Source: Nitrosopumilus sp.
Lineage (GTDB): Archaea > Thermoproteota > Nitrososphaeria > Nitrososphaerales > Nitrosopumilaceae
Direction: 5' to 3'
Assembly (NCBI RefSeq): GCF_025699125.1
Contig: NZ_JAILWC010000003.1
Location: forward strand, 62,001 to 126,000
Length of the DNA: 64,000 nt
The translations under genes were made by a program, and so were the position numbers. The notes beneath the pieces are model-generated. The model was given only the letters and a program-made list of their open reading frames with translations. It had not been told where the DNA came from and did no database searches. Shown here piece by piece: positions 1 to 64,000 of the stretch (its first letter is position 1; the number at the start of each line of letters is the position of its first letter).

Positions 1-564
1 TGGAAACAAGAATAGTGAACCACCAAACATTGCCATTTTTGGAAGACGATTGTCTTTTTTTAACTCCATAATTTTTTGTTTGGTCTTATCTACATCAATT
101 GTCATTTCTTCTGCATCAAATGGATAGAATTCAATTTCCAATCCATGAACTAAACCGGCAGTTCCAAAATGCTCTTTTTTACCATGTGAAATATGGCCTC
201 CAGCAGGAATAGATGGTGCTAACATTATGTCACCAGGATTAGTAAAGGCAGAATATATTGCTAGATTTGCAACTACTCCTGAAATTGGTCTTACATCGGC
301 AAACTTTGCTTTGAATAATTTTTTAGCTAATTTCATACATTCAAACTCTACTTCATCAATGTACACACAACCTGCATAGACTCTCTCCCCAGGCCATCCT
401 TCAGCATATCTATTTCCAAAATCAGAAATTATTGCTTCACGTACAGCAGGACTTGGAATATTCTCACTTGCTATTAATGGAATTGAATTTTCAAACCATT
501 TATGATGTTCCTTTAATTTTGTAAAAATTTTATCATAAGCTTCTCTATTTTGAGATTTGGTCAT
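1..564 (-). CDS. glyA: Serine hydroxymethyltransferase, N-terminal part (cut by window edge)
   Basis: The reading frame is open from the window edge to an ATG at 562-564 on the minus strand, giving the first 188 residues. It starts MTKSQNREAYDKI and contains IPLIASENIPSPAVREA, a YAEGWPGERVYAGC segment and PISGVVANLAIY, which are signatures of the PLP-dependent glycine/serine hydroxymethyltransferase family (SHMT normally has IPLIASEN near its N terminus). The enzyme interconverts serine and glycine and feeds one-carbon units to a pterin carrier in the cytoplasm. The PLP lysine lies in the missing C-terminal half. It is divergent from the thermosome gene, with 103 bp between the two start codons. 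Confidence 0.95.
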   Translation of the reverse strand, partial: MTKSQNREAYDKIFTKLKEHHKWFENSIPLIASENIPSPAVREAIISDFGNRYAEGWPGERVYAGCVYIDEVEFECMKLAKKLFKAKFADVRPISGVVANLAIYSAFTNPGDIMLAPSIPAGGHISHGKKEHFGTAGLVHGLEIEFYPFDAEEMTIDVDKTKQKIMELKKDNRLPKMAMFGGSLFLFP

Positions 565-636
565 ATTCTGCAACTTTATTTTCCCAATTTAAAAACACCG
601 ATAATAATCTAATTTTTCTCATCTTGATCTGGAAGG

Positions 637-644
637 TATAAAAG
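637..644 (+). promoter_or_regulatory. TATA box of the thermosome gene
   Basis: TATAAAAG is centred about 28 nt upstream of the ATG at 668. This is the distance expected if transcription starts at or just before the start codon, so the mRNA is probably leaderless or nearly so. Confidence 0.7.
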
Positions 645-667
645 GGGAATCTGGGGTTTTTGCATCT

Positions 668-2380
668 ATGGGTATGCAGGCTACTTCAAAGGGCACTATG
701 CCGGTAGTATTGTTAAAAGAAGGTGGTTCAGAAACTAAAGGTCGAGAAGCACAAAAGAACAATATTGCTGCAGCTAAAATTATCGCTGAAATCGTTCATA
801 CCAGTTTAGGTCCTAGAGGAATGGATAAAATGTTAGTTGATTCCTTAGGCGATGTTACTATTACAAATGATGGGGCAACCATCCTTAAAGAAATTGATGT
901 TCAGCATCCAGCTGCAAAAATGCTCGTTGAAATTTCTAAAACCACAGATAATGAAGTTGGAGATGGAACAACATCTGCAGTAGTTTTAGCAGGTTCATTA
1001 CTTGAGCATGCAGAATCACTAATCGATCAAGATGTACATCCAACAATTATTGTTGATGGTTACAGAAAAGCTGCAAAAAAAGCTAAGGAATATCTTGAGA
1101 GTATTGCAGACAAAATTTCTGCAAATGACAAAAACATTTTAACCAAAATTGCAAAAACGTCAATGCAAACTAAACTTGTTAGAAAAGATGCTGATCAACT
1201 TGCAGAAATTATTGTAAAATCTGTACTTGCTGTTGTAGAAAAGAATGGTGAAAACTATGATGTTGACATTGATGATATTAAAGTAGAAAAGAAAGCAGGC
1301 GGATCTGTTAAAGATTCTATGATTATTCAGGGTATTGTGCTTGATAAGGAAGTAGTTCATGGTGGAATGCCAAGAAAAATAACTGATGCTAAAATTGCTT
1401 TAATCAACACTGCCTTAGAAATCAATAAAACTGAAACTGATGCTAAAATTAACATTTCAAATCCTCAACAACTAAAATCATTTCTAGATGAAGAAAATAG
1501 AATGTTAAAAACAATGGTTGACAAAGTAATTGGTTCTGGAGCAAATGTGGTGTTATGTCAAAAAGGACTTGATGATATGGCACAACATTATCTTGCAAAA
1601 GCAGGAATTATTGCAGTTAGAAGAATCAAAGAGAGTGATCTTACAAAACTTGCAAAAGCAACAGGTGCACGAATAGTGACAAATCTTGATGATCTCTTTG
1701 AAAAAGATCTAGGCAGTGCAGAAATTGTTGAAGAACGAAAAATTGAAGAAGATAAATGGGTATTCATTGAAGGATGCAAACATCCAAAATCTGTTACCTT
1801 ACTTCTACGTGGTGGTTCACAAAGAGTAGTAGATGAGGTTGAACGTTCAGTTCATGATGCTCTTATGGTAGTAAAAGATGTTATTCTAAAGCCAGAAATC
1901 GTTGCAGGTGGCGGTGCACCTGAAACATTTGCTGCAACAAAACTTAGAAGTTGGGCAAAATCATTAGAAGGAAGAGAGCAATTAGCTGCAGAAAAATTTG
2001 CTGATGCTCTAGAATCAATTCCATTAGCACTTGCTGAAAATGCTGGAATGGATCCAATTGATACACTTACACTCCTTCGTTCAAAACAACAAAAGGGTGA
2101 AAAATGGACTGGAATTGACGTAATGAAAGGTAAGGTTGGAAATATGAAAACTAGTGATATTATTGAACCCCTAGCAGTAAAACTTCAGATAGTATCTGCA
2201 GCTTCAGAAGCTGCTTGTATGATTCTTAGAATAGATGACGTGATTGCTACTCAAAAATCTGGAGGAGGTCCACCTGGCGGAGAAGGTGGAATGCCACCTG
2301 GAATGGGTGGAATGCCACCTGGAATGGGTGGAATGCCACCTGGAATGGGTGGAATGCCTGATATGGGCGGAATGATGTAA
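668..2380 (+). CDS. Thermosome subunit (group II chaperonin)
   Basis: This 570-residue protein has the full length of archaeal chaperonin subunits. Family signatures are visible: LGPRGMDKM (47-55), NDGAT (67-71), GDGTTS (98-103, nucleotide binding) and GGGAPE near 415. It forms the double-ring ATP-driven folding chamber without a GroES partner. The C-terminal tail is a Gly/Met/Pro-rich repeat, as in many thermosomes, and projects into the cavity. The ATG at 668 is preferred because it sits about 28 nt after a good TATA box. A 3-TM small protein follows 55 bp downstream. Confidence 0.97.
2288..2350 (+). repeat. Three 21-bp tandem repeats in the thermosome C-terminus
   Basis: The unit GGAATGCCACCTGGAATGGG plus T occurs three times perfectly (2288-2308, 2309-2329, 2330-2350), followed by a diverged fourth partial unit. 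It encodes GMPPGMG repeats. Perfect identity suggests recent slippage, so copy number may vary between strains. Confidence 0.9.
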
Positions 2381-2435
2381 ATTAGTTTTAAAAATTTTTC
2401 AAAAGTTTATTTGATTACAATATTTACGAACAATA

Positions 2436-2714
2436 TTGAATAAAGCGTCGTCCAAAATCCTAACAGGTTTTAAGTACATTTACCTTATTGCATTCTTTGC
2501 ATTGTTGGCAGGTTTTTTCCATCCGTTAATCACTAACACAAGTTTTGATAGTGTGATAATTGGAGTTTTGATATTACTTGTAGGTCTTGCTGGAGGAATT
2601 TTACTCTACAAAGCTGCTACATCTGAAAAGAAACGAGAAATATTTCTTGGAGCGGGTTTTACATTAATGGCAATTTCACTATACTACATCATTGCAATTG
2701 CTGGAAGAATCTAA
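2436..2714 (+). CDS. Small three-helix membrane protein, unknown function
   Basis: The 92-residue protein starts at a TTG. Three hydrophobic segments are visible, at about residues 9-30, 37-57 and 68-90, with a short charged loop (SEKKRE) between the second and third. I recognise no family motif. Its stop overlaps the last 4 bp of the convergent glnA gene. Steady codon use and length suggest a real gene; the function is unknown. Confidence 0.65.
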   Translation: MNKASSKILTGFKYIYLIAFFALLAGFFHPLITNTSFDSVIIGVLILLVGLAGGILLYKAATSEKKREIFLGAGFTLMAISLYYIIAIAGRI

Positions 2715-4171
2715 ACATCAAAGTATAGATAAAATTCATGTGGATGTGGCCTAATAGCTATTTCGCGTTGGTCCCGTCTTTCTAACTCTATGATTTTATC
2801 AATTACGTCATTTGTGTAAATTGTGTTGAGGAATTTTCTATCACTTTCTAATTCATCCAAAGCTTCTCCAAGACTTTTTGGAAGAACACCTATTCCTCTT
2901 CTTGATCTATCTGATTTAGTCATCTTGAAAATATCGTCACGTACTTCATCTCCTGGATCCATTTTCTTTTTAATCCCATCCATTCCAGCTGCAGTAACAG
3001 CTGCAAATACAAGATATGGATTTGATGAAGGATCAGGAGCTCTAAATTCTAGTCTTTTAAGATAGGAATAATTTTTCCCTTTTAGATGCTTTGGAACTCT
3101 TACAATAGCTGAACGGTTTCCTGAACTCCAAGCGATATATGCTGGAGCTTCATAACCGGGTACTAATCTATGATATGAGTTGGTTGTAGGATTACATATT
3201 GCAGATAATGCTTTTGCATGATTAATAATTCCACCACAAAAATATCTTCCAATCTGACTCAATTCAATCTCATCATCAGGATCAAAAAATACATTTTCTT
3301 TTCCTTTCCATAAACTAACATTCACATGCATTCCAGAACCGGAATCCATTGCAATTGGTTTTGGCATCATTGTTGCTACTTTTCCATATTTTTGGGCAAC
3401 ATTTCTAATTACATATTTGTATGATTGTGCAGCATCTGCAGCATTTGTTAAATAATCGTACTTTATGTCAATTTCACATTGTCCAGCAGTCGCAACTTCA
3501 TGATGATGATTGTCACATAAAATTCCAAAATTATTTTTAAGAATATTGACACATTCATTTCTATACGGAGTTAGAGTATCTGATGGTGTACTTGGATAGT
3601 ATCCTTCTTGTAACCCCATTGGGTATCCGTCACCTTCTTGACTCCATGGAGCTTCTTTTGATTCAATTGAATAGGATTGCCCTTTGTACGGAGTTAGAAC
3701 ATCCCAATGAACTCTATCAAAAACAAAGAACTCTACCTCTGGACCCCAAGTACTAAAATCAAATCCCTGAGATTTGATATATTCTTCAGCTTTTTGAGAA
3801 ATTCCCCTTGGATCTCTAGATAATCTTCCTCTATTTTCCCCCCAGTAAATATCACAAAGAAGTCTGGCAGTTTTGTTTTCTGTCATCCAAGGAATTATTG
3901 CAAATGTATTTGGGTCTGGTTTTAAAAGCAGATCTGAATCATTAATACTGGCAAAACCTACTATGGATGAACCATCCAATTTTGGTAACCCGTCTCTCAT
4001 CTGTTCAGGAGTAAACGTATCTGCTGAAATTGTAGTATGATGAAAATGACCTGTTAACCCGGTAAATTGTAAATCGATAAATTGGATACCTTCATGTTGA
4101 ATTCTGGAGAAAACTTCATCTGGTGAATATGTTACTTGTATTGCTTTACCGTGACTTACTTTATAGGGCAA
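2711..4171 (-). CDS. glnA: Glutamine synthetase, type I
   Basis: This 486-residue protein is a complete GSI: beta-grasp N terminus, WGPEVEFFVFD, the GQCEIDIKY region, GSGMHVNVSLW (ATP/glutamate site), NRSAIVRVP and FRAPDPSSNPYLVFAA. It condenses ammonium and glutamate, the main ammonium assimilation step. I do not see the NLYDLP-type adenylylation loop of bacterial GSI-beta, so control by adenylylation is unlikely. The chosen start is TTG at 4169-4171 (MPYKVSHGKA). It is divergent from gins51 with only 54 bp between starts, so the two share one compact promoter region. Confidence 0.96.
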   Translation of the reverse strand: MPYKVSHGKAIQVTYSPDEVFSRIQHEGIQFIDLQFTGLTGHFHHTTISADTFTPEQMRDGLPKLDGSSIVGFASINDSDLLLKPDPNTFAIIPWMTENKTARLLCDIYWGENRGRLSRDPRGISQKAEEYIKSQGFDFSTWGPEVEFFVFDRVHWDVLTPYKGQSYSIESKEAPWSQEGDGYPMGLQEGYYPSTPSDTLTPYRNECVNILKNNFGILCDNHHHEVATAGQCEIDIKYDYLTNAADAAQSYKYVIRNVAQKYGKVATMMPKPIAMDSGSGMHVNVSLWKGKENVFFDPDDEIELSQIGRYFCGGIINHAKALSAICNPTTNSYHRLVPGYEAPAYIAWSSGNRSAIVRVPKHLKGKNYSYLKRLEFRAPDPSSNPYLVFAAVTAAGMDGIKKKMDPGDEVRDDIFKMTKSDRSRRGIGVLPKSLGEALDELESDRKFLNTIYTNDVIDKIIELERRDQREIAIRPHPHEFYLYFDV

Positions 4172-4225
4172 TTTTGTACTTCAATCAAACACAAATACAT
4201 CCAGCATTTAAGGATTAGGTAAGAA

Positions 4226-4783
4226 ATGTCTGAATCAAATCAAATAGATATCAATTCATTACATCATATAGTTTTACGTGAAATTGAAAATGACTCATTG
4301 TTAGAAATTGATCCAAATTTTTATCGAGATCTTGCTGATTTCATAGGAAATTTACGAAAACAAGAATTTGATGGTGTAGAAAGTAAAATTAAAGATGCTA
4401 TGATTGAAATGACAACTGAACTATCATCATTATTGATAAACATCAGATTGGATAAAATTTTACACTCTTCTGAAATAGAAATTGGATATCTTTTGGATGA
4501 AGAAAAATTCATTTTAGATTCTAAGGAGGAACAAAAAGAAAGAGTAGAAATGATAATTTCTGCGACGATTCATGGGAAATCAAAATTTCTTGAATCCTTA
4601 GCTCAAAACCACAAGACCAAAAAAATTGTTATTAGATTTCTCAACGAAGTAGATGAAATTGTTGGAGCAGATCTTGAAAAATATGGTCCTTTCAAACCTG
4701 AAGATATTGCAACAATTCCATATGAAAATGCTCAAGCCTTAATTGCCAAAAACATTGCTACCAAAGTTCGTTGGGAAGATTAA
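4226..4783 (+). CDS. GINS complex subunit, Gins51/Gins15 family
   Basis: This 185-residue protein has a helical N-terminal A domain and a C-terminal B domain reading VRFLNEVDEIVGAD...YGPFKPEDIATIPYENAQALI (split here for length; about residues 136-175), the pattern of archaeal Gins51. GINS bridges MCM helicase and GAN/RecJ-like or Cdc45 partners in the replisome. It starts at ATG, divergent from glnA. A small membrane protein follows 33 bp downstream. Assignment is by motif pattern only; low sequence conservation of GINS keeps it below certainty. Confidence 0.8.
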   Translation: MSESNQIDINSLHHIVLREIENDSLLEIDPNFYRDLADFIGNLRKQEFDGVESKIKDAMIEMTTELSSLLINIRLDKILHSSEIEIGYLLDEEKFILDSKEEQKERVEMIISATIHGKSKFLESLAQNHKTKKIVIRFLNEVDEIVGADLEKYGPFKPEDIATIPYENAQALIAKNIATKVRWED

Positions 4784-4816
4784 GTAGAAATTATGTCTGT
4801 TTTCTTTTGATATTAA

Positions 4817-5101
4817 ATGTCTCACACAGGCGTAGATGTAATAGATTTTTTATTTTACACAATTTATCCAGTAATTGGAATTTTTACTGTTGAAGCCATT
4901 AGTAGATTAGTCAAGGCTCCAAAATGGATAAAATTGTGGGTGCAAGCAGCTGTATCAATGGGTTTTGGAATATACTATTGGTTTGTTTTACCTGCACCGC
5001 AAAATTTTCCATTAACCGCAATGGTGATGTTTGCACTTGCTATTGCACTTATTTATCAAGGAAGACGTGCAAAAATATCTCCTGATAAAAGTCCTTATTG
5101 A
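4817..5101 (+). CDS. Small membrane protein, unknown function
   Basis: The 94-residue protein has hydrophobic stretches at about residues 9-27, 38-57 and 64-82 and a basic C-terminal tail (GRRAKISPDK), so it probably has three membrane helices with the tail in the cytoplasm. No catalytic or binding motif is visible. It follows gins51 on the same strand with 33 bp between them and may be co-transcribed. It is convergent with the AN1 gene, 2 bp between stop codons. Confidence 0.65.
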   Translation: MSHTGVDVIDFLFYTIYPVIGIFTVEAISRLVKAPKWIKLWVQAAVSMGFGIYYWFVLPAPQNFPLTAMVMFALAIALIYQGRRAKISPDKSPY

Positions 5102-5103
5102 TT

Positions 5104-5325
5104 TTAGAATCTTCCAAAAATCCGTTTAAAAATATTAGGTTTGTTAGGTCCACCATCACGTATAACTTTTTTCTCACCAAATCTTTGTGCTCTAATTTGG
5201 TTGAGTTTTACACATCTATGTTCTTCAGGAAGTCTATGTTCTGAACAAAATGGATCCTTACAATAATTACATTGAAAAGGCAAATCTGTTAAATCCCCAC
5301 AATATGCACAATTTTCAGATTTCAT
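5104..5325 (-). CDS. AN1-type zinc finger protein
   Basis: The 73-residue protein shows C7-x2-C10, C18-x2-C21, C26, H29, H35 and C37 with the CSEHRLPEEHRC core typical of AN1 fingers. A short basic tail (KRIFGRF) follows. AN1 fingers are best known in eukaryotic stress and ubiquitin-related proteins, but small single-AN1 proteins are common in archaea. The archaeal function is not established. The start ATG lies about 105 bp from the SDR gene start and is divergent from it. Confidence 0.85.
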   Translation of the reverse strand: MKSENCAYCGDLTDLPFQCNYCKDPFCSEHRLPEEHRCVKLNQIRAQRFGEKKVIRDGGPNKPNIFKRIFGRF

Positions 5326-5432
5326 AATTTTGTTACATGTTTTCTTTTAATAAATATGCCACTAGTTTGCTTAAAATTTGATTTTTTAATGTCTAAACAT
5401 TTTTACAATGATAACCTAGTAAGATGATTTAG

Positions 5433-6173
5433 ATGATTAAAGATAAAGTTGCAATTATTACTGGTGCAAGTAGTGGTATAGGTTTTGCAACTGCATTGGC
5501 ATTATCAAAAGCAGGTGCTAAAGTTGCTATAGGAGCAAGAAGAGTTGATCGATTAGAAGAACTCGCAAAAAAAATTTCTGCTGATGGTGGTGAAGTATTT
5601 TTCCAAAAATTAGATGTAACTCAAAGAATTGAATGTGAAAATTTTGCTAACGCTGTTCTAGAAAAGTGGGGCTCCATTGATATTCTTGTAAATAATGCTG
5701 GTCTAATGCCCTTGAGCTTCTTCAAAAATCTAAAAATTGATGAATGGGATAGAATGATTGATGTGAATATTAAAGGTGTATTATATTCCACAGCCTCAGT
5801 AATTACTCATATGAAAGAGAAAAAATCCGGTCATATTGTTAACCTCTCATCTGTTGCTGGAAGAATTGTTTTTCCAGCTGGTAGTGTTTATTGTGCAACA
5901 AAACATGCTGTTGCAGCATTTAGTGAAGGATTAAGACAAGAATTCAGTGTACGGACAAATATTCGAGTTACAAGTATTGAACCTGGAGTTGTAGCAACAG
6001 AACTCAATGATACAATTACTGATGAATCATTACAAGGGTTTGTTCAAAATGCAAAAAAAATGGAGGCATTACAAGCAGAAGATATTGCAAACGCAATTTT
6101 ATATGCAGTTGATTCTCCATCACATGTTAACGTTAATGAAATCTTGATAAGACCTACAACACAAGAACGATAA
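5433..6173 (+). CDS. Short-chain dehydrogenase/reductase
   Basis: The 246-residue classical SDR has TGASSGIG (10-17, NAD(P) binding), NNAG (87-90), catalytic Ser140 and the Y153-x3-K157 pair (YCATK). R37/R38 after the second strand (GARRVDR) suggests a preference for NADP(H). The substrate cannot be read from sequence; the family resembles YdfG-type serine/3-hydroxy acid dehydrogenases. One base separates its stop from the FAD oxidoreductase start, so the two are almost certainly co-translated redox partners. Confidence 0.9.
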   Translation: MIKDKVAIITGASSGIGFATALALSKAGAKVAIGARRVDRLEELAKKISADGGEVFFQKLDVTQRIECENFANAVLEKWGSIDILVNNAGLMPLSFFKNLKIDEWDRMIDVNIKGVLYSTASVITHMKEKKSGHIVNLSSVAGRIVFPAGSVYCATKHAVAAFSEGLRQEFSVRTNIRVTSIEPGVVATELNDTITDESLQGFVQNAKKMEALQAEDIANAILYAVDSPSHVNVNEILIRPTTQER

Positions 6174-6174
6174 A

Positions 6175-7323
6175 TTGTTTGATATTCCACACGTTGTAAT
6201 TTTAGGAGGCGGTTTTGGTGGATTATCTACTGCAAATGAATTAAGAAATTCTCTATCATCATCACAAATAAAAATTACTGTAATCGATAAAAAGGATTGG
6301 TTTATGGTAGGTTTTGCAAAATTATGGATTATTAATGGAACTAGAACCTTTGAAAACTCAGTTGGTTCGCTAAATAAATTATTGAAAAAAGAAATCAATT
6401 TCATTAAAGATGAAATTTTGAAAATTGATCTTCAAAATAAAAATGTAAAAACCATATCTCACAATGTGTCATATGATTATCTTATAATCTCTATGGGTGC
6501 TATTTTAGCTCCACAAAAAATTCCTGGACTAGTAGAAAATGGATTAAATCTATATGATTACAATGATCTTTTAGAAATTCGTGATAGATTAGAAAGTATA
6601 GAATCTGGAAAAATTGCCATATCTATCATGGGAATGCCTTACAAGTGTCCGCCTGCTCCATTTGAGGCAAGTTTGCTCATAGACTCTATGCTAAGAAAAC
6701 GTGGAATACGTGATTCTATACAAATTGATTTTTACAGTCCTGCCCCTATAACCCTACCAGCTGCTGGTCCTGAGGTAAGCAAACAAATTCTTGAACTTGT
6801 AAATTATGAAAAAATCATTTTTCATAATTCATGTAAAATAAAATCCATAGAATCAAAAAAACTGATTTTTGAAAATACTGAAGCTGATTTTGATTTACTT
6901 TTAGCCATCCCGCCTCATATAGCTCCAAAAGTAATTTATGATTCCGGATTAGCAACAGATCCGGGATTCATTTCAATTGATAGAGATTGCAAGACATCTT
7001 TTGAAAATGTTTTTGCAATCGGCGATGTTACTAATTTAACAGTTTCAGAAACAATGGCAGTACCAAAAGCTGGAGTTTTTGCAGAAGGGGAAGGTATTAC
7101 AGTTGCCAAGAATATAATTTCGAAAATTCAATCTAAAGAGGAATCTGAACTATTTGATGGAAAGGGCGGTTGTTTTATAGAATCAGGTAGGGATACAGCT
7201 TCAATTATTGAAGTTGACATGTTTTCACACTCAAAACCTTCTACAAGTCTTACAGAATCAACTTCAGATAATCTTTCTAAAAAAATAGAATTTGAAAAGG
7301 AAAGACTGTCAAAATGGCTATGA
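6175..7323 (+). CDS. FAD-dependent oxidoreductase of the sulfide:quinone reductase / flavocytochrome c type
   Basis: The 382-residue protein begins with a Rossmann FAD site (VVILGGGFGG, 7-16) and has a second FAD signature (FAIGDVTNL) near residue 280. Two cysteines are placed as in SQR-like enzymes: MPYKCPPAPFE in the middle and GGCFIESGR near the C terminus. SQR proteins pass electrons from sulfide or another donor to quinone at the membrane. Whether sulfide is the substrate here cannot be shown, because the third SQR cysteine is not obvious. The start is TTG, directly after the SDR stop. Confidence 0.8.
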   Translation: MFDIPHVVILGGGFGGLSTANELRNSLSSSQIKITVIDKKDWFMVGFAKLWIINGTRTFENSVGSLNKLLKKEINFIKDEILKIDLQNKNVKTISHNVSYDYLIISMGAILAPQKIPGLVENGLNLYDYNDLLEIRDRLESIESGKIAISIMGMPYKCPPAPFEASLLIDSMLRKRGIRDSIQIDFYSPAPITLPAAGPEVSKQILELVNYEKIIFHNSCKIKSIESKKLIFENTEADFDLLLAIPPHIAPKVIYDSGLATDPGFISIDRDCKTSFENVFAIGDVTNLTVSETMAVPKAGVFAEGEGITVAKNIISKIQSKEESELFDGKGGCFIESGRDTASIIEVDMFSHSKPSTSLTESTSDNLSKKIEFEKERLSKWL

Positions 7324-7533
7324 TTTATCTTGTTCATCTTTTGTTTTAGTAAGATGCTCCAAAATAGCTCTTACTTCAACTCCTAAATCTTGGGTATTTT
7401 TTGATAGATTCAACCTTTCAGGAATATTGTTTTTGAAATCTTCATCTGACAGTTCGATATTTCTTTTTTGAATACAATCAAGATGATCTTGATCAGTTGC
7501 AGAAATTTTATGACAAATATTGCAAATCTTCAT
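7318..7533 (-). CDS. Small CxxC/HxxC protein, unknown function
   Basis: The 71-residue protein starts MKICNICHKIS and has C4-x2-C7 followed by a DHLDC motif (His17, Cys20), a likely single zinc site, then a charged helical tail. No family is recognised. It is convergent with the FAD oxidoreductase and overlaps its end by 6 bp. The tRNA-Pro gene lies divergently 56 bp upstream. Confidence 0.6.
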   Translation of the reverse strand: MKICNICHKISATDQDHLDCIQKRNIELSDEDFKNNIPERLNLSKNTQDLGVEVRAILEHLTKTKDEQDKS

Positions 7534-7589
7534 GAATTAGATTAATCAATACGACGATTTAATAATTTCATTTTAAGCCTCTGAGACAA

Positions 7590-7663
7590 GGGATTGTAGT
7601 CTAGCTTGGTATGATACTAGTCTGGGGGACTAGTGGTCGCAGGTTCAAATCCTGCCAATCCCA
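7590..7663 (+). tRNA. tRNA-Pro (anticodon GGG)
   Basis: A full cloverleaf can be drawn: acceptor GGGATTG/CAATCCC, anticodon stem CTAGT/ACTAG with loop CTGGGGG (U33, anticodon GGG) and T arm GCAGG/CCTGC with loop TTCAAAT. The discriminator is A at 7663 and CCA is not encoded, so it depends on the CCA enzyme encoded less than 1 kb away. No intron is seen. The gene ends exactly next to the stop codon of the convergent kinase gene. Confidence 0.95.
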
Positions 7664-8425
7664 TTATAATTTTAGAGTTTTTAGTAATCTTTCAAAACTT
7701 TCTCTTGTTTTTTCTTGTTTGTATTGTTTTAATGCACTAATTATTTGATCTTTGGATGAATTTTTGTAAATTTTTTGAGCTTTTTTAGCTATTCCTGAAC
7801 CAATGAAAAATGCTTGAGTAATTGATGTAACATTTGATGGTCTTCTCTTAGTACTAGCACTTTCAAAATCAATAAGAGTCGATTTTGTCTTACTGACGAT
7901 AACATGTTTGGATATATTGCTTAATTCACCATGATCAAAACCTAGTTGATCCAACCTATAACAATCTTCCAAAATTTTTCTGATTGTAGATTTTAATTTT
8001 TTTGCACTACCAACACCTTTTAACAAATAAACCCAATCACTAATTTTAACTCCTTCAAGATATTCCATCACAAGAAAATTTTTACTCGCTACTAACATTT
8101 TTGGTCCAACATTTACAGAATTCACTAATTTCAATAAATCAGCTTCATTTTTCATTTCTTTTCTTTGAGAATCAGTTCTTCTAATTTTTAATGCAACCAA
8201 TTTATTATTTTTTTTTGCTAGAACTACAACACCTACATATCCCTTGCCCAAAATAGACAAACTACCAATTGTTGTAGGACCCACAAATGAAATTGATTTT
8301 ATTTTTAATTTTTCTAATTCATTAATTCTTAATTTTATTTGACGACTAGTAGCTTTTGGATATCCAAGAATTTTTGAGTATGGCTCATCAGAAAATTTCT
8401 TAATTGAAATAAATGAGTGTTCCAT
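7664..8425 (-). CDS. Predicted archaeal Ser/Thr protein kinase (RIO/Bud32-like fold, COG2112-type)
   Basis: The 253-residue protein has a compact kinase core: glycine loop LGKGYVGVVV (59-68), lysine in VALKIRR, hinge VMEYLEGV, catalytic loop DHGELSN and metal-binding DFE (in LIDFESAS). The substitution of HRD by a DHGELSN loop and the lack of an activation segment fit the RIO/Bud32-like small kinases. The N-terminal ~55 residues look like a winged-helix or linker. Its start lies 26 bp inside the cca gene, so the two are translationally linked. The substrate is unknown. Confidence 0.75.
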   Translation of the reverse strand: MEHSFISIKKFSDEPYSKILGYPKATSRQIKLRINELEKLKIKSISFVGPTTIGSLSILGKGYVGVVVLAKKNNKLVALKIRRTDSQRKEMKNEADLLKLVNSVNVGPKMLVASKNFLVMEYLEGVKISDWVYLLKGVGSAKKLKSTIRKILEDCYRLDQLGFDHGELSNISKHVIVSKTKSTLIDFESASTKRRPSNVTSITQAFFIGSGIAKKAQKIYKNSSKDQIISALKQYKQEKTRESFERLLKTLKL

Positions 8426-9731
8426 CTGTTGAAATCAACTCGCTTGCAGCCTCTTTAATTGATTTGCTTAAATTTTTCTTTCCTACTGAAATCTTGTAAC
8501 CTCGTTTAAAGTCACTTTGTAGACCTTTTGGTATGCATGTCTGAAGATTTTTTTTCAAAAACTCTGACATGAATTTAATGGCATCTACATACTTTCTCTT
8601 TTCTAATGAAATTATTTTTCCATTATTTCCTACCCACATTAATTCTGAATTTTTAAGATTTTTAGAAATAAAGCTCTTAGAACTATCTTCTCTAAAAAAA
8701 TCTGGTCCGTTCTTTGAGTATATTTGAATAATTTTTGAAGATTCTAAGAAGAAAAAGAGATAAACCTCCTTTTGTTGATCTGTATACGATTTACTTCTTA
8801 GTACATTAAATCCCGCCAATTCTAATTGTGTTGACAATGATGAAGTTGCTCTTTTAATCTGTCCCCAAATTATATCCGGACTTCTAATTTTAAAATTAAA
8901 TTTAATTACTAACAAATTTTCCCAATATTTTTTTGATATTCTTAATTTTTTATTCTTAAAGAAAGTTAATGTAGCTTTGTCTTTAAAAGCTCTACAAATA
9001 AGAATAAATTTTCCAATGTTCTCGTTAGATATTGCAGCAGCTAAATTCCTGTTACTATCAATGGGATCAATCACAACAATTGGTGTTTCAAAATTCTTTG
9101 AAGTTTTTCCTATCACTTGATTTTTCTTAATTTGTGAGATTGATTTTATAACATTTTCAAAACTTCCAAAATGTAAAATCAAAACTTCTGATACATATCC
9201 GCTTAAACCTTGTTTTGCAATTTCTGCACCGTAAATATTATTTGATTTTAGAAATGTTTTTAGAACTCTTACCTCATTCTTCATTTTTAATGTCAATGAT
9301 TTTTGCATAAATTTTGTATGAAAAGTAGATCTATCTGCAGAACTTTTCCATTCACCAATTTTTACATCATAAAATGGTACAACATTGATTTTAGTATTGT
9401 TAATTTTAGCTTCAACGTATGGGTGTTCTGAGTATCTGACATATGGAGAATATTTTTTTAATGAAGCAAAACCAATCTTTTTTGAAATTTCTTCAAACTT
9501 TTCTTCAGAAGTAGATTTTTTGAATCTGACAAAAATATCAATATCTGCATCTTTTGATAACCAGGTACCCTTTGCATATGATCCTCCAAATTCCAATCCT
9601 ATGACTTCTGGAAATTTTCCAATTTCTTTTTCTACTAGCTTGAATGCTAAATTAGCAATTTTCTTTTTTGATTGCTCAATCACTTTAGATGGGATTACAT
9701 CTTTGGTAACTTTGTTAATTACTTGATTCAT
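8400..9731 (-). CDS. cca: CCA-adding enzyme (archaeal class I tRNA nucleotidyltransferase)
   Basis: This 443-residue protein matches the archaeal enzyme length. The nucleotidyltransferase signature GGSYAKGTWLSKDADIDIFV occupies about 49-68, with the GS motif and metal-binding D61/D63. It adds CCA to tRNA 3' ends, which is needed here because none of the three tRNA genes in the window encodes CCA. Its start overlaps the end of the upstream thpR gene by 4 bp (ATGA type) and its 3' end overlaps the kinase gene, forming a tight thpR-cca-kinase operon. Confidence 0.95.
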   Translation of the reverse strand: MNQVINKVTKDVIPSKVIEQSKKKIANLAFKLVEKEIGKFPEVIGLEFGGSYAKGTWLSKDADIDIFVRFKKSTSEEKFEEISKKIGFASLKKYSPYVRYSEHPYVEAKINNTKINVVPFYDVKIGEWKSSADRSTFHTKFMQKSLTLKMKNEVRVLKTFLKSNNIYGAEIAKQGLSGYVSEVLILHFGSFENVIKSISQIKKNQVIGKTSKNFETPIVVIDPIDSNRNLAAAISNENIGKFILICRAFKDKATLTFFKNKKLRISKKYWENLLVIKFNFKIRSPDIIWGQIKRATSSLSTQLELAGFNVLRSKSYTDQQKEVYLFFFLESSKIIQIYSKNGPDFFREDSSKSFISKNLKNSELMWVGNNGKIISLEKRKYVDAIKFMSEFLKKNLQTCIPKGLQSDFKRGYKISVGKKNLSKSIKEAASELISTDGTLIYFN

Positions 9732-10270
9732 TTTTTAGCTTTAATCTCCCCTAAATCCGAATAAATTGGTCCACTAAATGTAAGTTCACTTTTTTTCAAT
9801 TTGAAACTAGTTATTTCTTGAATGCCAAAATCTATCATTTTTTGACTATCCAATTCTTTTGTTATATCTCCTATCTTCTTTTTAATACTAAATATTGTAA
9901 TGTGTGGTTTGAATGGTTTGTCCGGAGAAAATCCTAATGGTTCTAAGACTTTCTCTACTTTTTTTGCTAACTGAATTAACATATTACCTCCATTTTCATC
10001 CGTACCTATCCAAACCACTCTTGGAAATTTAGGTTTCGGGAATGCACCAATTCCTATCAAATTAATATTAAAATTTGAAAACTCAATTGTATTAAGAGCA
10101 TTAATAATTTTCTTAGATGTTTCGTCTGAAATTTCACCTAAAAATTGTAATGTAAAATGCAAATTTTTTACATCAACAGGCTTTGCATCGATCTTAATTT
10201 TATTTTGAATGTTTTTTATAGAATCAATTACTTTATTATTTGAAATTTCTACTGCTACAAAAGTTCGCAT
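9728..10270 (-). CDS. thpR: RNA 2',3'-cyclic phosphodiesterase (2'-5' RNA ligase family)
   Basis: The 180-residue form begins MRTFVAVEI, the usual N terminus of this family, and has the two HxT motifs LHFTLQFLGE and PHITIFSIK. The enzyme opens 2',3'-cyclic phosphates on RNA and can ligate tRNA halves in vitro. The frame is open upstream to an ATG at 10339, but that extra 23 residues (SEKRLVYEVTGNYY...) match nothing in the family and would leave almost no promoter space, so I prefer the ATG at 10268-10270. It overlaps cca by 4 bp. Confidence 0.88.
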   Translation of the reverse strand: MRTFVAVEISNNKVIDSIKNIQNKIKIDAKPVDVKNLHFTLQFLGEISDETSKKIINALNTIEFSNFNINLIGIGAFPKPKFPRVVWIGTDENGGNMLIQLAKKVEKVLEPLGFSPDKPFKPHITIFSIKKKIGDITKELDSQKMIDFGIQEITSFKLKKSELTFSGPIYSDLGEIKAKK

Positions 10271-10342
10271 CACAACATTCTTTGATATATCTTTATAATA
10301 ATTTCCGGTAACTTCATAGACGAGTCTTTTTTCTGACATGTA

Positions 10343-10891
10343 TTGACAAAACTAATTGTATGCCTAACAGGCATGCCTGGTGCAGGAAAATCTACCATTG
10401 CTGAAGGTTTGAAATCAAAAGGATATGATATCATCAATATGGGGAATGCTGTAAGAGAAGAAGCAAAAAAAAGAAATTTAGAATTAACTAGAGCAAATCT
10501 TGGCAAATTAATGCTTGAATTAAGAGAACAGAACGGCCCTGGCGCAGTAGCAGAATTAGTAAAACCACAAATAAAGTCATCTACATCAAATGTGATACTA
10601 ATAGATGGAGTAAGATCAAATGATGAAATTCAAGTCCTAAAAAAATTTGGTACTGTTAAACTATTAGCAATTCACGCTTCAACTGATACAAGATTTGACT
10701 TTCTACAAAAAAGAGGAAGATCCGATGATCCACAAACAAAAGAACACTTTGATGAAAGAGATAATCGTGAATTAGGAGTAGGAATCAGCAATTCAATTGC
10801 TTTGTCAGATTATGCAATTTCTAATATTGGTTTGACAAAAGATGAATTAATCCACAATGCTTATGAAATCATTCAAAGTTGGATAGAATGA
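10343..10891 (+). CDS. UPF0200-type nucleotide kinase-like P-loop protein
   Basis: The 182-residue protein has Walker A GMPGAGKST (10-18), an LID-like region RGRSDDPQT and DxxxRDNRELG, resembling dephospho-CoA kinase/adenylate kinase folds and the archaeal UPF0200 family. The start is TTG. The phosphoryl acceptor is not known. It overlaps the next gene by 4 bp (ATGA), and this pairing (a UPF0200 P-loop protein next to UPF0201) suggests a shared role; archaeal dephospho-CoA kinase is one candidate, not shown. Confidence 0.8.
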   Translation: MTKLIVCLTGMPGAGKSTIAEGLKSKGYDIINMGNAVREEAKKRNLELTRANLGKLMLELREQNGPGAVAELVKPQIKSSTSNVILIDGVRSNDEIQVLKKFGTVKLLAIHASTDTRFDFLQKRGRSDDPQTKEHFDERDNRELGVGISNSIALSDYAISNIGLTKDELIHNAYEIIQSWIE

Positions 10892-11286
10892 AAACTCCTA
10901 ATATTAACTGCAAAATTCAAATGATTACTCCGTTGAATTCATCTGAAGATCCTCAAAAAGTAAAAAAAGCAATTTCAAATATTTTTCCATATTCAACAAT
11001 TAATTCTGACTCTTTTACAATTTCTGCACAATCAAAAGAATTACGATCATTTGAAAAAATTTATGAAGTAATTCATTCAAAAAAGTCTCAAAACGCCTAT
11101 CGCAGATATTTAGAAAGAAATTTAGATAATAATACAACGTGGTTTTATCTCAACAAACAGGCAGCCTTTGTTGAACAAATAGCAATTTGCGAAGAAGCAG
11201 ATGAATCTCCATTGGGCCCAATCAAAGTAATCATCACTTCATCTAATATTGATGAAATAATTGATTGGCTTGTTTTTGGGAATTAA
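10888..11286 (+). CDS. UPF0201-type predicted RNA-binding protein
   Basis: The 132-residue protein starts MKTPNINCKIQM and ends with the conserved-looking DESPLGPIKVII...IIDWL segment seen in the archaeal UPF0201 (COG1325) family, once proposed to be linked to the exosome. The ATG at 10888 overlapping the previous TGA (ATGA) is chosen over an upstream in-frame TTG at 10879. No catalytic motif is visible. Role in RNA metabolism is from family knowledge only. Confidence 0.75.
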   Translation: MKTPNINCKIQMITPLNSSEDPQKVKKAISNIFPYSTINSDSFTISAQSKELRSFEKIYEVIHSKKSQNAYRRYLERNLDNNTTWFYLNKQAAFVEQIAICEEADESPLGPIKVIITSSNIDEIIDWLVFGN

Positions 11287-11370
11287 TCAAACTTGGTTAA
11301 GAAAATTAACTCAATATTGACTATTTTTTTTAGTTTGAATCTAAAATCATTTTTTTAGAATAATTATGAA

Positions 11371-12114
11371 ATGTTTATAAAATTAGGCATAATTGCAGGC
11401 ATTTTGATATTGGGAGGCATGATATTTTCTAATGAAATTGATGTCTTATTTCCTACCACTTCTGCTAGTGTAATTGATTCTTTAAAAAATGACATGTCTA
11501 ATTTTGGTTCGAAAGCATCAGCTTCAGTAGAACAAAGAATTGATGGGTCTGTTGATAAAATTATAGATAAAACAGGCAATACTATCTCTAATGAAATTAC
11601 TCAAACAGGGGAGAAAATTTCCAACGAAATATCTGATGTAAAAGAGTCCTCCCAAAAAATCTTGAAGGAAGAAATCTCTAATTTCAATCCAATTGAATCT
11701 GTTAAGAAAATCTTTTCAACTAACTCAACTTCACAAAATTCAAAATCAGTTGGCTCATCAGTTTTATCATCCTCAATTAATCCTACCACAGTCCAAACAA
11801 ATTCTCCAATAACATATGAGACACTCTCTTTATCAACAAAACAACAATCTGATGATAATATTCTTCTCCACTATTCTGATTCAAGTGGAAAAACAAACAG
11901 CGTTAATGTTGTAATTAGAACTACCGAAAAAGAAATTTTTTCTGGTACTTATTTTACTTCGATGTTTGAAACTACTGTAAATGATGCTTCTGGAATTCCT
12001 TATTTTGTGGATATGATTATTGATCATCAAGACTATGGATTAGTTTCATCATCAGTGTTTAATCCAGGCGATTCTTCTGATTCAAACATTAATGGTGTGT
12101 TTTCACAAAAATAA
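11371..12114 (+). CDS. Membrane-anchored protein with helical repeat region, unknown
   Basis: The 247-residue protein has one N-terminal hydrophobic segment (residues 2-20), then a long Ser/Asn/Ile-rich helical region with heptad-like spacing of NEI/EI(S/T) units (about 45-105), a Ser/Thr-rich linker, and a beta-rich C-terminal domain (about 145-247). It looks like an extracytoplasmic stalked protein anchored by its N terminus. No homologous family is recognised. It is convergent with the sir2 gene with 1 bp between stops. Confidence 0.6.
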   Translation: MFIKLGIIAGILILGGMIFSNEIDVLFPTTSASVIDSLKNDMSNFGSKASASVEQRIDGSVDKIIDKTGNTISNEITQTGEKISNEISDVKESSQKILKEEISNFNPIESVKKIFSTNSTSQNSKSVGSSVLSSSINPTTVQTNSPITYETLSLSTKQQSDDNILLHYSDSSGKTNSVNVVIRTTEKEIFSGTYFTSMFETTVNDASGIPYFVDMIIDHQDYGLVSSSVFNPGDSSDSNINGVFSQK

Positions 12115-12115
12115 T

Positions 12116-12838
12116 TTATTTATTTTTAAACAATGATACAAATTCAGGTAAAGAAATTGTACCTGTATTTCTTATAACCAAAGTCATTTCTGATGACATT
12201 TCAGTATTATCTGGATTAATTTCTATTAATAATGCATTATTTTGTTTTGCATAGATTGGTAATGTATTTGCAGGTGATACCACAAGTGATGTTCCAACTA
12301 TTACCATTAAATCACATTGACTAGCATAAATCATAGCTTTTTGCCAAACATCTTGTGGTAAAGATTCTCCAAACCATACTACATCAGGTCTTAGAATATT
12401 TCCACATTTACACAAGGGCAGAATTTCTGAAATATCTGATGTTATTTCTTCATTAAAATTACAAACTGAACATTTGATCTTAATGATACTTCCATGCAAT
12501 TCTAAAACTTCTGAACTCCCTGCTTTTTGATGCAACCCATCAATATTTTGAGTCAAAACAACAACTTTGACATATTTTTCTAGTTCCGCAATTGCTTTAT
12601 GACCAAGATTTGGTTGTGCTGCAAAAATGTTCTTCCTTCTTTCATTATACCACTCCCAAACTAATTTTGGATTATCATAGAATGCATCAATTGTTGCTAG
12701 TTTCATAGAGTCATGATTTTTCCATAATCCATCTTTTCCTCTGAATGTAGGAATTCCACTTTCTTGAGAAATTCCTGCACCTGTTACAAATACAACTTTT
12801 TTGATATTCTTAATTTGATCTTTAATTAATTCAAACAT
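12116..12838 (-). CDS. cobB: NAD-dependent protein deacylase, Sir2 family
   Basis: The 240-residue sirtuin has GAGISQESGIPTFRG (20-34), the TQNIDGLH NAD site, catalytic His in LELHGS, a four-cysteine zinc site (CSVC and CKCG-type pair), and VVGTSLVV for NAD binding. It removes acyl groups from lysines using NAD; in archaea the DNA-binding protein Alba is one known target. One base separates it from the upstream rnz gene, so it is the last gene of the prs-methyltransferase-rnz-sir2 operon. Confidence 0.93.
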   Translation of the reverse strand: MFELIKDQIKNIKKVVFVTGAGISQESGIPTFRGKDGLWKNHDSMKLATIDAFYDNPKLVWEWYNERRKNIFAAQPNLGHKAIAELEKYVKVVVLTQNIDGLHQKAGSSEVLELHGSIIKIKCSVCNFNEEITSDISEILPLCKCGNILRPDVVWFGESLPQDVWQKAMIYASQCDLMVIVGTSLVVSPANTLPIYAKQNNALLIEINPDNTEMSSEMTLVIRNTGTISLPEFVSLFKNK

Positions 12839-12839
12839 T

Positions 12840-13739
12840 TTATCTTATTTCTATTTCTAAAAGATCTCGCGCAGTTATTACTGAACTATGAATTTTTTTT
12901 GCTTCTTCTAAATGTCCATTTTCATCTTTATATCTTGCTGAAAAATGTGTTAAGATTAAATTTTTTACTTTTGCATTTTTTGCTATAGTAGCAGCTTGTT
13001 TTGCAGTAGAGTGACATGTATCTTGTGCTCTTTGTTTCTCTTCATCTAAAAACGTAGAATCAAAAACTAAATAATCACAATTTTCAAAAAATAATTCTAA
13101 TTCTTTAGTAGGCATTGTATCCCCTGAAATACCAATTTTTTTACCAGGACGTTTTTCTCCCAATACTTGTTCTGGTTTTATTATTTTTCCATTGATTTCT
13201 ATTTCATGTCCATTTTGTAATTCTTTCCATAAATTACCTTCAGGAATTCCTAATTTTTTTGCTTCATCAATATTGAATCTTCCCGGCTTATCTTTTTCTT
13301 CAAATAAATATGAAAATGCTGTTATTGAATGATTTGCTTTGCATGTATAAATTGAAAATTTTTTATCTTCAAAAACTTTACCTTCTTTGATAATTGTAAT
13401 TAATACAGGAAAAGACAATCCGAAATTTAACACTTTGATGTTTGCAGCTATAAATTCTTCAATTCCATTTGGTCCAAAAATTTCTAAAATTTCTGTTCTA
13501 TTTTGCATTGACATTGTTTGTAACAATCCTAGAATTCCAACACAATGATCTCCATGTAGATGTGTAACAAACATCTTCATTTTTTTATTCCATCCCAAAC
13601 CCGATTTCATATAGGAGATTTGTGCGGCTTCTCCTGCATCAAACATTAAAATTTCACCGTCTCTTTCTAGACAGATACAAGATAAACCTCTATTCTCTGT
13701 CGGTTGTGCAGCTGATGTTCCTAAGAATACAAGTTTCAT
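12840..13739 (-). CDS. rnz: Ribonuclease Z (tRNA 3' endonuclease)
   Basis: The 299-residue metallo-beta-lactamase protein has the zinc motif THLHGDHCVGI (H60, H62, D64, H65), a GISGDTMPT segment with a metal-binding Asp, and LTHFSARY near residue 265, all typical of RNase Z. It removes the 3' trailer of pre-tRNA before CCA addition. It overlaps the upstream methyltransferase gene by 4 bp (ATGA). Confidence 0.94.
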   Translation of the reverse strand: MKLVFLGTSAAQPTENRGLSCICLERDGEILMFDAGEAAQISYMKSGLGWNKKMKMFVTHLHGDHCVGILGLLQTMSMQNRTEILEIFGPNGIEEFIAANIKVLNFGLSFPVLITIIKEGKVFEDKKFSIYTCKANHSITAFSYLFEEKDKPGRFNIDEAKKLGIPEGNLWKELQNGHEIEINGKIIKPEQVLGEKRPGKKIGISGDTMPTKELELFFENCDYLVFDSTFLDEEKQRAQDTCHSTAKQAATIAKNAKVKNLILTHFSARYKDENGHLEEAKKIHSSVITARDLLEIEIR

Positions 13740-14683
13740 TTTATCAAAATTGTCCTAGTCAAGCTTTTATGCCTATAGATTTCATATTTTTTTAATCCCT
13801 TTAATCTCAATTTATTATCTAATTCTTTTTTGTACATAACTGCAATTTTTTTACGTTTGGGTAGAATTGAGAAAAACTTCTTTAAGATTACTTCTGGATT
13901 TTCTGATGTTTTTGAAGATCTTCCATATGGTAAATCAGTAACAATCCCATCAAACTCATCCGATATTTTTACTAGTTCTTGAAAATCTGTGTTCAAAATT
14001 CTCGATTTATACCCATTTACCTTGAGATTTTCTTTTGAAATTGTACACATTTTTTCATCAAAATCTAACCCAATTGCATTAATTCCCATGGATTCAGCCT
14101 CTAAGAGAGTCGTGCCTGTACCGCAAAATGGATCACATACAGTTTCCCCCTCCTTTATTCCTACTAAGTTAATCATAGCTCTGGTTAATTTCCAATCTAA
14201 TTCATGAGGATATTTAGTGACCTTTTTTGGTCTATTCTCTTCTTTGATTCTCTTTGAGAATCCAAAAAAATTTTCTTTATCAGTAAAAATCAGATATACA
14301 GTAATGTCAGGATCTTCTAATTTCACTTTTGCATTAGAAAATTTTGAAATCATATCTCCCATAGATCTCTCTAATTCAGAGATATTGAATTGATTTAATG
14401 ACAAATTTATTATTCTACAAACAAAGGTTTTAGCATTTTTTAATACGCCTAAATTTTCCTCATCCAAAAATAAGCCAGACATCTTTCTTAAAATTTGACC
14501 AGAAATTTTTACAAATGATGCACGTTTAGTAATTTCTTCCCAATTAGTTTTTGATTGTATAATTATCAAATTTGAAATAATTTTTATCTTAGAAAATCTA
14601 TCATACATTTTAGATAATGCAATTATTTCATCAGTTGCAAGTTCAAGATGATCTTTAGATAGAATAAAAAAATTTTCTGGCAT
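13736..14683 (-). CDS. tRNA (guanine-N2) methyltransferase, Trm-G10/Trm11-like
   Basis: The 315-residue protein has an N-terminal THUMP-like region and a C-terminal Rossmann methyltransferase with DPFCGTGTTLLEAESMG (SAM loop, near 180) and TDLPYGRSS (catalytic D/N-PPY-type motif, near 248). These match archaeal Trm-G10, which methylates N2 of G10 in tRNA. All three tRNAs in the window have G10. It shares 1 bp with the prs stop (TAATG) and overlaps rnz by 4 bp. Confidence 0.85.
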   Translation of the reverse strand: MPENFFILSKDHLELATDEIIALSKMYDRFSKIKIISNLIIIQSKTNWEEITKRASFVKISGQILRKMSGLFLDEENLGVLKNAKTFVCRIINLSLNQFNISELERSMGDMISKFSNAKVKLEDPDITVYLIFTDKENFFGFSKRIKEENRPKKVTKYPHELDWKLTRAMINLVGIKEGETVCDPFCGTGTTLLEAESMGINAIGLDFDEKMCTISKENLKVNGYKSRILNTDFQELVKISDEFDGIVTDLPYGRSSKTSENPEVILKKFFSILPKRKKIAVMYKKELDNKLRLKGLKKYEIYRHKSLTRTILIK

Positions 14684-15561
14684 TATATTATTGCCTTTGC
14701 AATTGTATTTGAAACATCTACTATTGATGTTTTACCTGGAATTGTATTTGCACTAACAATTTTTGTTACTCCTGATTTCATAATTTTATTTCCTGCATCA
14801 TTCATTAATAGAGCATGTGTACAGGCAACATAAACTCTGTTGCATTTTTGTTTTTTAAGAAATTGCGTAGCCTTAACTATACTGCCCCCAGTGCTAATCA
14901 TATCATCAACTAAAATTAGATCTCTTCCTACAACATCAACATTTTTAGTTTGAATCTTAACCTTGCCTGTTTTTCTATCTCTTTTTTTCTCTAAAGCAAT
15001 GTACTCTGAACCAAATTCCTGTGCAAATTCCTGTGCTCTTTTTTTCCCACCCTGATCAGGTGATACAATTAAAGGATTTTTCAGGCTCAATTTCTTAAAA
15101 TATTGTACCAAATCTGGAATAGCAGTTAGATTTCTTGTTTTTATTCTAAAGTGTTTGAATCCAATTAAACTGTGAATATCAACAGCAATAACTTCTGATG
15201 CGCCAGCACCTTTGAATAACTTACCAATAACTTTCATTGTAACAATTTCCCCCGGCAAAAACTCTCTATCCTGCCTTGCATATCCCATGTATGGAATCAC
15301 GGCAATTACTTGGGATGAAACTTCCTTAGCTTTTGAAATCAAAGATAATGCTTGAATCAAATTAGTATCTACAGGAGGATAAATTGACTGTACTACAACA
15401 GATTTCTTTTTAGATAATTTACCGTTTAGTGTAATCTTACTTTCCCCATCAGCAAAAACCCTAATCTCTGATTTTACAAGATTTGCCTTTATTTTTTTTG
15501 ATAGTTTCCTTGCTAAATTTTCTGATGATTTTCCTGAAATTATTGATATATTACTCAACAA
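14683..15561 (-). CDS. prs: Ribose-phosphate pyrophosphokinase
   Basis: The 292-residue protein has the PRPP-synthase signatures FADGESKI (37-44), YMGYARQDREFLPGE (around 109-123), DIHS, SPDQGGKKRA and the PRPP loop LILVDDMISTGGS (about 214-226). It makes PRPP for nucleotide, histidine and tryptophan synthesis. The start is TTG (TTG TTG AGT). It leads a four-gene operon continuing into tRNA methylation, RNase Z and Sir2. Confidence 0.95.
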   Translation of the reverse strand: MLSNISIISGKSSENLARKLSKKIKANLVKSEIRVFADGESKITLNGKLSKKKSVVVQSIYPPVDTNLIQALSLISKAKEVSSQVIAVIPYMGYARQDREFLPGEIVTMKVIGKLFKGAGASEVIAVDIHSLIGFKHFRIKTRNLTAIPDLVQYFKKLSLKNPLIVSPDQGGKKRAQEFAQEFGSEYIALEKKRDRKTGKVKIQTKNVDVVGRDLILVDDMISTGGSIVKATQFLKKQKCNRVYVACTHALLMNDAGNKIMKSGVTKIVSANTIPGKTSIVDVSNTIAKAII

Positions 15562-15600
15562 GAAAATGAGATCTGATGGGATTCTTAAGTTTTGAGAAGA

Positions 15601-17349
15601 TTAATCCTCTCCACTACCATGACCAATATCCCCAACACCGAATTCATCTACGACCTTGTTTCTTGCCTCATCAAGTTGTTTAATTTCCTCATCCTCACGC
15701 TTTTCATCACCCTGATACACTGTTCTAATTGGCCATGGAATTCTAATATCGTATTTTTTGAATTCTTCATACATAATTATTCTGATATCTGTTTTAGTTT
15801 TGAATTGTGCACCATAATCCCTAACATAGACCCATAATGAAAAATCCAGTGATGAATCATTAAATTTGTTAAATCTTACTATGGGTTGATTTATGTCTAT
15901 GTGGATGTCTTTGTCACATCCACAACTTGGTTTGTTGTTATCCAAATATGGGCATCTTTGCTGTCTAACTAGATGTCTCCCTTTTTCATCTATTACTTCT
16001 TTCATTGCACGTTTACCGATCTTTACTAAAATTGCAGCAACTTGTTTAGGGTTGTTGAGATAAGAAACTCCAACCTCAACAATTGCAGGAACCATTTTGA
16101 TTTCCTTTGAATAGTTAATAATTTGAGAATTAACTAGCTGTCTAGTGGGAATTACTGCATAGGATTCATTCAATGCATCACGAATGAATGTTACTCTTGG
16201 TGTAATTTTGTGAACATATCCATTATACCCAGTATCCAATTGTACACGCTCACCTTCAGCAAAAATCTTATCTTTTCTAATCAAAATATACGCAAAATAA
16301 TTTTGCATGGTTTCTTGTAATGCTAATCCTATACCAATTGCTAATCCTCCTGTTGCTGTTGCTAGTATGATCAAATCTATTCCCCACCAACTAATTACGC
16401 CAAGAACTACTGCAACAAATATTCCAATAGGTAAAATCTGTGAAATAGATTTCGGAAGATCTTTTCTTTTTCGTTTTGCATACCCTGGTGGTTTTGTTCC
16501 AGGAATTATTGGATCAAATCCACCAAATCTTTTTTCTTCTCTCCATGTATCTATGGGAAAAATCTCTTCAACAACTTGCCCAGGTTTTAGCTTTTTTCCT
16601 GATTCATTATTTCCAGTAACACAATCATTGTAATATTTCAGATATTTTCCTCTTTCAGATTTTTTCCATTCTTCAAATGGATCTTTAATTAACTGTTCAT
16701 AGCTTCCAATTGGTAATCCTTTTGTTGTTCTAAATTCCTCAAGAAGTTTCATACCTTCTTCTGTTTTCAGATTTCTTGTAAATTCTTCTTCTATCATTTC
16801 ATCTGGTGTATGTCTTGGAGGCACCCATTTGTAGAATTTATGAAAAAGATCACCATCATCATCTGGGAATCCACGTAATTCCTTCCAAGCTTCAAAGTCT
16901 TCCTTTTCTAAAGTAGACTTTTCTTTTTTACCAAGAGCTACTGGAATTAAATGTGCAATAGAATACCCTATGACAAGAATATTTATCGTGTTTAGGATCT
17001 TTGCAAATGTTTCACTGGGAGTCAAATTTCCATCTTGATATAACGATGTATCATTTTCAAATAGGGCAAATGACTGGATGTACAAATTTACTGATGTAAT
17101 TAGAATAATGGCAAAAAAAGGTAAAACAGCAACTCTTAGAAATCTTGAAAGATGTGGTCGCACATAATTCAGTCTCTGTTTTTTAACCCATTTTGAAAAT
17201 GTACGGTAGATTATCGCAATTCCAATTATGCCTACAATTAATACAATAAATGCTGCCTGAAGCGATTCAGATGAACTGAGTAATTGAGAAATACTCTCAA
17301 ACTGACCTACTTGACTTGAAACTGCATCAATAATTTCATCTTCAGCCAT
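15601..17349 (-). CDS. MscS-family mechanosensitive channel with long cytoplasmic insertion
   Basis: The 582-residue protein has helices at about residues 34-51 and 70-90, another near 120-140, a 150-residue charged loop, then two more helices and the MscS core near 335-360 (GGLAIGIGLALQETMQNYFA), followed by the beta domain with ERVQLDTGYNGYVHKI. A Cys-rich insertion (CPYL...CGCD, around 470-485) is unusual and could bind metal. It is probably an osmotic release valve. It stands alone between prs and kamA. Confidence 0.88.
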   Translation of the reverse strand: MAEDEIIDAVSSQVGQFESISQLLSSSESLQAAFIVLIVGIIGIAIIYRTFSKWVKKQRLNYVRPHLSRFLRVAVLPFFAIILITSVNLYIQSFALFENDTSLYQDGNLTPSETFAKILNTINILVIGYSIAHLIPVALGKKEKSTLEKEDFEAWKELRGFPDDDGDLFHKFYKWVPPRHTPDEMIEEEFTRNLKTEEGMKLLEEFRTTKGLPIGSYEQLIKDPFEEWKKSERGKYLKYYNDCVTGNNESGKKLKPGQVVEEIFPIDTWREEKRFGGFDPIIPGTKPPGYAKRKRKDLPKSISQILPIGIFVAVVLGVISWWGIDLIILATATGGLAIGIGLALQETMQNYFAYILIRKDKIFAEGERVQLDTGYNGYVHKITPRVTFIRDALNESYAVIPTRQLVNSQIINYSKEIKMVPAIVEVGVSYLNNPKQVAAILVKIGKRAMKEVIDEKGRHLVRQQRCPYLDNNKPSCGCDKDIHIDINQPIVRFNKFNDSSLDFSLWVYVRDYGAQFKTKTDIRIIMYEEFKKYDIRIPWPIRTVYQGDEKREDEEIKQLDEARNKVVDEFGVGDIGHGSGED

Positions 17350-17504
17350 TTAGATCACTCTTTGTATTTGTTTCTAGAATACATAGGTTTAACATGAATT
17401 ATTATCACTGTTAAAATTTTTTATTAAACTATTATAAAATTTTAAATTTTTTACGCATAAAAAAACCTGTAACCTTTAACAATAGCAATTACCCTACTAA
17501 CTAG

Positions 17505-18869
17505 GTGACCTATCAAGAAACAATTTGGGATGATTCACCATCTTTAAAATCATACACATTATCAAATTTTCGAACTCTCCCTCAAATTCAGGCTCTTGGA
17601 GAAGAGGCTCAATTTGAGATGGAAGTTGTTGGAAATGTTTTACCTTTTAAAGCAAACAACTATGTTGTTGAACAACTAATTGATTGGAATAATATCCCTA
17701 ACGATCCTATGTTTGTTCTAACTTTTCCTCAAAAGGGAATGTTAAAACCGGAACATTATGAAAAAATGGCAACTGCTTTAAAAAATAATTCAGATAAAAA
17801 AGAAATTACATCTGTTGCAAATGAAATTCGTTTGCAACTAAATCCACATCCTGCAGGACAAATGGAACTAAATGTACCTACATTAAAAGATGGCACTAAA
17901 TTATATGGAATGCAACACAAATACAAAGAAACTTGTCTTTTCTTTCCAAGCCAAAGTCAAACATGTCATGCATATTGCAGCTTTTGTTTTAGATGGCCAC
18001 AATTTGTAGGAATGGATGAAATGAAATTTGCAATGCAAGAAGGAGAACAACTAGTACAATATGTTAGAGAACATCCAGAAATTAGTGATGTTTTGTTTAC
18101 TGGTGGTGATCCTATGATTATGAAGGCAAAAGTTTTTTCAAAATATGTTGATGTTTTATTAGATGCAAAACTTCCAAATCTCAAAACAATCAGGATTGGA
18201 ACAAAGGCCTTATCATATTGGCCATACAAATTTTTGACAGATTCTGATTCTCAAGAAATGTTGGATGTATTTCGAAAAATTGTTGATAGTGAAATTCATC
18301 TTGCAATAATGGGCCATTTTAATCATCTGAATGAATTATCAACTGACGCAGTAAAAAATGCGATTAAACAAATAAGATCAACTGGAGCAATTATTAGAAC
18401 ACAATCTCCTCTTTTAGCACACATCAATGATGATGCTGAAATGTGGGCAAAAATGTGGACCAAACAGGTTCAATTGGGATGTATTCCATATTACATGTTT
18501 GTAGTAAGGGACACTGGTGCTCAACACTACTTTGGAGTTCCATTAGTAAAGGCATATGAAATTTTCAAAAAAGCATATTCTTCAGTTAGTGGATTAGCAA
18601 GAACTGTTCGTGGACCTAGCATGTCTGCAACTCCAGGCAAAGTACATGTTATTGGAACTGCCGATTTACACGATCAAAAAGTAATTGTTTTGAGATTTTT
18701 ACAAGGGAGAAATCCTGACTGGGTACAAATCCCCTTTTTTGCAAAATATGATGAAAATGCAATTTGGTTAGATGATTTGAAGCCTGCATTAACTGAAAAA
18801 TTCTTCTTTGATGAAGAGATGAAAAATTTCAAAAAATCAAATCCTATAGATGACTATCCTGAATCTTAG
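17505..18869 (+). CDS. KamA-family radical SAM protein (lysine 2,3-aminomutase-like)
   Basis: The 454-residue protein has the radical SAM cluster motif C154-x3-C158-x2-C161 (TCHAYCSFCFRWPQF), GGDPMI for SAM binding, and a C-terminal ATPGKVHVIG that may carry the PLP lysine. The family includes lysine 2,3-aminomutase, which starts synthesis of the osmolyte N-epsilon-acetyl-beta-lysine, and EpmB. The residues after the cluster (FRWPQF) differ from typical lysine aminomutase (C-RxC-TR), and no AblB-type acetyltransferase is next to it, so the substrate is open. The start is GTG. Confidence 0.8.
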   Translation: MTYQETIWDDSPSLKSYTLSNFRTLPQIQALGEEAQFEMEVVGNVLPFKANNYVVEQLIDWNNIPNDPMFVLTFPQKGMLKPEHYEKMATALKNNSDKKEITSVANEIRLQLNPHPAGQMELNVPTLKDGTKLYGMQHKYKETCLFFPSQSQTCHAYCSFCFRWPQFVGMDEMKFAMQEGEQLVQYVREHPEISDVLFTGGDPMIMKAKVFSKYVDVLLDAKLPNLKTIRIGTKALSYWPYKFLTDSDSQEMLDVFRKIVDSEIHLAIMGHFNHLNELSTDAVKNAIKQIRSTGAIIRTQSPLLAHINDDAEMWAKMWTKQVQLGCIPYYMFVVRDTGAQHYFGVPLVKAYEIFKKAYSSVSGLARTVRGPSMSATPGKVHVIGTADLHDQKVIVLRFLQGRNPDWVQIPFFAKYDENAIWLDDLKPALTEKFFFDEEMKNFKKSNPIDDYPES

Positions 18870-18923
18870 AATTTATCTGCGAAAATTAATAGAAGGTTTT
18901 TAAAATCAGATTAATACTTTTTA

Positions 18924-19565
18924 GTGTTGAAAACAAAACTCTTGTTATTATTTTTGTTAATTATTCCGAGTATAACTGGAATTACATATGGACATACAAT
19001 TGATTCTGTAGGTGAATATAGAGTAGAAATAGGTTGGATGAATGAACCAGTAGTTTCTGGAGAAACTAATGCAATTGAATTCTATGTTAGTCCACTAGAA
19101 CCAGGATTAGAACTTAAAGATCAAGTTTTCAAAAATGGGATTACAGATTTAAAAAAATCAATTAAAATAAAATTAATTTACAAAGATGAAAGTATAACAC
19201 TTCCTTTATCTCCTGATCATAACATTCCTGGAAAATACTATGCATTTATCAATCCAACTATTTCTGGATTCTATCAAGCGAATATTTTGGGAACGATTGA
19301 AGATACTCCAATCAGTTTATCAATGCATCCCCCCAAAGTTGAAGAACGTGCTTACATTGAGTTTCCTGAACCATCCGATCTCACATTAACTCAAATAATT
19401 GATGGACACACTACATTAATTGGAGATATTAATGATTTGAAAGAATCTGTTAGTTCTCTTGAAGAATCAAAACAACAAATGAATGCTGGATACATTGGTA
19501 TTGGAATAGGTCTAATTGCTATTGTAATTGCTATTTCTTCTCTTGCAAAATCCAAAAAGAATTAA
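18924..19565 (+). CDS. Exported protein with C-terminal membrane anchor, unknown
   Basis: The 213-residue protein has a signal peptide (about 1-23, ending TYGHTIDSVG), a beta-sandwich-like domain (about 25-145; VSGETNAIEFYVSP, HNIPGKYYAFINPTISGFYQANILGTIED), a short predicted coiled coil (160-185) and a C-terminal helix (190-208) before KSKKN. The domain resembles small copper/periplasmic beta-sandwich proteins in layout, but I see no metal ligands beyond two His. The start is GTG, with a TTG next to it. It is convergent with the antiporter and overlaps it by 4 bp. Confidence 0.65.
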   Translation: MLKTKLLLLFLLIIPSITGITYGHTIDSVGEYRVEIGWMNEPVVSGETNAIEFYVSPLEPGLELKDQVFKNGITDLKKSIKIKLIYKDESITLPLSPDHNIPGKYYAFINPTISGFYQANILGTIEDTPISLSMHPPKVEERAYIEFPEPSDLTLTQIIDGHTTLIGDINDLKESVSSLEESKQQMNAGYIGIGIGLIAIVIAISSLAKSKKN

Positions 19566-20797
19566 CTAGAATTTGATATCTTATCATTTTTTTCAAAAGA
19601 ACGTCTTAGTAATATTGGTCCAATAATAATCGTGCCTAATATTACAAAAATCAATGTAGAGAAAATACTTTCTGAGATAATTCCATAAGATAATCCCAAT
19701 CCTACAGTAATAAATGCAATTTCACCTCTTGCAATCATTCCATATCCTATTAGTAGACCTTTGTTCTTATTTTTGAGTAGAATTATTGCTGGAATACCGG
19801 AACCTAGAATTTTTCCAAGAACAGCAATTATCAAAATTATTACAAATAAGACTAGATCCACATTCAAAATATTTGAAATGTCGATGTGTGTGCCAATTAT
19901 TGCAAAGAAAAATGGTGCAAAAATAATTTGCAATCTACCAATAAATTCTTTAACTTGATTAGCTAACCTTGAACCTGCAAGCCCCATTCCTGCAGCAAAA
20001 GCTCCAACTATTGGATTAAGTCCGATACTTGCAGCAATTGCAGCTACACCAAATGCTGAACCTAATGCGGTTGCTTGTTTAGTACCACGAGATTCAAGAG
20101 AGTTAGGTCTCATAGTTGCTACAGTATGAACTATCTTGGGAAGCAAAAATACAGAACCTAAGAGAAGAACAACCCACAAAATCAATGATTCTGATATCTC
20201 AAACAATACTAACTCTACAGATGGTAATGAGTGTGCAATTACAATTGAAATAATAGATGATAAAATTGCCAATCCTAAGACATCATCAAATACTGCGGCA
20301 TTAACCAAAATATTCCCTTCTTGAGTTTTTTCTTTTCCTAACTCATCCAAAATTGTTACAGCTGCTGCGATACTTGTAGCACTTAATGTTGCACCAATAA
20401 CCATTGCAACTATCCAATCAATTCCAAGTAAAACAGAAATTCCATATCCTAGAATTAAAGGAATTGTAACTCCTGCTGTACCAACTATCAAAGATTGAAT
20501 TCCTGCTTGTTTTAAACTAGAAAAAGGAAAATGAAGACCAGCTGAAAATAAAATTAAAATTCCTGCAATTTGCCAAAATGATAACATTAATTCATTTAAC
20601 TCTACAATTGGTCTATCAGAGAATTGTATCAATCCACCTAATGCAAATGGGCTTAAAATTATTCCACCAATTACAAAACCGATTATTTCAGAAATTCCAA
20701 AATGTTTACAAATTTTTCCAAGTAATATTGAAGGAATCACTAAAATCAAAATTCCAACCAATGTTGGAATCGCATCAAATTCTGTAACCATGGTCAT
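19562..20797 (-). CDS. Cation/proton antiporter, CPA2 (KefB/NapA) family
   Basis: The 411-residue integral membrane protein has about 12-13 hydrophobic helices and CPA2 signatures: IVGFVIGGIILSPFALGG near the start, AGLHFPFSSLK, AAVFDDVLGLAIL (two-Asp transport motif, near 165-178) and IARGEIAFITVGLGL near 355. It exchanges Na+ or K+ for H+. No C-terminal TrkA/RCK domain is present, unlike KefB. It lies in a run of minus-strand transporter genes. Confidence 0.9.
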   Translation of the reverse strand: MTMVTEFDAIPTLVGILILVIPSILLGKICKHFGISEIIGFVIGGIILSPFALGGLIQFSDRPIVELNELMLSFWQIAGILILFSAGLHFPFSSLKQAGIQSLIVGTAGVTIPLILGYGISVLLGIDWIVAMVIGATLSATSIAAAVTILDELGKEKTQEGNILVNAAVFDDVLGLAILSSIISIVIAHSLPSVELVLFEISESLILWVVLLLGSVFLLPKIVHTVATMRPNSLESRGTKQATALGSAFGVAAIAASIGLNPIVGAFAAGMGLAGSRLANQVKEFIGRLQIIFAPFFFAIIGTHIDISNILNVDLVLFVIILIIAVLGKILGSGIPAIILLKNKNKGLLIGYGMIARGEIAFITVGLGLSYGIISESIFSTLIFVILGTIIIGPILLRRSFEKNDKISNSS

Positions 20798-20834
20798 TAA
20801 AATTGGATTGAATTATTAAAACTAATTTTAAAAA

Positions 20835-22139
20835 TCAGTTTTGAGATATGTTAGAAGAATCAGTCGTGGAATTTTTAGAAATTTTATAGAAAACTGCACC
20901 TATTCCAATAATTGTTAATCCCACAAGTACAACTTCGATCTCAAATTGAAATCCCATGTAAATTGAAATTCCTAATCCAAATAATGGTAAAATGGGAAAT
21001 TTACCAATATTTATGGGAACTCTGAATTTTCGTTCAACATTAGGTTCTGTATAACGTAAAACAATTACTGCCAAATTTACTGCAGCAAAAGTTATGACTA
21101 TTGCAAAAACTGTGATGTTTGCAACAATTACAATATCTCCAATTAATGTGAAAAGCGTTGAAACAATCAAAATCATTACAATTGCTATCCAAGGAGTTTT
21201 TGTTTTAAAATGAATTTTTCCTAACATTAAAGGAAATACTTTTTCTCTTGCCATGCCATAAAACATTCTAGATCCTGCAACAAGTGTAATCAAAACAGTA
21301 TTGGTTATGGCAAAAAGAGCAATTGATGAAAGTAAGATGTGTGCTTCTGAACCTAATCCTCTTTCAGCAACTAACGATATTGGGGCAGATGAAGTTGCAA
21401 GTTCCTCCCAATTTACTACACGTACTACAGCTAAAGAAACTAGAATGTATATTATGCCAGAAATTAAAACTGATAAAATTATTGCTTTAGGAATTGTTTT
21501 TTTAGGCTTTTTTACTTCTTCAGCAATGTTTGCCATATCTTCAAATCCAATAAATGCAAAAAATATCAAAACAAATGCAATAGCAATACCCGTAAATCCT
21601 GATGGACTTTCAATATAATTTACTGGTTCTGGATTACTGAATGTAAAACCAATTATAATTATTAATATTAATCCCGAAGCTTCTATTATTGTAAAGATAG
21701 TATTTGTCCATGATGATTCTCTAATTCCTATAAAATTTACAATTGATAGAATAACTAATAATCCTATAGCAGAAATAATTATTGGAATATCTACAAATTC
21801 GGCAAAATATCCACCAAATCCTAACGCAACTGTTGCAGCAGTAATAATAGATGTGATTACTGTTAGCCATCCTATAAGAAATGCAAAAAAATTATTTTTG
21901 AAAGCATTTTTAATAAAAACATATTCTGCAGCAGCTTTTGGAAATACTGATGATAACTCTGCATAACTAAATCCTGCAAACAACGCAACAATTGAACCTA
22001 AAGCAAACGAAATCCATACAGCATCTCCTGCAATACCTGTAGCTTCTCCAATTAGGACATAGATACCAGCACCTAAAATCAAACCAACCCCATACATGGT
22101 AAGATGAAAGAGCCCCATGTGACGTTTTAATTCAGACAT
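20835..22139 (-). CDS. Amino acid permease, APC superfamily
   Basis: The 434-residue protein has about 12 helices and the APC N-terminal signature LTMYGVGLILGAGIYVLIGEATG (helix 1 unwound GxG region, shown here only in part: GVGLILGAGIYV), FSYAELSSVFPKAAAEY and FIGFEDMANIAEEVKKPKKT. It likely imports amino acids or amines; substrate cannot be assigned. Spacing to its neighbours is 37 and 11 bp, so it may be co-transcribed with the VIT1-like gene upstream. Confidence 0.88.
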   Translation of the reverse strand: MSELKRHMGLFHLTMYGVGLILGAGIYVLIGEATGIAGDAVWISFALGSIVALFAGFSYAELSSVFPKAAAEYVFIKNAFKNNFFAFLIGWLTVITSIITAATVALGFGGYFAEFVDIPIIISAIGLLVILSIVNFIGIRESSWTNTIFTIIEASGLILIIIIGFTFSNPEPVNYIESPSGFTGIAIAFVLIFFAFIGFEDMANIAEEVKKPKKTIPKAIILSVLISGIIYILVSLAVVRVVNWEELATSSAPISLVAERGLGSEAHILLSSIALFAITNTVLITLVAGSRMFYGMAREKVFPLMLGKIHFKTKTPWIAIVMILIVSTLFTLIGDIVIVANITVFAIVITFAAVNLAVIVLRYTEPNVERKFRVPINIGKFPILPLFGLGISIYMGFQFEIEVVLVGLTIIGIGAVFYKISKNSTTDSSNISQN

Positions 22140-22150
22140 AATCTCAGATC

Positions 22151-22834
22151 CTAAGAAATCAGAAAATTTAATCCATATCCTACTATGTATGCAACACCTG
22201 CTGCAAGTCCACCAATGATTAGTGTAATAATTCCTGAACGAAGCATTGAATGTCGAACAATTTTTCCTTTGAACATACCTACTAGAAAAAATGCGGCAAG
22301 AACAAATATCGTAGAATAAATAAATGCGTCCGAGTTTGATTCAATACCCATCATTAAAAAAATCATGAATGGGAGTAATGGAATTAATCCAATTAAATTA
22401 AAACCAACAAAAGTACTCACAGAACTTTCAAGCGGATTTTTTTCATCATCAATTAATCCTAATTCCTCTTTCATCATTGTATCTATCCAAACTTTTCTTC
22501 TAGATGTGATTATTCGAACAACATCTTCCAGCAATTCATCCTTGAATCCCTTCTCTCTGTAAATTTCTCTGATTTCATCTCTTTCTTGTTCCTCCAAATT
22601 ATCAATCTCCCACTCTTCTTGTCTTCTCTTCATCTGAACAAATTCATTTCTTGCTTTTGCAGCTTGATAATTTGCAGCAGCCATTGAAAATCCATCAGCA
22701 AACAAATTTGCAAATCCTAGAATTATGATAATTCCTGGGGATAATGATGCTCCAACTACTCCTGCAACTATGGCAAAAGTTGTTACTGCCCCATCAATCG
22801 AACCATAAATAAAATCATCAAAATGCCATTTCAT
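22151..22834 (-). CDS. VIT1/CCC1-family (DUF125) Fe2+/Mn2+ transporter-like protein
   Basis: The 227-residue protein begins with the hallmark DDFIYGSIDGAVTTFAIVAG, then GFANLFADGFSMAAANY, a charged cytoplasmic segment (about 60-115; metal-binding domain position in VIT1) and three more helices ending GGLAAGVAYIVGYGLNF. The family moves Fe2+ or Mn2+ by H+ antiport. It overlaps the upstream CBS gene by 4 bp (ATGA), suggesting that the CBS protein senses something relevant to transport. Confidence 0.88.
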   Translation of the reverse strand: MKWHFDDFIYGSIDGAVTTFAIVAGVVGASLSPGIIIILGFANLFADGFSMAAANYQAAKARNEFVQMKRRQEEWEIDNLEEQERDEIREIYREKGFKDELLEDVVRIITSRRKVWIDTMMKEELGLIDDEKNPLESSVSTFVGFNLIGLIPLLPFMIFLMMGIESNSDAFIYSTIFVLAAFFLVGMFKGKIVRHSMLRSGIITLIIGGLAAGVAYIVGYGLNFLIS

Positions 22835-23661
22835 ATTGATGCAAGAGCTCTTGTTACATCAGTCTTACTAAAAATTCCTGAAATACCATCATTCCCATCA
22901 AGCACAACTAAGCCACTAACATTATTTTCTATTAGAACACCACATGCCTCTGCTAAATCTTCATTGAATTTTACAGTGATTAATCCTTTTGTCATTACAT
23001 CTCTTGCTAATGATATGTTTCCAAATCCTTCCTCTGAAAGAAATCCACGTCTAATGTTTTGTGAAAGATTAAATCCAGAATAATCTTCCTCACTTCCTAA
23101 CTCAATTGAAATTCTAAATAAATCTCTAAATGATATTATTCCAACTGGTTCTTCGTTTTGATTTTTAACAATAATCCTAGAAATTTTTCTCTCTAACATT
23201 TTTCTTACAACTTTATACAATGGAGAAGCTGTATGAGTAAATTCATAATCATGAGTCATAAAATCTACTACTTTCTTTTTATTTGAAAAGTTTTCTGCAA
23301 CAAATTTTATGAGATCACTTTTTGTAATAATTCCTTTAACTTCACCCTCTTCTCCAATTGCCAATGAACTAATTCCTTTCTCAACCATGATTTTGGCTGC
23401 ATCTTTATGATTAATCTCTTCATTTACAAATTCAATTGGTTTAATAATTTTGGTAATGGGAATATCATCTAATCCTTGAATTGAAGTTTCTGAAAATAAA
23501 AAAAACCCTATATCTTTTTCAGTAATAATTCCTACATGTTTTCCATTTTCCATAACAATTAATCTACTAATTTTTGTATTCAAAAGCATTCTAATCGCAT
23601 CAGAAATTGTTGAATTTTTTAGAATTGAAATTGGTTTTCTTGCTATCTCAGTTATTGACAT
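22831..23661 (-). CDS. Four-CBS-domain protein
   Basis: The 276-residue protein is built of four CBS repeats, each with an (I/V)xT(K/E)xD-like end: VGIITEKDIG, VKGIITKSDLI, PVGIISFRDLF and ISGIFSKTDVTRAL. Paired CBS modules bind adenine nucleotides or related ligands and act as regulators. No catalytic domain is attached. It lies directly upstream of and overlaps the VIT1-like transporter gene, so a regulatory role on transport is likely but is inference. Confidence 0.88.
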   Translation of the reverse strand: MSITEIARKPISILKNSTISDAIRMLLNTKISRLIVMENGKHVGIITEKDIGFFLFSETSIQGLDDIPITKIIKPIEFVNEEINHKDAAKIMVEKGISSLAIGEEGEVKGIITKSDLIKFVAENFSNKKKVVDFMTHDYEFTHTASPLYKVVRKMLERKISRIIVKNQNEEPVGIISFRDLFRISIELGSEEDYSGFNLSQNIRRGFLSEEGFGNISLARDVMTKGLITVKFNEDLAEACGVLIENNVSGLVVLDGNDGISGIFSKTDVTRALASI

Positions 23662-23783
23662 TCTTTTTTTTGAGAAATTTTTGTATAAAAACTAAAGTAT
23701 AATTTCCAATTTTGATTATGTTTTAGAATTTCAATATTGGGAATAATGGCTCTTTTTATATTGGAGAGTTCTGAATTTGAAAC

Positions 23784-24206
23784 ATGGCTAAATTCAATAA
23801 AATTCTAGTACCTCTTGATGGTTCTGCAAACTCAATTAGAGGATTAGATAGAGCAATTGACATTGCTAAAGGTGGTAATGCTGAAATAACTGGATTCTAT
23901 GTTTTTCATTTACCATTAACAGCAGGAATAAAATATACACAAAAAATGAAAGATGACGCACAGAAAAAAGCTGTCAAAGCAATTGGTCCTGCAATGAATA
24001 GAGCTCAAAAGGCTGGTGCTACATTCAAATACAAAACAGGCGGTGGTCATACCGGATCTGAAATTGTTAAATTTGCACAAAATGGAAAATTTGACATGAT
24101 AGTAATTGGTGCACGAGGTGTGGGTGGTGCAAAGGAAGCATTCCTTGGAAGTACCTCGAACTATGTAATGCATAAAACAAAGATTCCTGTATTAGTAGTA
24201 AAATAG
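23784..24206 (+). CDS. Universal stress protein, UspA family
   Basis: The 140-residue protein has ILVPLDGSANSIRGLDRAI at its N terminus and the ATP-binding motif GARGVGGAKEAFLGST (G-x2-G-x9-G-S/T) near residues 115-130. It is probably an ATP-binding dimeric stress protein. It is a single gene with its own upstream region of 122 bp; a TATA-like TTTTTATATT lies at about 23753-23762, within 30 nt of the ATG. Confidence 0.92.
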   Translation: MAKFNKILVPLDGSANSIRGLDRAIDIAKGGNAEITGFYVFHLPLTAGIKYTQKMKDDAQKKAVKAIGPAMNRAQKAGATFKYKTGGGHTGSEIVKFAQNGKFDMIVIGARGVGGAKEAFLGSTSNYVMHKTKIPVLVVK

Positions 24207-24307
24207 TTCATTTCTAACTTTTTCCATTTTTTCATATCATTGATATTCTGTATGTAATAACCTACAAGTATAAGAAATATGAAAAATTAATTTTGATGGT
24301 GTAAAAT

Positions 24308-25459
24308 ATGGTGGAAAATAATTATGATATTTTAGGGATTGTTGAAGGATCAACAGAAAAGGAAATTCGTGATGCATTTAGACGATTAGCTCTTCAATTT
24401 CATTCAGATCGTGGGGGAGAAAATGATCAATTTATCAAAATTAAACAGGCATACGAAGATCTCAAAATTGGTAAGAAGTATCCTGATACGGACATTGAAA
24501 AAATAAAAAATTCAAGGGTATATTCTGGTGATTCAGAAGCTGATATTAGAAGAAAAAATCAGATCTTAGGTCAAGAACTATCTAAAGAAATGAAAACTGC
24601 CGAAGAATGGGCATCTGCTTTGAACAGATCAAATATGACTGGTAGAAAATTATTTGGATCAAAAACTCTTGGAGAAATTGAACTTGAACGAAAAGCAAAC
24701 GGTGCTTTATCAATCAAAGGAAATTTCATGGCTGGGAGTCTTACTTATGATGGTCCCATCATTATGCAAGGTAGTATTACAAGTCCATCATGGACACAAG
24801 AGTTTAAAACAAACATCCACCTTACTTCTGGAGATTTCAAATTTCTGGATCCTATAGAAAATAAATATCGAATTGATAATGGTGCTACAATTATTGTCGA
24901 TAATGGAAATATAGTAGTTGGAAATGTTTTTGGTAGGAAATTTAGAGTAGAGGATCCTGAAGGAAAAGTTGGAGTATTTCAAATTCAAGAACACAGAACA
25001 CATCTTTCAGCTCCTAAAGGAAAAATCATTGCTGAAAATCTTGTAAATACTGTATCAATTGATGCAGATTCTGTAATTGTTCTTAATGTGGAAGATGATG
25101 TGATGATATCTGCACGTGAAATATTATTTTATGGAGGAAAATTCACCTATGATTCTTTAATTGAATTAAAAAATGGTGGTTCAATACGATTTTTTGAGAA
25201 TTTTTCAATTCAAGGATTAAGTGGCGATGCTATTATCAAACTTGAAAATGGCAAAAAAATTCGTTTATTTGATCTAAAAACCAAAAAAATCAGAGATTTA
25301 CCTGATGAGTATGTGCCTAATAAAGAAAATTATGGAAAAGATGATACAATGGTAGGACATGGATTTACAATTACTTATGATATGTTAGATAATATCTCAA
25401 AAAAACCAACTAAAAAACAAAAAAGTTGGACATCTAAATTTAGTTTCTCAAAAAAATAA
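24308..25459 (+). CDS. J-domain protein with altered HPD motif and long beta-rich tail
   Basis: The first ~60 residues form a J domain (NNYDILGIVEGSTEKEIRDA, LALQFHSDRGGENDQFIKI). The HPD triad that stimulates Hsp70 is H32-S33-D34 here. A linker (65-110) leads to a 230-residue domain of short repeated beta strands with alternating G/N/D turns (e.g. IIVDNGNIVVGNVFG, SIDADSVIVLNVEDDV), which looks like a beta-helix or bactofilin-like solenoid, and a basic tail. No DnaJ zinc finger is present, so it is not a classical DnaJ. Confidence 0.75.
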   Translation: MVENNYDILGIVEGSTEKEIRDAFRRLALQFHSDRGGENDQFIKIKQAYEDLKIGKKYPDTDIEKIKNSRVYSGDSEADIRRKNQILGQELSKEMKTAEEWASALNRSNMTGRKLFGSKTLGEIELERKANGALSIKGNFMAGSLTYDGPIIMQGSITSPSWTQEFKTNIHLTSGDFKFLDPIENKYRIDNGATIIVDNGNIVVGNVFGRKFRVEDPEGKVGVFQIQEHRTHLSAPKGKIIAENLVNTVSIDADSVIVLNVEDDVMISAREILFYGGKFTYDSLIELKNGGSIRFFENFSIQGLSGDAIIKLENGKKIRLFDLKTKKIRDLPDEYVPNKENYGKDDTMVGHGFTITYDMLDNISKKPTKKQKSWTSKFSFSKK

Positions 25460-25499
25460 TTAACTAATGCATCTAAATCACTGTAAATTTAACTAGAGA

Positions 25500-27275
25500 T
25501 TATTTTTTTCCAAAACTATCTAATCCTTTTCTTCTAACTTCGAAAACGTTGTAATCATATTTCTGTTTTAGTTCAATGACACATAATTCAATAAAATCAT
25601 ATTCTGTAAGCTTTTTTACCATTTTATAGAAATTTTCACCAATTACGAAGCTGTTTCTTGAACAAAGAGAATTAATTTTGAAACAACGATTGACCGTAGG
25701 GCCAAAAATATCACTAATATTAGAAGTGGTGCTTTCAGCTACCTTTACAGAACCATATGTTACACTAATTTTGTAATCTAATTTAGGCAAGTTTTCAGCT
25801 GTAAGTTGTTTTTGTAATTCACCATGAGATTCAATCATGAATAAACAACATTCTAAAATGTTTCTCAATACTTTATCATCTTTTATATCGACATTTGAAA
25901 ATCTAAACATCAAAGCATCTCCAATGTTTTTAACTACTTGACCATTGTGTTTTTGAATAATTTTTGCCATGAAATTTAGAAAGATTTCATATAACTTGGT
26001 AATATCCTGATCAGATAATTTAGATGATATTCTAGTAGAATCAGACATATCAATTACACCAACACAATCATTTTGTTCATGTTGAGAAAATTTCAACAGC
26101 ATATCGCCCTCAAGCTGTTTGATAACCTCTTCTTTCTGTTTAATTTCAATTAATGATTCTTGTAGTTTTTGCGCCATGGAATCAAATGCATGAGATAATT
26201 CCCCAATTTCATCACCTGTTTTTATATTGGTTCTTACATCAAAGTTTCCACTTGAAATCTTATTTGCAGCATTTTTTAATTCAATTAATGGTCTTGAAAG
26301 AGATTTTGATATTACAAAAGCAACAATTCCCATGACTAAAGTAATTACAATTCCTGTTTCGAGAATTCTTTCTTGTAGAATTATTATTGGCTTTTCTACT
26401 TCTGCCTCATCAATTTCAACTAGTAAAACAATCCCTAAATCATTTGCACAATAAGATGACCCAAAGATTGGAACTCCTCTATAATCTGTGTAGAATCCAA
26501 TATATTCTTCATCTTCATTGAAACATTTTTGAACTCCTAACGTATCCACTTTTTGTTGAAAAATTGCATTTTCAAAAAATCTAGATTCAGATAACATCAA
26601 ATACTGATTATTTACAATATACACTTCTCCTGTTTCTCCTAATCCACTTTTATTTATCAAAACATTATCTATTGAGGCTGTTCTCATTCTTGAAATTATT
26701 ACCCCTATTGGTTCATCACCTTTTTTACTATCATCAGCAAAAACTGGTGAAACTACAATCATTTTTTTACCAGATTCAGCTGGTTCAAATTCAATAAAAG
26801 ATTCCTTCATGCCTCTTTTAAAAAATGGATTTTCACTAAAGTCTGTATCAGCATTTCCCACAAGAGAAAAGAAAATTTTTCCATTAGCACCAATTATCTT
26901 TACGTCCTCAAATCCAATTGAAAATCCAATTAATTCCTGAAATGCTTGAACTTGAATTAAGAAATCTCTACGATTATTTTCTTTTAATTCTTGAAACTCA
27001 TTTTCAGAAGATTGATTCATTTGAGAAATTAAAAATTGAATCATTGGATCACTTGCAAGAATATTGTTTTGTTCTATTCTTGATTCAAAAAGTAATCTAA
27101 GCGTATCTCCACGTACTGTTGATTCTCCAAGTAATTGATCTCCTGCTCTCTGTTTTAGAATTTGATCAGCGTAATTGAAACTAAGAAATCCTGTGATTGA
27201 AAGAGCAACTACTGACACAATTAGTACCAATATGATGAGTTTTTTTCCAAGATTAAATGAGATTGGCATTTTCAT
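25500..27275 (-). CDS. Cache-HAMP-nucleotidyl cyclase membrane sensor
   Basis: The 591-residue protein has a TM helix (10-32), an extracytoplasmic Cache-like sensor (about 35-300, with VVSPVFADD and GETGEVYIVN), a second TM (about 305-325), a HAMP domain (SRPLIELKNAANKISSGNF), a short coiled coil and a C-terminal class III cyclase domain. The two metal Asp are kept (VIDMSDST and NIGDALMFRF). The region DIFGPTVNRCFKI keeps the Asp and Asn but has Lys where cyclases usually have the transition-state Arg. Activity is therefore uncertain; it may be a cyclase or a ligand-binding relic. Confidence 0.82.
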   Translation of the reverse strand: MKMPISFNLGKKLIILVLIVSVVALSITGFLSFNYADQILKQRAGDQLLGESTVRGDTLRLLFESRIEQNNILASDPMIQFLISQMNQSSENEFQELKENNRRDFLIQVQAFQELIGFSIGFEDVKIIGANGKIFFSLVGNADTDFSENPFFKRGMKESFIEFEPAESGKKMIVVSPVFADDSKKGDEPIGVIISRMRTASIDNVLINKSGLGETGEVYIVNNQYLMLSESRFFENAIFQQKVDTLGVQKCFNEDEEYIGFYTDYRGVPIFGSSYCANDLGIVLLVEIDEAEVEKPIIILQERILETGIVITLVMGIVAFVISKSLSRPLIELKNAANKISSGNFDVRTNIKTGDEIGELSHAFDSMAQKLQESLIEIKQKEEVIKQLEGDMLLKFSQHEQNDCVGVIDMSDSTRISSKLSDQDITKLYEIFLNFMAKIIQKHNGQVVKNIGDALMFRFSNVDIKDDKVLRNILECCLFMIESHGELQKQLTAENLPKLDYKISVTYGSVKVAESTTSNISDIFGPTVNRCFKINSLCSRNSFVIGENFYKMVKKLTEYDFIELCVIELKQKYDYNVFEVRRKGLDSFGKK

Positions 27276-27414
27276 TCTATTATTTTTATAAGAATATCAA
27301 GGCTTCTAAGATTCTTGTGCATTATACATGTGAATAATTCTTTGAATTGATATACACTTCTCATCTATGAAAAAAACATCAAGTATTTAATTAATGGATT
27401 AATGATTCTAAAAT

Positions 27415-28407
27415 GTGAAGTTTCTAATTTTCTCAATAATTTTAAGTATTTTGGCCTCAACTTCCACTGTTTTTGCAGATGAATATGTAATTGATATCCC
27501 ATTAGGAGCATACAATCCTGAATTAAATACTCCAGCAGAAGTATGGTATGATCCTCCGCAATTGTATGCTACAGTTGGTGATACAATTACTTGGTATAAT
27601 GATGACAAGGAAGGTCATACAGTTACCAGTGGAGAAGGCTCTGGAAGATTTGGATGGATGAGCGATAACTTTGGAACTCCTAATGGAATCTTTGATAGTG
27701 GTAGATTCATGCCAGGAGAATCATGGTCTTACAAATTTGAAGAATCTGGTACCTTTTCATATTATTGTACTATCCATCCTTGGATGGAAGGTGTTCTAAT
27801 CATTGAAAAAGCAATTCCAAATTACCCTCATGATGCAACCGGTACAAAAATTGAATTTCCATTACTGCAGTACACTCCAGATTTAGATGTAGAAGTTAAC
27901 CTTTCATGGGATCCACCTGTGATCAAAACTCATGAAAAAATACAATTTGTATATCAATTTTATGATCCTCAAACAAATTCTAATCTTGCAGAAATGAAAT
28001 ACAATTTTGTTATATTCCAAAATGGAAAAGAAATTTTTCGAGATGAAGGCCTAAGTCAAATTGGTGGTGATTATAGAAATTTTGTCTTCAGCGATTCTGG
28101 TTCAATCATTATAAGAATCGAAGGAATTCACACACCATCAATATTTGCAGAAGAAAGTGTGACTGTATTTGGAAACATGGAAAGTAAAGAACAAAGATCA
28201 GTTGACTTTACAACTGCAGTATATGATAATCCAGAAAAAACCACTCATGAAACCTATCATACAAAACCTGCACAAAGATTAACAACTTATTATGAATTAA
28301 TGTTGGTAATCATTTTAGTTCCCGGGATTTTGTTTATTGGAGCAATGATCTGGTTAAAGAAAAAACCACATATTCGACAAGAAAGTTCTGGTGCTGTTAA
28401 AATCTAA
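27415..28407 (+). CDS. Membrane-anchored plastocyanin-like copper protein
   Basis: The 330-residue protein has a signal peptide (1-21, cut near VFA-DEY), a type 1 copper domain (about 24-132) with ligands H68, C118, H121 and M124 (HTVTSGEGSG; YYCTIHPWMEG), a second beta-sandwich domain (140-255), and a C-terminal TM helix (about 293-315) with a basic tail. Such anchored cupredoxins are thought to carry electrons at the outer face of the membrane in ammonia-oxidising archaea. The start is GTG, and the 139 bp upstream gap separates it from the divergent cyclase gene. Confidence 0.9.
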   Translation: MKFLIFSIILSILASTSTVFADEYVIDIPLGAYNPELNTPAEVWYDPPQLYATVGDTITWYNDDKEGHTVTSGEGSGRFGWMSDNFGTPNGIFDSGRFMPGESWSYKFEESGTFSYYCTIHPWMEGVLIIEKAIPNYPHDATGTKIEFPLLQYTPDLDVEVNLSWDPPVIKTHEKIQFVYQFYDPQTNSNLAEMKYNFVIFQNGKEIFRDEGLSQIGGDYRNFVFSDSGSIIIRIEGIHTPSIFAEESVTVFGNMESKEQRSVDFTTAVYDNPEKTTHETYHTKPAQRLTTYYELMLVIILVPGILFIGAMIWLKKKPHIRQESSGAVKI

Positions 28408-28442
28408 AATAATAAAAAGAAATTAAAAATTGTCGAATTAAT

Positions 28443-28742
28443 CTAATCGATTAATTCAGTCCAACCTTTGACGAAGACTGAGTTCTTGTAGAGTGGAACT
28501 GGTTGTCCAACAGTAAAGTCCATTGGTCTCATCCAAAAGATTGCTTTTGTTGGGCATACACCGATGCATGCACCATCAGAAATACATCTTTCTGGGTAGA
28601 AAACAAATGCTTTACCTCTCTTCCAGCCTTCAACTGGTTTTACTCTAAGGACATCTGGACCTAATGTTGTACAGATTTCTACACATAGTGCACATCCGAT
28701 ACACATTTGTTCGCTGATGTCTGGAATAATTCCTACTGGCAT
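28443..28742 (-). CDS. Seven-cysteine (zinc-type-like) dicluster ferredoxin
   Basis: The 99-residue protein has C14-x2-C17-x2-C20-x3-C24 and C53-x2-D56-x2-C59-x3-C63-P. Asp56 replaces the expected cysteine, as in Sulfolobus-type ferredoxins (CIADGSC) where this cluster is [3Fe-4S] or labile; the other is [4Fe-4S]. The extension after the second motif (FWMRPMDFTVGQPVPLYKNS) is conserved-looking but not a known domain. It is an electron carrier for 2-oxoacid oxidoreductases or similar enzymes. Two copies of a 14-bp motif lie upstream. Confidence 0.92.
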   Translation of the reverse strand: MPVGIIPDISEQMCIGCALCVEICTTLGPDVLRVKPVEGWKRGKAFVFYPERCISDGACIGVCPTKAIFWMRPMDFTVGQPVPLYKNSVFVKGWTELID

Positions 28743-28795
28743 AACAAAATAAAATCTTGTTTTGCTCTTAATATAATTTACCTAAAAATTTCGTC

Positions 28796-28829
28796 TTATA
28801 ACGGCGTTTCATATTTTATAACGGCGTTT
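28796..28829. promoter_or_regulatory. Two 14-bp direct repeats upstream of the ferredoxin gene
   Basis: TTATAACGGCGTTT occurs at 28796-28809 and again at 28816-28829, a 20-bp period (about two helical turns). The GC-rich ACGGCG core stands out in AT-rich surroundings. The pair lies 54-87 bp upstream of the ferredoxin start and just beyond its likely TATA region (AATTATATTAAG on the minus strand), a position fitting an activator site. Function is inferred. Confidence 0.5.
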
Positions 28830-28836
28830 GAAACCT

Positions 28837-28851
28837 GATCGTAATGCGATC
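28837..28851. promoter_or_regulatory. Inverted repeat GATCG-N5-CGATC
   Basis: A perfect 5-5-5 inverted repeat (GATCG TAATG CGATC) lies between the ferredoxin repeats and the stop of the RecA-like gene at 28857. It could be a regulator site or a small terminator hairpin for the RecA-like gene read on the minus strand. Short length keeps confidence low. Confidence 0.3.
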
Positions 28852-28856
28852 AAATC

Positions 28857-29459
28857 TTATTCAATTTTGAATGCTTTTGAATTAGATCCTTCCATAGTAA
28901 AAATCAGATAATTTGGATTTTTTTTAATAAAATAAACACCTGTTTTTTCTGATTTTATGATCTGTTTTCCTCCTGGTGATATAACCCATCCTAGGTTTTC
29001 TTTCTTTCTTGCCATTCCAGTGACTATTACTGATGAATTTGTTTGATTGGCAAGAGATGATAGTAACATAATACATGAATTGACAAATCTTGCAGATTCA
29101 AGATCATCAAACATATTGTATACTCCATTAAACGAATCAATTACAACTAAAAACTTCTCTTTTGAAACTTTGGAAATAATTTTAACTAACTTCTTTTCCC
29201 AGTTTTCCTTTTCTGGATGAAAAATTATTACATTATTTTTTTTCTTTATCATGCCAGATTCAACATATCCAGTATACAGTAAATCCAAATCTACGTAGAT
29301 TGTTGGGATTTCAATCGAATTCATTAATCTATAAAGAAATTCTGCCTTGTGAAATGGTTCAGAACATAAAACTAAACTTGGAATATTTGACTCAAATTCA
29401 TTTTTAATATGTTCAAAACTATTATCTAAAATCAGCTCAGGACTTTTATCCAACACCAT
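28857..29459 (-). CDS. RecA/KaiC-like protein without a recognisable Walker A loop
   Basis: The 200-residue protein has the strand order of a RecA-fold ATPase: IPTIYVDLDLLYTG, FLVVIDSFNGVYN (Walker B position), SSVIVTGMARK and a final beta pair. Where the P-loop GxxxxGKT should be it reads LCSEPFHKAEFLYRL, so ATP binding by the usual loop is doubtful. It resembles RadA/RadB paralogs of archaea. It is divergent from the aminotransferase gene, with 23 bp between start codons. Confidence 0.6.
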   Translation of the reverse strand: MVLDKSPELILDNSFEHIKNEFESNIPSLVLCSEPFHKAEFLYRLMNSIEIPTIYVDLDLLYTGYVESGMIKKKNNVIIFHPEKENWEKKLVKIISKVSKEKFLVVIDSFNGVYNMFDDLESARFVNSCIMLLSSLANQTNSSVIVTGMARKKENLGWVISPGGKQIIKSEKTGVYFIKKNPNYLIFTMEGSNSKAFKIE

Positions 29460-29482
29460 TATAGAATTTTACAGATATAATA

Positions 29483-30634
29483 ATGAATTTCATATCAAAA
29501 GATATTTCAGATGATTTTCCAGATTCAAACAAAATCTATCTAAATAATGCATCAGTATCTTTGATGCCTTCTCAAAGTATAGATGATATGAAAGAATTTC
29601 TAATATCATACAACTCTATAGGTCCTGACTCTAAGGATTCAGAACCATTTGTTGCTGAAAAACTCCAGAATGTTAGAAAGATAATTGCAAAAATCATATC
29701 ATGTCAGCCTGATGAAGTAGTTCTTACTCAAAGTACAACTGATGGAATAAATTTTGTTGCAAATGGTATTTCTTTTGATGATAAATCTAACATCATCATT
29801 CGTGGTATGGGACATGAACATCATGCAAACTATTATCCGTGGTTTCAACTCAAAGACAAAATCTCAATAAAAAACCTGCCTATAGATAAAGATGGTTTTT
29901 TCAAATTACATGATTTAGAGTCTTTCATTGATGATAATACAAAACTAGTGGCACTTAGTCATGCACTCTATAATACCGGTTCAATATTGCCTGTTGAGAA
30001 AATCGGAAAAATTATTGATAATAAAATTCCATTTTTTCTTGACAGTGCACAAACTATAGGATGTATTGGTGAAATTGATGTATCTAAAATTAGATGTAAT
30101 TTCATGTCCTTCAATGGTTCAAAATGGCTTTGTGGTCCAATGGGAACTGGATTATTTTATTGTAGTAGAAAGTCAAGTGAATTACTAAAACCTATGACTA
30201 TTGGAGGTGAATCAGCAATAATTTACGATGAAACTAATCTTGCTTTTAAAGAACTGCCGGACAAATTTCAAACAGGTTTTAGAAATTATGTTGGAATAGT
30301 TGGTTTGGAATCATCTGTAAGATATTTGCTGAATTTTGGAATGAAAAATATTCGTGAAAAAAATCTATATCTTTCAAATCTATTCAGAGAGGAATTATCA
30401 AAAATTCCAAATATCATTTTGTATGGACCTGATGATCCAAATCATAGAACTAGTATTGTGTCTTTTAATCTCAAAGGACAGGACTCACAAGAAATAGTAG
30501 ACAAACTTGAGAAACAAAATATTGTTTTAGCAGTAAGGGAAATTATGAACCAAAAAATTATCCGAGCATCCCCTCACTTTTTTAATACTGAATCTGAAAT
30601 GCTTCAGACAATTGATGCAATAAAGAAATTATAG
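29483..30634 (+). CDS. Class V aminotransferase (cysteine desulfurase-like)
   Basis: The 383-residue PLP enzyme starts with IYLNNASVSLMP and has TQSTTDGINFVANG, HEHHANYYPWFQL, FLDSAQTIGCIGEIDV and the PLP lysine in FNGSKWLCGPMGTG (S-x-K-W-L, as in IscS/SufS-like and NifS-related enzymes). The C-terminal catalytic-Cys loop of cysteine desulfurases is not evident (IREKNLYLSN region lacks Cys), so the reaction may be another class V type such as a selenocysteine lyase-like or epimerase-like one. Its 3' end overlaps the convergent RAM gene by 6 bp. Confidence 0.85.
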   Translation: MNFISKDISDDFPDSNKIYLNNASVSLMPSQSIDDMKEFLISYNSIGPDSKDSEPFVAEKLQNVRKIIAKIISCQPDEVVLTQSTTDGINFVANGISFDDKSNIIIRGMGHEHHANYYPWFQLKDKISIKNLPIDKDGFFKLHDLESFIDDNTKLVALSHALYNTGSILPVEKIGKIIDNKIPFFLDSAQTIGCIGEIDVSKIRCNFMSFNGSKWLCGPMGTGLFYCSRKSSELLKPMTIGGESAIIYDETNLAFKELPDKFQTGFRNYVGIVGLESSVRYLLNFGMKNIREKNLYLSNLFREELSKIPNIILYGPDDPNHRTSIVSFNLKGQDSQEIVDKLEKQNIVLAVREIMNQKIIRASPHFFNTESEMLQTIDAIKKL

Positions 30635-30907
30635 ATTTTCTTGTTCTTCAATTACCATCATGGTTAATGTTGATTGAACTTTACTAATTTTTCTGACTTT
30701 GTTGGTGATAATTGTACGTAATTTTTCAGAGTCATCCGAAGTTAATTTCAAAACAATATCATATACACCATAGACTCCTTGAACCTCATATTTTACATCC
30801 TCATCTGCAAGAATTTGTTTGACTTCGGCAATTATTGATTCATCTGATCCTAAATCAGAATTTAATAGAACATATGCAGTAGGCACAGGTTGATTTTCAT
30901 CAAACAC
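30629..30907 (-). CDS. Stand-alone Lrp/AsnC ligand-binding (RAM) domain protein
   Basis: The 92-residue protein is a RAM domain without a DNA-binding helix-turn-helix: PTAYVLLNSDLGSDES, VKYEVQGVYGVYDIVLKL and VRKISKVQSTLTMMVI. Such proteins bind amino acids or similar effectors as dimers and can pair with full-length Lrp proteins. The start is GTG. It is divergent from the cyclase-family hydrolase gene, with 54 bp between. Confidence 0.88.
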   Translation of the reverse strand: MFDENQPVPTAYVLLNSDLGSDESIIAEVKQILADEDVKYEVQGVYGVYDIVLKLTSDDSEKLRTIITNKVRKISKVQSTLTMMVIEEQENL

Positions 30908-30961
30908 TATTTAACTTTTCATAGTTGAAAAACTGATTAATTACCAACAGATAATATCGAT

Positions 30962-31603
30962 ATGAAACCTATAGATCTTACACTTACAATATCAAAATCC
31001 ATTCCAAGTTTTCCTGGTTCCCCAAAACCTCAATTCATTTTATGGTCTGACATCAAAGATGATGGATATAATCTTGAATTGTTATTCCTAAGTTCTCACA
31101 CTGGAACTCATATTGATGCACCATATCATTTTGTTAAAAACGGTATCAAAATCCATCAAATTCCACTTGATAGGCTAATTGGTAAAGCTATTCTAATTAA
31201 ACTCAAAAAACTCAAAAATTCCCAAATAACAAAACAAGATATCATGATATTTGAAAAAAACAATGGCATAATCCCAAATCGTTCATCAGTCTTCTTTTTT
31301 ACTCAATGGCAAAAAAATCTACAAAAAGAGAATTATTTTACTGAAAATCCTGGACTAGACAAATCAGCTGCAAATTATCTTATATCAAAGAAGATCAATT
31401 TAGTTGGTATAGATTCTCCAAGTATAGATCTAGGAAAAGATGAATCATTTCCTGTTCACCATATTTTCTCAAAAAACAATATTTTGATTGTAGAAAATTT
31501 AACAAATTTGAATAAAATTTCTTCTATAGAATTCAACTTTACAATTCTTCCATTAAAACTTAAAGATGCAACAGGCTCACCTGTTAGAGCATTAGCATCA
31601 TAA
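30962..31603 (+). CDS. Cyclase/kynurenine formamidase-like metal hydrolase
   Basis: The 213-residue protein has the family metal motif SHTGTHIDAPYHF (H-x-G-T-H-x-D-x-P-x-H, about 48-60) and GIDSPSIDLG and FPVHHIFSKNNILIVENLTNL in the second half. Relatives hydrolyse N-formylkynurenine or cyclic amides. Without other tryptophan catabolism genes nearby the substrate is open. The start ATG is at 30962. A DUSP-like phosphatase gene follows on the same strand. Confidence 0.85.
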   Translation: MKPIDLTLTISKSIPSFPGSPKPQFILWSDIKDDGYNLELLFLSSHTGTHIDAPYHFVKNGIKIHQIPLDRLIGKAILIKLKKLKNSQITKQDIMIFEKNNGIIPNRSSVFFFTQWQKNLQKENYFTENPGLDKSAANYLISKKINLVGIDSPSIDLGKDESFPVHHIFSKNNILIVENLTNLNKISSIEFNFTILPLKLKDATGSPVRALAS

Positions 31604-31655
31604 CTTTTCTCTTAATTTCGCAATGCTAAAAATACAGCAAATTACATTGCATAGT

Positions 31656-32150
31656 ATGAGTAAACCTGGGAATCTTTGGAGAAAAGTTCATGGCAGAATT
31701 ACAAAAAAACCTACAAACTTTTCTTGGTTAATTGAAGAAAAATTAGCCGGTTCAGGAATTCCTACTAGTTTTGATGAATTTAATTGGCTTTTAGATCAAG
31801 GAGTAAAATCAATTGTTACTATGACTGAGAATGCTTTACCTGATAATTGGATACAAGATATTGGTTATCTACATGTTCCAACTCCCGATCTTACTGCTCC
31901 TGATATGGATAAAATAGATCTGGCAGTAGATTTTATTCATGAGCAAATTAAAAACAATCAATCTGTAATGGTTCATTGTGCTGCTGGAATGGGAAGAGCA
32001 GGGACAATTCTTGCATGTTATTTTGTAAAATATAAAAATTTCACAGCAAACGATGCAATTAAAAAAATACGTGATGAAAGACCTGGATCTATTCAATCTG
32101 AAGTGCAAGAACTAGCTATTGGTTTTTATGAAAAACATGTGAGAAACTAG
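31656..32150 (+). CDS. Dual-specificity protein phosphatase (DUSP23-like)
   Basis: The 164-residue form has the P-loop HCAAGMGRAGT (catalytic C108, R114) and a general-acid Asp in VPTPDLTAPD (D78). The family dephosphorylates Ser/Thr/Tyr. The frame is open upstream to 31623, but MSKPGNLWRKVHGR at 31656 is the better N terminus: a TAAAAATAC TATA-like box lies about 25-30 nt upstream. It may act opposite to the archaeal kinase encoded at 7664-8425, which is speculation. Confidence 0.85.
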   Translation: MSKPGNLWRKVHGRITKKPTNFSWLIEEKLAGSGIPTSFDEFNWLLDQGVKSIVTMTENALPDNWIQDIGYLHVPTPDLTAPDMDKIDLAVDFIHEQIKNNQSVMVHCAAGMGRAGTILACYFVKYKNFTANDAIKKIRDERPGSIQSEVQELAIGFYEKHVRN

Positions 32151-32151
32151 T

Positions 32152-32298
32152 TTAAACAAATTCAGAAACTAATTTTCCATCTACAACTTTAATTTTCAAA
32201 GTTTTATTTTCTTGGAAAATCAAAGTAAGACCTCCATCTGAATCAGGATCTTCAACTTTTACAAGTTCTAACATTTTGATTGCATCAAATTTTTCCAT
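32152..32298 (-). CDS. 48-aa miniprotein A, paralog of its upstream neighbour
   Basis: A complete small frame from ATG (32296-32298) to TAA encodes MEKFDAIKMLELVKVEDPDS and continues DGGLTLIFQENK...LKIKVVDGKLVSEFV. It aligns along its whole length with the next small gene (EV/VKVE-DPD/EPDK, DGxTxI, LxIKxVDGK), so selection has clearly acted on it. It probably folds as one small beta sheet. Function unknown. It is separated by 10 bp from the second copy and 1 bp from the convergent phosphatase stop. Confidence 0.75.
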   Translation of the reverse strand: MEKFDAIKMLELVKVEDPDSDGGLTLIFQENKTLKIKVVDGKLVSEFV

Positions 32299-32308
32299 TC
32301 ATATCCAC

Positions 32309-32461
32309 CTATTCTGGAATTGATACGGTCTCAATTTTTCCATCAACTGCCTTGATAAACAAAAACCTGTTGTCTTTTAAGATAAAGGTAATTCCATCTT
32401 CTTTATCTGGTTCTTCAACTTCAAGAACTGGTTGTCCTAACAGACCATCGTATTTTGCCAT
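32309..32461 (-). CDS. 50-aa miniprotein B, paralog of miniprotein A
   Basis: This frame runs from ATG (32459-32461) to TAG and encodes MAKYDGLLGQPVLEVEEPDK then EDGITFILKDNRFLFIKAVDGKI...VSIPE (split for length). It pairs with miniprotein A at about half of positions, including the DGxT(F/L)I and IKxVDGK blocks. The two are in tandem, probably one transcript. No known domain is recognised. Confidence 0.75.
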   Translation of the reverse strand: MAKYDGLLGQPVLEVEEPDKEDGITFILKDNRFLFIKAVDGKIETVSIPE

Positions 32462-32491
32462 ACTAATTACCCAAAAAAGTTCCTTATATCC

Positions 32492-33028
32492 CTAATTGAT
32501 GATTATTTCAATTTCGCCGGAGCCGTTCTTAATACTGCCTGTTTCTGTATAGTCATGTTTTTGCCATGACGCAAATGCTTCAGCACTAATCTTATGCTTT
32601 CCTTTTCCCAAATCTGATGCTTTGAAAACAAATTTTTCATCAAAGTCAAAAAGCTCTTGTCTTACTTCTTCTTCAGTTAGCCTGATAAATGGCTCAAAAT
32701 TTTTGGCTACTTGAACCCAAATTCTTCTATCTTTCATTGGATTGACAAGTTTAGGATTTCTTGTCCAAAATATAGATGCCTTTCTGTAAGTATCAATAGT
32801 CCGCCCCAATTCCTTCTTTCTGAATCCACCTGATGTCAATTTTACCCCATATTTCATCTTGAATGAAACATCATTATTGTTGTAGGCTTTAGTCCAATTT
32901 GCTTCATTGAAGGCATTTCTGAGGTCTCCTTCAACTGAAAATTGGACATTAATCACTACATTTTCATCAGATGAGTACTCATCCTTGGAATTTACTAGTT
33001 TTATATCTGAAATCCTACTTTCTCCCAT
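32492..33028 (-). CDS. Beta-rich protein, unknown function
   Basis: The 178-residue soluble protein alternates short strands (SDENVVINVQFSVEGD; KFVFKASDLGKGKHKISAEAF; GSGEIEIIIN) with a central aromatic/basic part (FWTRNPKLVNPMKDRRIWVQV). It looks like an immunoglobulin-like or C2-like beta sandwich. The sequence is more GC-rich than its neighbours. It is the last gene before the accessory island and could belong to it. No homolog is recognised. Confidence 0.6.
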   Translation of the reverse strand: MGESRISDIKLVNSKDEYSSDENVVINVQFSVEGDLRNAFNEANWTKAYNNNDVSFKMKYGVKLTSGGFRKKELGRTIDTYRKASIFWTRNPKLVNPMKDRRIWVQVAKNFEPFIRLTEEEVRQELFDFDEKFVFKASDLGKGKHKISAEAFASWQKHDYTETGSIKNGSGEIEIIIN

Positions 33029-33238
33029 TCTTACCGCTCATAATGATTTCTCTACCCCTATTATTTTATGTATACCACATTTTTGAAGAGATTCAAACCT
33101 ATCCTTAAAACCAATGAAAATGGCTTTGTTGGGAGTTTTTTTTATGAATAAATACAAAGTTCACGCCTAAAATTAATTTTAAAATAATTCAGATCGATGA
33201 AATATTTTGTATAAATACAACCGAATTTGTATCTTAAT

Positions 33239-35041
33239 TTAATTAGATTTCAATTGTTCAAATATTGCAAGAAAATTGTTTATGGTAGTCTCCTGCAGAG
33301 ATGTAATCTCGCCAGTTTCAATTTTTTCTAAGAATTGTTTTGAAAGTAATGTTTTACTCAGAGTGTTATTTTTTGAAGTACAAAATTTCTCAAAATCTGA
33401 TTTTTCAAACATATCTTCAATAGACTGCCCATTATCTCCAACTATGATGATTTTCTCTTTTAGGCCATCATTTTCAAGTTTTTTACGAGTTTGTTTGGTA
33501 CCTTTCTCATCCAATAATATTTTGTAATCCAAATTATATCCTATGAAAAATGATGCTAATAATGATACCTTAGATTCTCCAACACATGGGATCAATGCAA
33601 TATCATCTGGAAATTTATACTCAGAAAGTATCTTTTCGATTAGTTTTTTTATTCCTATTAAATAATAATAATCACTTACACCTTCTACGATGATATTTTT
33701 CTTCTTAGAAAATCCAATCCCTTGTGATAAATCTAATCCAATTGATGCAATTATTGGAGCAATAGTTTCTATATCTGCATCTTTATTGAATTGATTTTCT
33801 AGAGTAGTTATTTTGTCAGAATTTTTGTTAACTAATCTAACACGATTTAATTTGCTAGGGTCAATTAAATAAGGAGAATGTGTAGAAAAGATAATTTGAT
33901 TGTTCTCATCCGAAAGATCTTCTAATCTATTTAGAACATTTTGTTGAGCTGTTGAATGAAGATATAATCCTGGTTCATCGATTAGAATAAGATTGTCTTG
34001 TGTTGGTACACCTTCAGAAAATAATCTTGCTAGAAAGCACATGAACCATTGAATACCTTTACTTCTTTGAGAGGGTTTGAAAGGAAATTCTTTACCTTGA
34101 TCTCTTACAAAAAACGTCAATTTAGGCTCATCATAGCTTATTTCAATTTCAATTGGATCCTGATCCCAAAATTTTCCAAAGATATCGCTAGAAATCTTTG
34201 TTGCCTTATTGGTAACTTTTGCACGATGTTGTCTATCAGGATTCTTTAACTCTTCTAAATCTAATTCAGAAAGAGTGACAAAATCTCTTACAATACTAAG
34301 TTTATTCTCATCGTTGCATTCGTTTATTGCATCTGTAAGATCAATTTCAGCAGGTAATCTATCTTCAAATGAATTAAAGTATATTGTATTTGGAATTAGA
34401 TTTTCAAATATTTCCTCTAATATGGATAATTCTTTTGCAGGATGTGCTAATTTAGGTAATAATTCTAATGCGGAAGCAATCTGAGGACTTGTGATTTTTG
34501 GACCATAAACACCAGGATTTTGTTGGATTTGAGTTTGCATATTGCTTAATTGTGTTGTGTTTTGATTGATAACCTCCATTTCAAAATTATCAATTTTTTT
34601 TACTGGAAGATCTCCTGAACCAAGTTCTTTCATTTCATGAATTATTGCATTAAAAGAACTTCTTGCGTCCTTTGATTCTTCAATAATTGCATTTTTTAAT
34701 TTTTCATACAACTCACCTGAAAACTCATAATCTTTTGATGGAGTTGTTTTTACTTTTATTTCATATGATGTAATTGCATAATGTATTTCAAATTTTTCAG
34801 CAGCTATAGAAACTTCAGAGTTACTTAGCTCAAAGGTACAAGTTATAGAAACATCGCCCTTTTCTGCAAAATGAGGTATGTCATCATCATTGAATCTTGT
34901 TCTAATTCTACTCAATGCTAAAAGAATGGATGTCTTTCCAGATTCATTTTTTCCTGCAAGGACAGTTATTTTTGGAGATAATTGACATTTGAGATGTTTT
35001 ATAGATCTAAAATTTTTAATTTCAAAACTCTTTAACTTCAT
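33239..35041 (-). CDS. OLD-family ATPase with C-terminal TOPRIM nuclease domain
   Basis: The 600-residue protein has an SMC/RecF-type N terminus (KLKSFEIKNFRSIKHLKC), Walker A GKNESGKT (30-37), Walker B with LILIDEPGLYLH and the FSTHSPYLID switch, then a TOPRIM part starting NIIVEGVSDYYYL (about 445-460). The later acidic motif reads LLDEKG instead of a clean DxD, so metal binding may be altered. OLD proteins are anti-phage or element-borne nucleases. It is divergent from a HEPN-like gene with 254 bp between. Confidence 0.88.
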   Translation of the reverse strand: MKLKSFEIKNFRSIKHLKCQLSPKITVLAGKNESGKTSILLALSRIRTRFNDDDIPHFAEKGDVSITCTFELSNSEVSIAAEKFEIHYAITSYEIKVKTTPSKDYEFSGELYEKLKNAIIEESKDARSSFNAIIHEMKELGSGDLPVKKIDNFEMEVINQNTTQLSNMQTQIQQNPGVYGPKITSPQIASALELLPKLAHPAKELSILEEIFENLIPNTIYFNSFEDRLPAEIDLTDAINECNDENKLSIVRDFVTLSELDLEELKNPDRQHRAKVTNKATKISSDIFGKFWDQDPIEIEISYDEPKLTFFVRDQGKEFPFKPSQRSKGIQWFMCFLARLFSEGVPTQDNLILIDEPGLYLHSTAQQNVLNRLEDLSDENNQIIFSTHSPYLIDPSKLNRVRLVNKNSDKITTLENQFNKDADIETIAPIIASIGLDLSQGIGFSKKKNIIVEGVSDYYYLIGIKKLIEKILSEYKFPDDIALIPCVGESKVSLLASFFIGYNLDYKILLDEKGTKQTRKKLENDGLKEKIIIVGDNGQSIEDMFEKSDFEKFCTSKNNTLSKTLLSKQFLEKIETGEITSLQETTINNFLAIFEQLKSN

Positions 35042-35260
35042 ATTTTTTCATGAATAATTTCACATAAAAAAACTTGGTTAACAGAAAATCAACTATGGAT
35101 AAAATGTAAAAAAAGTATGGATCAAAAATCTATACATAATTTTTAAAATTTAGGAATAATATAGATCAATTTATTCTGAATAATTGATCGCAATTAATCA
35201 TAATTTTACAGGAATTTTGTTTGTATGAAAACAAAACTCAATTTTTAGCAAAATTAAACG

Positions 35261-35280
35261 ATTGCTTATACTGAAGCAAT
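35261..35280. promoter_or_regulatory. Inverted repeat ATTGCTT-N6-AAGCAAT over the promoter of the HEPN-like gene
   Basis: A perfect 7-6-7 inverted repeat covers the likely TATA element (CTTATAC) whose centre is about 27 nt upstream of the ATG at 35296. A protein bound here would block TBP. This is the typical layout for an archaeal repressor site, but binding is inferred. Confidence 0.5.
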
Positions 35281-35295
35281 TGTTCATATTTGTAG

Positions 35296-36222
35296 ATGAG
35301 ACAGGCATATACTCGAGAATTAGATTTACGAGCAAAAACTGATTACAATAGTGCAAAAAAATTACTTGAACAAACTGATGATTTTGGAAACATCCTTTTC
35401 TTATTTCAACAAAGTTATGAAAAGATCCTAAAATCCGTTTTTGTGTATTGTGAATGTGTAGTATTTAATCGAGATTTTGATGAATTATTGAAAGATAAAA
35501 AAATTAAACTCACTCATAGTCATACGGTAGAGGCAGAGTTAATTCAAACAATCCTACCAAAATTATTGAAAAATTATAAGAAAACTGTAGAAATTTTAGA
35601 TGAAAAACTAGCTAAAAACCTAACTAAAAATAAATTTTCAATAGGAAATCTTGTAGATTTAATTGGTTACATGTCTATTGCACCAAAATATACAGAGTTA
35701 ATCCAATTTTTAGCAGATATCAAAACCGTTGGTAGAAAAACTACAAATTGGAATTTCAATACTACAACAAACGAAGAACGATATCAATTATGGCTAGATT
35801 TCTTAAATCAAATTCAATCAGATAGATTTGAAATTCAAAAATTTTATGAAAAATTTAATGAAGGTTATATCAAATATGAAGAAAAAATTGAGAAAAATGT
35901 TAACAAACCTAATGAATTTAAAAAAAGAGTAAAGAATGCTACAATGTTTTTAGTATTTGCAATTGCATTAGCACCAATTGCACTAGCTCCTAATTATTCA
36001 CGATATCCAATTGAAATTGCACGATTCAAAAATTTGAAACTATTTTACAAAGGAAAAAAATCAACTCTGAGAAATGGATTACAATCCATTGAACAAATAT
36101 TGGAATTTTTAATTCAACATGGTGATGATTTTAACTCATTGATTTTAGCCCATAAGAAAATCCAAAACAAAAGTGCAAAATGGAAGAAAAGAGAAAATAG
36201 AATAATCAAAAAAACTTTTTGA
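35296..36222 (+). CDS. HEPN-like protein with a membrane segment, unknown
   Basis: The 308-residue protein starts with a helical region whose pattern, LRAKTDYNSAKKLLEQTDDF followed by FQQSYEKILKSVFVY, resembles HEPN domains (A-x2-D...A...L; QQ-x3-EK-x-LK). A THSHTV block stands where HEPN proteins often have their His, but no clear R-x4-6-H ribonuclease motif is visible. Helices follow, with one hydrophobic segment (about 218-236, MFLVFAIALAPIALAP) and a basic C-terminus. It is divergent from the OLD gene; together they may form a two-gene defence module. Confidence 0.55.
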   Translation: MRQAYTRELDLRAKTDYNSAKKLLEQTDDFGNILFLFQQSYEKILKSVFVYCECVVFNRDFDELLKDKKIKLTHSHTVEAELIQTILPKLLKNYKKTVEILDEKLAKNLTKNKFSIGNLVDLIGYMSIAPKYTELIQFLADIKTVGRKTTNWNFNTTTNEERYQLWLDFLNQIQSDRFEIQKFYEKFNEGYIKYEEKIEKNVNKPNEFKKRVKNATMFLVFAIALAPIALAPNYSRYPIEIARFKNLKLFYKGKKSTLRNGLQSIEQILEFLIQHGDDFNSLILAHKKIQNKSAKWKKRENRIIKKTF

Positions 36223-36305
36223 TATTTTGATAACATTACTAGTTATCACTAAGTGTTGCCTTTTTGATAGATTTCATTGGAAAGATTGGAAGTCTAAGAT
36301 CTCCC

Positions 36306-36527
36306 TTAATCTGTCAAAAATGAAGAAACTGCATTACATTTTGGACAATGATAGAAGCCTTTGTGGATTTTACGAGAACGTTTTCCTCGAATAAATGAGA
36401 AATAACCCCCTTCAAACGAATCCTCTATGACATCTTTAACATCAATCAAATTAATATCGTAATAATTACAGTTCTTGCAAGCAATCTTGTACCTACTGTG
36501 GAAATCTTCCCAGTTTATTGCGGCCAA
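36306..36527 (-). CDS. Zinc-ribbon small protein
   Basis: The 73-residue protein has two CxxC knuckles, CKNC near residue 17-20 and CPKC near 61-64, enclosing a charged middle (FIRGKRSRKIHKGFYHCP). This is a rubredoxin-type zinc ribbon, probably a nucleic-acid or protein contact module. The start is TTG and lies inside a 16-bp sequence repeated at 41973. Function unknown. Confidence 0.6.
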   Translation of the reverse strand: MAAINWEDFHSRYKIACKNCNYYDINLIDVKDVIEDSFEGGYFSFIRGKRSRKIHKGFYHCPKCNAVSSFLTD

Positions 36528-36542
36528 AATTGGTGCCTAAAT
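36527..36542. repeat. 16-bp repeat AAATTGGTGCCTAAAT, copy 1
   Basis: Exact copy of the sequence at 41973-41988, same orientation, 5.4 kb away. Both copies sit at gene-free edges of the regulator/ATPase block. They could be attachment-site remnants of a nested element, or a shared regulatory word; chance cannot be excluded in AT-rich DNA, although GGTGCC is not AT-rich. Confidence 0.4.
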
Positions 36543-36612
36543 TAGATTAAATTTGAATTCCTATGAAAAAAATTCTAGATTTGTCTTTAGTTTACACTAA
36601 AACTTCTAGAAT

Positions 36613-37065
36613 TTATGCAAAAGCAACTGGTAAGTCTCTATTTCCACCAAATTGTTGGCTGAATAGAGTAATTATAAAAACAAAAAAGTAAAGCTCAATG
36701 AGAATTAATTTTCCAATTGTTGCAAAAACCTGTTTTAATTTATTATAAATTTCAAGAAATTCTTTTTTGCTAGCAAATGAACGTAAAAAATAATCAATTA
36801 ACTCCTTTTTGAAATTAAATTTACCGGATGTATTGGCTTTATGTTCATGATAATAATCTACATCAGGACGAGCTAATTGCTGAAAATAAGATTTTCCAAA
36901 AAATGTGATCCACTTATCCATTGAATCAAAAGATGATTGTAATTGATAATGGTATGAAGAGTCATTTACAGCTCTACCAACAATTTGAGATTGAGAAAGA
37001 TCTTCAAAGAATATCGGATTGATTGGTTTTATTTGAAATGTGGGTGCTTTGATAGATATGACCAC
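36613..37065 (-). CDS. Hypothetical protein with C-terminal membrane helix
   Basis: The 150-residue protein is soluble-looking and aromatic-rich for 110 residues (ITFFGKSYFQQLARPDVDYY) and then has a hydrophobic segment (about 117-135, KLILIELYFFVFIITLF). It looks tail-anchored. The start is GTG. No family is recognised. Two perfect inverted repeats lie in the 129 bp upstream. Confidence 0.5.
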   Translation of the reverse strand: MVISIKAPTFQIKPINPIFFEDLSQSQIVGRAVNDSSYHYQLQSSFDSMDKWITFFGKSYFQQLARPDVDYYHEHKANTSGKFNFKKELIDYFLRSFASKKEFLEIYNKLKQVFATIGKLILIELYFFVFIITLFSQQFGGNRDLPVAFA

Positions 37066-37122
37066 ACTATGTTAAAACAGTTTTATCATAAAAAGATATT
37101 GTTATGAACTCTACCACTAAAC

Positions 37123-37142
37123 TGATCGTTGAATTACGATCA
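37123..37142. promoter_or_regulatory. Inverted repeat TGATCGT-N6-ACGATCA
   Basis: Perfect 7-6-7 inverted repeat 58 bp upstream of the GTG at 37065 and 53 bp after the stop of the 37195-37470 gene (both minus strand). It may be an operator for the 36613-37065 gene. It is one of two adjacent dyads 10 bp apart. Confidence 0.45.
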
Positions 37143-37152
37143 TTTTGATTAG

Positions 37153-37172
37153 AGGTTATTTCATAATAACCT
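37153..37172. promoter_or_regulatory. Inverted repeat AGGTTATT-N4-AATAACCT
   Basis: Perfect 8-4-8 inverted repeat, 23 bp past the stop codon of the minus-strand gene 37195-37470. As RNA it would be an 8-bp hairpin, so it could work as a transcript end for that gene or as an operator for the downstream gene. No T-run follows it directly. Confidence 0.45.
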
Positions 37173-37194
37173 GAATAACAGTATGATCTTAAAA

Positions 37195-37470
37195 TTATAG
37201 TGAATATGGATCTTTTCTGAGATTGTTTAAGACAAAACTTCTAATCTTTGATGCTGCATAATCAGCAACTGATTCTTCAGTACCTCTCCTAACTAATTTG
37301 GCTACATGTCTAATGTTTGAATTTGTAGAATATTGTGCTTTGTCTGAAACAAGAAGTGAAATTATTTGCCATGCTAATTTGTTGTTATTTCCTTGAGAGT
37401 CTTTTTCAGGTAATGAATTCAGTTTTGTTCTAACCAATTCACTCAAATCTCTTATTGGTGCTTTTTTCAT
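37195..37470 (-). CDS. Small helical protein of the island, unknown
   Basis: The 91-residue protein is mostly helical and charged (RDLSELVRTKLNSLPEKD; IRHVAKLVRRGTEESVADYA), with no Cys and no membrane segment. It may bind DNA or a partner protein. It is divergent from the RHH-like gene and both share a palindromic control region at 37498-37524, so it is probably part of the same regulatory unit. Confidence 0.55.
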   Translation of the reverse strand: MKKAPIRDLSELVRTKLNSLPEKDSQGNNNKLAWQIISLLVSDKAQYSTNSNIRHVAKLVRRGTEESVADYAASKIRSFVLNNLRKDPYSL

Positions 37471-37497
37471 TAGTTTGTATAATTTATTATAATATAA

Positions 37498-37524
37498 AAA
37501 TCTGCCTGCAGATTTATAAATCTG
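37498..37524. promoter_or_regulatory. Triple half-site operator AAATCTG / CAGATTT / AAATCTG
   Basis: AAATCTGC-CT-GCAGATTT (37498-37515) is a perfect 8-2-8 dyad, and its right arm is also the left arm of a second perfect 16-bp palindrome CAGATTTATAAATCTG (37509-37524). The result is three alternating half-sites in 27 bp. The second palindrome contains a TATA-like TTTATAAAT. It lies between the divergent genes at 37470 and 37565. Fits a dimeric regulator binding cooperatively. Confidence 0.65.
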
Positions 37525-37564
37525 GGGTATATTTATAATAGATCACTATGGATCTTCTTTCATC

Positions 37565-37753
37565 TTGGTTCGAGTAAACTGTTCAGATATCAACCAAGTT
37601 TGTTGGGCATGGGTTTCAGAATATGCCAAGCGTAAAAGAATCAAAAGATGTGAGGCATTAGAAAAGATCATTGAAGATCATATTCGATTTACTAATTTTA
37701 TTCATGAAACAAAAACAAGGGAGGAAGAAGATGGGAAGAAAAAGAAAAAATGA
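37565..37753 (+). CDS. Ribbon-helix-helix-like small regulator
   Basis: The 62-residue protein has a short N-terminal strand (VRVNCSD), then two helices (QVCWAWVSEYAKRKRI and CEALEKIIEDHIRF) joined by a tight turn, the RHH layout, and a Lys-rich tail (EEEDGKKKKK). The start is TTG. The palindromic array just upstream would suit autoregulation by an RHH dimer. The last 23 bp overlap the next gene in another frame. Confidence 0.55.
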   Translation: MVRVNCSDINQVCWAWVSEYAKRKRIKRCEALEKIIEDHIRFTNFIHETKTREEEDGKKKKK

Positions 37754-37922
37754 TGATTGGATGAATGATCTATTCAAATTAGGATTGGGAGTTTTAGCAA
37801 TATCATTTTTAGCAAAGCTTTCTGAAAATAATCAACAAATTACAGTATGTCCTTACTGTAATACACAAATTGGAAAGTGGGCAAGAGCATGTCCTAATTG
37901 TAGAAACAATTTAGGATTGTAA
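37731..37922 (+). CDS. Small zinc-ribbon protein with membrane helix
   Basis: The 63-residue form starts MGRKRKNDDWMND, has a hydrophobic segment (about 15-28, LFKLGLGVLAISFL) and ends with a zinc ribbon C-PYC...C-PNC (CPYCNTQIGKWARACPNC). The ATG at 37731 is chosen because a strong GGAGG ribosome site lies 6-10 nt upstream; the frame upstream to 37671 overlaps the RHH gene and encodes nothing plausible. Translational coupling with the RHH gene is likely. Confidence 0.65.
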   Translation: MGRKRKNDDWMNDLFKLGLGVLAISFLAKLSENNQQITVCPYCNTQIGKWARACPNCRNNLGL

Positions 37923-37997
37923 TGTATTGATTTGATTTTAATAATGAACATATTCTAATCTCTAACTTACAAGACTAATTTTCTCCAAAATATTTTA

Positions 37998-38013
37998 TGT
38001 ATTGTCCAATACA
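37998..38013. promoter_or_regulatory. Inverted repeat TGTATTG-TC-CAATACA
   Basis: Perfect 7-2-7 dyad in the 212-bp gap before the gene at 38135. A second short dyad, GATCT-AAT-AGATC, lies at 38020-38032. Neither overlaps a clear TATA box. Possible operator or the transcript end of the 37731 gene. Confidence 0.4.
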
Positions 38014-38090
38014 CTTCTGCGATCTAATAGATCAATTTTGATATCTAAGTAAACCATGCCTACTTCCTAAATTCCACACGGGAGTAAGTA

Positions 38091-38114
38091 TGAAATACGT
38101 TATATAGTATTTCA
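38091..38114 (+). promoter_or_regulatory. 8-8-8 inverted repeat flanking the TATA box of the 38135 gene
   Basis: TGAAATAC and GTATTTCA enclose GTTATATA, so the TATA element (38100-38106) lies exactly at the dyad centre. The start of transcription would fall at about 38128-38131, a few nt before the ATG at 38135. A dimeric repressor bound to both arms would cover the TATA box. Confidence 0.6.
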
Positions 38115-38134
38115 GAAAAATGCCAATTGTAACT

Positions 38135-38350
38135 ATGGCACGTTCAAAATCAATTAAGAGATCCGGTAAACATGGAAAAAGAATTTTTGCACATGGCTTT
38201 CATATGATTTCAATTCCAGGAATATTAGGAGGTTTTGGCATTGTTAGTTTTCCTTTATCAAGCATAACAGACTATGGTATGATTTTTGGTCCAATGGGTT
38301 TTGTTGCTGCAGTAATTGAAGTCGCAGGAAAAAAATACAAGTGGTTTTGA
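38135..38350 (+). CDS. Small basic membrane-associated protein
   Basis: The 71-residue protein has a very basic N terminus (MARSKSIKRSGKHGKRIFAHG) and two moderately hydrophobic glycine-rich segments (about 24-45 and 48-66). An in-frame ATG at 38120 lies too close to the TATA element to be on the transcript, so the ATG at 38135 is preferred. No family is recognised. It is convergent with the winged-helix gene, 8 bp between stops. Confidence 0.55.
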   Translation: MARSKSIKRSGKHGKRIFAHGFHMISIPGILGGFGIVSFPLSSITDYGMIFGPMGFVAAVIEVAGKKYKWF

Positions 38351-38358
38351 TAATTAAT

Positions 38359-38616
38359 TTAAAATAATTTTTCTAAAATTTTATGTCCTTCTTTTGTTAG
38401 TTCATACAGTCTTCCTTTCTTCAACTTTGGAGTAAGACAAACAACCAACTTCTTTTCAACTAACTCGTTTAGTGTATTGGATACATGACTTGGATAAAGT
38501 TTGGTCTTCTCCGAAATCATTGAAGGAGTTAATGCTTTATCCTGTAAGGAAAGCATCACTTTTTTGCGATATTCTGAGGCCAAAACAAAGCCAAGTAGGT
38601 AAGAATCATTAGTCAA
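38359..38616 (-). CDS. Winged-helix transcription regulator (ArsR/MarR-like)
   Basis: The 85-residue protein has the wHTH pattern: YRKKVMLSLQDKALTPSMIS, the recognition helix YPSHVSNTLNELVEKKLV, and a wing (CLTPKLKKGRLYELTKEG). It is a single DNA-binding domain with a short dimer helix at the C terminus. It is divergent from the 38700 gene with 83 bp between, in which AGTAGCTA occurs twice 10 bp apart; that may be its own site. Confidence 0.8.
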   Translation of the reverse strand: MTNDSYLLGFVLASEYRKKVMLSLQDKALTPSMISEKTKLYPSHVSNTLNELVEKKLVVCLTPKLKKGRLYELTKEGHKILEKLF

Positions 38617-38699
38617 GTAGCTATCTAGTAGCTAATCTGTAACTCTAGTTTTAGGCAATATTACAGGTTATATACGATTTATTTACAATATTTTACATA

Positions 38700-39155
38700 A
38701 TGGGCAATCTCAAAATGGGTGTAATTGGGATAGGTGTAATTTTTCTAATTTCAATAATTGGGGCAGTTATTTGGACTGTATATGATATGACTGATCCTGA
38801 ATACAAACAAGACTATAGAAAAATAGAAGAAAAAAATCAAGCAGAAAAACTAGTTAGAAATTATCAAGGCATTGACAACCAAGGAGATTCTATTGAAAAT
38901 GTCATTTACACTTTAATGCTAATTTCATATCCTGATGCAATTGAGCAAGTAGAAAAAGAAGAAATAGTAAACTATTGGGATGTTATAAAATCATCACCAA
39001 ATGATGAAGATTCAATATATGAAGTGAGTTATTATTTTAGCTCTCCAAAAGAGGAATTTACATACTTGTGGAATGTTGATATGGATACAAATGAGATAAT
39101 TCCTCAAAATCAAGGAGCAAAAGATCTCATAAATGCAGTTAATACATTTGAATAA
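38700..39155 (+). CDS. N-terminally anchored small protein, unknown
   Basis: The 151-residue protein has one TM helix (about 6-28, GVIGIGVIFLISIIGAVIWT) followed by an acidic domain of about 120 residues with alternating strands and helices (EVSYYFSSPKEEFTYLWNVDMDTNE), which may be a small NTF2- or PepSY-like fold. A TATA element TTATATAC (38668-38675) lies 28 nt upstream of the ATG. No family is recognised. Confidence 0.55.
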   Translation: MGNLKMGVIGIGVIFLISIIGAVIWTVYDMTDPEYKQDYRKIEEKNQAEKLVRNYQGIDNQGDSIENVIYTLMLISYPDAIEQVEKEEIVNYWDVIKSSPNDEDSIYEVSYYFSSPKEEFTYLWNVDMDTNEIIPQNQGAKDLINAVNTFE

Positions 39156-39207
39156 AAATTCATAAAAAATTTTATTTTAAATAGAAGTTAATGTATTATT
39201 ATAAACT

Positions 39208-39561
39208 ATGAGCAAAAAGATAGGAATTACAACTATTGTTGTAGTCATGATCTTGTTTTTTGCTCTTGGAAGCACTCCTGATGAGACAGTAACTGATACA
39301 AATTCTGCAATAAAGAATGCAAAGCAAAATGTTGCCACTGATGTTGTCATTGATGCAGGAGGACAAGCAATAGATCAGACAGGCAAACTAGCAGTTGATT
39401 CAGCATGTAAAAATGGCCCTTCTCAAGGATGTACTACTGCTACTAACTCTGTTAATCTAATTGGAATTGCATTTGCAATAATGATACTTGGAATAATTAT
39501 TGTTGCAATCTATGGTGTTGCAAGATTCATTTTATCTATGTTAGAATCTCTTTTTAACTAA
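39208..39561 (+). CDS. Small two-helix membrane protein, unknown
   Basis: The 117-residue protein has a hydrophobic N terminus (5-22, a signal peptide or anchor), a small polar part with a CKNGPSQGC pair (Cys about 67 and 75) that could form a disulfide outside the cell, and a C-terminal TM helix (about 85-108). Its 3' end overlaps the convergent gene by 4 bp. No homolog is recognised. Confidence 0.5.
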   Translation: MSKKIGITTIVVVMILFFALGSTPDETVTDTNSAIKNAKQNVATDVVIDAGGQAIDQTGKLAVDSACKNGPSQGCTTATNSVNLIGIAFAIMILGIIIVAIYGVARFILSMLESLFN

Positions 39562-39806
39562 ATTTTAAATTCCATAGTGATTTTTTCCTTTGAAAATAAT
39601 TCATTAGTTTGATCTAATATCCATCCTGACATATCCCACATCATCTTAATCATTGGAATGAATAACGCCAAACAAATAGTCAGGATTGACCATAACCAAT
39701 AAGGGGACTCTTGGAACAAAAGGACTATTGAGACTATCCAAAATATAAGGGAAACCATGCCTGATTTACTCATAATATTATTACAAATTGAGCCTAGATG
39801 AACCAT
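39558..39806 (-). CDS. Small membrane protein, unknown
   Basis: The 82-residue protein has two hydrophobic segments (about 15-30 and 36-52) and a polar, partly amphipathic C-terminal third (WDMSGWILDQTNELFSKEK). It is convergent with the 39208 gene. No motif is visible. Confidence 0.45.
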   Translation of the reverse strand: MVHLGSICNNIMSKSGMVSLIFWIVSIVLLFQESPYWLWSILTICLALFIPMIKMMWDMSGWILDQTNELFSKEKITMEFKI

Positions 39807-40207
39807 TGAGCCCTAAATTTGTGGATAAACCATATCAAATCTGCAAACTTCAGAGAGAGACATTAAGAAATTTCAGAAAAGACCGGAAAACCTTATTCCC
39901 TCTAACGAGATTTGAGCATTTGTTCTGAAATAGAGCTACGGTAATTTCGATATGGATCCAGGTTTTCAAATGTTTTGGATTTGATAACTTCATTAGAAAA
40001 TTTTTCTAAGTTTTTGTAGTGTTTATCATCTGATATGCATTATAACCTTGATGAGTCTGATATGTGTGAGATATGCTAACAGCTGTTGTAGACATTATAT
40101 TTTTAAGCAATTATAATCAATGTAGCTTATTCTAAGTAATCTTAGAAAATATACTCTACGGAGTTTATTCTCTACAGGGAAAATAAAATAATCACGAGGT
40201 GATTTAA
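39807..40207. other. 400-bp gene-free stretch before the ATPase unit
   Basis: No complete gene is visible. It contains one protein-like but start-less minus-strand frame (39902-40039) and a stretch with ACTC-TACG-GAGT (about 40153-40164). The last part carries the ribosome site for the small gene at 40208. It may hold an origin or the control region of the element, but I see no iterated repeats that would show it. Confidence 0.4.
39902..40039 (-). pseudogene. Possible remnant of a gene end
   Basis: The minus-strand frame closed by TAG at 39902-39904 is open for 45 codons and reads protein-like (KHYKNLEKFSNEVIKS, NLDPYRNYRSSISEQMLKSR), with a mix of residues unlike random AT-rich translation. 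It has no ATG, GTG or TTG before a stop upstream, so it looks like the C-terminal leftover of a disrupted gene. Chance is possible. Confidence 0.25.
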
Positions 40208-40384
40208 TTGTTTAAAAACCAAAAAATAACTCCCTACTTACTGGAGGGATATCTAATACTATCACTTGATTCTGAATGGATAAAACTATTCAATCAGATA
40301 CCAAGTTTTAGTATGTTTATTGACGATAGTCAAAGACTTCATCTAATCTCAGATGAGGCGATAAACCTTGACAAGAGAAAATAG
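40208..40384 (+). CDS. 58-aa protein coupled to the element ATPase
   Basis: The frame starts at TTG (40208-40210), 5 nt after a strong ribosome site GAGGTGA, and ends TAG at 40382-40384. It encodes MFKNQKITPYLLEGYLILSL then DSEWIKLFNQIPSFSMFIDD and so on. Its last 17 bp overlap the start of the ATPase gene, which has no good ribosome site of its own, so the two are probably translationally coupled. It may be a small cofactor of the ATPase. Confidence 0.6.
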   Translation: MFKNQKITPYLLEGYLILSLDSEWIKLFNQIPSFSMFIDDSQRLHLISDEAINLDKRK

Positions 40385-41705
40385 CAAACCGATAATCTCT
40401 AAAGTCAAGGGAAAGGTTGGAACAAAACTGTATGTAGAATCAGTTTTGGTTGATAACAAACCTGCATTTATTGTAAAAAATCTCAGCACAGAAAAGATTG
40501 AGATCAAATATACAATAGAGCAAGATTGTTGTACATTACGACCTTTGACAAAAGGAGAGTGTGGATACATTCCATATTCGTATGACAGAAAAATACTGGA
40601 TGAATTGATTTCATCTGAAATTACAACTGAAGAGGCACTAGATGAAATTCTAAAGCAGATTGACAAGTTCATAGACTTGCCAAAAAGAGAAAAGATTCTG
40701 ATTCTAGGCGATATCCTCTTGACTTATTCGCTTGAATGGGTATCCACACTGCATTATCCGTTTTTTGTTGGTGATAATGAGTCTGGCAAGAGTTCTGTCC
40801 TTCATCTGGGAAGATATCTCAATTACAGATGTATGATGAGTGAGGATTTGCCTCATGCAAACATCTACAACTTTTTGGGAGAAGATGAAGAGGCTACAGG
40901 CACAATTTGTGAGGATGAGGCCCAATTTTTAGACAAAGATGGGGATAAGATTCGAACCTACAAGAGCTCATACTCTAGTGGTTCATCAAAACCTAGAGTT
41001 GTTACTCTCCAAAGCAGAAAGTTCCAAGTCTACTACAAGACGTATTGTGCCAAGTGGTTTGCTGGAGAAAAACTTCCCCGAGACAAGGGATTCATGGAAA
41101 GATTGGCCATAGTCAACATGGTTAAAGGAAATCCTAAGAGTAACATAAAGAGGTTAAAATCTAGGGAAATTTCCCAACTACAAAAACTACGCAATATGTT
41201 GTTGATTTGGAAGATTCAAAGAGTTGGAAAGAACCAAGATTCCTTCAAAACAGATCTTACAGGAAGAAACCAAGAACTATGGGAGGACTTTCTCAGTGTT
41301 TTTCAGAATACAAAGTTCTATGGACAAGCAGAAAATGTTGTCAAACATTATGTCAATCAGAGACATGATTCCATAAAGAACAGTCTAGAGGCAACGATTT
41401 TCAAAATTCTCATTGAGAATATTAATGAAAAAAAGGAAATCGAATCCAAAGCCTTTTGGATTATTCTTACAACAGACAATATTCATCTTCCAGGACGATT
41501 AGATACTTGGAGTTCTAGAAAGTTTTATCCTGATGAGTTTGATGTGACTTTATCTCCAAATTCACTATCAAACTTGTTGGAAGATAAGTTTCAGGGCACA
41601 AAGATGTCTAGAGTAAAAACAGTTGATGGTAAACAAAGAAAAACAACTGTTTATTGTTTTGATGAGAAAACAATTGAAACTCTAAAAACAAAATACAATA
41701 TTTAG
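40368..41705 (+). CDS. Mobile-element P-loop ATPase (replicative helicase-like)
   Basis: The 445-residue protein has Walker A GDNESGKSS (135-143), Walker B TICEDEA (179-185), a conserved-looking SSGSSKPRVV (about 207-216) and an Arg-rich sensor region (EKLPRDKGFMERLAIV, near 244). A C-terminal part may be a winged helix. It is like the primase-associated or SF3/D5-type helicases of plasmids and viruses, but no primase motif is seen. Start TTG inside the upstream small gene. Base composition is richer in G+C than the surrounding genes. Confidence 0.65.
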   Translation: MTRENSKPIISKVKGKVGTKLYVESVLVDNKPAFIVKNLSTEKIEIKYTIEQDCCTLRPLTKGECGYIPYSYDRKILDELISSEITTEEALDEILKQIDKFIDLPKREKILILGDILLTYSLEWVSTLHYPFFVGDNESGKSSVLHLGRYLNYRCMMSEDLPHANIYNFLGEDEEATGTICEDEAQFLDKDGDKIRTYKSSYSSGSSKPRVVTLQSRKFQVYYKTYCAKWFAGEKLPRDKGFMERLAIVNMVKGNPKSNIKRLKSREISQLQKLRNMLLIWKIQRVGKNQDSFKTDLTGRNQELWEDFLSVFQNTKFYGQAENVVKHYVNQRHDSIKNSLEATIFKILIENINEKKEIESKAFWIILTTDNIHLPGRLDTWSSRKFYPDEFDVTLSPNSLSNLLEDKFQGTKMSRVKTVDGKQRKTTVYCFDEKTIETLKTKYNI

Positions 41706-41710
41706 TATTA

Positions 41711-41755
41711 CAGGGTAGTTATAGTGTTGACTATGACTACCTTGACATCTTTTTT
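41711..41755 (+). terminator. Hairpin with T-run after the ATPase gene
   Basis: A 15-bp stem with three G-U pairs (arms 41711-41725 and 41730-41744, loop GTTG) starts 5 nt after the stop codon and is followed within 5 nt by a T-run (41750-41755). The arms begin CAGGGTAGTTATAGT and end ACTATGACTACCTTG. It looks like a bacterial intrinsic terminator; archaeal termination usually needs only T-runs, so a structural or replication role is also possible. Confidence 0.6.
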
Positions 41756-42080
41756 AAAATAATATGATAATTAATTTAATTTTATTATTAATTATTAAGT
41801 TGTGTTATACATGTGGTCAACGTGATAATGTTATTTTTATGCAGAAAAACTTGCTAAATATTATTACTTAGTTTAGGAATGAATTTTTAGATTTTGTAAA
41901 TATCTGAAAGATGAGATTTGCTATATTTTTACTATCAGGGAATATTTGTGAATATTTAGCCATAATTATGACAAATTGGTGCCTAAATATCCATTATTAC
42001 TAAATAATTATTATCATATTTTAATAGATTATAATTTTTTACAATTAAAGGCTAAATACAACTTATGAACATATGAAATC
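41756..42080. other. Gene-free AT-rich stretch between ATPase and secreted-protein gene
   Basis: No ORF of note. The stretch is extremely AT-rich with TAATTATTA-type runs, contains the second copy of the 16-bp repeat (41973-41988) and short ATATTT repeats near 41941-41957. The final 40 bp hold the promoter of the gene at 42081 (TATA-like CTAAATAC, 42053-42060). Could mark an internal junction of the island. Confidence 0.4.
41973..41988. repeat. 16-bp repeat AAATTGGTGCCTAAAT, copy 2
   Basis: Identical to 36527-36542 in the same orientation. It lies in a non-coding AT-rich gap right of the ATPase gene. Together the two copies bracket the regulator/ATPase block. Confidence 0.4.
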
Positions 42081-42863
42081 ATGAAAAATTATTTATTTTT
42101 ATTATCAATTCTTACTTTAGGAATTTTTGTAGTATTTTCCCCTCAAATGATTGATGCTGCTGAGACATTAGATGTAAAATCAATGAAAAAAATCATAAAG
42201 ACTGATAAATTAGAAAAAATTAGTTTCTATCAAAAATTGAAACTTGGAATTCCTGTACATTCCATTGATTGTAAAAATCCAGAACATGTTAAAATAGAAA
42301 GATCGAATGGAAAATTTGCGTGTGTATCTGAAACCACTCAACAAACAATTGGATTTTGGGGTGGTTTGGGAAAAGCAGCAAGATGTGCATTAGAACCATT
42401 TTTACAAGGTTGTTTTGATGATGATGCTGATACCACACTTTCTCCAATTAATTCAGATTTTGGTGAACCTTGTACTACTAGATTAGGCTCTTGTTTATCA
42501 TATGCCACTGAAGATCCAAATGTTGTGTTGTATTGTGATACTAGTATTGGTGCTGAAGGTAGAGATAGCAATGAAGGATTATGTCAAGCAAAAGAAATTC
42601 TTGGTTGTACTGGATTCACATCTCATACTAGAGATATATCACAAAACACTTGTACAGGATGTTATTCTCCTTGGAGCTACTTGAATTCTGATGGAAGATG
42701 TATGGTGCCTCCTATTGAATGTCCATTTGGAGATAAAATAGTTGAGAATGAAGATGGGGAATATAGTTGTGAGCCTCAATTATTTGATACTGGTCCAAGA
42801 ATGGCAAAATCTTTACACGAATATCTTGCAGATAGAAACATAATTTTTATGTGGAGGAGATAA
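42081..42863 (+). CDS. Secreted cysteine-rich protein
   Basis: The 260-residue protein has a signal peptide (1-26, cut near IDA-AETLD). The mature part has about 14 Cys spread over several blocks (CKNPEHVKIERSNGKFACV; CTTRLGSCLSY; CTGFTSHTRDISQNTCTGCY; CPFGDK...YSCEP), which suggests disulfide-bonded small modules. No repeat or enzyme motif. It may be a surface protein. A TATA-like box lies within 30 nt of the ATG. Confidence 0.6.
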   Translation: MKNYLFLLSILTLGIFVVFSPQMIDAAETLDVKSMKKIIKTDKLEKISFYQKLKLGIPVHSIDCKNPEHVKIERSNGKFACVSETTQQTIGFWGGLGKAARCALEPFLQGCFDDDADTTLSPINSDFGEPCTTRLGSCLSYATEDPNVVLYCDTSIGAEGRDSNEGLCQAKEILGCTGFTSHTRDISQNTCTGCYSPWSYLNSDGRCMVPPIECPFGDKIVENEDGEYSCEPQLFDTGPRMAKSLHEYLADRNIIFMWRR

Positions 42864-42999
42864 CTATACAAGAAAAATTATTCTAATTAAAACTTCATCA
42901 TATTTTTTCTAACATCATATTTGATCTTAAAATTATATTTTGAATCTTATTTTCAATTCAAACAAAAATCTTTTTTAAATATAATTTTCTAGAAACTAT

Positions 43000-44271
43000 G
43001 TGAAATATGAATATATGATATTATTCAGTTTGCTCTTTTTACTAATTTTTACACATGAAATTTATGCAGAAAACGTGCCTAATCTCACTAAAACTAAGGA
43101 AAATATTTCCATCATCTCCTTTATTCCATATTGGGATACTCAAGAGATTAATCTTGGATTAATTAATTTGGGGAATGGCTCAGCGTACATTACAAACACA
43201 ATTCAATCTGATTTAACACTAAAACAAGAGGTAAGCTTTTCCCAACTATCAACTACAATTGATAAATCCAAAATTGCAATCTCAACAGTGCCTGTCTCAA
43301 TTGATGCATTTGGGGGAACAGAAAATATTCAATGGATTCTATATGAAAAAAAATATGATGAGGGAACATATACAGGAATTTTAATTGTTAATGGAACCAA
43401 TTTCAAACCAATTTCAACTAATATCAATGTCAGCTATGTTGTTTCACCATGGTTCATGGTACTAATGACAATGATAGGGATTTTAATTGCAATATGTCTT
43501 GGAATGTGGTATTCTGAAAAAGAGGCCAAACGTAGAATAAATAAAGAATATTTAGATTCATTAGATACTGTACTTCATGTAAATAAAATAATTTTTGAAC
43601 TTAACACAATAAAACAAAATATTGATAGTATGAAATGGAGAGATATTACAAAGATTGCCCAAAAACATATTGATGCAATTAAATTAAAAATGCAAGAAGT
43701 AAAACTAAACAAGGAAAATGAAAATGTTAAATGGTTTGAAAAAATACATAATGGATTAATTATAAATTGTTGTGATGGAGAAGGAATTGTTGGTAGTAAT
43801 AGATCAATTAAACTATTGAACATTGATGAATTTTTTGAATTAATTGAAAAGAAATTTCCAATGTTTTCTGTTTCTTTTAAAGAACATACAAACAAAGAAG
43901 GATTTTCTAAAGAGACTCAAGATGAAATAGAAGGACAAAAATTTGTAGGGTTTCTAAAAGATTTTGAAAAAACTAAACAAAAAGAAAAATTAGACTTTGC
44001 TGAAAAATTATCTAATGAAACTCCTGCAGAGAGAGAATACAAGATTATTAAACTTCGACAAGAAATTAATAAAAAAAATATAAACAAAAGTAAATGGGCC
44101 TATTTTTCTGGAACTGCCATCTTTACCAGTTTAGCCTCAATTTTTGTACTTGATAGTTTTGTTGGTCCCTTATGGCTAAACATAATCATAGGCATAATTA
44201 CTGGATTTTCAGTTTACAGAACACAAGATTTTGCCAAAATCTTCAAACCTGACTCAATTGATAAAAAATAA
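43000..44271 (+). CDS. Membrane protein with extracytoplasmic domain and helical cytoplasmic region, unknown
   Basis: The 423-residue protein has a signal peptide (about 5-23), a beta-sandwich domain (30-145), a TM helix (about 148-170, WFMVLMTMIGILIAICLGMW), a long helical cytoplasmic part (175-350, INKEYLDSLDTVLHVNK, heptad-like), and two more hydrophobic segments (about 370-405) near the C terminus. The start is GTG. The topology suggests a receptor-like protein. It is followed 68 bp later by the DUF2254-like gene. Confidence 0.6.
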   Translation: MKYEYMILFSLLFLLIFTHEIYAENVPNLTKTKENISIISFIPYWDTQEINLGLINLGNGSAYITNTIQSDLTLKQEVSFSQLSTTIDKSKIAISTVPVSIDAFGGTENIQWILYEKKYDEGTYTGILIVNGTNFKPISTNINVSYVVSPWFMVLMTMIGILIAICLGMWYSEKEAKRRINKEYLDSLDTVLHVNKIIFELNTIKQNIDSMKWRDITKIAQKHIDAIKLKMQEVKLNKENENVKWFEKIHNGLIINCCDGEGIVGSNRSIKLLNIDEFFELIEKKFPMFSVSFKEHTNKEGFSKETQDEIEGQKFVGFLKDFEKTKQKEKLDFAEKLSNETPAEREYKIIKLRQEINKKNINKSKWAYFSGTAIFTSLASIFVLDSFVGPLWLNIIIGIITGFSVYRTQDFAKIFKPDSIDKK

Positions 44272-44339
44272 GCAATTTCTAAAAAATTAGTTGTAATGAA
44301 ATGATCAATTTTTATCAAACAACTCATAAAATGTGATAA

Positions 44340-46409
44340 TTGAAATCATCTAATTTTTCTAAATTTTACATTAGTTTTATTGTTTACAGTATTGTTTTGG
44401 TTCCTATTCTATTTCATTTTCAAACTTTAAACAATTATGACAATGAAAGTTTCTTACCTTCCGCAATTGAGGCAACATCTGCTCTTGTTGCAATTGTTTT
44501 TGCAATTTCAATTTTGGTAATACAACATGCAGCTTCAAACTATACTCCGACTGTACTTAATAATTTTAAAAATGACAAAATTTTTTGGTTTACCTTATCC
44601 TATGGTATTTTTACTATAATGATCTTAAGTACAAGCTTAGTGTTTGAATGGAAAATTTTACTTCTAAACTTATTTTTATTTCTAAACAATATTGGTTTAC
44701 TTGCAGTATTTTTCATTTATACATTCAAAAAAATTAATCCAATATCTATTGTAAATGAAATTCAAGATAAAATAGTAAATGAATTTACTAATGTTCATAA
44801 AAAAATAGATGAACTAAAAACAGAATATTCAAAAAAAGACACAACTGGTAAATATGGACGTGCTAATCAATTATTTCCAGAAATTACTAGTCATTCAGTA
44901 CTAACTAATAATCCAACATTACTTCCAAACATCATTACTTATGAGCTAACATTGCGGCAAATCATTCTTGAATCTGTAAAGAAAGGAGACTATGATACTA
45001 GTAGAGCTGGATTGAATGTATATTCAGTTGTGCTTGCAAATTATTTGAACATAATTCCAAATTATTCATGGCATGGTGATCAATTTATCACAAAAATTCT
45101 TGAAAAAATTAAAACATATTCGATAGATGGTTTTCAGACAACAAATATTATCTTATTAGAAGATATAATTTCTACTTTACAAAAATGTGGAGTGGTATTT
45201 GCAGAAAAAATTGAATTGATTGGTGGTCATATGGAATCAAATCAACCATTGAGCCTTTGTATGAAAATTGCTTATGATATTGCAATAACTGGACTTACAA
45301 AACAATTGTTTGATCTAGCCTCAGATTCTATCAAAACTATCAGTGCTTTAGGATTAGAAGCATCAGAAAAATACAATCATGATCATTTAGCTGTATACTA
45401 TATTGTTAATATTGGAAATACAGGAATAAAATTAAAAGATTTTTACGTTCCTCAAATTGCAACTTACTACTCCTTCATTGTAATTAGAAATATGATTAAA
45501 AACAAATTAAATCGTTATACTATAACAAATGAAATTGAAGATATTTCAAAAATGTTACAAAGTTTTATTGAGACAAAAATTCAAAACCTTTGGTTAAGTG
45601 GAACTGTTTCTGAAATTGCAGAATCTGGTCCTATACCATGTATCCTTGAATGCGTAAATCTGAAAAATGCCAATTACCCAAAAATCCAAACAAAGTTTAG
45701 AGAAGAAATTACAATAGATGTGGTATCTGAAATTATTGATTTGGTTGGAAAAACAGGATATTCTGCAAAAAAAGTTCATGATAATTCCATAGGATCTTCA
45801 TGTGCTGATTCTCTAGTTTCTATAGCATCCTTAATTGCTTCAGAAAAATTTGTAACAGAAAAAAAACATCCTGAAGAGGAATTAAAACAAATAATCTATA
45901 GATTAAGTAATCTTCATCGATATGATCCTGAAATTCATACAACTTATGGAAGAGATATTGTAAAAAGAATTGTTGAGGTAATTCTGTATTGTCTAAAAAA
46001 TAATTATTTGGAAACTGCAAAATTAGGAATTAATTTAATTTTTAATTTATCAAACAAAGTCTTAGAAACAGATGAACTTGGTTATGAAGCAATTAGAACT
46101 TTAGAAAGTTTGGATGTTATAGGATGTTATGGCATTGCAAAGAATCAAAATGAAATACTTATCTTAACTGCTGACAAATATGTGGAATTTGAAGAAAGAT
46201 TTGAGGCTATATTTGGGAAGAAACCATCAGATCCTACTAGTCATCAGAACAGGTATGTAATTGATGAATATGATCAAATGCATTCAAAATACAAACCATT
46301 TGAAGATATTCAGGAAATTATGAATCCACAAAATGGTAAAGAATTTGAATTAGTGATATCAGAATTACGTGATATTAGAACAAAAGCCAAAAAACAATTT
46401 GGATTTTAA
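44340..46409 (+). CDS. Large membrane protein resembling DUF2254 proteins
   Basis: The 689-residue protein has three or four N-terminal TM helices (12-26; 44-62 SALVAIVFAISILVIQHAAS; 82-103; 109-127), then SNYTPTVLNNF, a pattern seen in DUF2254 proteins (ssQYSPRxL), and about 550 residues of helical repeats (NTGIKLKDF, YETAIRTLES-like units) in the cytoplasm. The tail looks like TPR/HEAT-type repeats. Start TTG. The stop overlaps the convergent integrase by 4 bp. Function unknown. Confidence 0.6.
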   Translation: MKSSNFSKFYISFIVYSIVLVPILFHFQTLNNYDNESFLPSAIEATSALVAIVFAISILVIQHAASNYTPTVLNNFKNDKIFWFTLSYGIFTIMILSTSLVFEWKILLLNLFLFLNNIGLLAVFFIYTFKKINPISIVNEIQDKIVNEFTNVHKKIDELKTEYSKKDTTGKYGRANQLFPEITSHSVLTNNPTLLPNIITYELTLRQIILESVKKGDYDTSRAGLNVYSVVLANYLNIIPNYSWHGDQFITKILEKIKTYSIDGFQTTNIILLEDIISTLQKCGVVFAEKIELIGGHMESNQPLSLCMKIAYDIAITGLTKQLFDLASDSIKTISALGLEASEKYNHDHLAVYYIVNIGNTGIKLKDFYVPQIATYYSFIVIRNMIKNKLNRYTITNEIEDISKMLQSFIETKIQNLWLSGTVSEIAESGPIPCILECVNLKNANYPKIQTKFREEITIDVVSEIIDLVGKTGYSAKKVHDNSIGSSCADSLVSIASLIASEKFVTEKKHPEEELKQIIYRLSNLHRYDPEIHTTYGRDIVKRIVEVILYCLKNNYLETAKLGINLIFNLSNKVLETDELGYEAIRTLESLDVIGCYGIAKNQNEILILTADKYVEFEERFEAIFGKKPSDPTSHQNRYVIDEYDQMHSKYKPFEDIQEIMNPQNGKEFELVISELRDIRTKAKKQFGF

Positions 46410-47512
46410 ATTGGATTCTGAGGAACTTCAATCTTGTTTAATCTCAAGTAATTCATCAGAGATGTCATTTTATTTTCAAGATCCTGATATTTCTCATTCA
46501 TCTGCTTGATGTTACTCTCCACTTTCTGGAAATCAGAAATTGTCAGATATGGCTCTACCTCCAAATACATCTCTCTTTTCTTCTCATCTGATAACTGGTA
46601 GTAAGTGTCCATGTAGAATCCATGCCCAATTATGGCTTCGGCAAAGTCTCTACCCACTACATTTCCAACTGTAGTTCTGAAATATTTCCTAAAGGAATGA
46701 AGATGAATTGACTGTCTGCCATTCTCATCTTTAACATTAAGGTCTGGGATTGCCCTTACAAGATATCTTAACTCTGTCTGCAAAGTTGCAATGATTGACT
46801 CTGCAACAAATGGCCCTCTATGTCTGTACACTGTTGCAAAGATTTGCTTGTCTTGAATCTGTGGATCCCTTGTTCCTTCACTCCATTTGTGATATCTTTT
46901 CAGATAGTCCTTGAGTGCGTTGGCAGCTTCAGCTGTAAGAAAAGTCTCCCTTGATTGTCTTGTCTTTGTGGTGTTTGCCCTAAGGTACACTTTGACTGGG
47001 TTTTGACTAAAGTCAATATCTGAAATCTTTAGATTGACAATCTCCCCAATACGCATTCCAGTTGATACTGCAACTAGTATTGCCAACTGTAGCTTGGGTT
47101 TTGCATTGCGTAACAGTCTTACAATGATTTCCTTATCAAGTGGAATTTCTCTAATCTTGACTACCTTGGGTACCTTGACTAGTTGTTTGAGATCGTCAGA
47201 ATCAATCTTTATTCCCATATGTCTGAGATATCCTCTATTAACTGACAATGCAAGATGTATTGTTCTTGCACTTTTTCCTGACTTGTCCAAAAATATTACA
47301 AACTCTTTGAGAATCTTGAAAATATCTAGTCCCCCAGTTTTTAGGTGGTCAAGTAGGTCATACTCATCAATATTGTAATTCTCTTTGAGAAATCCTCTAA
47401 AGAGGCGTATTCTTGTTCTGTATGATTTTACAGTATTTTGACTGTGTGATATTACATACATTGAATCCAAATAGGATTTTTCATAATTTTCTTTAGATAT
47501 TTGAAATGTCAT
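46406..47512 (-). CDS. Tyrosine recombinase/integrase
   Basis: The 368-residue protein has an N-terminal SAM-like core-binding domain (about 1-115) and a catalytic domain with Arg I in STGMRIGEIVNL, the H-x2-R block HLHSFRKYF, IIGHGF and a nucleophile Tyr in MDTYYQLS. It is XerA/phage-integrase-like and probably mobilises the island. Base composition is richer in G+C than the flanking 42-46 kb genes. The TATA-like TTTTATAG on the minus strand is about 25 nt upstream of its ATG. Confidence 0.92.
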   Translation of the reverse strand: MTFQISKENYEKSYLDSMYVISHSQNTVKSYRTRIRLFRGFLKENYNIDEYDLLDHLKTGGLDIFKILKEFVIFLDKSGKSARTIHLALSVNRGYLRHMGIKIDSDDLKQLVKVPKVVKIREIPLDKEIIVRLLRNAKPKLQLAILVAVSTGMRIGEIVNLKISDIDFSQNPVKVYLRANTTKTRQSRETFLTAEAANALKDYLKRYHKWSEGTRDPQIQDKQIFATVYRHRGPFVAESIIATLQTELRYLVRAIPDLNVKDENGRQSIHLHSFRKYFRTTVGNVVGRDFAEAIIGHGFYMDTYYQLSDEKKREMYLEVEPYLTISDFQKVESNIKQMNEKYQDLENKMTSLMNYLRLNKIEVPQNPI

Positions 47513-47611
47513 GAAAATAATCCCATTCCAATCTATAAAACGGGAAGGGGTATACGGAGTGGGTCAGTTGGGGGATGATTTATATCCGCAATAAGTGCTT
47601 TTTCTGAATAC

Positions 47612-47890
47612 ATGAACGCACAAGTGATCAGTTCTGAACCCAAAGAAATCAGCCTTTCAATCACTGAAACTGACATAGGAATTTTATACATTATTCAACA
47701 CGAACTCCTAAAAGGATCAAATATTGATTTTGCAGGGGTTATAGTAAAACATCCGCTCACTAATGAATGCTGGATGAGAATTAGTTCCAGTACAAAACCG
47801 CTAGGAGAAATTAAAAAAGCAACAGATTCCGCAATAAAAATGGCAGAAGAGCTCAAACAATTATTTAATTCTAAGATTAAGGTAAATTAG
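47612..47890 (+). CDS. rpoL: DNA-directed RNA polymerase subunit L (Rpo11)
   Basis: The 92-residue protein matches RpoL: IGILYIIQHELLKGSNIDFAG..VKHPLTNECWMRI (split for length) and a C-terminal long helix. It forms the assembly platform of archaeal RNA polymerase with RpoD. TATA-like TTTATATC (47580-47587) is about 28 nt upstream. One base separates it from tfs. Confidence 0.92.
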   Translation: MNAQVISSEPKEISLSITETDIGILYIIQHELLKGSNIDFAGVIVKHPLTNECWMRISSSTKPLGEIKKATDSAIKMAEELKQLFNSKIKVN

Positions 47891-47891
47891 A

Positions 47892-48209
47892 TTGAAATTT
47901 TGCCCCAAATGTGAGGTCAAATTAAAAAAGGGTACTTTAGGCCTTGAATGCTCAAAATGTGGTTATATAGAAGGACAAAAAGCTAAAGAAACAAAAAAAA
48001 TTATTGGTGAGGATGAACCCGATTTTTCACTTTTAGCTTTTGAAGGAAATGAAGGCGAAGACACTAATCCAACGATCAAATTAGAATGTGAAAAATGCGG
48101 TCATGATGAGGCAGTTTGGTGGATGTTTCAAACTAGAAGTGCAGACGAACCCACAACTAGATTTTATCGTTGTCAGAAATGTAAATACACTTGGCGTGAT
48201 TACGCATAA
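47892..48209 (+). CDS. tfs: Transcription factor S (TFIIS-like cleavage factor)
   Basis: The 105-residue protein has two zinc ribbons: CPKC...CSKC at the N terminus and CEKCGHDEAVWW...YRCQKCKYTW at the C terminus, with the catalytic acidic tip SADEPTTRF near residue 87. It rescues stalled RNA polymerase by stimulating RNA cleavage. The start is TTG. It follows rpoL by 1 bp and precedes pcna. Confidence 0.95.
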   Translation: MKFCPKCEVKLKKGTLGLECSKCGYIEGQKAKETKKIIGEDEPDFSLLAFEGNEGEDTNPTIKLECEKCGHDEAVWWMFQTRSADEPTTRFYRCQKCKYTWRDYA

Positions 48210-48243
48210 CGTTTAACTGGAACTTTAAGACAAGAAAATTGAT

Positions 48244-48990
48244 TTGACTTTTGGAGCAAAAACAAATGGTTCAGATGATCTAAAGGCAATTATTTCTGCA
48301 ATATCTACACTTGTTGAAGAAGCTACATTTGTTGCAACAGCAGAAGGAATCACTTTTAGAGGTATGGATCCATCACACGTTGCACTAATTGATATATCCT
48401 GGCCAAATTCTGCATTTGAAAAATATGAATGCGATAGTGATATTAAATTTGGAGTAAGAATAGATGAGTTCTCAAAACTTATCAAAAGAGCAGACAAAAA
48501 AGATAGCATAGAAATTAGTATATCTGAACAAAACATGTTACTTGTTACAGTTGGAAAAAATAAAAAATACAAAATGCGATTAATTGAAAGTTCTGCAACA
48601 GATACTCCTTTACCAAAAATTCCATATGATTCTAAAATTATATTATCTTCTTCAAAGTTTGATAAAATTCTAGGAGACGTACAAGTAGTCTCAGACTATT
48701 TGACAATCCATACTACTGATTCAAAAGGTGACTTTTCAGGCAAAGGTGATTCTGGAGAGGTAGTAATTGATCTGGAAAAAGAAGATGAAGAGATTGAAGA
48801 AATTTCTTCAAAAGAGGACAGCATTGGAACTTACAGCCTTGAATATCTTAATCCTGTAGTCAAGGCAGTAGGTACGACTGCAGGCTTTATCACATGTGAG
48901 TTTTCAAGCGCAAAACCACTTAGAATTGAATTCAAAGTAGCAAATATTGGCAGAATTCACTTCTATTTGGCACCACGCGTAGAAAGTTAA
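48244..48990 (+). CDS. pcn: DNA polymerase sliding clamp (PCNA)
   Basis: The 248-residue protein has the two-domain clamp fold with VEEATFVATAEGITFRGMDP, KFGVRIDEFSKLIKRADK and the interdomain loop; an acidic block (EKEDEEIEEISSKED) follows in domain 2. The C terminus ends RIHFYLAPRVES, as in archaeal PCNA. It is the trimeric processivity clamp. The start is TTG. Confidence 0.95.
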   Translation: MTFGAKTNGSDDLKAIISAISTLVEEATFVATAEGITFRGMDPSHVALIDISWPNSAFEKYECDSDIKFGVRIDEFSKLIKRADKKDSIEISISEQNMLLVTVGKNKKYKMRLIESSATDTPLPKIPYDSKIILSSSKFDKILGDVQVVSDYLTIHTTDSKGDFSGKGDSGEVVIDLEKEDEEIEEISSKEDSIGTYSLEYLNPVVKAVGTTAGFITCEFSSAKPLRIEFKVANIGRIHFYLAPRVES

Positions 48991-49025
48991 AGCATTTAAA
49001 GATTAACTAATTCAGGTACTTTGAA

Positions 49026-50429
49026 TTGAGACTTGTAATAAAATATGGTGGAACATCAATTTCTGCTTCCAAAGATATCCAAGCTATTGCCAAACACATT
49101 AACTCATTATCAAAGAAGCATCAAATTGTGGTTGTTTGTTCTGCAACAAGTGGAACAACAGATGATCTAATAGAGATATCCGAATCCATAAAAAAAGAAA
49201 ATAAATCAAAAGCTGAACAGCTTGCATCAAAGATTACTAATAGACATAAACAACTAGCAAAACAAACAATCAAAAAATCTGATCTGCAAAAAAAATTATT
49301 AAGAAAATTAGATGAAGATTTTACAGAACTTCTTTCATTAATTGATGGAATGGTTTTACTTGGTGAGGTTACATCCAGATCAATGGACTATCTAATTTCA
49401 TTTGGTGAAAGACTATCAATTAAATTAGTTTCATCAGCAATAAATGACTCAGGAAAAAAATCAATTCCTCTTACTGGGAAAGAAGTTGGAATAATTACTG
49501 ATTCTAATTTTGGTGAATCAAAACCATTAATGGATACAACTAGACTTAGAGTTTCAAAAACAGTAGATGATCTGTTTTCAAAGAAAACAATTCCTGTAGT
49601 TGGAGGATTTGCTGGTGCAGATCAACATGGACACGTAACTACATTTGGTAGGGGAGGTTCTGATTATTCTGCAACAACTATTGGTTCTTGCATAAAGGCA
49701 GATGAGATTTGGTTGATGAGTGATGTAGACGGATTAATGACTGCTGATCCAAAAATTGTAAAGAATGCAAAATTACTCAAAGAGGTATCGTACATTGAAG
49801 CAATAGAAATGGCAATGTTTGGTGCAAAACAGATTCATCCAAGAACATTTGAGCCACTACTTTCAAAGAAAATTCCAATGAAGATCAGAAATTCCTTTAA
49901 TACAAAAAATGAAGGAACGTTGGTAACCGTATCCCCATCAGAGTCTTCAAAAAATACTGTAAAATGTGTAAGCAATGTCCAAAATAATGGACTAATAGAT
50001 ATCCGAGGAGGCAGTATGGTTGGAACACCTGGAACTGCAGCTAAAATATTTGAAACTTTGGCAAAATCGGGAATCAATGTGATGATGATATCTCAAAATC
50101 CCTCAGAATCCAGCATTACTATTGTAGTCAAGAACACTGATCTTGATAAAGCAGTAAGTGCATTAGAGATGGAATTATTAGGAAAAATTATCAAAAAATT
50201 AGAAATTACTACTAATGTCGCAATTATTGCATTAATTGGTTCAGGAATGAGAGGAACAGTAGGAGTTGCTTCAAAAGTATTTGGCGCAATAGAGAAAAAT
50301 AAAATCAACATATCAATGATAACCCAGGGATCATCAGAACTCAATCTGGCATTCGTAGTAAAAAATTCTGATACAAATGCTGCAGTACGTGCATTACATG
50401 ATGCATTTGAACTTGATAAAATCAATTAG
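49026..50429 (+). CDS. lysC: Aspartate kinase
   Basis: The 467-residue protein has KYGGTSISASKDI (6-18), GRGGSDYSAT, SDVDGLMTADPKIVKNA and two C-terminal ACT domains (about 300-380 and 390-460), the standard layout of feedback-regulated aspartate kinases. It phosphorylates aspartate, first step to lysine, methionine and threonine. The start is TTG. Confidence 0.95.
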   Translation: MRLVIKYGGTSISASKDIQAIAKHINSLSKKHQIVVVCSATSGTTDDLIEISESIKKENKSKAEQLASKITNRHKQLAKQTIKKSDLQKKLLRKLDEDFTELLSLIDGMVLLGEVTSRSMDYLISFGERLSIKLVSSAINDSGKKSIPLTGKEVGIITDSNFGESKPLMDTTRLRVSKTVDDLFSKKTIPVVGGFAGADQHGHVTTFGRGGSDYSATTIGSCIKADEIWLMSDVDGLMTADPKIVKNAKLLKEVSYIEAIEMAMFGAKQIHPRTFEPLLSKKIPMKIRNSFNTKNEGTLVTVSPSESSKNTVKCVSNVQNNGLIDIRGGSMVGTPGTAAKIFETLAKSGINVMMISQNPSESSITIVVKNTDLDKAVSALEMELLGKIIKKLEITTNVAIIALIGSGMRGTVGVASKVFGAIEKNKINISMITQGSSELNLAFVVKNSDTNAAVRALHDAFELDKIN

Positions 50430-50464
50430 GATAAAATCATTTAAGGGCATAAACACAATCATAC

Positions 50465-51931
50465 TTGTTGAATAAATTAATTGCTTTTCTAGTAATTGGA
50501 ATTTTTACGATTGGTATAATTTCTATATCTACCATATCTGATCAATTTGCAAACGCAGGTTCTACAAAAAAAGTTCACTTTACTCAAACTATAACGTCTT
50601 CTCAAGATCCAGGACAAGGACATGAGAATCATCAGTTAGCACTAATTCTTTCTCCAAATGAAGGTACCTTGTATGATGGTTCTATGACATTCACCTCAAG
50701 TGATCCCGTTCAGATAGTTGTTTTACATGAAATCACTTCACAGGATGCAAAAGGCCAACCAACATGGACAGTTGATGGAAAAACAGTTTATGGATTATCT
50801 TTAATTGATTTGCAGGAAAAATCAGGTTCTTTTGAATTTACAGGCGCTGCACTTGCATTACATTCTCCAAATTCAAAAGAATTCACTTCAACAGTAAGTG
50901 TAGATGGTTGGATACGAGGACAGCCTACTGAAGTGATAATGCAAAAAATTGAATTAGAAAAAGAAGATCCATCATTATTTCTTTCAAGAGCTAATGTTCC
51001 AGCTACAATTCCAATGCATAAAGGAATCTACAACGGAAATCAAGTTCTATACATCATAACTGATGGTAGTGATGAAGATTTTGCAAAAACTATTTCAGAA
51101 AAGCAAGGATGGAATGTTGAAGTTGCCCCATCTATTTCAAACATACCAGAAAATACTCTGCAAAAAATATTTGTTTTTAAAAATGGCGTAAAAGGTGATG
51201 GAATATATGGATTTCAAAATGAAGTTTTTTCTAGTACTCCTTCACAAGAATCTCAATACAGTGCATTAAATTCTGTAATTGAAGTTACATGGAAAAAAGG
51301 ACAAAAAGAAATAGTATTTGAATCTGCAACTGACATTATCGCTGCTCAAGAAAACGGGCGTATAGAGTTTGATGAAACAGGAATTGTCCTTAACACTCCT
51401 CAAATTACTTGGCCAGATGGAACTATGAAGGTACGTTCTGAAAAAGAAATTTCTGATGATATGCAGTATGGTGGAGGACAAATAATTGAAATTAATGAAG
51501 AAGAAATGACTGTGACTTTTGTTGCACATAGAGGTTGGGGACCTGATGGAAGAACAATTTACTATATTGTTACTGATGCTACTCCTCTAGGACCTGCAGA
51601 GACAATGGGTGTGGTTTCATCACCAACTTCTGCAAATCTTATTGCGCATTCTGGTGCGGTTGATCTTTTCCAATTTAAAAATGGAATTAAAGGATCTGGT
51701 CCATTAGGATATCAAGCAGGAATTGCAGGCGCTGCACTTGATGATAAAAATTACAGTCCTATGTGGCGAATTTATCTAGTTGAATGGAATGATCCAGAAT
51801 CCGCTAAAATTTTGGAGACAAAAGCCGATATTGATTCATTTCGTGCTGATGGTTTACTCTCTGTTAGTATTGCAAGACCGCTAAACAGCGATCATATAGT
51901 TAATTGTCCATTCATCGATCCATTCCAATAG
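50465..51931 (+). CDS. Exported protein with two copies of an unnamed domain
   Basis: The 488-residue protein has a signal peptide (about 5-30) and an N-terminal beta domain (35-165, GHENHQLALILSPNEG). Two related units follow, about 180-340 and 350-480: each has (I/Y)YIxTD, then FKNG(V/I)KGxGxxGFQ/YQ, then VTWKKGQ/VEWNDPE and a (D/A)DI.. block. The two copies share many residues but are diverged. No enzyme motif is recognised. The start is TTG. Confidence 0.65.
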   Translation: MLNKLIAFLVIGIFTIGIISISTISDQFANAGSTKKVHFTQTITSSQDPGQGHENHQLALILSPNEGTLYDGSMTFTSSDPVQIVVLHEITSQDAKGQPTWTVDGKTVYGLSLIDLQEKSGSFEFTGAALALHSPNSKEFTSTVSVDGWIRGQPTEVIMQKIELEKEDPSLFLSRANVPATIPMHKGIYNGNQVLYIITDGSDEDFAKTISEKQGWNVEVAPSISNIPENTLQKIFVFKNGVKGDGIYGFQNEVFSSTPSQESQYSALNSVIEVTWKKGQKEIVFESATDIIAAQENGRIEFDETGIVLNTPQITWPDGTMKVRSEKEISDDMQYGGGQIIEINEEEMTVTFVAHRGWGPDGRTIYYIVTDATPLGPAETMGVVSSPTSANLIAHSGAVDLFQFKNGIKGSGPLGYQAGIAGAALDDKNYSPMWRIYLVEWNDPESAKILETKADIDSFRADGLLSVSIARPLNSDHIVNCPFIDPFQ

Positions 51932-51973
51932 AATTATCACTAAAGGGATAAATTACTTGGTAAAAAAATTATT

Positions 51974-52774
51974 TTGAAATTGTCTGGTAAACTCTACATT
52001 GTTGGTGTTGGTCCTGGACATCATGATCACATGACATTTAGAGCCAAAGAAGTAATTGAAGAAAGTGATACAATCGTTGGTTATGAAACATATGTAAATT
52101 TAGTTCAAGATCTAATTGAAGGAAAAACCGTTTATCGTTATGCAATGACACAAGAAGTTGAGAGAGCTCATCAATGCATTGACCTTGCAAAATCTGGAAA
52201 AATTGTTTCACTAGTATCAAGTGGTGATCCTGGAATTTATGGAATGGCTGGATTAATTTATGAAACACTTGCAGAATCAAATTGGAATCCAAAAGATGGT
52301 CTACAAGTAGAAATTATTCCAGGCGTATCTGCACTTAATTCGTGTGCATCAATTATTGGCTCACCATTAATGACTGATTTTGCAGTAGTTAGTATGAGTG
52401 ACTTACTAGTTCCATGGGAAATTATTGAAAAAAGAGTTGAAGCAGCAGCACAAGGTGATTTCGTAATTGTCATTTACAATCCAGCAAGTAAGAAAAGAAT
52501 TCATCAATTACAAGATACAAGGAAAATTCTTTTAAAATATAGAAAACCCACAACCCCTGTTGCAATAATTAAAGGCGCGTTTAGAGAATCAGAAACAATT
52601 GTTATGACTGATTTGGAAAACTTACCTAATCATTCGGACAAATTAGGAATGATTAGCACTGTAATTATTGGAAATTCATCTACATACACTTACAAAGATT
52701 TGATGATAAATCCAAGAGGATACAAATCAAAATACAATTTAGAAGAACAAACAAATCCTGATCTTAAAGTTTAG
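51974..52774 (+). CDS. cbiH: Precorrin-3B/cobalt-factor III C17-methyltransferase
   Basis: The 266-residue protein has GKLYIVGVGPGHHDHMTFRA, SDTIVGYETYVNLV, VSSGDPGIYGMAGLIYE and VEIIPGVSALNSCASIIGSPL, all signatures of CobJ/CbiH. It methylates C17 and contracts the ring in cobalamin synthesis. The start is TTG. BluB near 63 kb belongs to the same pathway. Confidence 0.95.
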   Translation: MKLSGKLYIVGVGPGHHDHMTFRAKEVIEESDTIVGYETYVNLVQDLIEGKTVYRYAMTQEVERAHQCIDLAKSGKIVSLVSSGDPGIYGMAGLIYETLAESNWNPKDGLQVEIIPGVSALNSCASIIGSPLMTDFAVVSMSDLLVPWEIIEKRVEAAAQGDFVIVIYNPASKKRIHQLQDTRKILLKYRKPTTPVAIIKGAFRESETIVMTDLENLPNHSDKLGMISTVIIGNSSTYTYKDLMINPRGYKSKYNLEEQTNPDLKV

Positions 52775-53859
52775 AAACTTTTTCGTATAGCATCATTAAC
52801 TTCTTCGCTTAGATTTAGCTTTTCTCTAATAGGAGAAATCACTTTAACCAAATAATTTCCAACTGTTTGTTTCAAATCTCCTGGATGAAGTTTCTTTTCA
52901 GCAAAATCTGTTTCTAGTTGTTCATAATCAGTATATGATACATTTCCACCGAATTTTTCAGGTCTCTCTACTTTTATTTCATCAAAATCATGAAAGATTA
53001 CAGTTCTTGCAATCTCTAGCAATGGGTTATTTTCAATATTTGCTTCTTCACACCATGCCTTGCTAATCTTTTTCATAATTTCATCATCTGTATTATGAAT
53101 AAAGATACCTGAATTTGGATCAGATTTGCTCATTTTGCCTAATATTTGAGAATCACTTGTATCTGCAGGTTTTGAAAGTCCAGGCAATAGCTTATGATGT
53201 ATTGCGACAGGAACTTTCCATTTCATTTTAGGAAAAATCTCTCGAACTAACATGTGGATTTTTCTTTGATCCATTCCGGCATGAGCAATGTCTACATCCA
53301 ATGAGTGAATATCTACTGCTTGCATTGCAGGGTATAGTAATTTGGCCAAGTCAATTTTTTTATCATCTTCTGAACGTCCCATAATTGTAAGAGTTCTCAT
53401 AGTTCTTGCAATTGACATATGTTTTGTAAATTTCACAAGTTCAGACCAGTATTCAGCTTTTTCTTCATACAATTTTGAACCTAAAACAATTTCTGCTTCT
53501 GGACAAACTAACTTGAATGCATCTTGATAATATTTTGAAACTTTTGATATTGTTTCCCAATCTCCACCTAACTTATCATTAATCAACGTGTGCCAATCTG
53601 CAAGAAATACTGTGCATTTAACACCTGCTTTAACAAAGTCATTAATTTTGAAACCTGTACTGATTAAACTACCAAGGTGTAAGAAACCAGATATTTCAAG
53701 GCCAATGTAATGTTTTGGTGATGAATTTGATTTGAATAATTCAATTAACTCATCATGAGTTACTACCTCTTCGGTTGGTGGTCGTTCAATCAGATCTACT
53801 TTTTCTGTAATATCCAAATCAAAACAACTTTTATGATCTAAACGTATAAAGTTATTCAA
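52771..53859 (-). CDS. tyrS: Tyrosyl-tRNA synthetase, archaeal type
   Basis: The 362-residue class I synthetase has the HIGH-type HLGS (61-64), GKMSKSDPNSGIF with KMSKS (about 244-248), and TyrRS-type PAMQAVDIHSLDVDIAHAGMDQRKIHML. It is archaeal/eukaryotic in length and lacks an S4 domain. It charges tRNA-Tyr. It is convergent with cbiH with a 4-bp overlap. Confidence 0.94.
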   Translation of the reverse strand: MNNFIRLDHKSCFDLDITEKVDLIERPPTEEVVTHDELIELFKSNSSPKHYIGLEISGFLHLGSLISTGFKINDFVKAGVKCTVFLADWHTLINDKLGGDWETISKVSKYYQDAFKLVCPEAEIVLGSKLYEEKAEYWSELVKFTKHMSIARTMRTLTIMGRSEDDKKIDLAKLLYPAMQAVDIHSLDVDIAHAGMDQRKIHMLVREIFPKMKWKVPVAIHHKLLPGLSKPADTSDSQILGKMSKSDPNSGIFIHNTDDEIMKKISKAWCEEANIENNPLLEIARTVIFHDFDEIKVERPEKFGGNVSYTDYEQLETDFAEKKLHPGDLKQTVGNYLVKVISPIREKLNLSEEVNDAIRKSF

Positions 53860-53897
53860 AAATTCTAGATGAATTTAGAAACTTTGAATATGGGGCA

Positions 53898-54122
53898 ATG
53901 TCTATTCTCTTTATGACTCTTGAAGATGGATTAAATTTGATAGAAAATTACAAGAAAGCACTTCAAAAATTTCTAGATACATTACCTGAACAATCTGTCC
54001 AATTAGGCTCAGAAATGATCCAAACTCTTACAATGAATTCTAAAAATGAAATGAAAAACTTGGACGCTATTGAAAAAGCATTAAAAAAACCACCACAATA
54101 CGAATCTGGTTTATCAGAATAA
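53898..54122 (+). CDS. Small helical protein, unknown
   Basis: The 74-residue protein is mostly amphipathic helix (DGLNLIENYKKALQKFLDTL; MNSKNEMKNLDAIEKALKK). No motif is recognised. It is divergent from tyrS with 38 bp between the starts. An alternative start is MTLEDG at 53913. Confidence 0.5.
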   Translation: MSILFMTLEDGLNLIENYKKALQKFLDTLPEQSVQLGSEMIQTLTMNSKNEMKNLDAIEKALKKPPQYESGLSE

Positions 54123-54133
54123 TTTTCAAAATT

Positions 54134-54322
54134 TTATTTGCAATTCTTTTTGTGTTTTCTTAATTCCTCTTGAGTATCAAATTCAGTTCCACATATTCTG
54201 CATTTTTCTTTTTTCTTATTGTGTGCCTTTTCATGATGTTTCTTTAATCTTTCAGAATCAGAAAGAACTGTTCCACACTTTTTACATTTTAATTCATTAC
54301 TACTAGATCCAAATAACCCCAT
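54134..54322 (-). CDS. Two-finger C2H2-type zinc protein
   Basis: The 62-residue form has two C2H2-type fingers, CKKCGTVLSDSERLKKHHEKAH (CxxC...HxxxxH, split here to CKKC and HHEKAH) and CRICGTEFDTQEELRKHKKNC (ending C instead of His). Starting at the ATG 54322 gives MGLFGSSSNELKC, better than the GTG at 54337. Archaeal C2H2 proteins are few and their partners unknown. Confidence 0.75.
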   Translation of the reverse strand: MGLFGSSSNELKCKKCGTVLSDSERLKKHHEKAHNKKKEKCRICGTEFDTQEELRKHKKNCK

Positions 54323-54376
54323 GTAGAAAGTATTCACGCATACTAGAAATAGTTTTTTTGAATAATGTTGAATTGT

Positions 54377-54952
54377 CTACTCTACTTCAGATACATCCAG
54401 GCTTTTTCTAGGCTTTGTACTAAGATAAAATGCATGGGTACTGATAATAAACGCTGCAAGAAATACCTTAGTTGCAAAAACCAAATTCCACGGTCTGTCA
54501 GGATCTGGATATGCAACTGATAATCTATCTATATCTGGAACCATCCCATCGATAATTCCTGCTGTCATTTGTGCATTTAATACTGTAAAATTGTATATTA
54601 CCTCATAAAGTGTAATGATTGAAAAACCTAGTAACATTAACTGAAGCAACGCCATCTTTATTCCAACAATTTTATTTCCTGCAGTTCTCCTCCAACCTAT
54701 TCTTGAAACACAATACCATCCAATAATTGTAGAAAAAAATATCCATGTAGATACTCTTGCAAAATTTTCAAATGGAATTGTCGTATTGTGAATAGCTTCT
54801 CCCATCACATAGGTTCCATTTTCTATCCATTCTATCATAGTAACATATACGCCAAAAGCAAGAGATGACAACATTATGAATCCACAAATATAGAAAATAT
54901 ACAGATAAACTTTGTAGCCTGAATCTGTTTTTTCAAGATGACGTGGTTTCAT
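54377..54952 (-). CDS. Four-helix membrane protein, unknown
   Basis: The 191-residue protein has TM segments at about 17-38, 68-83, 100-122 and 157-177, with a cytoplasmic N terminus (KPRHLEKTDSG) and an extracytoplasmic loop after helix 3. No motif is recognised. It has a charged end (KPRKSLDVSEVE). It is divergent from the DegT gene, with 82 bp between. Confidence 0.6.
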   Translation of the reverse strand: MKPRHLEKTDSGYKVYLYIFYICGFIMLSSLAFGVYVTMIEWIENGTYVMGEAIHNTTIPFENFARVSTWIFFSTIIGWYCVSRIGWRRTAGNKIVGIKMALLQLMLLGFSIITLYEVIYNFTVLNAQMTAGIIDGMVPDIDRLSVAYPDPDRPWNLVFATKVFLAAFIISTHAFYLSTKPRKSLDVSEVE

Positions 54953-55034
54953 AATGCCGTTTGCAAAATTTTGAAATATAAAAATTCATGTTTCATCGAT
55001 GAGATTTATAGACTAGTTATAAACAGCATTACTG

Positions 55035-56117
55035 TTGAAGATTGCAATTAACATCCCAATCGTAGGCAAAGAAGAGATATCTGCTGTTACTAATATTCTG
55101 AAAAATGGTGCTTTAACCTCCTCTGCTAGTCAGGGTGGAAAACATGTTCAAGACTTTGAAAGAACTGCGGCTTCTTTTGTTAAATCAAAATATGCTATAG
55201 CAGTAAATTCAGGAACAGCTGCACTACAAGCCGCTTTACACGCATTAGATATTAAAAAAGGAGACGAAGTTTTAGTTCCGTCATTTACCTTTGTTGCTAC
55301 CGCAAATGCTGTTATTTCAACTGGAGCTAAACCTGTTTTTGTTGATATTTTAAAAGAAAATTATACAATTAATCCAGATGATTTAGAAAAAAAGATTAAC
55401 AAAAAAACTCGTGCTATTATCCCGGTGCATCTATATGGAAATGCAGCACATGTGGAAAGACTTTCTGAAATTTCTAAAAAGCATAATCTTCCAATCATTG
55501 AAGATTCTGCACAATCATTAGGAACAACTTACAAGGGAAAACATACCGGTACTTTCTTTGAAATGGGTTGTTATAGCATGTATCCTGCAAAGGTAATGAC
55601 TTCAGGCGAAGGTGGATTTGTTGTCACTAATAATAAAAAACTTCGAGATAAGTTATTGATGATTAGAAATCATGGAATGGTTCATGGATATGATACTAGA
55701 ATCTTTGGACTAAACTTACGATTACCTGAAATTAATGCCGCAATTGCAACTGTTCAAATGAAAAAACTTCCAAACTTTTTAAAATCCAGAAAAAAAAATG
55801 CAGAACTATTATCAAAATTGATCTCTGATCTAAAACTTGTACTTCCTAAGCAAAGAAAAAATGAAAATGTAAATTGGTATCTTTATACAATTGCTATTGA
55901 AAAACGTGATGAAATTTTGAAAAAACTCAATGAAAAAGGAATTGGCGCTGCATCTTATTATCCAATACCAGTTCACAAAACTCCATTTTACAAGCTAAAA
56001 ACTAAACTTCCTGTTACAGATTGGGCTGCCTCACATGTGCTTTCTTTACCTATTCATCCGGGCGTAACTCAAAAAAATATTGAATTCATTGCAAAAACAC
56101 TGCATGAAATACTATGA
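55035..56117 (+). CDS. DegT/DnrJ/EryC1/StrS-family aminotransferase
   Basis: The 360-residue PLP enzyme has VNSGTAALQAALHAL (58-72), PSFTFVATANAV, EDSAQSLGTTYKGK and the PLP lysine in SMYPAKVMTSGEGG. These enzymes transaminate keto sugars for surface polysaccharides, or carry other roles. The start is TTG. The end overlaps the MtrA-like gene by 4 bp (ATGA), an unexpected partner. Confidence 0.92.
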   Translation: MKIAINIPIVGKEEISAVTNILKNGALTSSASQGGKHVQDFERTAASFVKSKYAIAVNSGTAALQAALHALDIKKGDEVLVPSFTFVATANAVISTGAKPVFVDILKENYTINPDDLEKKINKKTRAIIPVHLYGNAAHVERLSEISKKHNLPIIEDSAQSLGTTYKGKHTGTFFEMGCYSMYPAKVMTSGEGGFVVTNNKKLRDKLLMIRNHGMVHGYDTRIFGLNLRLPEINAAIATVQMKKLPNFLKSRKKNAELLSKLISDLKLVLPKQRKNENVNWYLYTIAIEKRDEILKKLNEKGIGAASYYPIPVHKTPFYKLKTKLPVTDWAASHVLSLPIHPGVTQKNIEFIAKTLHEIL

Positions 56118-56590
56118 ATGCTATAGGCGAAATAATCGGAGAACTCTGCAAGGCTATTTTGCCTATACCTGAAGAATATTTCACTGGAAATCCTAACTCA
56201 TCTATAGCAATTTGCACTCTTTCTAGCATAGATTTACTCAAAAAATTTTCCAATTCTGAAATACTAGATGATGTTGCTATAGTAGGACGTCTGTTATCTG
56301 AAAATAAAGGAATTGATTCAATCATTGAATATGTAAATAATAATCAAAAAATTAAAACCATTATAGTTTGTGGAAAAGAAGTTTGGGGTCATAAATCTGG
56401 AGATTCATTATTTCAATTACATAAAAATGGAATTGATAAAAATTTTAAGATAATTAATTCTTCTAGTCCTGATCCATATCTTACAGTTTCTGAATCTAAA
56501 ATAAAATATTTTCAAAATAATGTTAAACTTGTAAATTTAATTAACGAAACTGATTATGAAACAATTCTAGCCAAAATCAGATTCTTCTAG
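56114..56590 (+). CDS. Orphan MtrA-like corrinoid-binding domain protein
   Basis: The 158-residue protein matches the soluble part of tetrahydromethanopterin S-methyltransferase subunit A: IVCGKEVWGHKSGDSLFQLH (His93 is the cobalt ligand in MtrA) and KIINSSSPDPYL. The C-terminal membrane helix of methanogen MtrA is missing. In methanogens MtrA moves a methyl group on cobamide; no other mtr genes are here, so the role in this organism is unknown. Its start overlaps the DegT stop. Confidence 0.8.
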   Translation: MNAIGEIIGELCKAILPIPEEYFTGNPNSSIAICTLSSIDLLKKFSNSEILDDVAIVGRLLSENKGIDSIIEYVNNNQKIKTIIVCGKEVWGHKSGDSLFQLHKNGIDKNFKIINSSSPDPYLTVSESKIKYFQNNVKLVNLINETDYETILAKIRFF

Positions 56591-56934
56591 TAACCATTCC
56601 TCTGCCTTTCTCTATTGATTTCATTTTTCTTTTTGTATTCATCCACAATATCGTCTGGTGTAAGATTGAGTTCAAGTGATGCTTGAACAACAAAATGCCA
56701 TATGTCAATTAATTCTTCTCTAGCTTCAGCTTCGTTAAATTGTGTTGGTGTTTTCCACCATTTCCAATTTGTAGTTCTTTGCAGCTCTACTGCTTCATGC
56801 ATAATTGCAGTACATAATACAGAAACTCTTCCTTCGGAATCTTTTGGATATCTATCTAAATTCATCATTTCAGATAGCCCTTTTTGAAGTTTGAATATTG
56901 TATCTAATCTGTCTTCAGACATTTCTTGTGTCAA
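56587..56934 (-). CDS. dUTPase/MazG-like all-alpha NTP pyrophosphohydrolase
   Basis: The 115-residue protein has MHEAVELQRTTNWKWWK (E-x2-E helix) and AREELIDIWHFVVQASLEL (E-E-x2-D helix), followed by KKNEINRERQRNGY, the pattern of dimeric dUTPases/MazG. It removes pyrophosphate from dUTP or damaged dNTPs. It is convergent with the MtrA-like gene with a 4-bp overlap. Confidence 0.85.
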   Translation of the reverse strand: MTQEMSEDRLDTIFKLQKGLSEMMNLDRYPKDSEGRVSVLCTAIMHEAVELQRTTNWKWWKTPTQFNEAEAREELIDIWHFVVQASLELNLTPDDIVDEYKKKNEINRERQRNGY

Positions 56935-56973
56935 GGATAAATTAATTTGAGAAATTATTGAACTTAAGTCTTT

Positions 56974-57873
56974 TTAGAAGCGGATCATTTTTTCATAAAT
57001 TTTGACTCGTTTTGAAATATCCTCATTTTTGATCTTAAGTAATCCATCTAAACCATATTTTTCAACTGCAAAAGATCCTAATACATTTCCATAAACAACT
57101 GCTTTTTTTATTTCAGACATGCTAGTTGATTTCTTGCTTGCAAGATATCCTATCATTGCCCCTGCAAATGAATCTCCTGCTCCTGTAGGATCTACTACAT
57201 CTTCTAATGAAAAACCTGCTGTTGGAAAAATCACATCATCATAAAACATCAAGGATCCATGCTCACCTTTTTTGATAATTACGTATTTTGCTCCCCAACT
57301 CATCATTTTTTTTGCACATTTAATCAAGTTGAATTCTTTAGTAAGGAGTTTAGCCTCTTCATCATTAATTACTACTGCATCAACAGCTTTTATCATTTTG
57401 ATGACTGCATCTCGCTTGGTCGAAATCCAAAAATCTATAGTATCACACATTGAAAATTTTACTTTATCAAATTCTTTGATTAGTGATGTATTTTGTTCAG
57501 GATCATTATTTGCTAGATATACAAATTGAGATTTTCTATAATCTTCAGGTACAGCTGGTTTAAAGTCAGCTAATACATTTAATTCTGTTTTTAAAGTTGA
57601 TCTAGTACTTAGTGTGTTATCATAACTTCCATCATAGCGAAACGTTTTACCTTCTTTGATAGTAAATCCTTGTAAATCCAAACGTTTGGATAAAATATCG
57701 TGGTGTCGTTTTGGAAAATCTTTACCAACTACTGCAATCAATCCTGTCTTTACAAAATTACTAGCTGAGATTGCAGCAAAAGTTGCTGCACCACCTAAAA
57801 CATTTTTCAACGTTTTTTTTGGAGTTCTAATTGTATCTAATGCTGTAGAACCAAAAACAGTAAGCATTAACAA
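56974..57873 (-). CDS. PfkB-family sugar or nucleoside kinase
   Basis: The 299-residue protein has GGAATFAAISASNF (29-42) and the C-terminal PfkB signature VVDPTGAGDSFAGAMIGYLAS with the anion hole GAGD and catalytic Asp. Relatives phosphorylate ribose, adenosine, fructose and others. The substrate is unknown; the N-terminal FGSTALDTIRTPKKT resembles the archaeal nucleoside-kinase subgroup. Start ATG 57873 or 57867. Confidence 0.88.
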   Translation of the reverse strand: MLMLTVFGSTALDTIRTPKKTLKNVLGGAATFAAISASNFVKTGLIAVVGKDFPKRHHDILSKRLDLQGFTIKEGKTFRYDGSYDNTLSTRSTLKTELNVLADFKPAVPEDYRKSQFVYLANNDPEQNTSLIKEFDKVKFSMCDTIDFWISTKRDAVIKMIKAVDAVVINDEEAKLLTKEFNLIKCAKKMMSWGAKYVIIKKGEHGSLMFYDDVIFPTAGFSLEDVVDPTGAGDSFAGAMIGYLASKKSTSMSEIKKAVVYGNVLGSFAVEKYGLDGLLKIKNEDISKRVKIYEKMIRF

Positions 57874-57878
57874 AGAAA

Positions 57879-58331
57879 TTAATTTTGATGTATAAATTCT
57901 CTTGCTTGTTCTTCTGTTGGATAATAAACAAATGGGACATCAATAGATGTTATCCATAAATCATATTTTGTAATGCCAGTAATTTTTACTGATTCAGATT
58001 CTGCATTATCATTTGAATCTGTATGGAATGTGCCTTTTACATGACTACTATCTAATGGATACAATGTGAATGACTCTAGTTTACCTTTTCCTATCATTTC
58101 TTCATTTGAAATAACAAAGAATTCTGTTTCACCTGCAGTCATAATTAATAATGATGGATTCTTAAATTCTAATTCTATGTTATAGTTTGAAGTCTCATCA
58201 TTTTGGTGTAATAATTCACTCTGAGAAACACTTACTCCTATTTGTGATGCAGAAGCATACTGTGAATATCCAAAAATACTCATTCCTAATACAAAGAGCA
58301 CAAATAAACCGCCTTTTTTGGATGATTTCAT
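57879..58331 (-). CDS. Small exported protein, unknown
   Basis: The 150-residue protein has a signal peptide (9-28, SKKGGLFVLFVLGMSIFGYS) and a mature beta-rich domain (SNYNIELEFKNPSLLIMTAG; FFVISNEEMIGKGKLESF). No cysteine and no anchor is visible. It precedes the PfkB gene by 5 bp and may share its transcript. Confidence 0.6.
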   Translation of the reverse strand: MKSSKKGGLFVLFVLGMSIFGYSQYASASQIGVSVSQSELLHQNDETSNYNIELEFKNPSLLIMTAGETEFFVISNEEMIGKGKLESFTLYPLDSSHVKGTFHTDSNDNAESESVKITGITKYDLWITSIDVPFVYYPTEEQAREFIHQN

Positions 58332-58459
58332 GACTAGTAATTACAAAATTGCATTTTAACTAAAAAGGGAAAAAATACCAATAAATTGTGTAAAAGTTTT
58401 GATCTAATCTTTAAGCTCCTTAGAGCTAACAGAATAAATCAAAATTAAACGATAATTTT

Positions 58460-58948
58460 TTGTTGGCTAGAATTAAAGTAAAGATAGGTGAAAACGAAAT
58501 TGAAGTCGATTCTAGAGATTTTTATGTTGATAATCAAACTTTAGGTGAAATAATTAACAGTATTTCAAATCATTTACCAGAAAACCAGGCAAAAATTGTT
58601 TACGAAACAGAACCAATTCCAAAATCATCTGAAATCAAACAAGATAGTCAATATGGTTTAGAATATTTGGATAATGCTGAAGTAAGTGAACCAGAATTTG
58701 ATGAACCACAATACATTACTTCTAATGAAATCAAATCAAAATTAAGAATTTTAGAAACAAGTCGATTTTTTGATTCCCCAAGAACAGTGACCGAAACTGT
58801 TCAACAACTTAGAGAATATGGTTGGTCTGCTAGTCCTTTGGATGTCTCAAAAGCCTTGGCCAAGATGGCATCAAACAAAGAAATTATGAAAAATTCTTAT
58901 GAAAATAGAACTCATTACTTTGTTGAAGAAACATTAGTTGCTAACTAG
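58460..58948 (+). CDS. Possible winged-helix protein, unknown
   Basis: The 162-residue protein has an N-terminal beta/alpha part (IKVKIGENEIEVDSRDFYVD), an acidic linker (70-90) and a C-terminal region, ITSNEIKSKLRILETSRFFD then TETVQQLREYGWSASPLDVS, which looks like a wHTH that senses phase of helices. The start is TTG. It is convergent with the zinc-ribbon gene and overlaps it by 8 bp. Confidence 0.55.
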   Translation: MLARIKVKIGENEIEVDSRDFYVDNQTLGEIINSISNHLPENQAKIVYETEPIPKSSEIKQDSQYGLEYLDNAEVSEPEFDEPQYITSNEIKSKLRILETSRFFDSPRTVTETVQQLREYGWSASPLDVSKALAKMASNKEIMKNSYENRTHYFVEETLVAN

Positions 58949-59129
58949 AATAATCACATTTTTCACAAATTGAAAAAGTTTCGCCATCTAAGTGATCAAA
59001 ATGTGTATTACACTGATTGCATGTATGATGCATATCAAAATACCCATCCTTCTCAGTTTCACCTATTCTGTTAGATTCAAGATCAGTACCATTACATTTT
59101 ATGCAATGACAGCCACATTCGATTTTCAT
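58941..59129 (-). CDS. Zinc-binding miniprotein
   Basis: The 62-residue form starts MKIECGCHCIKC and has C-x-C-x-C-x2-C, then HTCNQCNTHF and ICEKCDYSS: five CxxC/CxC knuckles, likely two zinc sites. The annotated frame extends upstream to 59168 but MKIECGC is the better start, as the extra 13 residues overlap the opposite gene's promoter. Divergent zinc-ribbon gene starts 17 bp away. Confidence 0.6.
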   Translation of the reverse strand: MKIECGCHCIKCNGTDLESNRIGETEKDGYFDMHHTCNQCNTHFDHLDGETFSICEKCDYSS

Positions 59130-59146
59130 CCGATATTCATGTATAT

Positions 59147-59323
59147 ATGAAATACCTATACAAATCATTGGAAAAGAAAAGAGAAATTCCTATAGAAATT
59201 GATGATCATTTCAAGCTTTTTGGAAAAGAACCGTGGGAAGTAGATTACGGTGAAAAATGCCCGGTTTGTGAGGTTAGAATCGATGAATATGGTTTTTGTT
59301 CATGTGGTTCTAGCGGAGATTAA
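59147..59323 (+). CDS. 58-aa zinc-ribbon miniprotein
   Basis: This complete frame runs from ATG (59147-59149) to TAA (59321-59323) and encodes MKYLYKSLEKKREIPIEIDD, LFGKEPWEVDYGEKCPVCEV and DEYGFCSCGSSGD (split). CPVC...CSC is a zinc ribbon; the ACDD-like helix in front may bind a partner. It overlaps the convergent gene at 59310 by 14 bp, which explains why it is easy to miss. Divergent from 58941. Confidence 0.65.
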   Translation: MKYLYKSLEKKREIPIEIDDHFKLFGKEPWEVDYGEKCPVCEVRIDEYGFCSCGSSGD

Positions 59324-60206
59324 CTTTTCTAATTAATGGAGCAATAACAATTATCAAGAATCCTATTGCCAATGGAGCTATTATTGGAAATTCAGGAACC
59401 ACAGTAGTTCCAATAATTGTCACTTCTCCTGTAGTTTCAGGTCTTATGTTAAGCCATACATGAGTTCCATTGTTGATATATTGATTAAAGTAAATTTTTT
59501 CATCATCAAGAAATACTGCATATGGTCCCCATAACAATTCTAATGGGATTATTGTAGTAACAAACCTATTCTTTTCAGAAACATCAAATGTAATGCTCTT
59601 TGTTGGTTGATCAAAAACAAATTCGTCTATATTTGAATGACTTCTAATCTCTACAAGAAATTCTTTATCTTCCCATTTTATGTTTTGATAAATTTTTGGT
59701 TCATTAATGGAATATTCCAAAATCATTTGACATCCATGACATGTTATCCCTTTTTTTTCATCAAGATATACTGGTCTTTCATTTGCAAATATCAAGTCAG
59801 CTTCTTCAGGTAAAATAAAAGAAGTTGTTTCAAGATATCTAAAACTCCATGTCCATACATTATCTTTTTTAGAAATTGCATGATCAAGATCATACTCTAC
59901 AATAGAATTATTATCAGATGGAAAAATCAATATTCCTGCATTATTACCAATGACAGAGAATTGTTTTTCTTCTCCTTTTTCATTTGTTACTGATAAATTT
60001 GAAACTGTTCCGTAAATTAACTCAACTTGTTTTGGCAAATCGGTTTTACTGACAACATGCTTCACATGCACATCTCCTACTGAATTTATTACTATTTCAA
60101 CAGATTTTTGTGAGGCTTTTTCACCAAACGAAATTTGAGCGTCAATTGTAGGAATAATTGAAATTATTAATAAAATTACTAAAAATCCAAAGATCTTGCT
60201 ATTCAT
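59310..60206 (-). CDS. Exported protein with C-terminal membrane anchor, unknown
   Basis: The 298-residue protein has a signal peptide (5-22), a large beta-rich extracytoplasmic domain with one CHGC motif (ITCHGCQMIL, about 154-163) and a C-terminal TM helix (270-290, FPIIAPLAIGFLIIVIAPL) followed by IRKVNLR. The ending EFP-IIAPLAIGF... resembles archaeal sorting-type PEF/PGF C termini. CHGC could bind metal or heme-like groups. Function unknown. Confidence 0.65.
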   Translation of the reverse strand: MNSKIFGFLVILLIISIIPTIDAQISFGEKASQKSVEIVINSVGDVHVKHVVSKTDLPKQVELIYGTVSNLSVTNEKGEEKQFSVIGNNAGILIFPSDNNSIVEYDLDHAISKKDNVWTWSFRYLETTSFILPEEADLIFANERPVYLDEKKGITCHGCQMILEYSINEPKIYQNIKWEDKEFLVEIRSHSNIDEFVFDQPTKSITFDVSEKNRFVTTIIPLELLWGPYAVFLDDEKIYFNQYINNGTHVWLNIRPETTGEVTIIGTTVVPEFPIIAPLAIGFLIIVIAPLIRKVNLR

Positions 60207-60683
60207 TTATTCCACAGTTACATGAACCATTTGTGCTTTTTCCAAAGGACAATCATTTCCGTCTCTTTGAAGATTCACGATTTTATCTGCAACATCCATG
60301 CCTTCTGTCACTTCTCCAAACACAGTATATTGCCTATCTAAAAATGCACTATCAGTGGTAACAATGAAAAACTGAGAACCCGCACTATCTGGATCTTGTG
60401 ATCTAGCCATAGATACTATGCCTCGTAAATGCGATCTTGAATTAAATTCTGCCTTGATATTATATCCTGGTCCTCCCATTCCCCATGATCCTTTGTTATC
60501 CGTTTTTGTGTTGGGATCTCCTCCTTGTATCATAAATCCCGGAATGACTCTATGAAATAGAGTGCCATCATAGAATCCATCTTTAGCTAATTTTTCAAAA
60601 TTTCTAACTGTCTCAGGTGCTAATTCAGGTAGAAGTTTAAATGCAATCTTTCCAAAATTTGTTTCAATATTTACATTGCTCAA
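60207..60683 (-). CDS. ppiB: Peptidyl-prolyl cis-trans isomerase, cyclophilin type
   Basis: The 158-residue protein has FHRVIPGFMIQGGDPNT (around 43-59), SMARSQDPDSAGSQFFIV and FGEVTEGMDVADKI, all cyclophilin signatures; Arg and Phe/Gln active-site residues are kept. It catalyses proline isomerisation in the cytoplasm. The start is TTG. One-base spacing to the exported-protein gene downstream. Confidence 0.95.
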   Translation of the reverse strand: MSNVNIETNFGKIAFKLLPELAPETVRNFEKLAKDGFYDGTLFHRVIPGFMIQGGDPNTKTDNKGSWGMGGPGYNIKAEFNSRSHLRGIVSMARSQDPDSAGSQFFIVTTDSAFLDRQYTVFGEVTEGMDVADKIVNLQRDGNDCPLEKAQMVHVTVE

Positions 60684-60931
60684 TATGGACTCTTTTATCG
60701 TCTTATCATAAGAGTCTTTTGTGAATTCTGATTTAAAAAATTAATTTAATATTTTAAGTATGTTGGAAAATTCATATCAATCAGTACGTTTTTCGTTGAT
60801 AATTTTTTTAGGTGTGGACTTTGAAAAAAATAATAATTTTTTCAAAACAGAAAATCAGAATTTCTTATATGTTACTTTTTAGAATTTGAAAAGTTATAGT
60901 CTTATATAGAACAATTAAAGTTTAGAATCTG

Positions 60932-61162
60932 TTGAATCGTACAAACCAAAGCACGATAATTAAAGAAGCAATTAATTCTTATCTTGACAAAGGGGTAACG
61001 GACAAACAAGATATCTACACCAAAGTAGTTGATGAACTTGGTGTTCCAAGACCAACTGTAAGAAGAGTTGCAAGAGATCTACGAACTGAACTATTGCAAA
61101 AAATCCAAATCTTACAATCTGATATGCCCAAAGTATCTACAACCTCTGAAGAAGACGAATAA
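60932..61162 (+). CDS. Small HTH DNA-binding protein
   Basis: The 76-residue protein is a single helix-turn-helix: STIIKEAINSYLDKGVTDKQ, DIYTKVVDELGVPRPTVRRV (recognition helix), ARDLRTELLQ. The TATA box CTTATATAG at about 60901-60909 and the TTG start 25-30 nt later make a leaderless gene. Conserved-looking but not tied to a known regulator. Confidence 0.75.
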   Translation: MNRTNQSTIIKEAINSYLDKGVTDKQDIYTKVVDELGVPRPTVRRVARDLRTELLQKIQILQSDMPKVSTTSEEDE

Positions 61163-61189
61163 ATTCGGCTCCTTTTTCTTTTTAATTAT

Positions 61190-61208
61190 AATACCATTTT
61201 GTGGTATT
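61190..61208. promoter_or_regulatory. Inverted repeat AATACCA-N5-TGGTATT
   Basis: Perfect 7-5-7 dyad just upstream of the TATA-like GTTATAAATA (61219-61228) that leads the gene at 61248. It may be an operator, or a hairpin ending the HTH gene transcript (stop at 61162); a T-rich tract precedes but does not follow the dyad. Confidence 0.4.
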
Positions 61209-61247
61209 CAGCATTACTGTTATAAATAATGAATTTTTTAAATCATC

Positions 61248-61718
61248 ATGGGATATTTGGGCAATCATTTGGCCACAATTACCACTGGAATTTTTGCTGC
61301 GGTATTGACAGGACTTTGGCCATACTTTATAGACTTTGCACCAATTCTTAACTTCGTGTTCATCATGGCAGTGCCCATTACATGGTTTTTGACATTTACA
61401 TGTTGGATATCACAAAAAAGTACTGATTATATGCATAAACACGCATCATCTCATGCTCAAACTGAAAAAAAAAGCTTGAGTAGCTCACAAACAATTCAAA
61501 CAACAACCAGTGGTAATCAAGTTACTCTTTCAGAAATTAAACAAATTCAATCAGAATTATCTACAGAACTTAACAACCTAAAAGAATCTGTAAAACTAAA
61601 AGATGGTGAAATTGAAAGATTAAACCAAGAAATTTCTAATTTACAAACACTTGTTCAAATTGAATCATTAAAAACCGAATTGGCCAATTTGAAAATGCTA
61701 GCGTCTAAAAGAAAATAA
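61248..61718 (+). CDS. Two-helix membrane protein with C-terminal coiled coil
   Basis: The 156-residue protein has two TM helices (about 6-28 and 31-52, ATITTGIFAAVLTGLWPYF and FVFIMAVPITWFLTFTCWI), a Ser/Thr-rich linker (70-90) and a strong coiled coil (about 95-152, LNNLKESVKLKDGEIERLNQ). No known family. It may tether something at the membrane by oligomerisation. Confidence 0.65.
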   Translation: MGYLGNHLATITTGIFAAVLTGLWPYFIDFAPILNFVFIMAVPITWFLTFTCWISQKSTDYMHKHASSHAQTEKKSLSSSQTIQTTTSGNQVTLSEIKQIQSELSTELNNLKESVKLKDGEIERLNQEISNLQTLVQIESLKTELANLKMLASKRK

Positions 61719-61729
61719 AATTCCAAGAT

Positions 61730-61852
61730 CTAATTTTTACAATGAGAGCATTCTATACCGTGATTTTCCTTACAACCAGGGCAACTAACAGCTCCTCCAT
61801 AATGACATTTACAAGAACACAATTCAGTAGGATCCTTTTTCAAACTTAGCAA
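61730..61852 (-). CDS. 40-aa cysteine/histidine-rich miniprotein
   Basis: The frame closed by TAG at 61730-61732 starts at TTG 61850-61852 (or TTG 61841-61843) and reads MLSLKKDPTELCSCKCHYGG then AVSCPGCKENHGIECSHCKN. Nine Cys/His in 29 residues (C12, C14, C16, H17, C24, C27, H31, C35, C38) can build two zinc sites. The Cys spacing is too regular for chance in AT-rich DNA. It is convergent with the coiled-coil gene, 11 bp between stops. Confidence 0.65.
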   Translation of the reverse strand: MLSLKKDPTELCSCKCHYGGAVSCPGCKENHGIECSHCKN

Positions 61853-62290
61853 TATACATATGATGATGTTATTATTTGATTCTTCTGTTTTTAAGACAAA
61901 TCAATTAAAAATCTCTAATTCAAATTATTAAATCTCTGAAAACCTATTTTACAAATATTACATTCCATATGTTAATCATTTATTTCTGATATGAATCAAT
62001 TTTTAGAAACAAATGAACAATTCAAGAGAAATAAATTATAATTTTTCAAAATCTCTAACTTCAAATTCATATATCCTAAAATAATTAGTTACAAAATAAT
62101 CACTAATAGAAAATACACTTTCATTTTGATAATTTTTCAAAATTCAAATTTTTTGAATATTTTATTTGTAATTTAAAATATTTGTACACCAATTTTGTCA
62201 AAACTTATTGAAATATTGTAGAAAAATTCGCAATTAAAAATTATATTATAAAATCATTTTTTGATAATAACTATTCTATAAAATCTAATC
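61853..62290. other. 440-bp gene-free AT-rich stretch
   Basis: No ORF longer than a few codons has protein-like content. The stretch is mostly A/T runs without clear repeats or long inverted repeats. A small RNA cannot be excluded, but no C/D- or H/ACA-like structure stands out by eye. Confidence 0.4.
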
Positions 62291-62815
62291 CTATCGTAAT
62301 TTAGATCCCATCTCTAAAGTTTCATCCACCATCTCTTTTAGTCTATTTTGTGCATCTGCATCTAGCATGTTATTTTCCTTAACTGAATCTGTAGTTAAAA
62401 ATACCGCCTTTGGATTCGTTATTACTCTAAAATATGATAATAACTGAGTTATCGATGTCTGAACGTCTATAAAACCAATACTTCCAGAAGCTAAAATTGT
62501 CATTCCTGCAACTTTTCCAGCCGTTTTTTTATAATTGATATATTCAAATAAATTTTTCAATGACGAACTAAAAAATGAATTATAGATTGGTGATCCAATT
62601 AACCACACATCTGCATCCATTATGTCATTTGCTGCGGTCTTTGTAGCTTCATTATATTCTTCATCTGGTCCTCTGTAACATTCAATCTGACCTTCTGATA
62701 AATTAATTAATTTTGTTTCTTGATTTTTTGATTTTGTATAATCATAAACATATTTCATAACAATTTGTGTATTAGCATTCTTTCTTGGACTGCCAGAAAT
62801 AACTACAACCTTCAT
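62291..62815 (-). CDS. NADPH-dependent FMN reductase-like flavoprotein
   Basis: The 174-residue protein has SGSPRKNANTQIVMKYVYDY (FMN phosphate loop at 7-16) and a flavodoxin-like fold with GSPIYNSFFSSSLKNLFEY and GMTILASGSIGFIDV. It likely reduces FMN, quinones or a metal/sulfur site. An Fe-S linked (iron-sulfur flavoprotein) CxxC motif is absent. Confidence 0.88.
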   Translation of the reverse strand: MKVVVISGSPRKNANTQIVMKYVYDYTKSKNQETKLINLSEGQIECYRGPDEEYNEATKTAANDIMDADVWLIGSPIYNSFFSSSLKNLFEYINYKKTAGKVAGMTILASGSIGFIDVQTSITQLLSYFRVITNPKAVFLTTDSVKENNMLDADAQNRLKEMVDETLEMGSKLR

Positions 62816-62866
62816 GTATCAAGAAATTTGTTTCTGTATTTAAGTTTCCATTAATTTTTAATTAAG

Positions 62867-62959
62867 CGGGCTTGGAGGGCTTCGATCCCTCGACCTGTAA
62901 CTTAGGAGGCTACTGCGCTATCCATGTTGCGCGTCAAATTGACTCTGCGCCACAAGCCC
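62867..62959 (-). tRNA. tRNA-Arg (anticodon CCT) with an 18-nt intron in the D loop
   Basis: Acceptor GGGCTTG/CAAGCCC, anticodon stem GTAGC/GTTAC with loop CTCCTAA (U33, anticodon CCT), T stem GAGGG/CCCTC. The D arm is too long by 18 nt; removing 62927-62944 leaves a normal GCGC-AGCATGGATA-GCGC D arm with G15 opposite C48. The intron folds into a bulge-helix-bulge (see finding). Discriminator G73 (62867), no encoded CCA. T-loop position 54 is A instead of T, an unusual change. Confidence 0.9.
62927..62944 (-). other. 18-nt archaeal tRNA intron (position 15/16)
   Basis: As RNA the intron AGUCAAUUUGACGCGCAA has a central 4-bp helix with the D stem (exon GCGC 10-13 with intron GCGC), a 3-nt bulge AG|A, an inner GUCA/UGAC stem with a 3-nt loop, and a 3-nt bulge AA|C. 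Cutting after the second bulge base on each side gives a mature 75-nt tRNA. This is the substrate form of the archaeal splicing endonuclease. Confidence 0.8.
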
Positions 62960-62983
62960 AGCAAAAAAAATACTCTTAATTAT

Positions 62984-63694
62984 TTAAGCGTAATCAAGAT
63001 TATCCTTGATCATTTTTTGAATATTTTTCCAATTGTTATTTTCTTTATCATTCCATTTTTCAAAATATACAACATCTTTCAATTCTAGTCTTGGTAACCA
63101 TCCAGCAGTTTCAAGATCTGGTTTTTCTGCAAAATCATCAACATAACCTAAACACAAGTATGCAACAGGAATTACATGTTCGGGCAACTCTAAAACTTCT
63201 TTTAGAGTTTCATTTGATAGTATGCTTACCCAACCAAGGCCTACTCCTTCAGTTCTTGCTGATAACCATAAATTCTGAATTGCACAGCACACACTGTAAA
63301 GACCTGCCTCAGGAATACTTGATCTACCAATAACAAATGGTCCAAATTTTGTGGGATCATATGTTACACACAAATTTACGGGAGATTCTGAAATTCCCTC
63401 TAACTTGAATGAAAGATATTTTGATCTTTTCGGCTCTTCAATCAATTGTGATGAACGTTTTTTTTCATCCTGAAAAGATTCTTTTATTTTCTTTTTTGTT
63501 TGATCATCTTTAATTAAAATAAAATTCCATGGTTGTGAAAACCCAACTGATGGAGCATGATGTGCAGCATGAAGAATTTTTGATAAAATCTCATCTTCTA
63601 TAGGTTTGGAGGTAAAATGAGATCTTACATCTCGTCTTGAATAAATTGCCTTATAGAAGCCTCGTTTTTCATCTTCGGTAAAATCATCTGTCAA
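62984..63694 (-). CDS. bluB: 5,6-dimethylbenzimidazole synthase
   Basis: The 236-residue nitroreductase-fold protein has FYKAIYSRRDVRSHF, HAAHHAPSVGFSQPWNFIL and GLGWVSIL, the BluB pattern that differs from ordinary nitroreductases. BluB breaks FMNH2 with O2 to make the lower ligand of cobalamin. With cbiH in the same window, the organism likely makes its own B12. 67 bp from the tRNA-Val gene, divergent. Confidence 0.88.
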   Translation of the reverse strand: MTDDFTEDEKRGFYKAIYSRRDVRSHFTSKPIEDEILSKILHAAHHAPSVGFSQPWNFILIKDDQTKKKIKESFQDEKKRSSQLIEEPKRSKYLSFKLEGISESPVNLCVTYDPTKFGPFVIGRSSIPEAGLYSVCCAIQNLWLSARTEGVGLGWVSILSNETLKEVLELPEHVIPVAYLCLGYVDDFAEKPDLETAGWLPRLELKDVVYFEKWNDKENNNWKNIQKMIKDNLDYA

Positions 63695-63761
63695 TATATT
63701 TCTCCTTTATTCTTCTTTTGTTAAACGTTAATAATGTCAATCTTTAGTTTTGTACTTCATT

Positions 63762-63835
63762 GGGCCGGTAGTCTAGCTGGTTAGGATACCGCCTCGACAC
63801 GGCGGTGATCGTGAGTTCGAATCTCACTCGGCCCA
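63762..63835 (+). tRNA. tRNA-Val (anticodon GAC) with C33
   Basis: Acceptor GGGCCGG/TCGGCCC, D stem GTCT/GGAT, anticodon stem CCGCC/GGCGG with loop TCGACAC, T arm GTGAG/CTCAC with loop TTCGAAT. Discriminator A73, no CCA encoded. Anticodon GAC reads GUC/GUU. The base before the anticodon is C (63795) instead of the near-universal U33. No intron. Confidence 0.93.
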
Positions 63836-63837
63836 TT

Positions 63838-64000
63838 TTAATAACCAGTTTTGAATTCTTTCTGTGCTTCGCTCCAAGAAGATTGAGTAGTGATACTTCC
63901 TTCAGCACTAAAACTAGTGATTTTATTATCTATTATTGCTTCATAAATTTCTGTATTAACATCGTCCTTACTTAAAACAAATGTATTTTTCAAAGGAATT
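63838..64000 (-). CDS. C-terminal 53 residues of an unknown gene (cut by window edge)
   Basis: The minus-strand frame ends TAA at 63838-63840 and is open to the window edge. It encodes IPLKNTFVLSKDDVNTEIYE and ITSFSAEGSITTQSSWSEAQ and so on, ending KEFKTGY. It looks like a secreted or soluble protein end; too little is present to identify it. It starts 3 bp after the tRNA-Val gene, tail to tail. Confidence 0.6.
   Translation of the reverse strand, partial: IPLKNTFVLSKDDVNTEIYEAIIDNKITSFSAEGSITTQSSWSEAQKEFKTGY

Follow-up and report, generated by a model that had tools for sequence, protein, structure and literature searches.

An 18-nt non-canonical intron very likely removed from position 15/16 of the sole tRNA-Arg(CCT) of a Nitrosopumilus genome

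On the minus strand of the window (the whole 64,000-nt stretch of Nitrosopumilus sp. DNA that was analysed) lies a tRNA-Arg(CCT) gene whose D arm is 18 nt too long, with an extra part that can fold; the sequence is exactly as an earlier note on this DNA gave it. This raises the question of whether the gene is intact, and if so, whether the additional nucleotides leave the transcript or remain in it. We conclude with high confidence that the gene is functional and single-copy and that it carries an 18-nt non-canonical intron at 15/16. The intron has a relaxed (HBh') splice motif, and the transcript would be cut by the splicing endonuclease and joined by RtcB.

The gene and how gene finders read it

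The genome spans 1.85 Mb in six contigs and is 99.98% complete. It yields 41 tRNA matches, among which the gene at 62959-62867 is the sole one with a CCT anticodon. According to the earlier note, another intact tRNA-Arg(CCT) elsewhere in the genome would have spoken against its reading; a second copy was sought across the 99.98% complete genome and none was found among the 41 tRNAs, the remaining arginine genes reading TCT, GCG and TCG. The neighbouring genes encode an NADPH-dependent FMN-reductase-like protein and a BluB/nitroreductase-family protein. The gene and its parts are as follows.

62867..62959, minus: tRNA-Arg(CCT) gene, 93 nt unspliced and 75 nt spliced including the discriminator G73 (62867); from the sequence, ARAGORN (spliced form only) and a partial match to Rfam RF00005.
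62945..62959, minus: exon 1, positions 1-15 (acceptor 5' strand, U8, G9, D-stem GCGC, A14, G15); from natural empty sites.
62927..62944, minus: predicted 18-nt intron AGUCAAUUUGACGCGCAA, between G15 (62945) and C16 (62926); exactly missing from the G025 orthologue and from the f2 and Nitrosopelagicus genes.
62867..62926, minus: exon 2, C16 to G73, covering the remaining D arm, the anticodon arm (CCU, 62906-62904), the variable region, the T arm and the 3' acceptor strand; from the sequence.
62980..62987, minus: TTAAATAA, a putative archaeal box A lying some 20-28 nt before position 1; kept upstream of the gene in this genome, G025, G043 and G010.

From 62959 to 62867, the gene reads GGGCUUG-UG-GCGC-AG-[AGUCAAUUUGACGCGCAA]-CAUGGAUA-GCGC-A-GUAGC-CUCCUAA-GUUAC-AGGUC-GAGGG-AUCGAAG-CCCUC-CAAGCCC-G. 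The acceptor strands pair as GGGCUUG/CAAGCCC, the anticodon loop is CUCCUAA (CCU), the T arm is GAGGG-AUCGAAG-CCCUC, and CCA is not encoded. Inspection of the sequence found no intron at the canonical 37/38 site.

The T loops of this genome show some variation of their own. AUCGAAG (62886-62880) has A54 and G60, not U54, and is common to three tRNA-Arg genes and one tRNA-Met gene of the genome (also L022, L101 and L015); f8, f10 and f14 homologues carry UUCAAAU. The two tRNA-Lys genes of the genome (L002, TTT; L003, CTT) have the T loop UCCGAAU, with C55 replacing the near-universal U55.

ARAGORN leaves the unspliced sequence uncalled and recognises tRNA-Arg(cct) after removal of the 18 nt. 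The spliced sequence folds as a cloverleaf with all arms present, and G15 can pair with C48, in agreement with the earlier proposal that intron removal restores a normal D arm. The Rfam tRNA model gives a partial match at 62937-62872, in which the GCGC of the intron acts as a decoy D stem; the score of 31.2 bits is slightly above the 29-bit cut-off. Taken at face value, this match would have the tRNA begin within the supposed intron, and the same decoy does recur in a Nitrososphaeraceae-type gene (L092). Such a tRNA would omit most of an acceptor stem that is perfect in the spliced reading, however, and naturally intronless orthologues fit the full model at 55-59 bits, leaving this reading with a negligible probability.

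The missing ARAGORN call and the low Rfam score could also point to a pseudogene broken by insertion, with Arg AGG codons read by tRNA-Arg(UCU). We regard this as extremely improbable: the stems formed by the exons are unbroken, different genera and families maintain the gene, the helices of the intron covary (see below) and its removal gives a full cloverleaf. Reading the gene as intact and interrupted corrects the annotation, as ARAGORN or a generic Rfam model would overlook the sole tRNA-Arg(CCT) or label it a fragment. The earlier note expected intron finders tuned to the anticodon loop to miss the gene or call it a pseudogene; this overstates the case, as the archaeal mode of tRNAscan-SE has a Thaumarchaeota intron model for such introns (PMC8450103).

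Natural empty sites and distribution among relatives

The boundaries of the intron can be read from genomes that do not have it. In one congener (G025), the exons are identical to those of an intron-bearing neighbour (G043) and the flanks are conserved on both sides; the only difference between the two tRNA genes is these 18 nt. Three genomes of family f2 and Nitrosopelagicus records likewise have GCGCAG|CATGG, with an intact acceptor strand immediately before it. This is the sequence of the joined exons, and a form retaining the intron would contain AGTCAATTTGACGCGCAA. Note that a gene was counted as intronless only if the acceptor stem lay directly upstream of GCGCAG. Some introns themselves end in GCGCAG (e.g. 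those of G026, G030, G403 and G190), so that short matches seem intronless yet sit inside an intron-bearing gene; these were not counted as intronless. The archaeal endonuclease cleaves the bulge between its second and third residues (PMC4307357), and the borders given by the empty sites agree with this rule.

Of the 55 congeneric genomes read, 54 carry the intron, as do, among the matches listed, most other genera of Nitrosopumilaceae. Among named records, Nitrosopumilus, Nitrosarchaeum, Nitrosotenuis, Nitrosotalea, Nitrosopelagicus, Cenarchaeum and Nitrososphaeraceae supplied matches to this tRNA. These matches mark the organism as an ammonia-oxidising archaeon of the Nitrosopumilaceae, with near-identical named loci pointing to Nitrosopumilus as the probable genus. 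At site 15/16, Nitrososphaeraceae-type genes have introns of 14-31 nt and family f12 (G083) has one of 21 to 22 nt. In total, the relatives supplied 76 distinct versions of 14-31 nt.

Inserts also occur in related genes and at another site. A second, related tRNA-Arg in the same genus (L087, G021:C73), whose anticodon loop is CTCCGGA (CCG), has an insert of 17 nt at 15/16 as well. Three tRNA-Arg(CCT) genes (L240, L241 and L100, in G083, G075 and G085) have an insert right after CTCCTAA, as in a canonical-site intron; G083 has it in addition to its 15/16 insert.

The splice motif and the splicing enzymes

The elements of the predicted motif, all within the gene, are listed below.

62947..62950, minus: D-stem GCGC of the exon (10-13), 5' strand of the predicted central splicing helix and later part of the mature D stem.
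62929..62932, minus: intron GCGC, 3' strand of the predicted central helix; alternative partner 62915-62918 (used in the MFE fold).
62944..62946, minus: 5' splice bulge A14-G15^A, predicted cut 62945/62944 (cut rule, PMC4307357); AG^A in 74 and AG^T in 2 of the 76 distinct relatives.
62933..62943, minus: inner hairpin GUCA-AUU-UGAC, whose three inner pairs covary.
62926..62928, minus: 3' splice site AA^C16, predicted cut 62927/62926; unpaired, with no enclosing outer helix; AA, AG or AT followed by C, A or T in all relatives.

The inner hairpin proposed in the earlier note has strong comparative backing. In the alignment of 51 versions, pairing of the inner helix is 100% and there are 36 double changes. 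Both sides change at all three pairs, giving GUC/GAC, GCC/GGC, AUC/GAU, GUU/AAC, CCU/AGG and other variants. Its covariation score is 0.339 versus 0.143 in shuffles; none of 500 shuffles reached the observed value, and sliding the alignment by one to three columns lowered it to 0.09 or less. Mononucleotide shuffling of the intron produced the exact 4+4-bp motif at these positions with a frequency of 6.5e-5. The ends of the intron are conserved as well, with A as the first base in 74 of the 76 distinct versions and AA, AG or AT as the last two.

Three pairs of the central helix are kept in all 76 distinct versions, and in one relative the pair C13-G is replaced by U13-A. The fourth and outermost pair, G10:N, is mismatched (G-A or G-G) in 39 of the 76; the earlier description of a central helix of exactly 4 bp holds for this gene, but the helix is often 3 bp in relatives. 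A strict outer helix was sought in the 51 aligned sequences and none was found. With G or A at position 9 and invariably A following the second bulge, no outer helix can form. Since this helix is absent and the outermost central pair is so often mismatched, the aligned sequences indicate that the motif is of the relaxed HBh' form, not a strict bulge-helix-bulge. The canonical class (hBHBh') was rejected, as the 3' bulge has no closing outer helix. The earlier claim of a full motif with two 3-nt bulges thus stands for AGA at the 5' site but not for AAC, which is open.

The GCGC of the D stem is its own reverse complement, and the intron copy may therefore pair with either exon strand. In the unaided MFE fold of the precursor, it pairs with 22-25, not with 10-13.

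Two splicing endonuclease genes (PF01974) are encoded in the genome, for an alpha and a beta subunit. The alpha subunit is closest to solved crenarchaeal subunits; aligned to the catalytic subunits of S. tokodaii and A. pernix, it conserves Y, H and K, and its catalytic His aligns with an Ala of the A. pernix 3ajv chain. A loop lysine aligns to A. pernix K44 and is, by this alignment, the predicted residue permitting relaxed substrates. The beta subunit has no catalytic His. The genes predict an (alpha-beta)2-type endonuclease with the specific loop, a machinery that fits this substrate, and the RtcB ligase is also encoded. Given the empty sites, the conservation of the intron, the covariation of its inner helix and the presence of endonuclease and RtcB genes, it is very likely that the intron is spliced out. 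The empty sites, the covariation and the right enzymes all bear out the earlier placement of an 18-nt intron at 15/16 with borders set by the bulge rule.

The insert is itself conserved and could instead persist in the mature tRNA as an additional hairpin that enlarges the D arm. This is very unlikely. G025 lacks exactly this insert, yet its exons and those of G043 are identical; the conserved features are those of a splice motif (AG^A, AR^N and the central helix) and go beyond a mere hairpin; and the enzymes for removal are encoded in the genome.

Under the spliced-intron reading, we propose the following pathway. In the pre-tRNA, the exon GCGC (10-13) would pair with the GCGC at the 3' end of the intron, which would take the place of 22-25. 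This central helix, together with the GUCA/UGAC hairpin, would present the 5' splice site as the 3-nt bulge AG^A, and the 3' splice site AA^C would sit in an open loop, as in a relaxed HBh' motif. The heterotetrameric (alpha-beta)2 endonuclease would cut after the second base at both sites, RtcB would ligate G15 to C16, and the D stem would then re-pair 10-13 with 22-25.

Possible intron loss and comparison with known archaeal introns

As to its history, we tentatively suggest, as a possibility to which we attach rather low confidence, that the 15/16 intron is old in ammonia-oxidising archaea, was kept across genera, and was precisely lost several times, once within the genus, with the G025 loss possibly RNA-templated. 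Owing to the GCGC palindrome, exon 1 and the end of the intron are near-perfect direct repeats, and where introns end in GCGCAG, slippage could delete the intron exactly. In the closest relatives of G025 among the genomes read, the intron ends in GCGCAA. Slippage in such a gene would leave A15, but G15 is observed, and slippage is therefore disfavoured for G025; on these sequences, RNA-templated loss would fit better, as would replacement from an intronless donor. The site offers a clean, densely sampled presence/absence system, with an identical-exon pair, for studying the loss of archaeal tRNA introns. The general picture of tRNA splicing is unchanged by this intron.

Other tRNA genes of the same genome are also interrupted. 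The initiator tRNA-Met (L110; G000:C3:254086-254160, minus, outside the window) has a 15-nt D-loop intron with the same bulges, AGCC-AG^A-CUAAUUAG-GGCU-AG^G, and ARAGORN misses this gene too. In 33 matched genomes of the genus, the 15-nt intron is present in 8 and the exact empty site AGCCAG|GTCA in 25. Further intron-bearing tRNAs (L102-L104, L108, L109 and L030) include Met, Gln(CTG), Tyr, Leu(CAA) and Ser(GGA), and Val(CAC) is over-long.

Non-canonical archaeal tRNA introns, including those in D arms, have long been known (PMC4090602; PMC4307357). PMC4090602 gives lengths of 11-129 nt with medians mostly of 12-25, by which 18 nt is ordinary, contrary to the earlier view that so short an intron is unusual. 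In the main texts of the literature searched, we found no individual description of this tRNA. PMC8450103 describes a bulge-helix-bulge model in tRNAscan-SE 2.0 that was trained on Thaumarchaeota, with 107 non-canonical introns in the Thaumarchaeota genomes analysed; these belong to the same phylum and the same class as ours. Given how widespread the 15/16 intron is in Nitrosopumilaceae, its orthologues probably make up some of the 107.

Experimentally confirmed D-arm introns are known from A. pernix tRNA-Thr(UGU) and S. tokodaii tRNA-Glu(UUC/CUC) (PMC4307357). Those introns are removed by EndA at the predicted borders; the isoacceptors and lineages are different. The closest likeness is to the relaxed HBh' introns, a class of Marck and Grosjean reviewed in PMC4090602 and PMC6379350. 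Like them, the tRNA-Arg(CCT) intron is short, has a 3-nt bulge at the 5' site and an exon-intron central helix of about 4 bp, and occurs in a host with a predicted (alpha-beta)2-type endonuclease. The sole difference is that site 15/16 is outside the text list of PMC4090602, a list that ends in "etc." The intron is thus a well-supported example of an already known class of archaeal introns.
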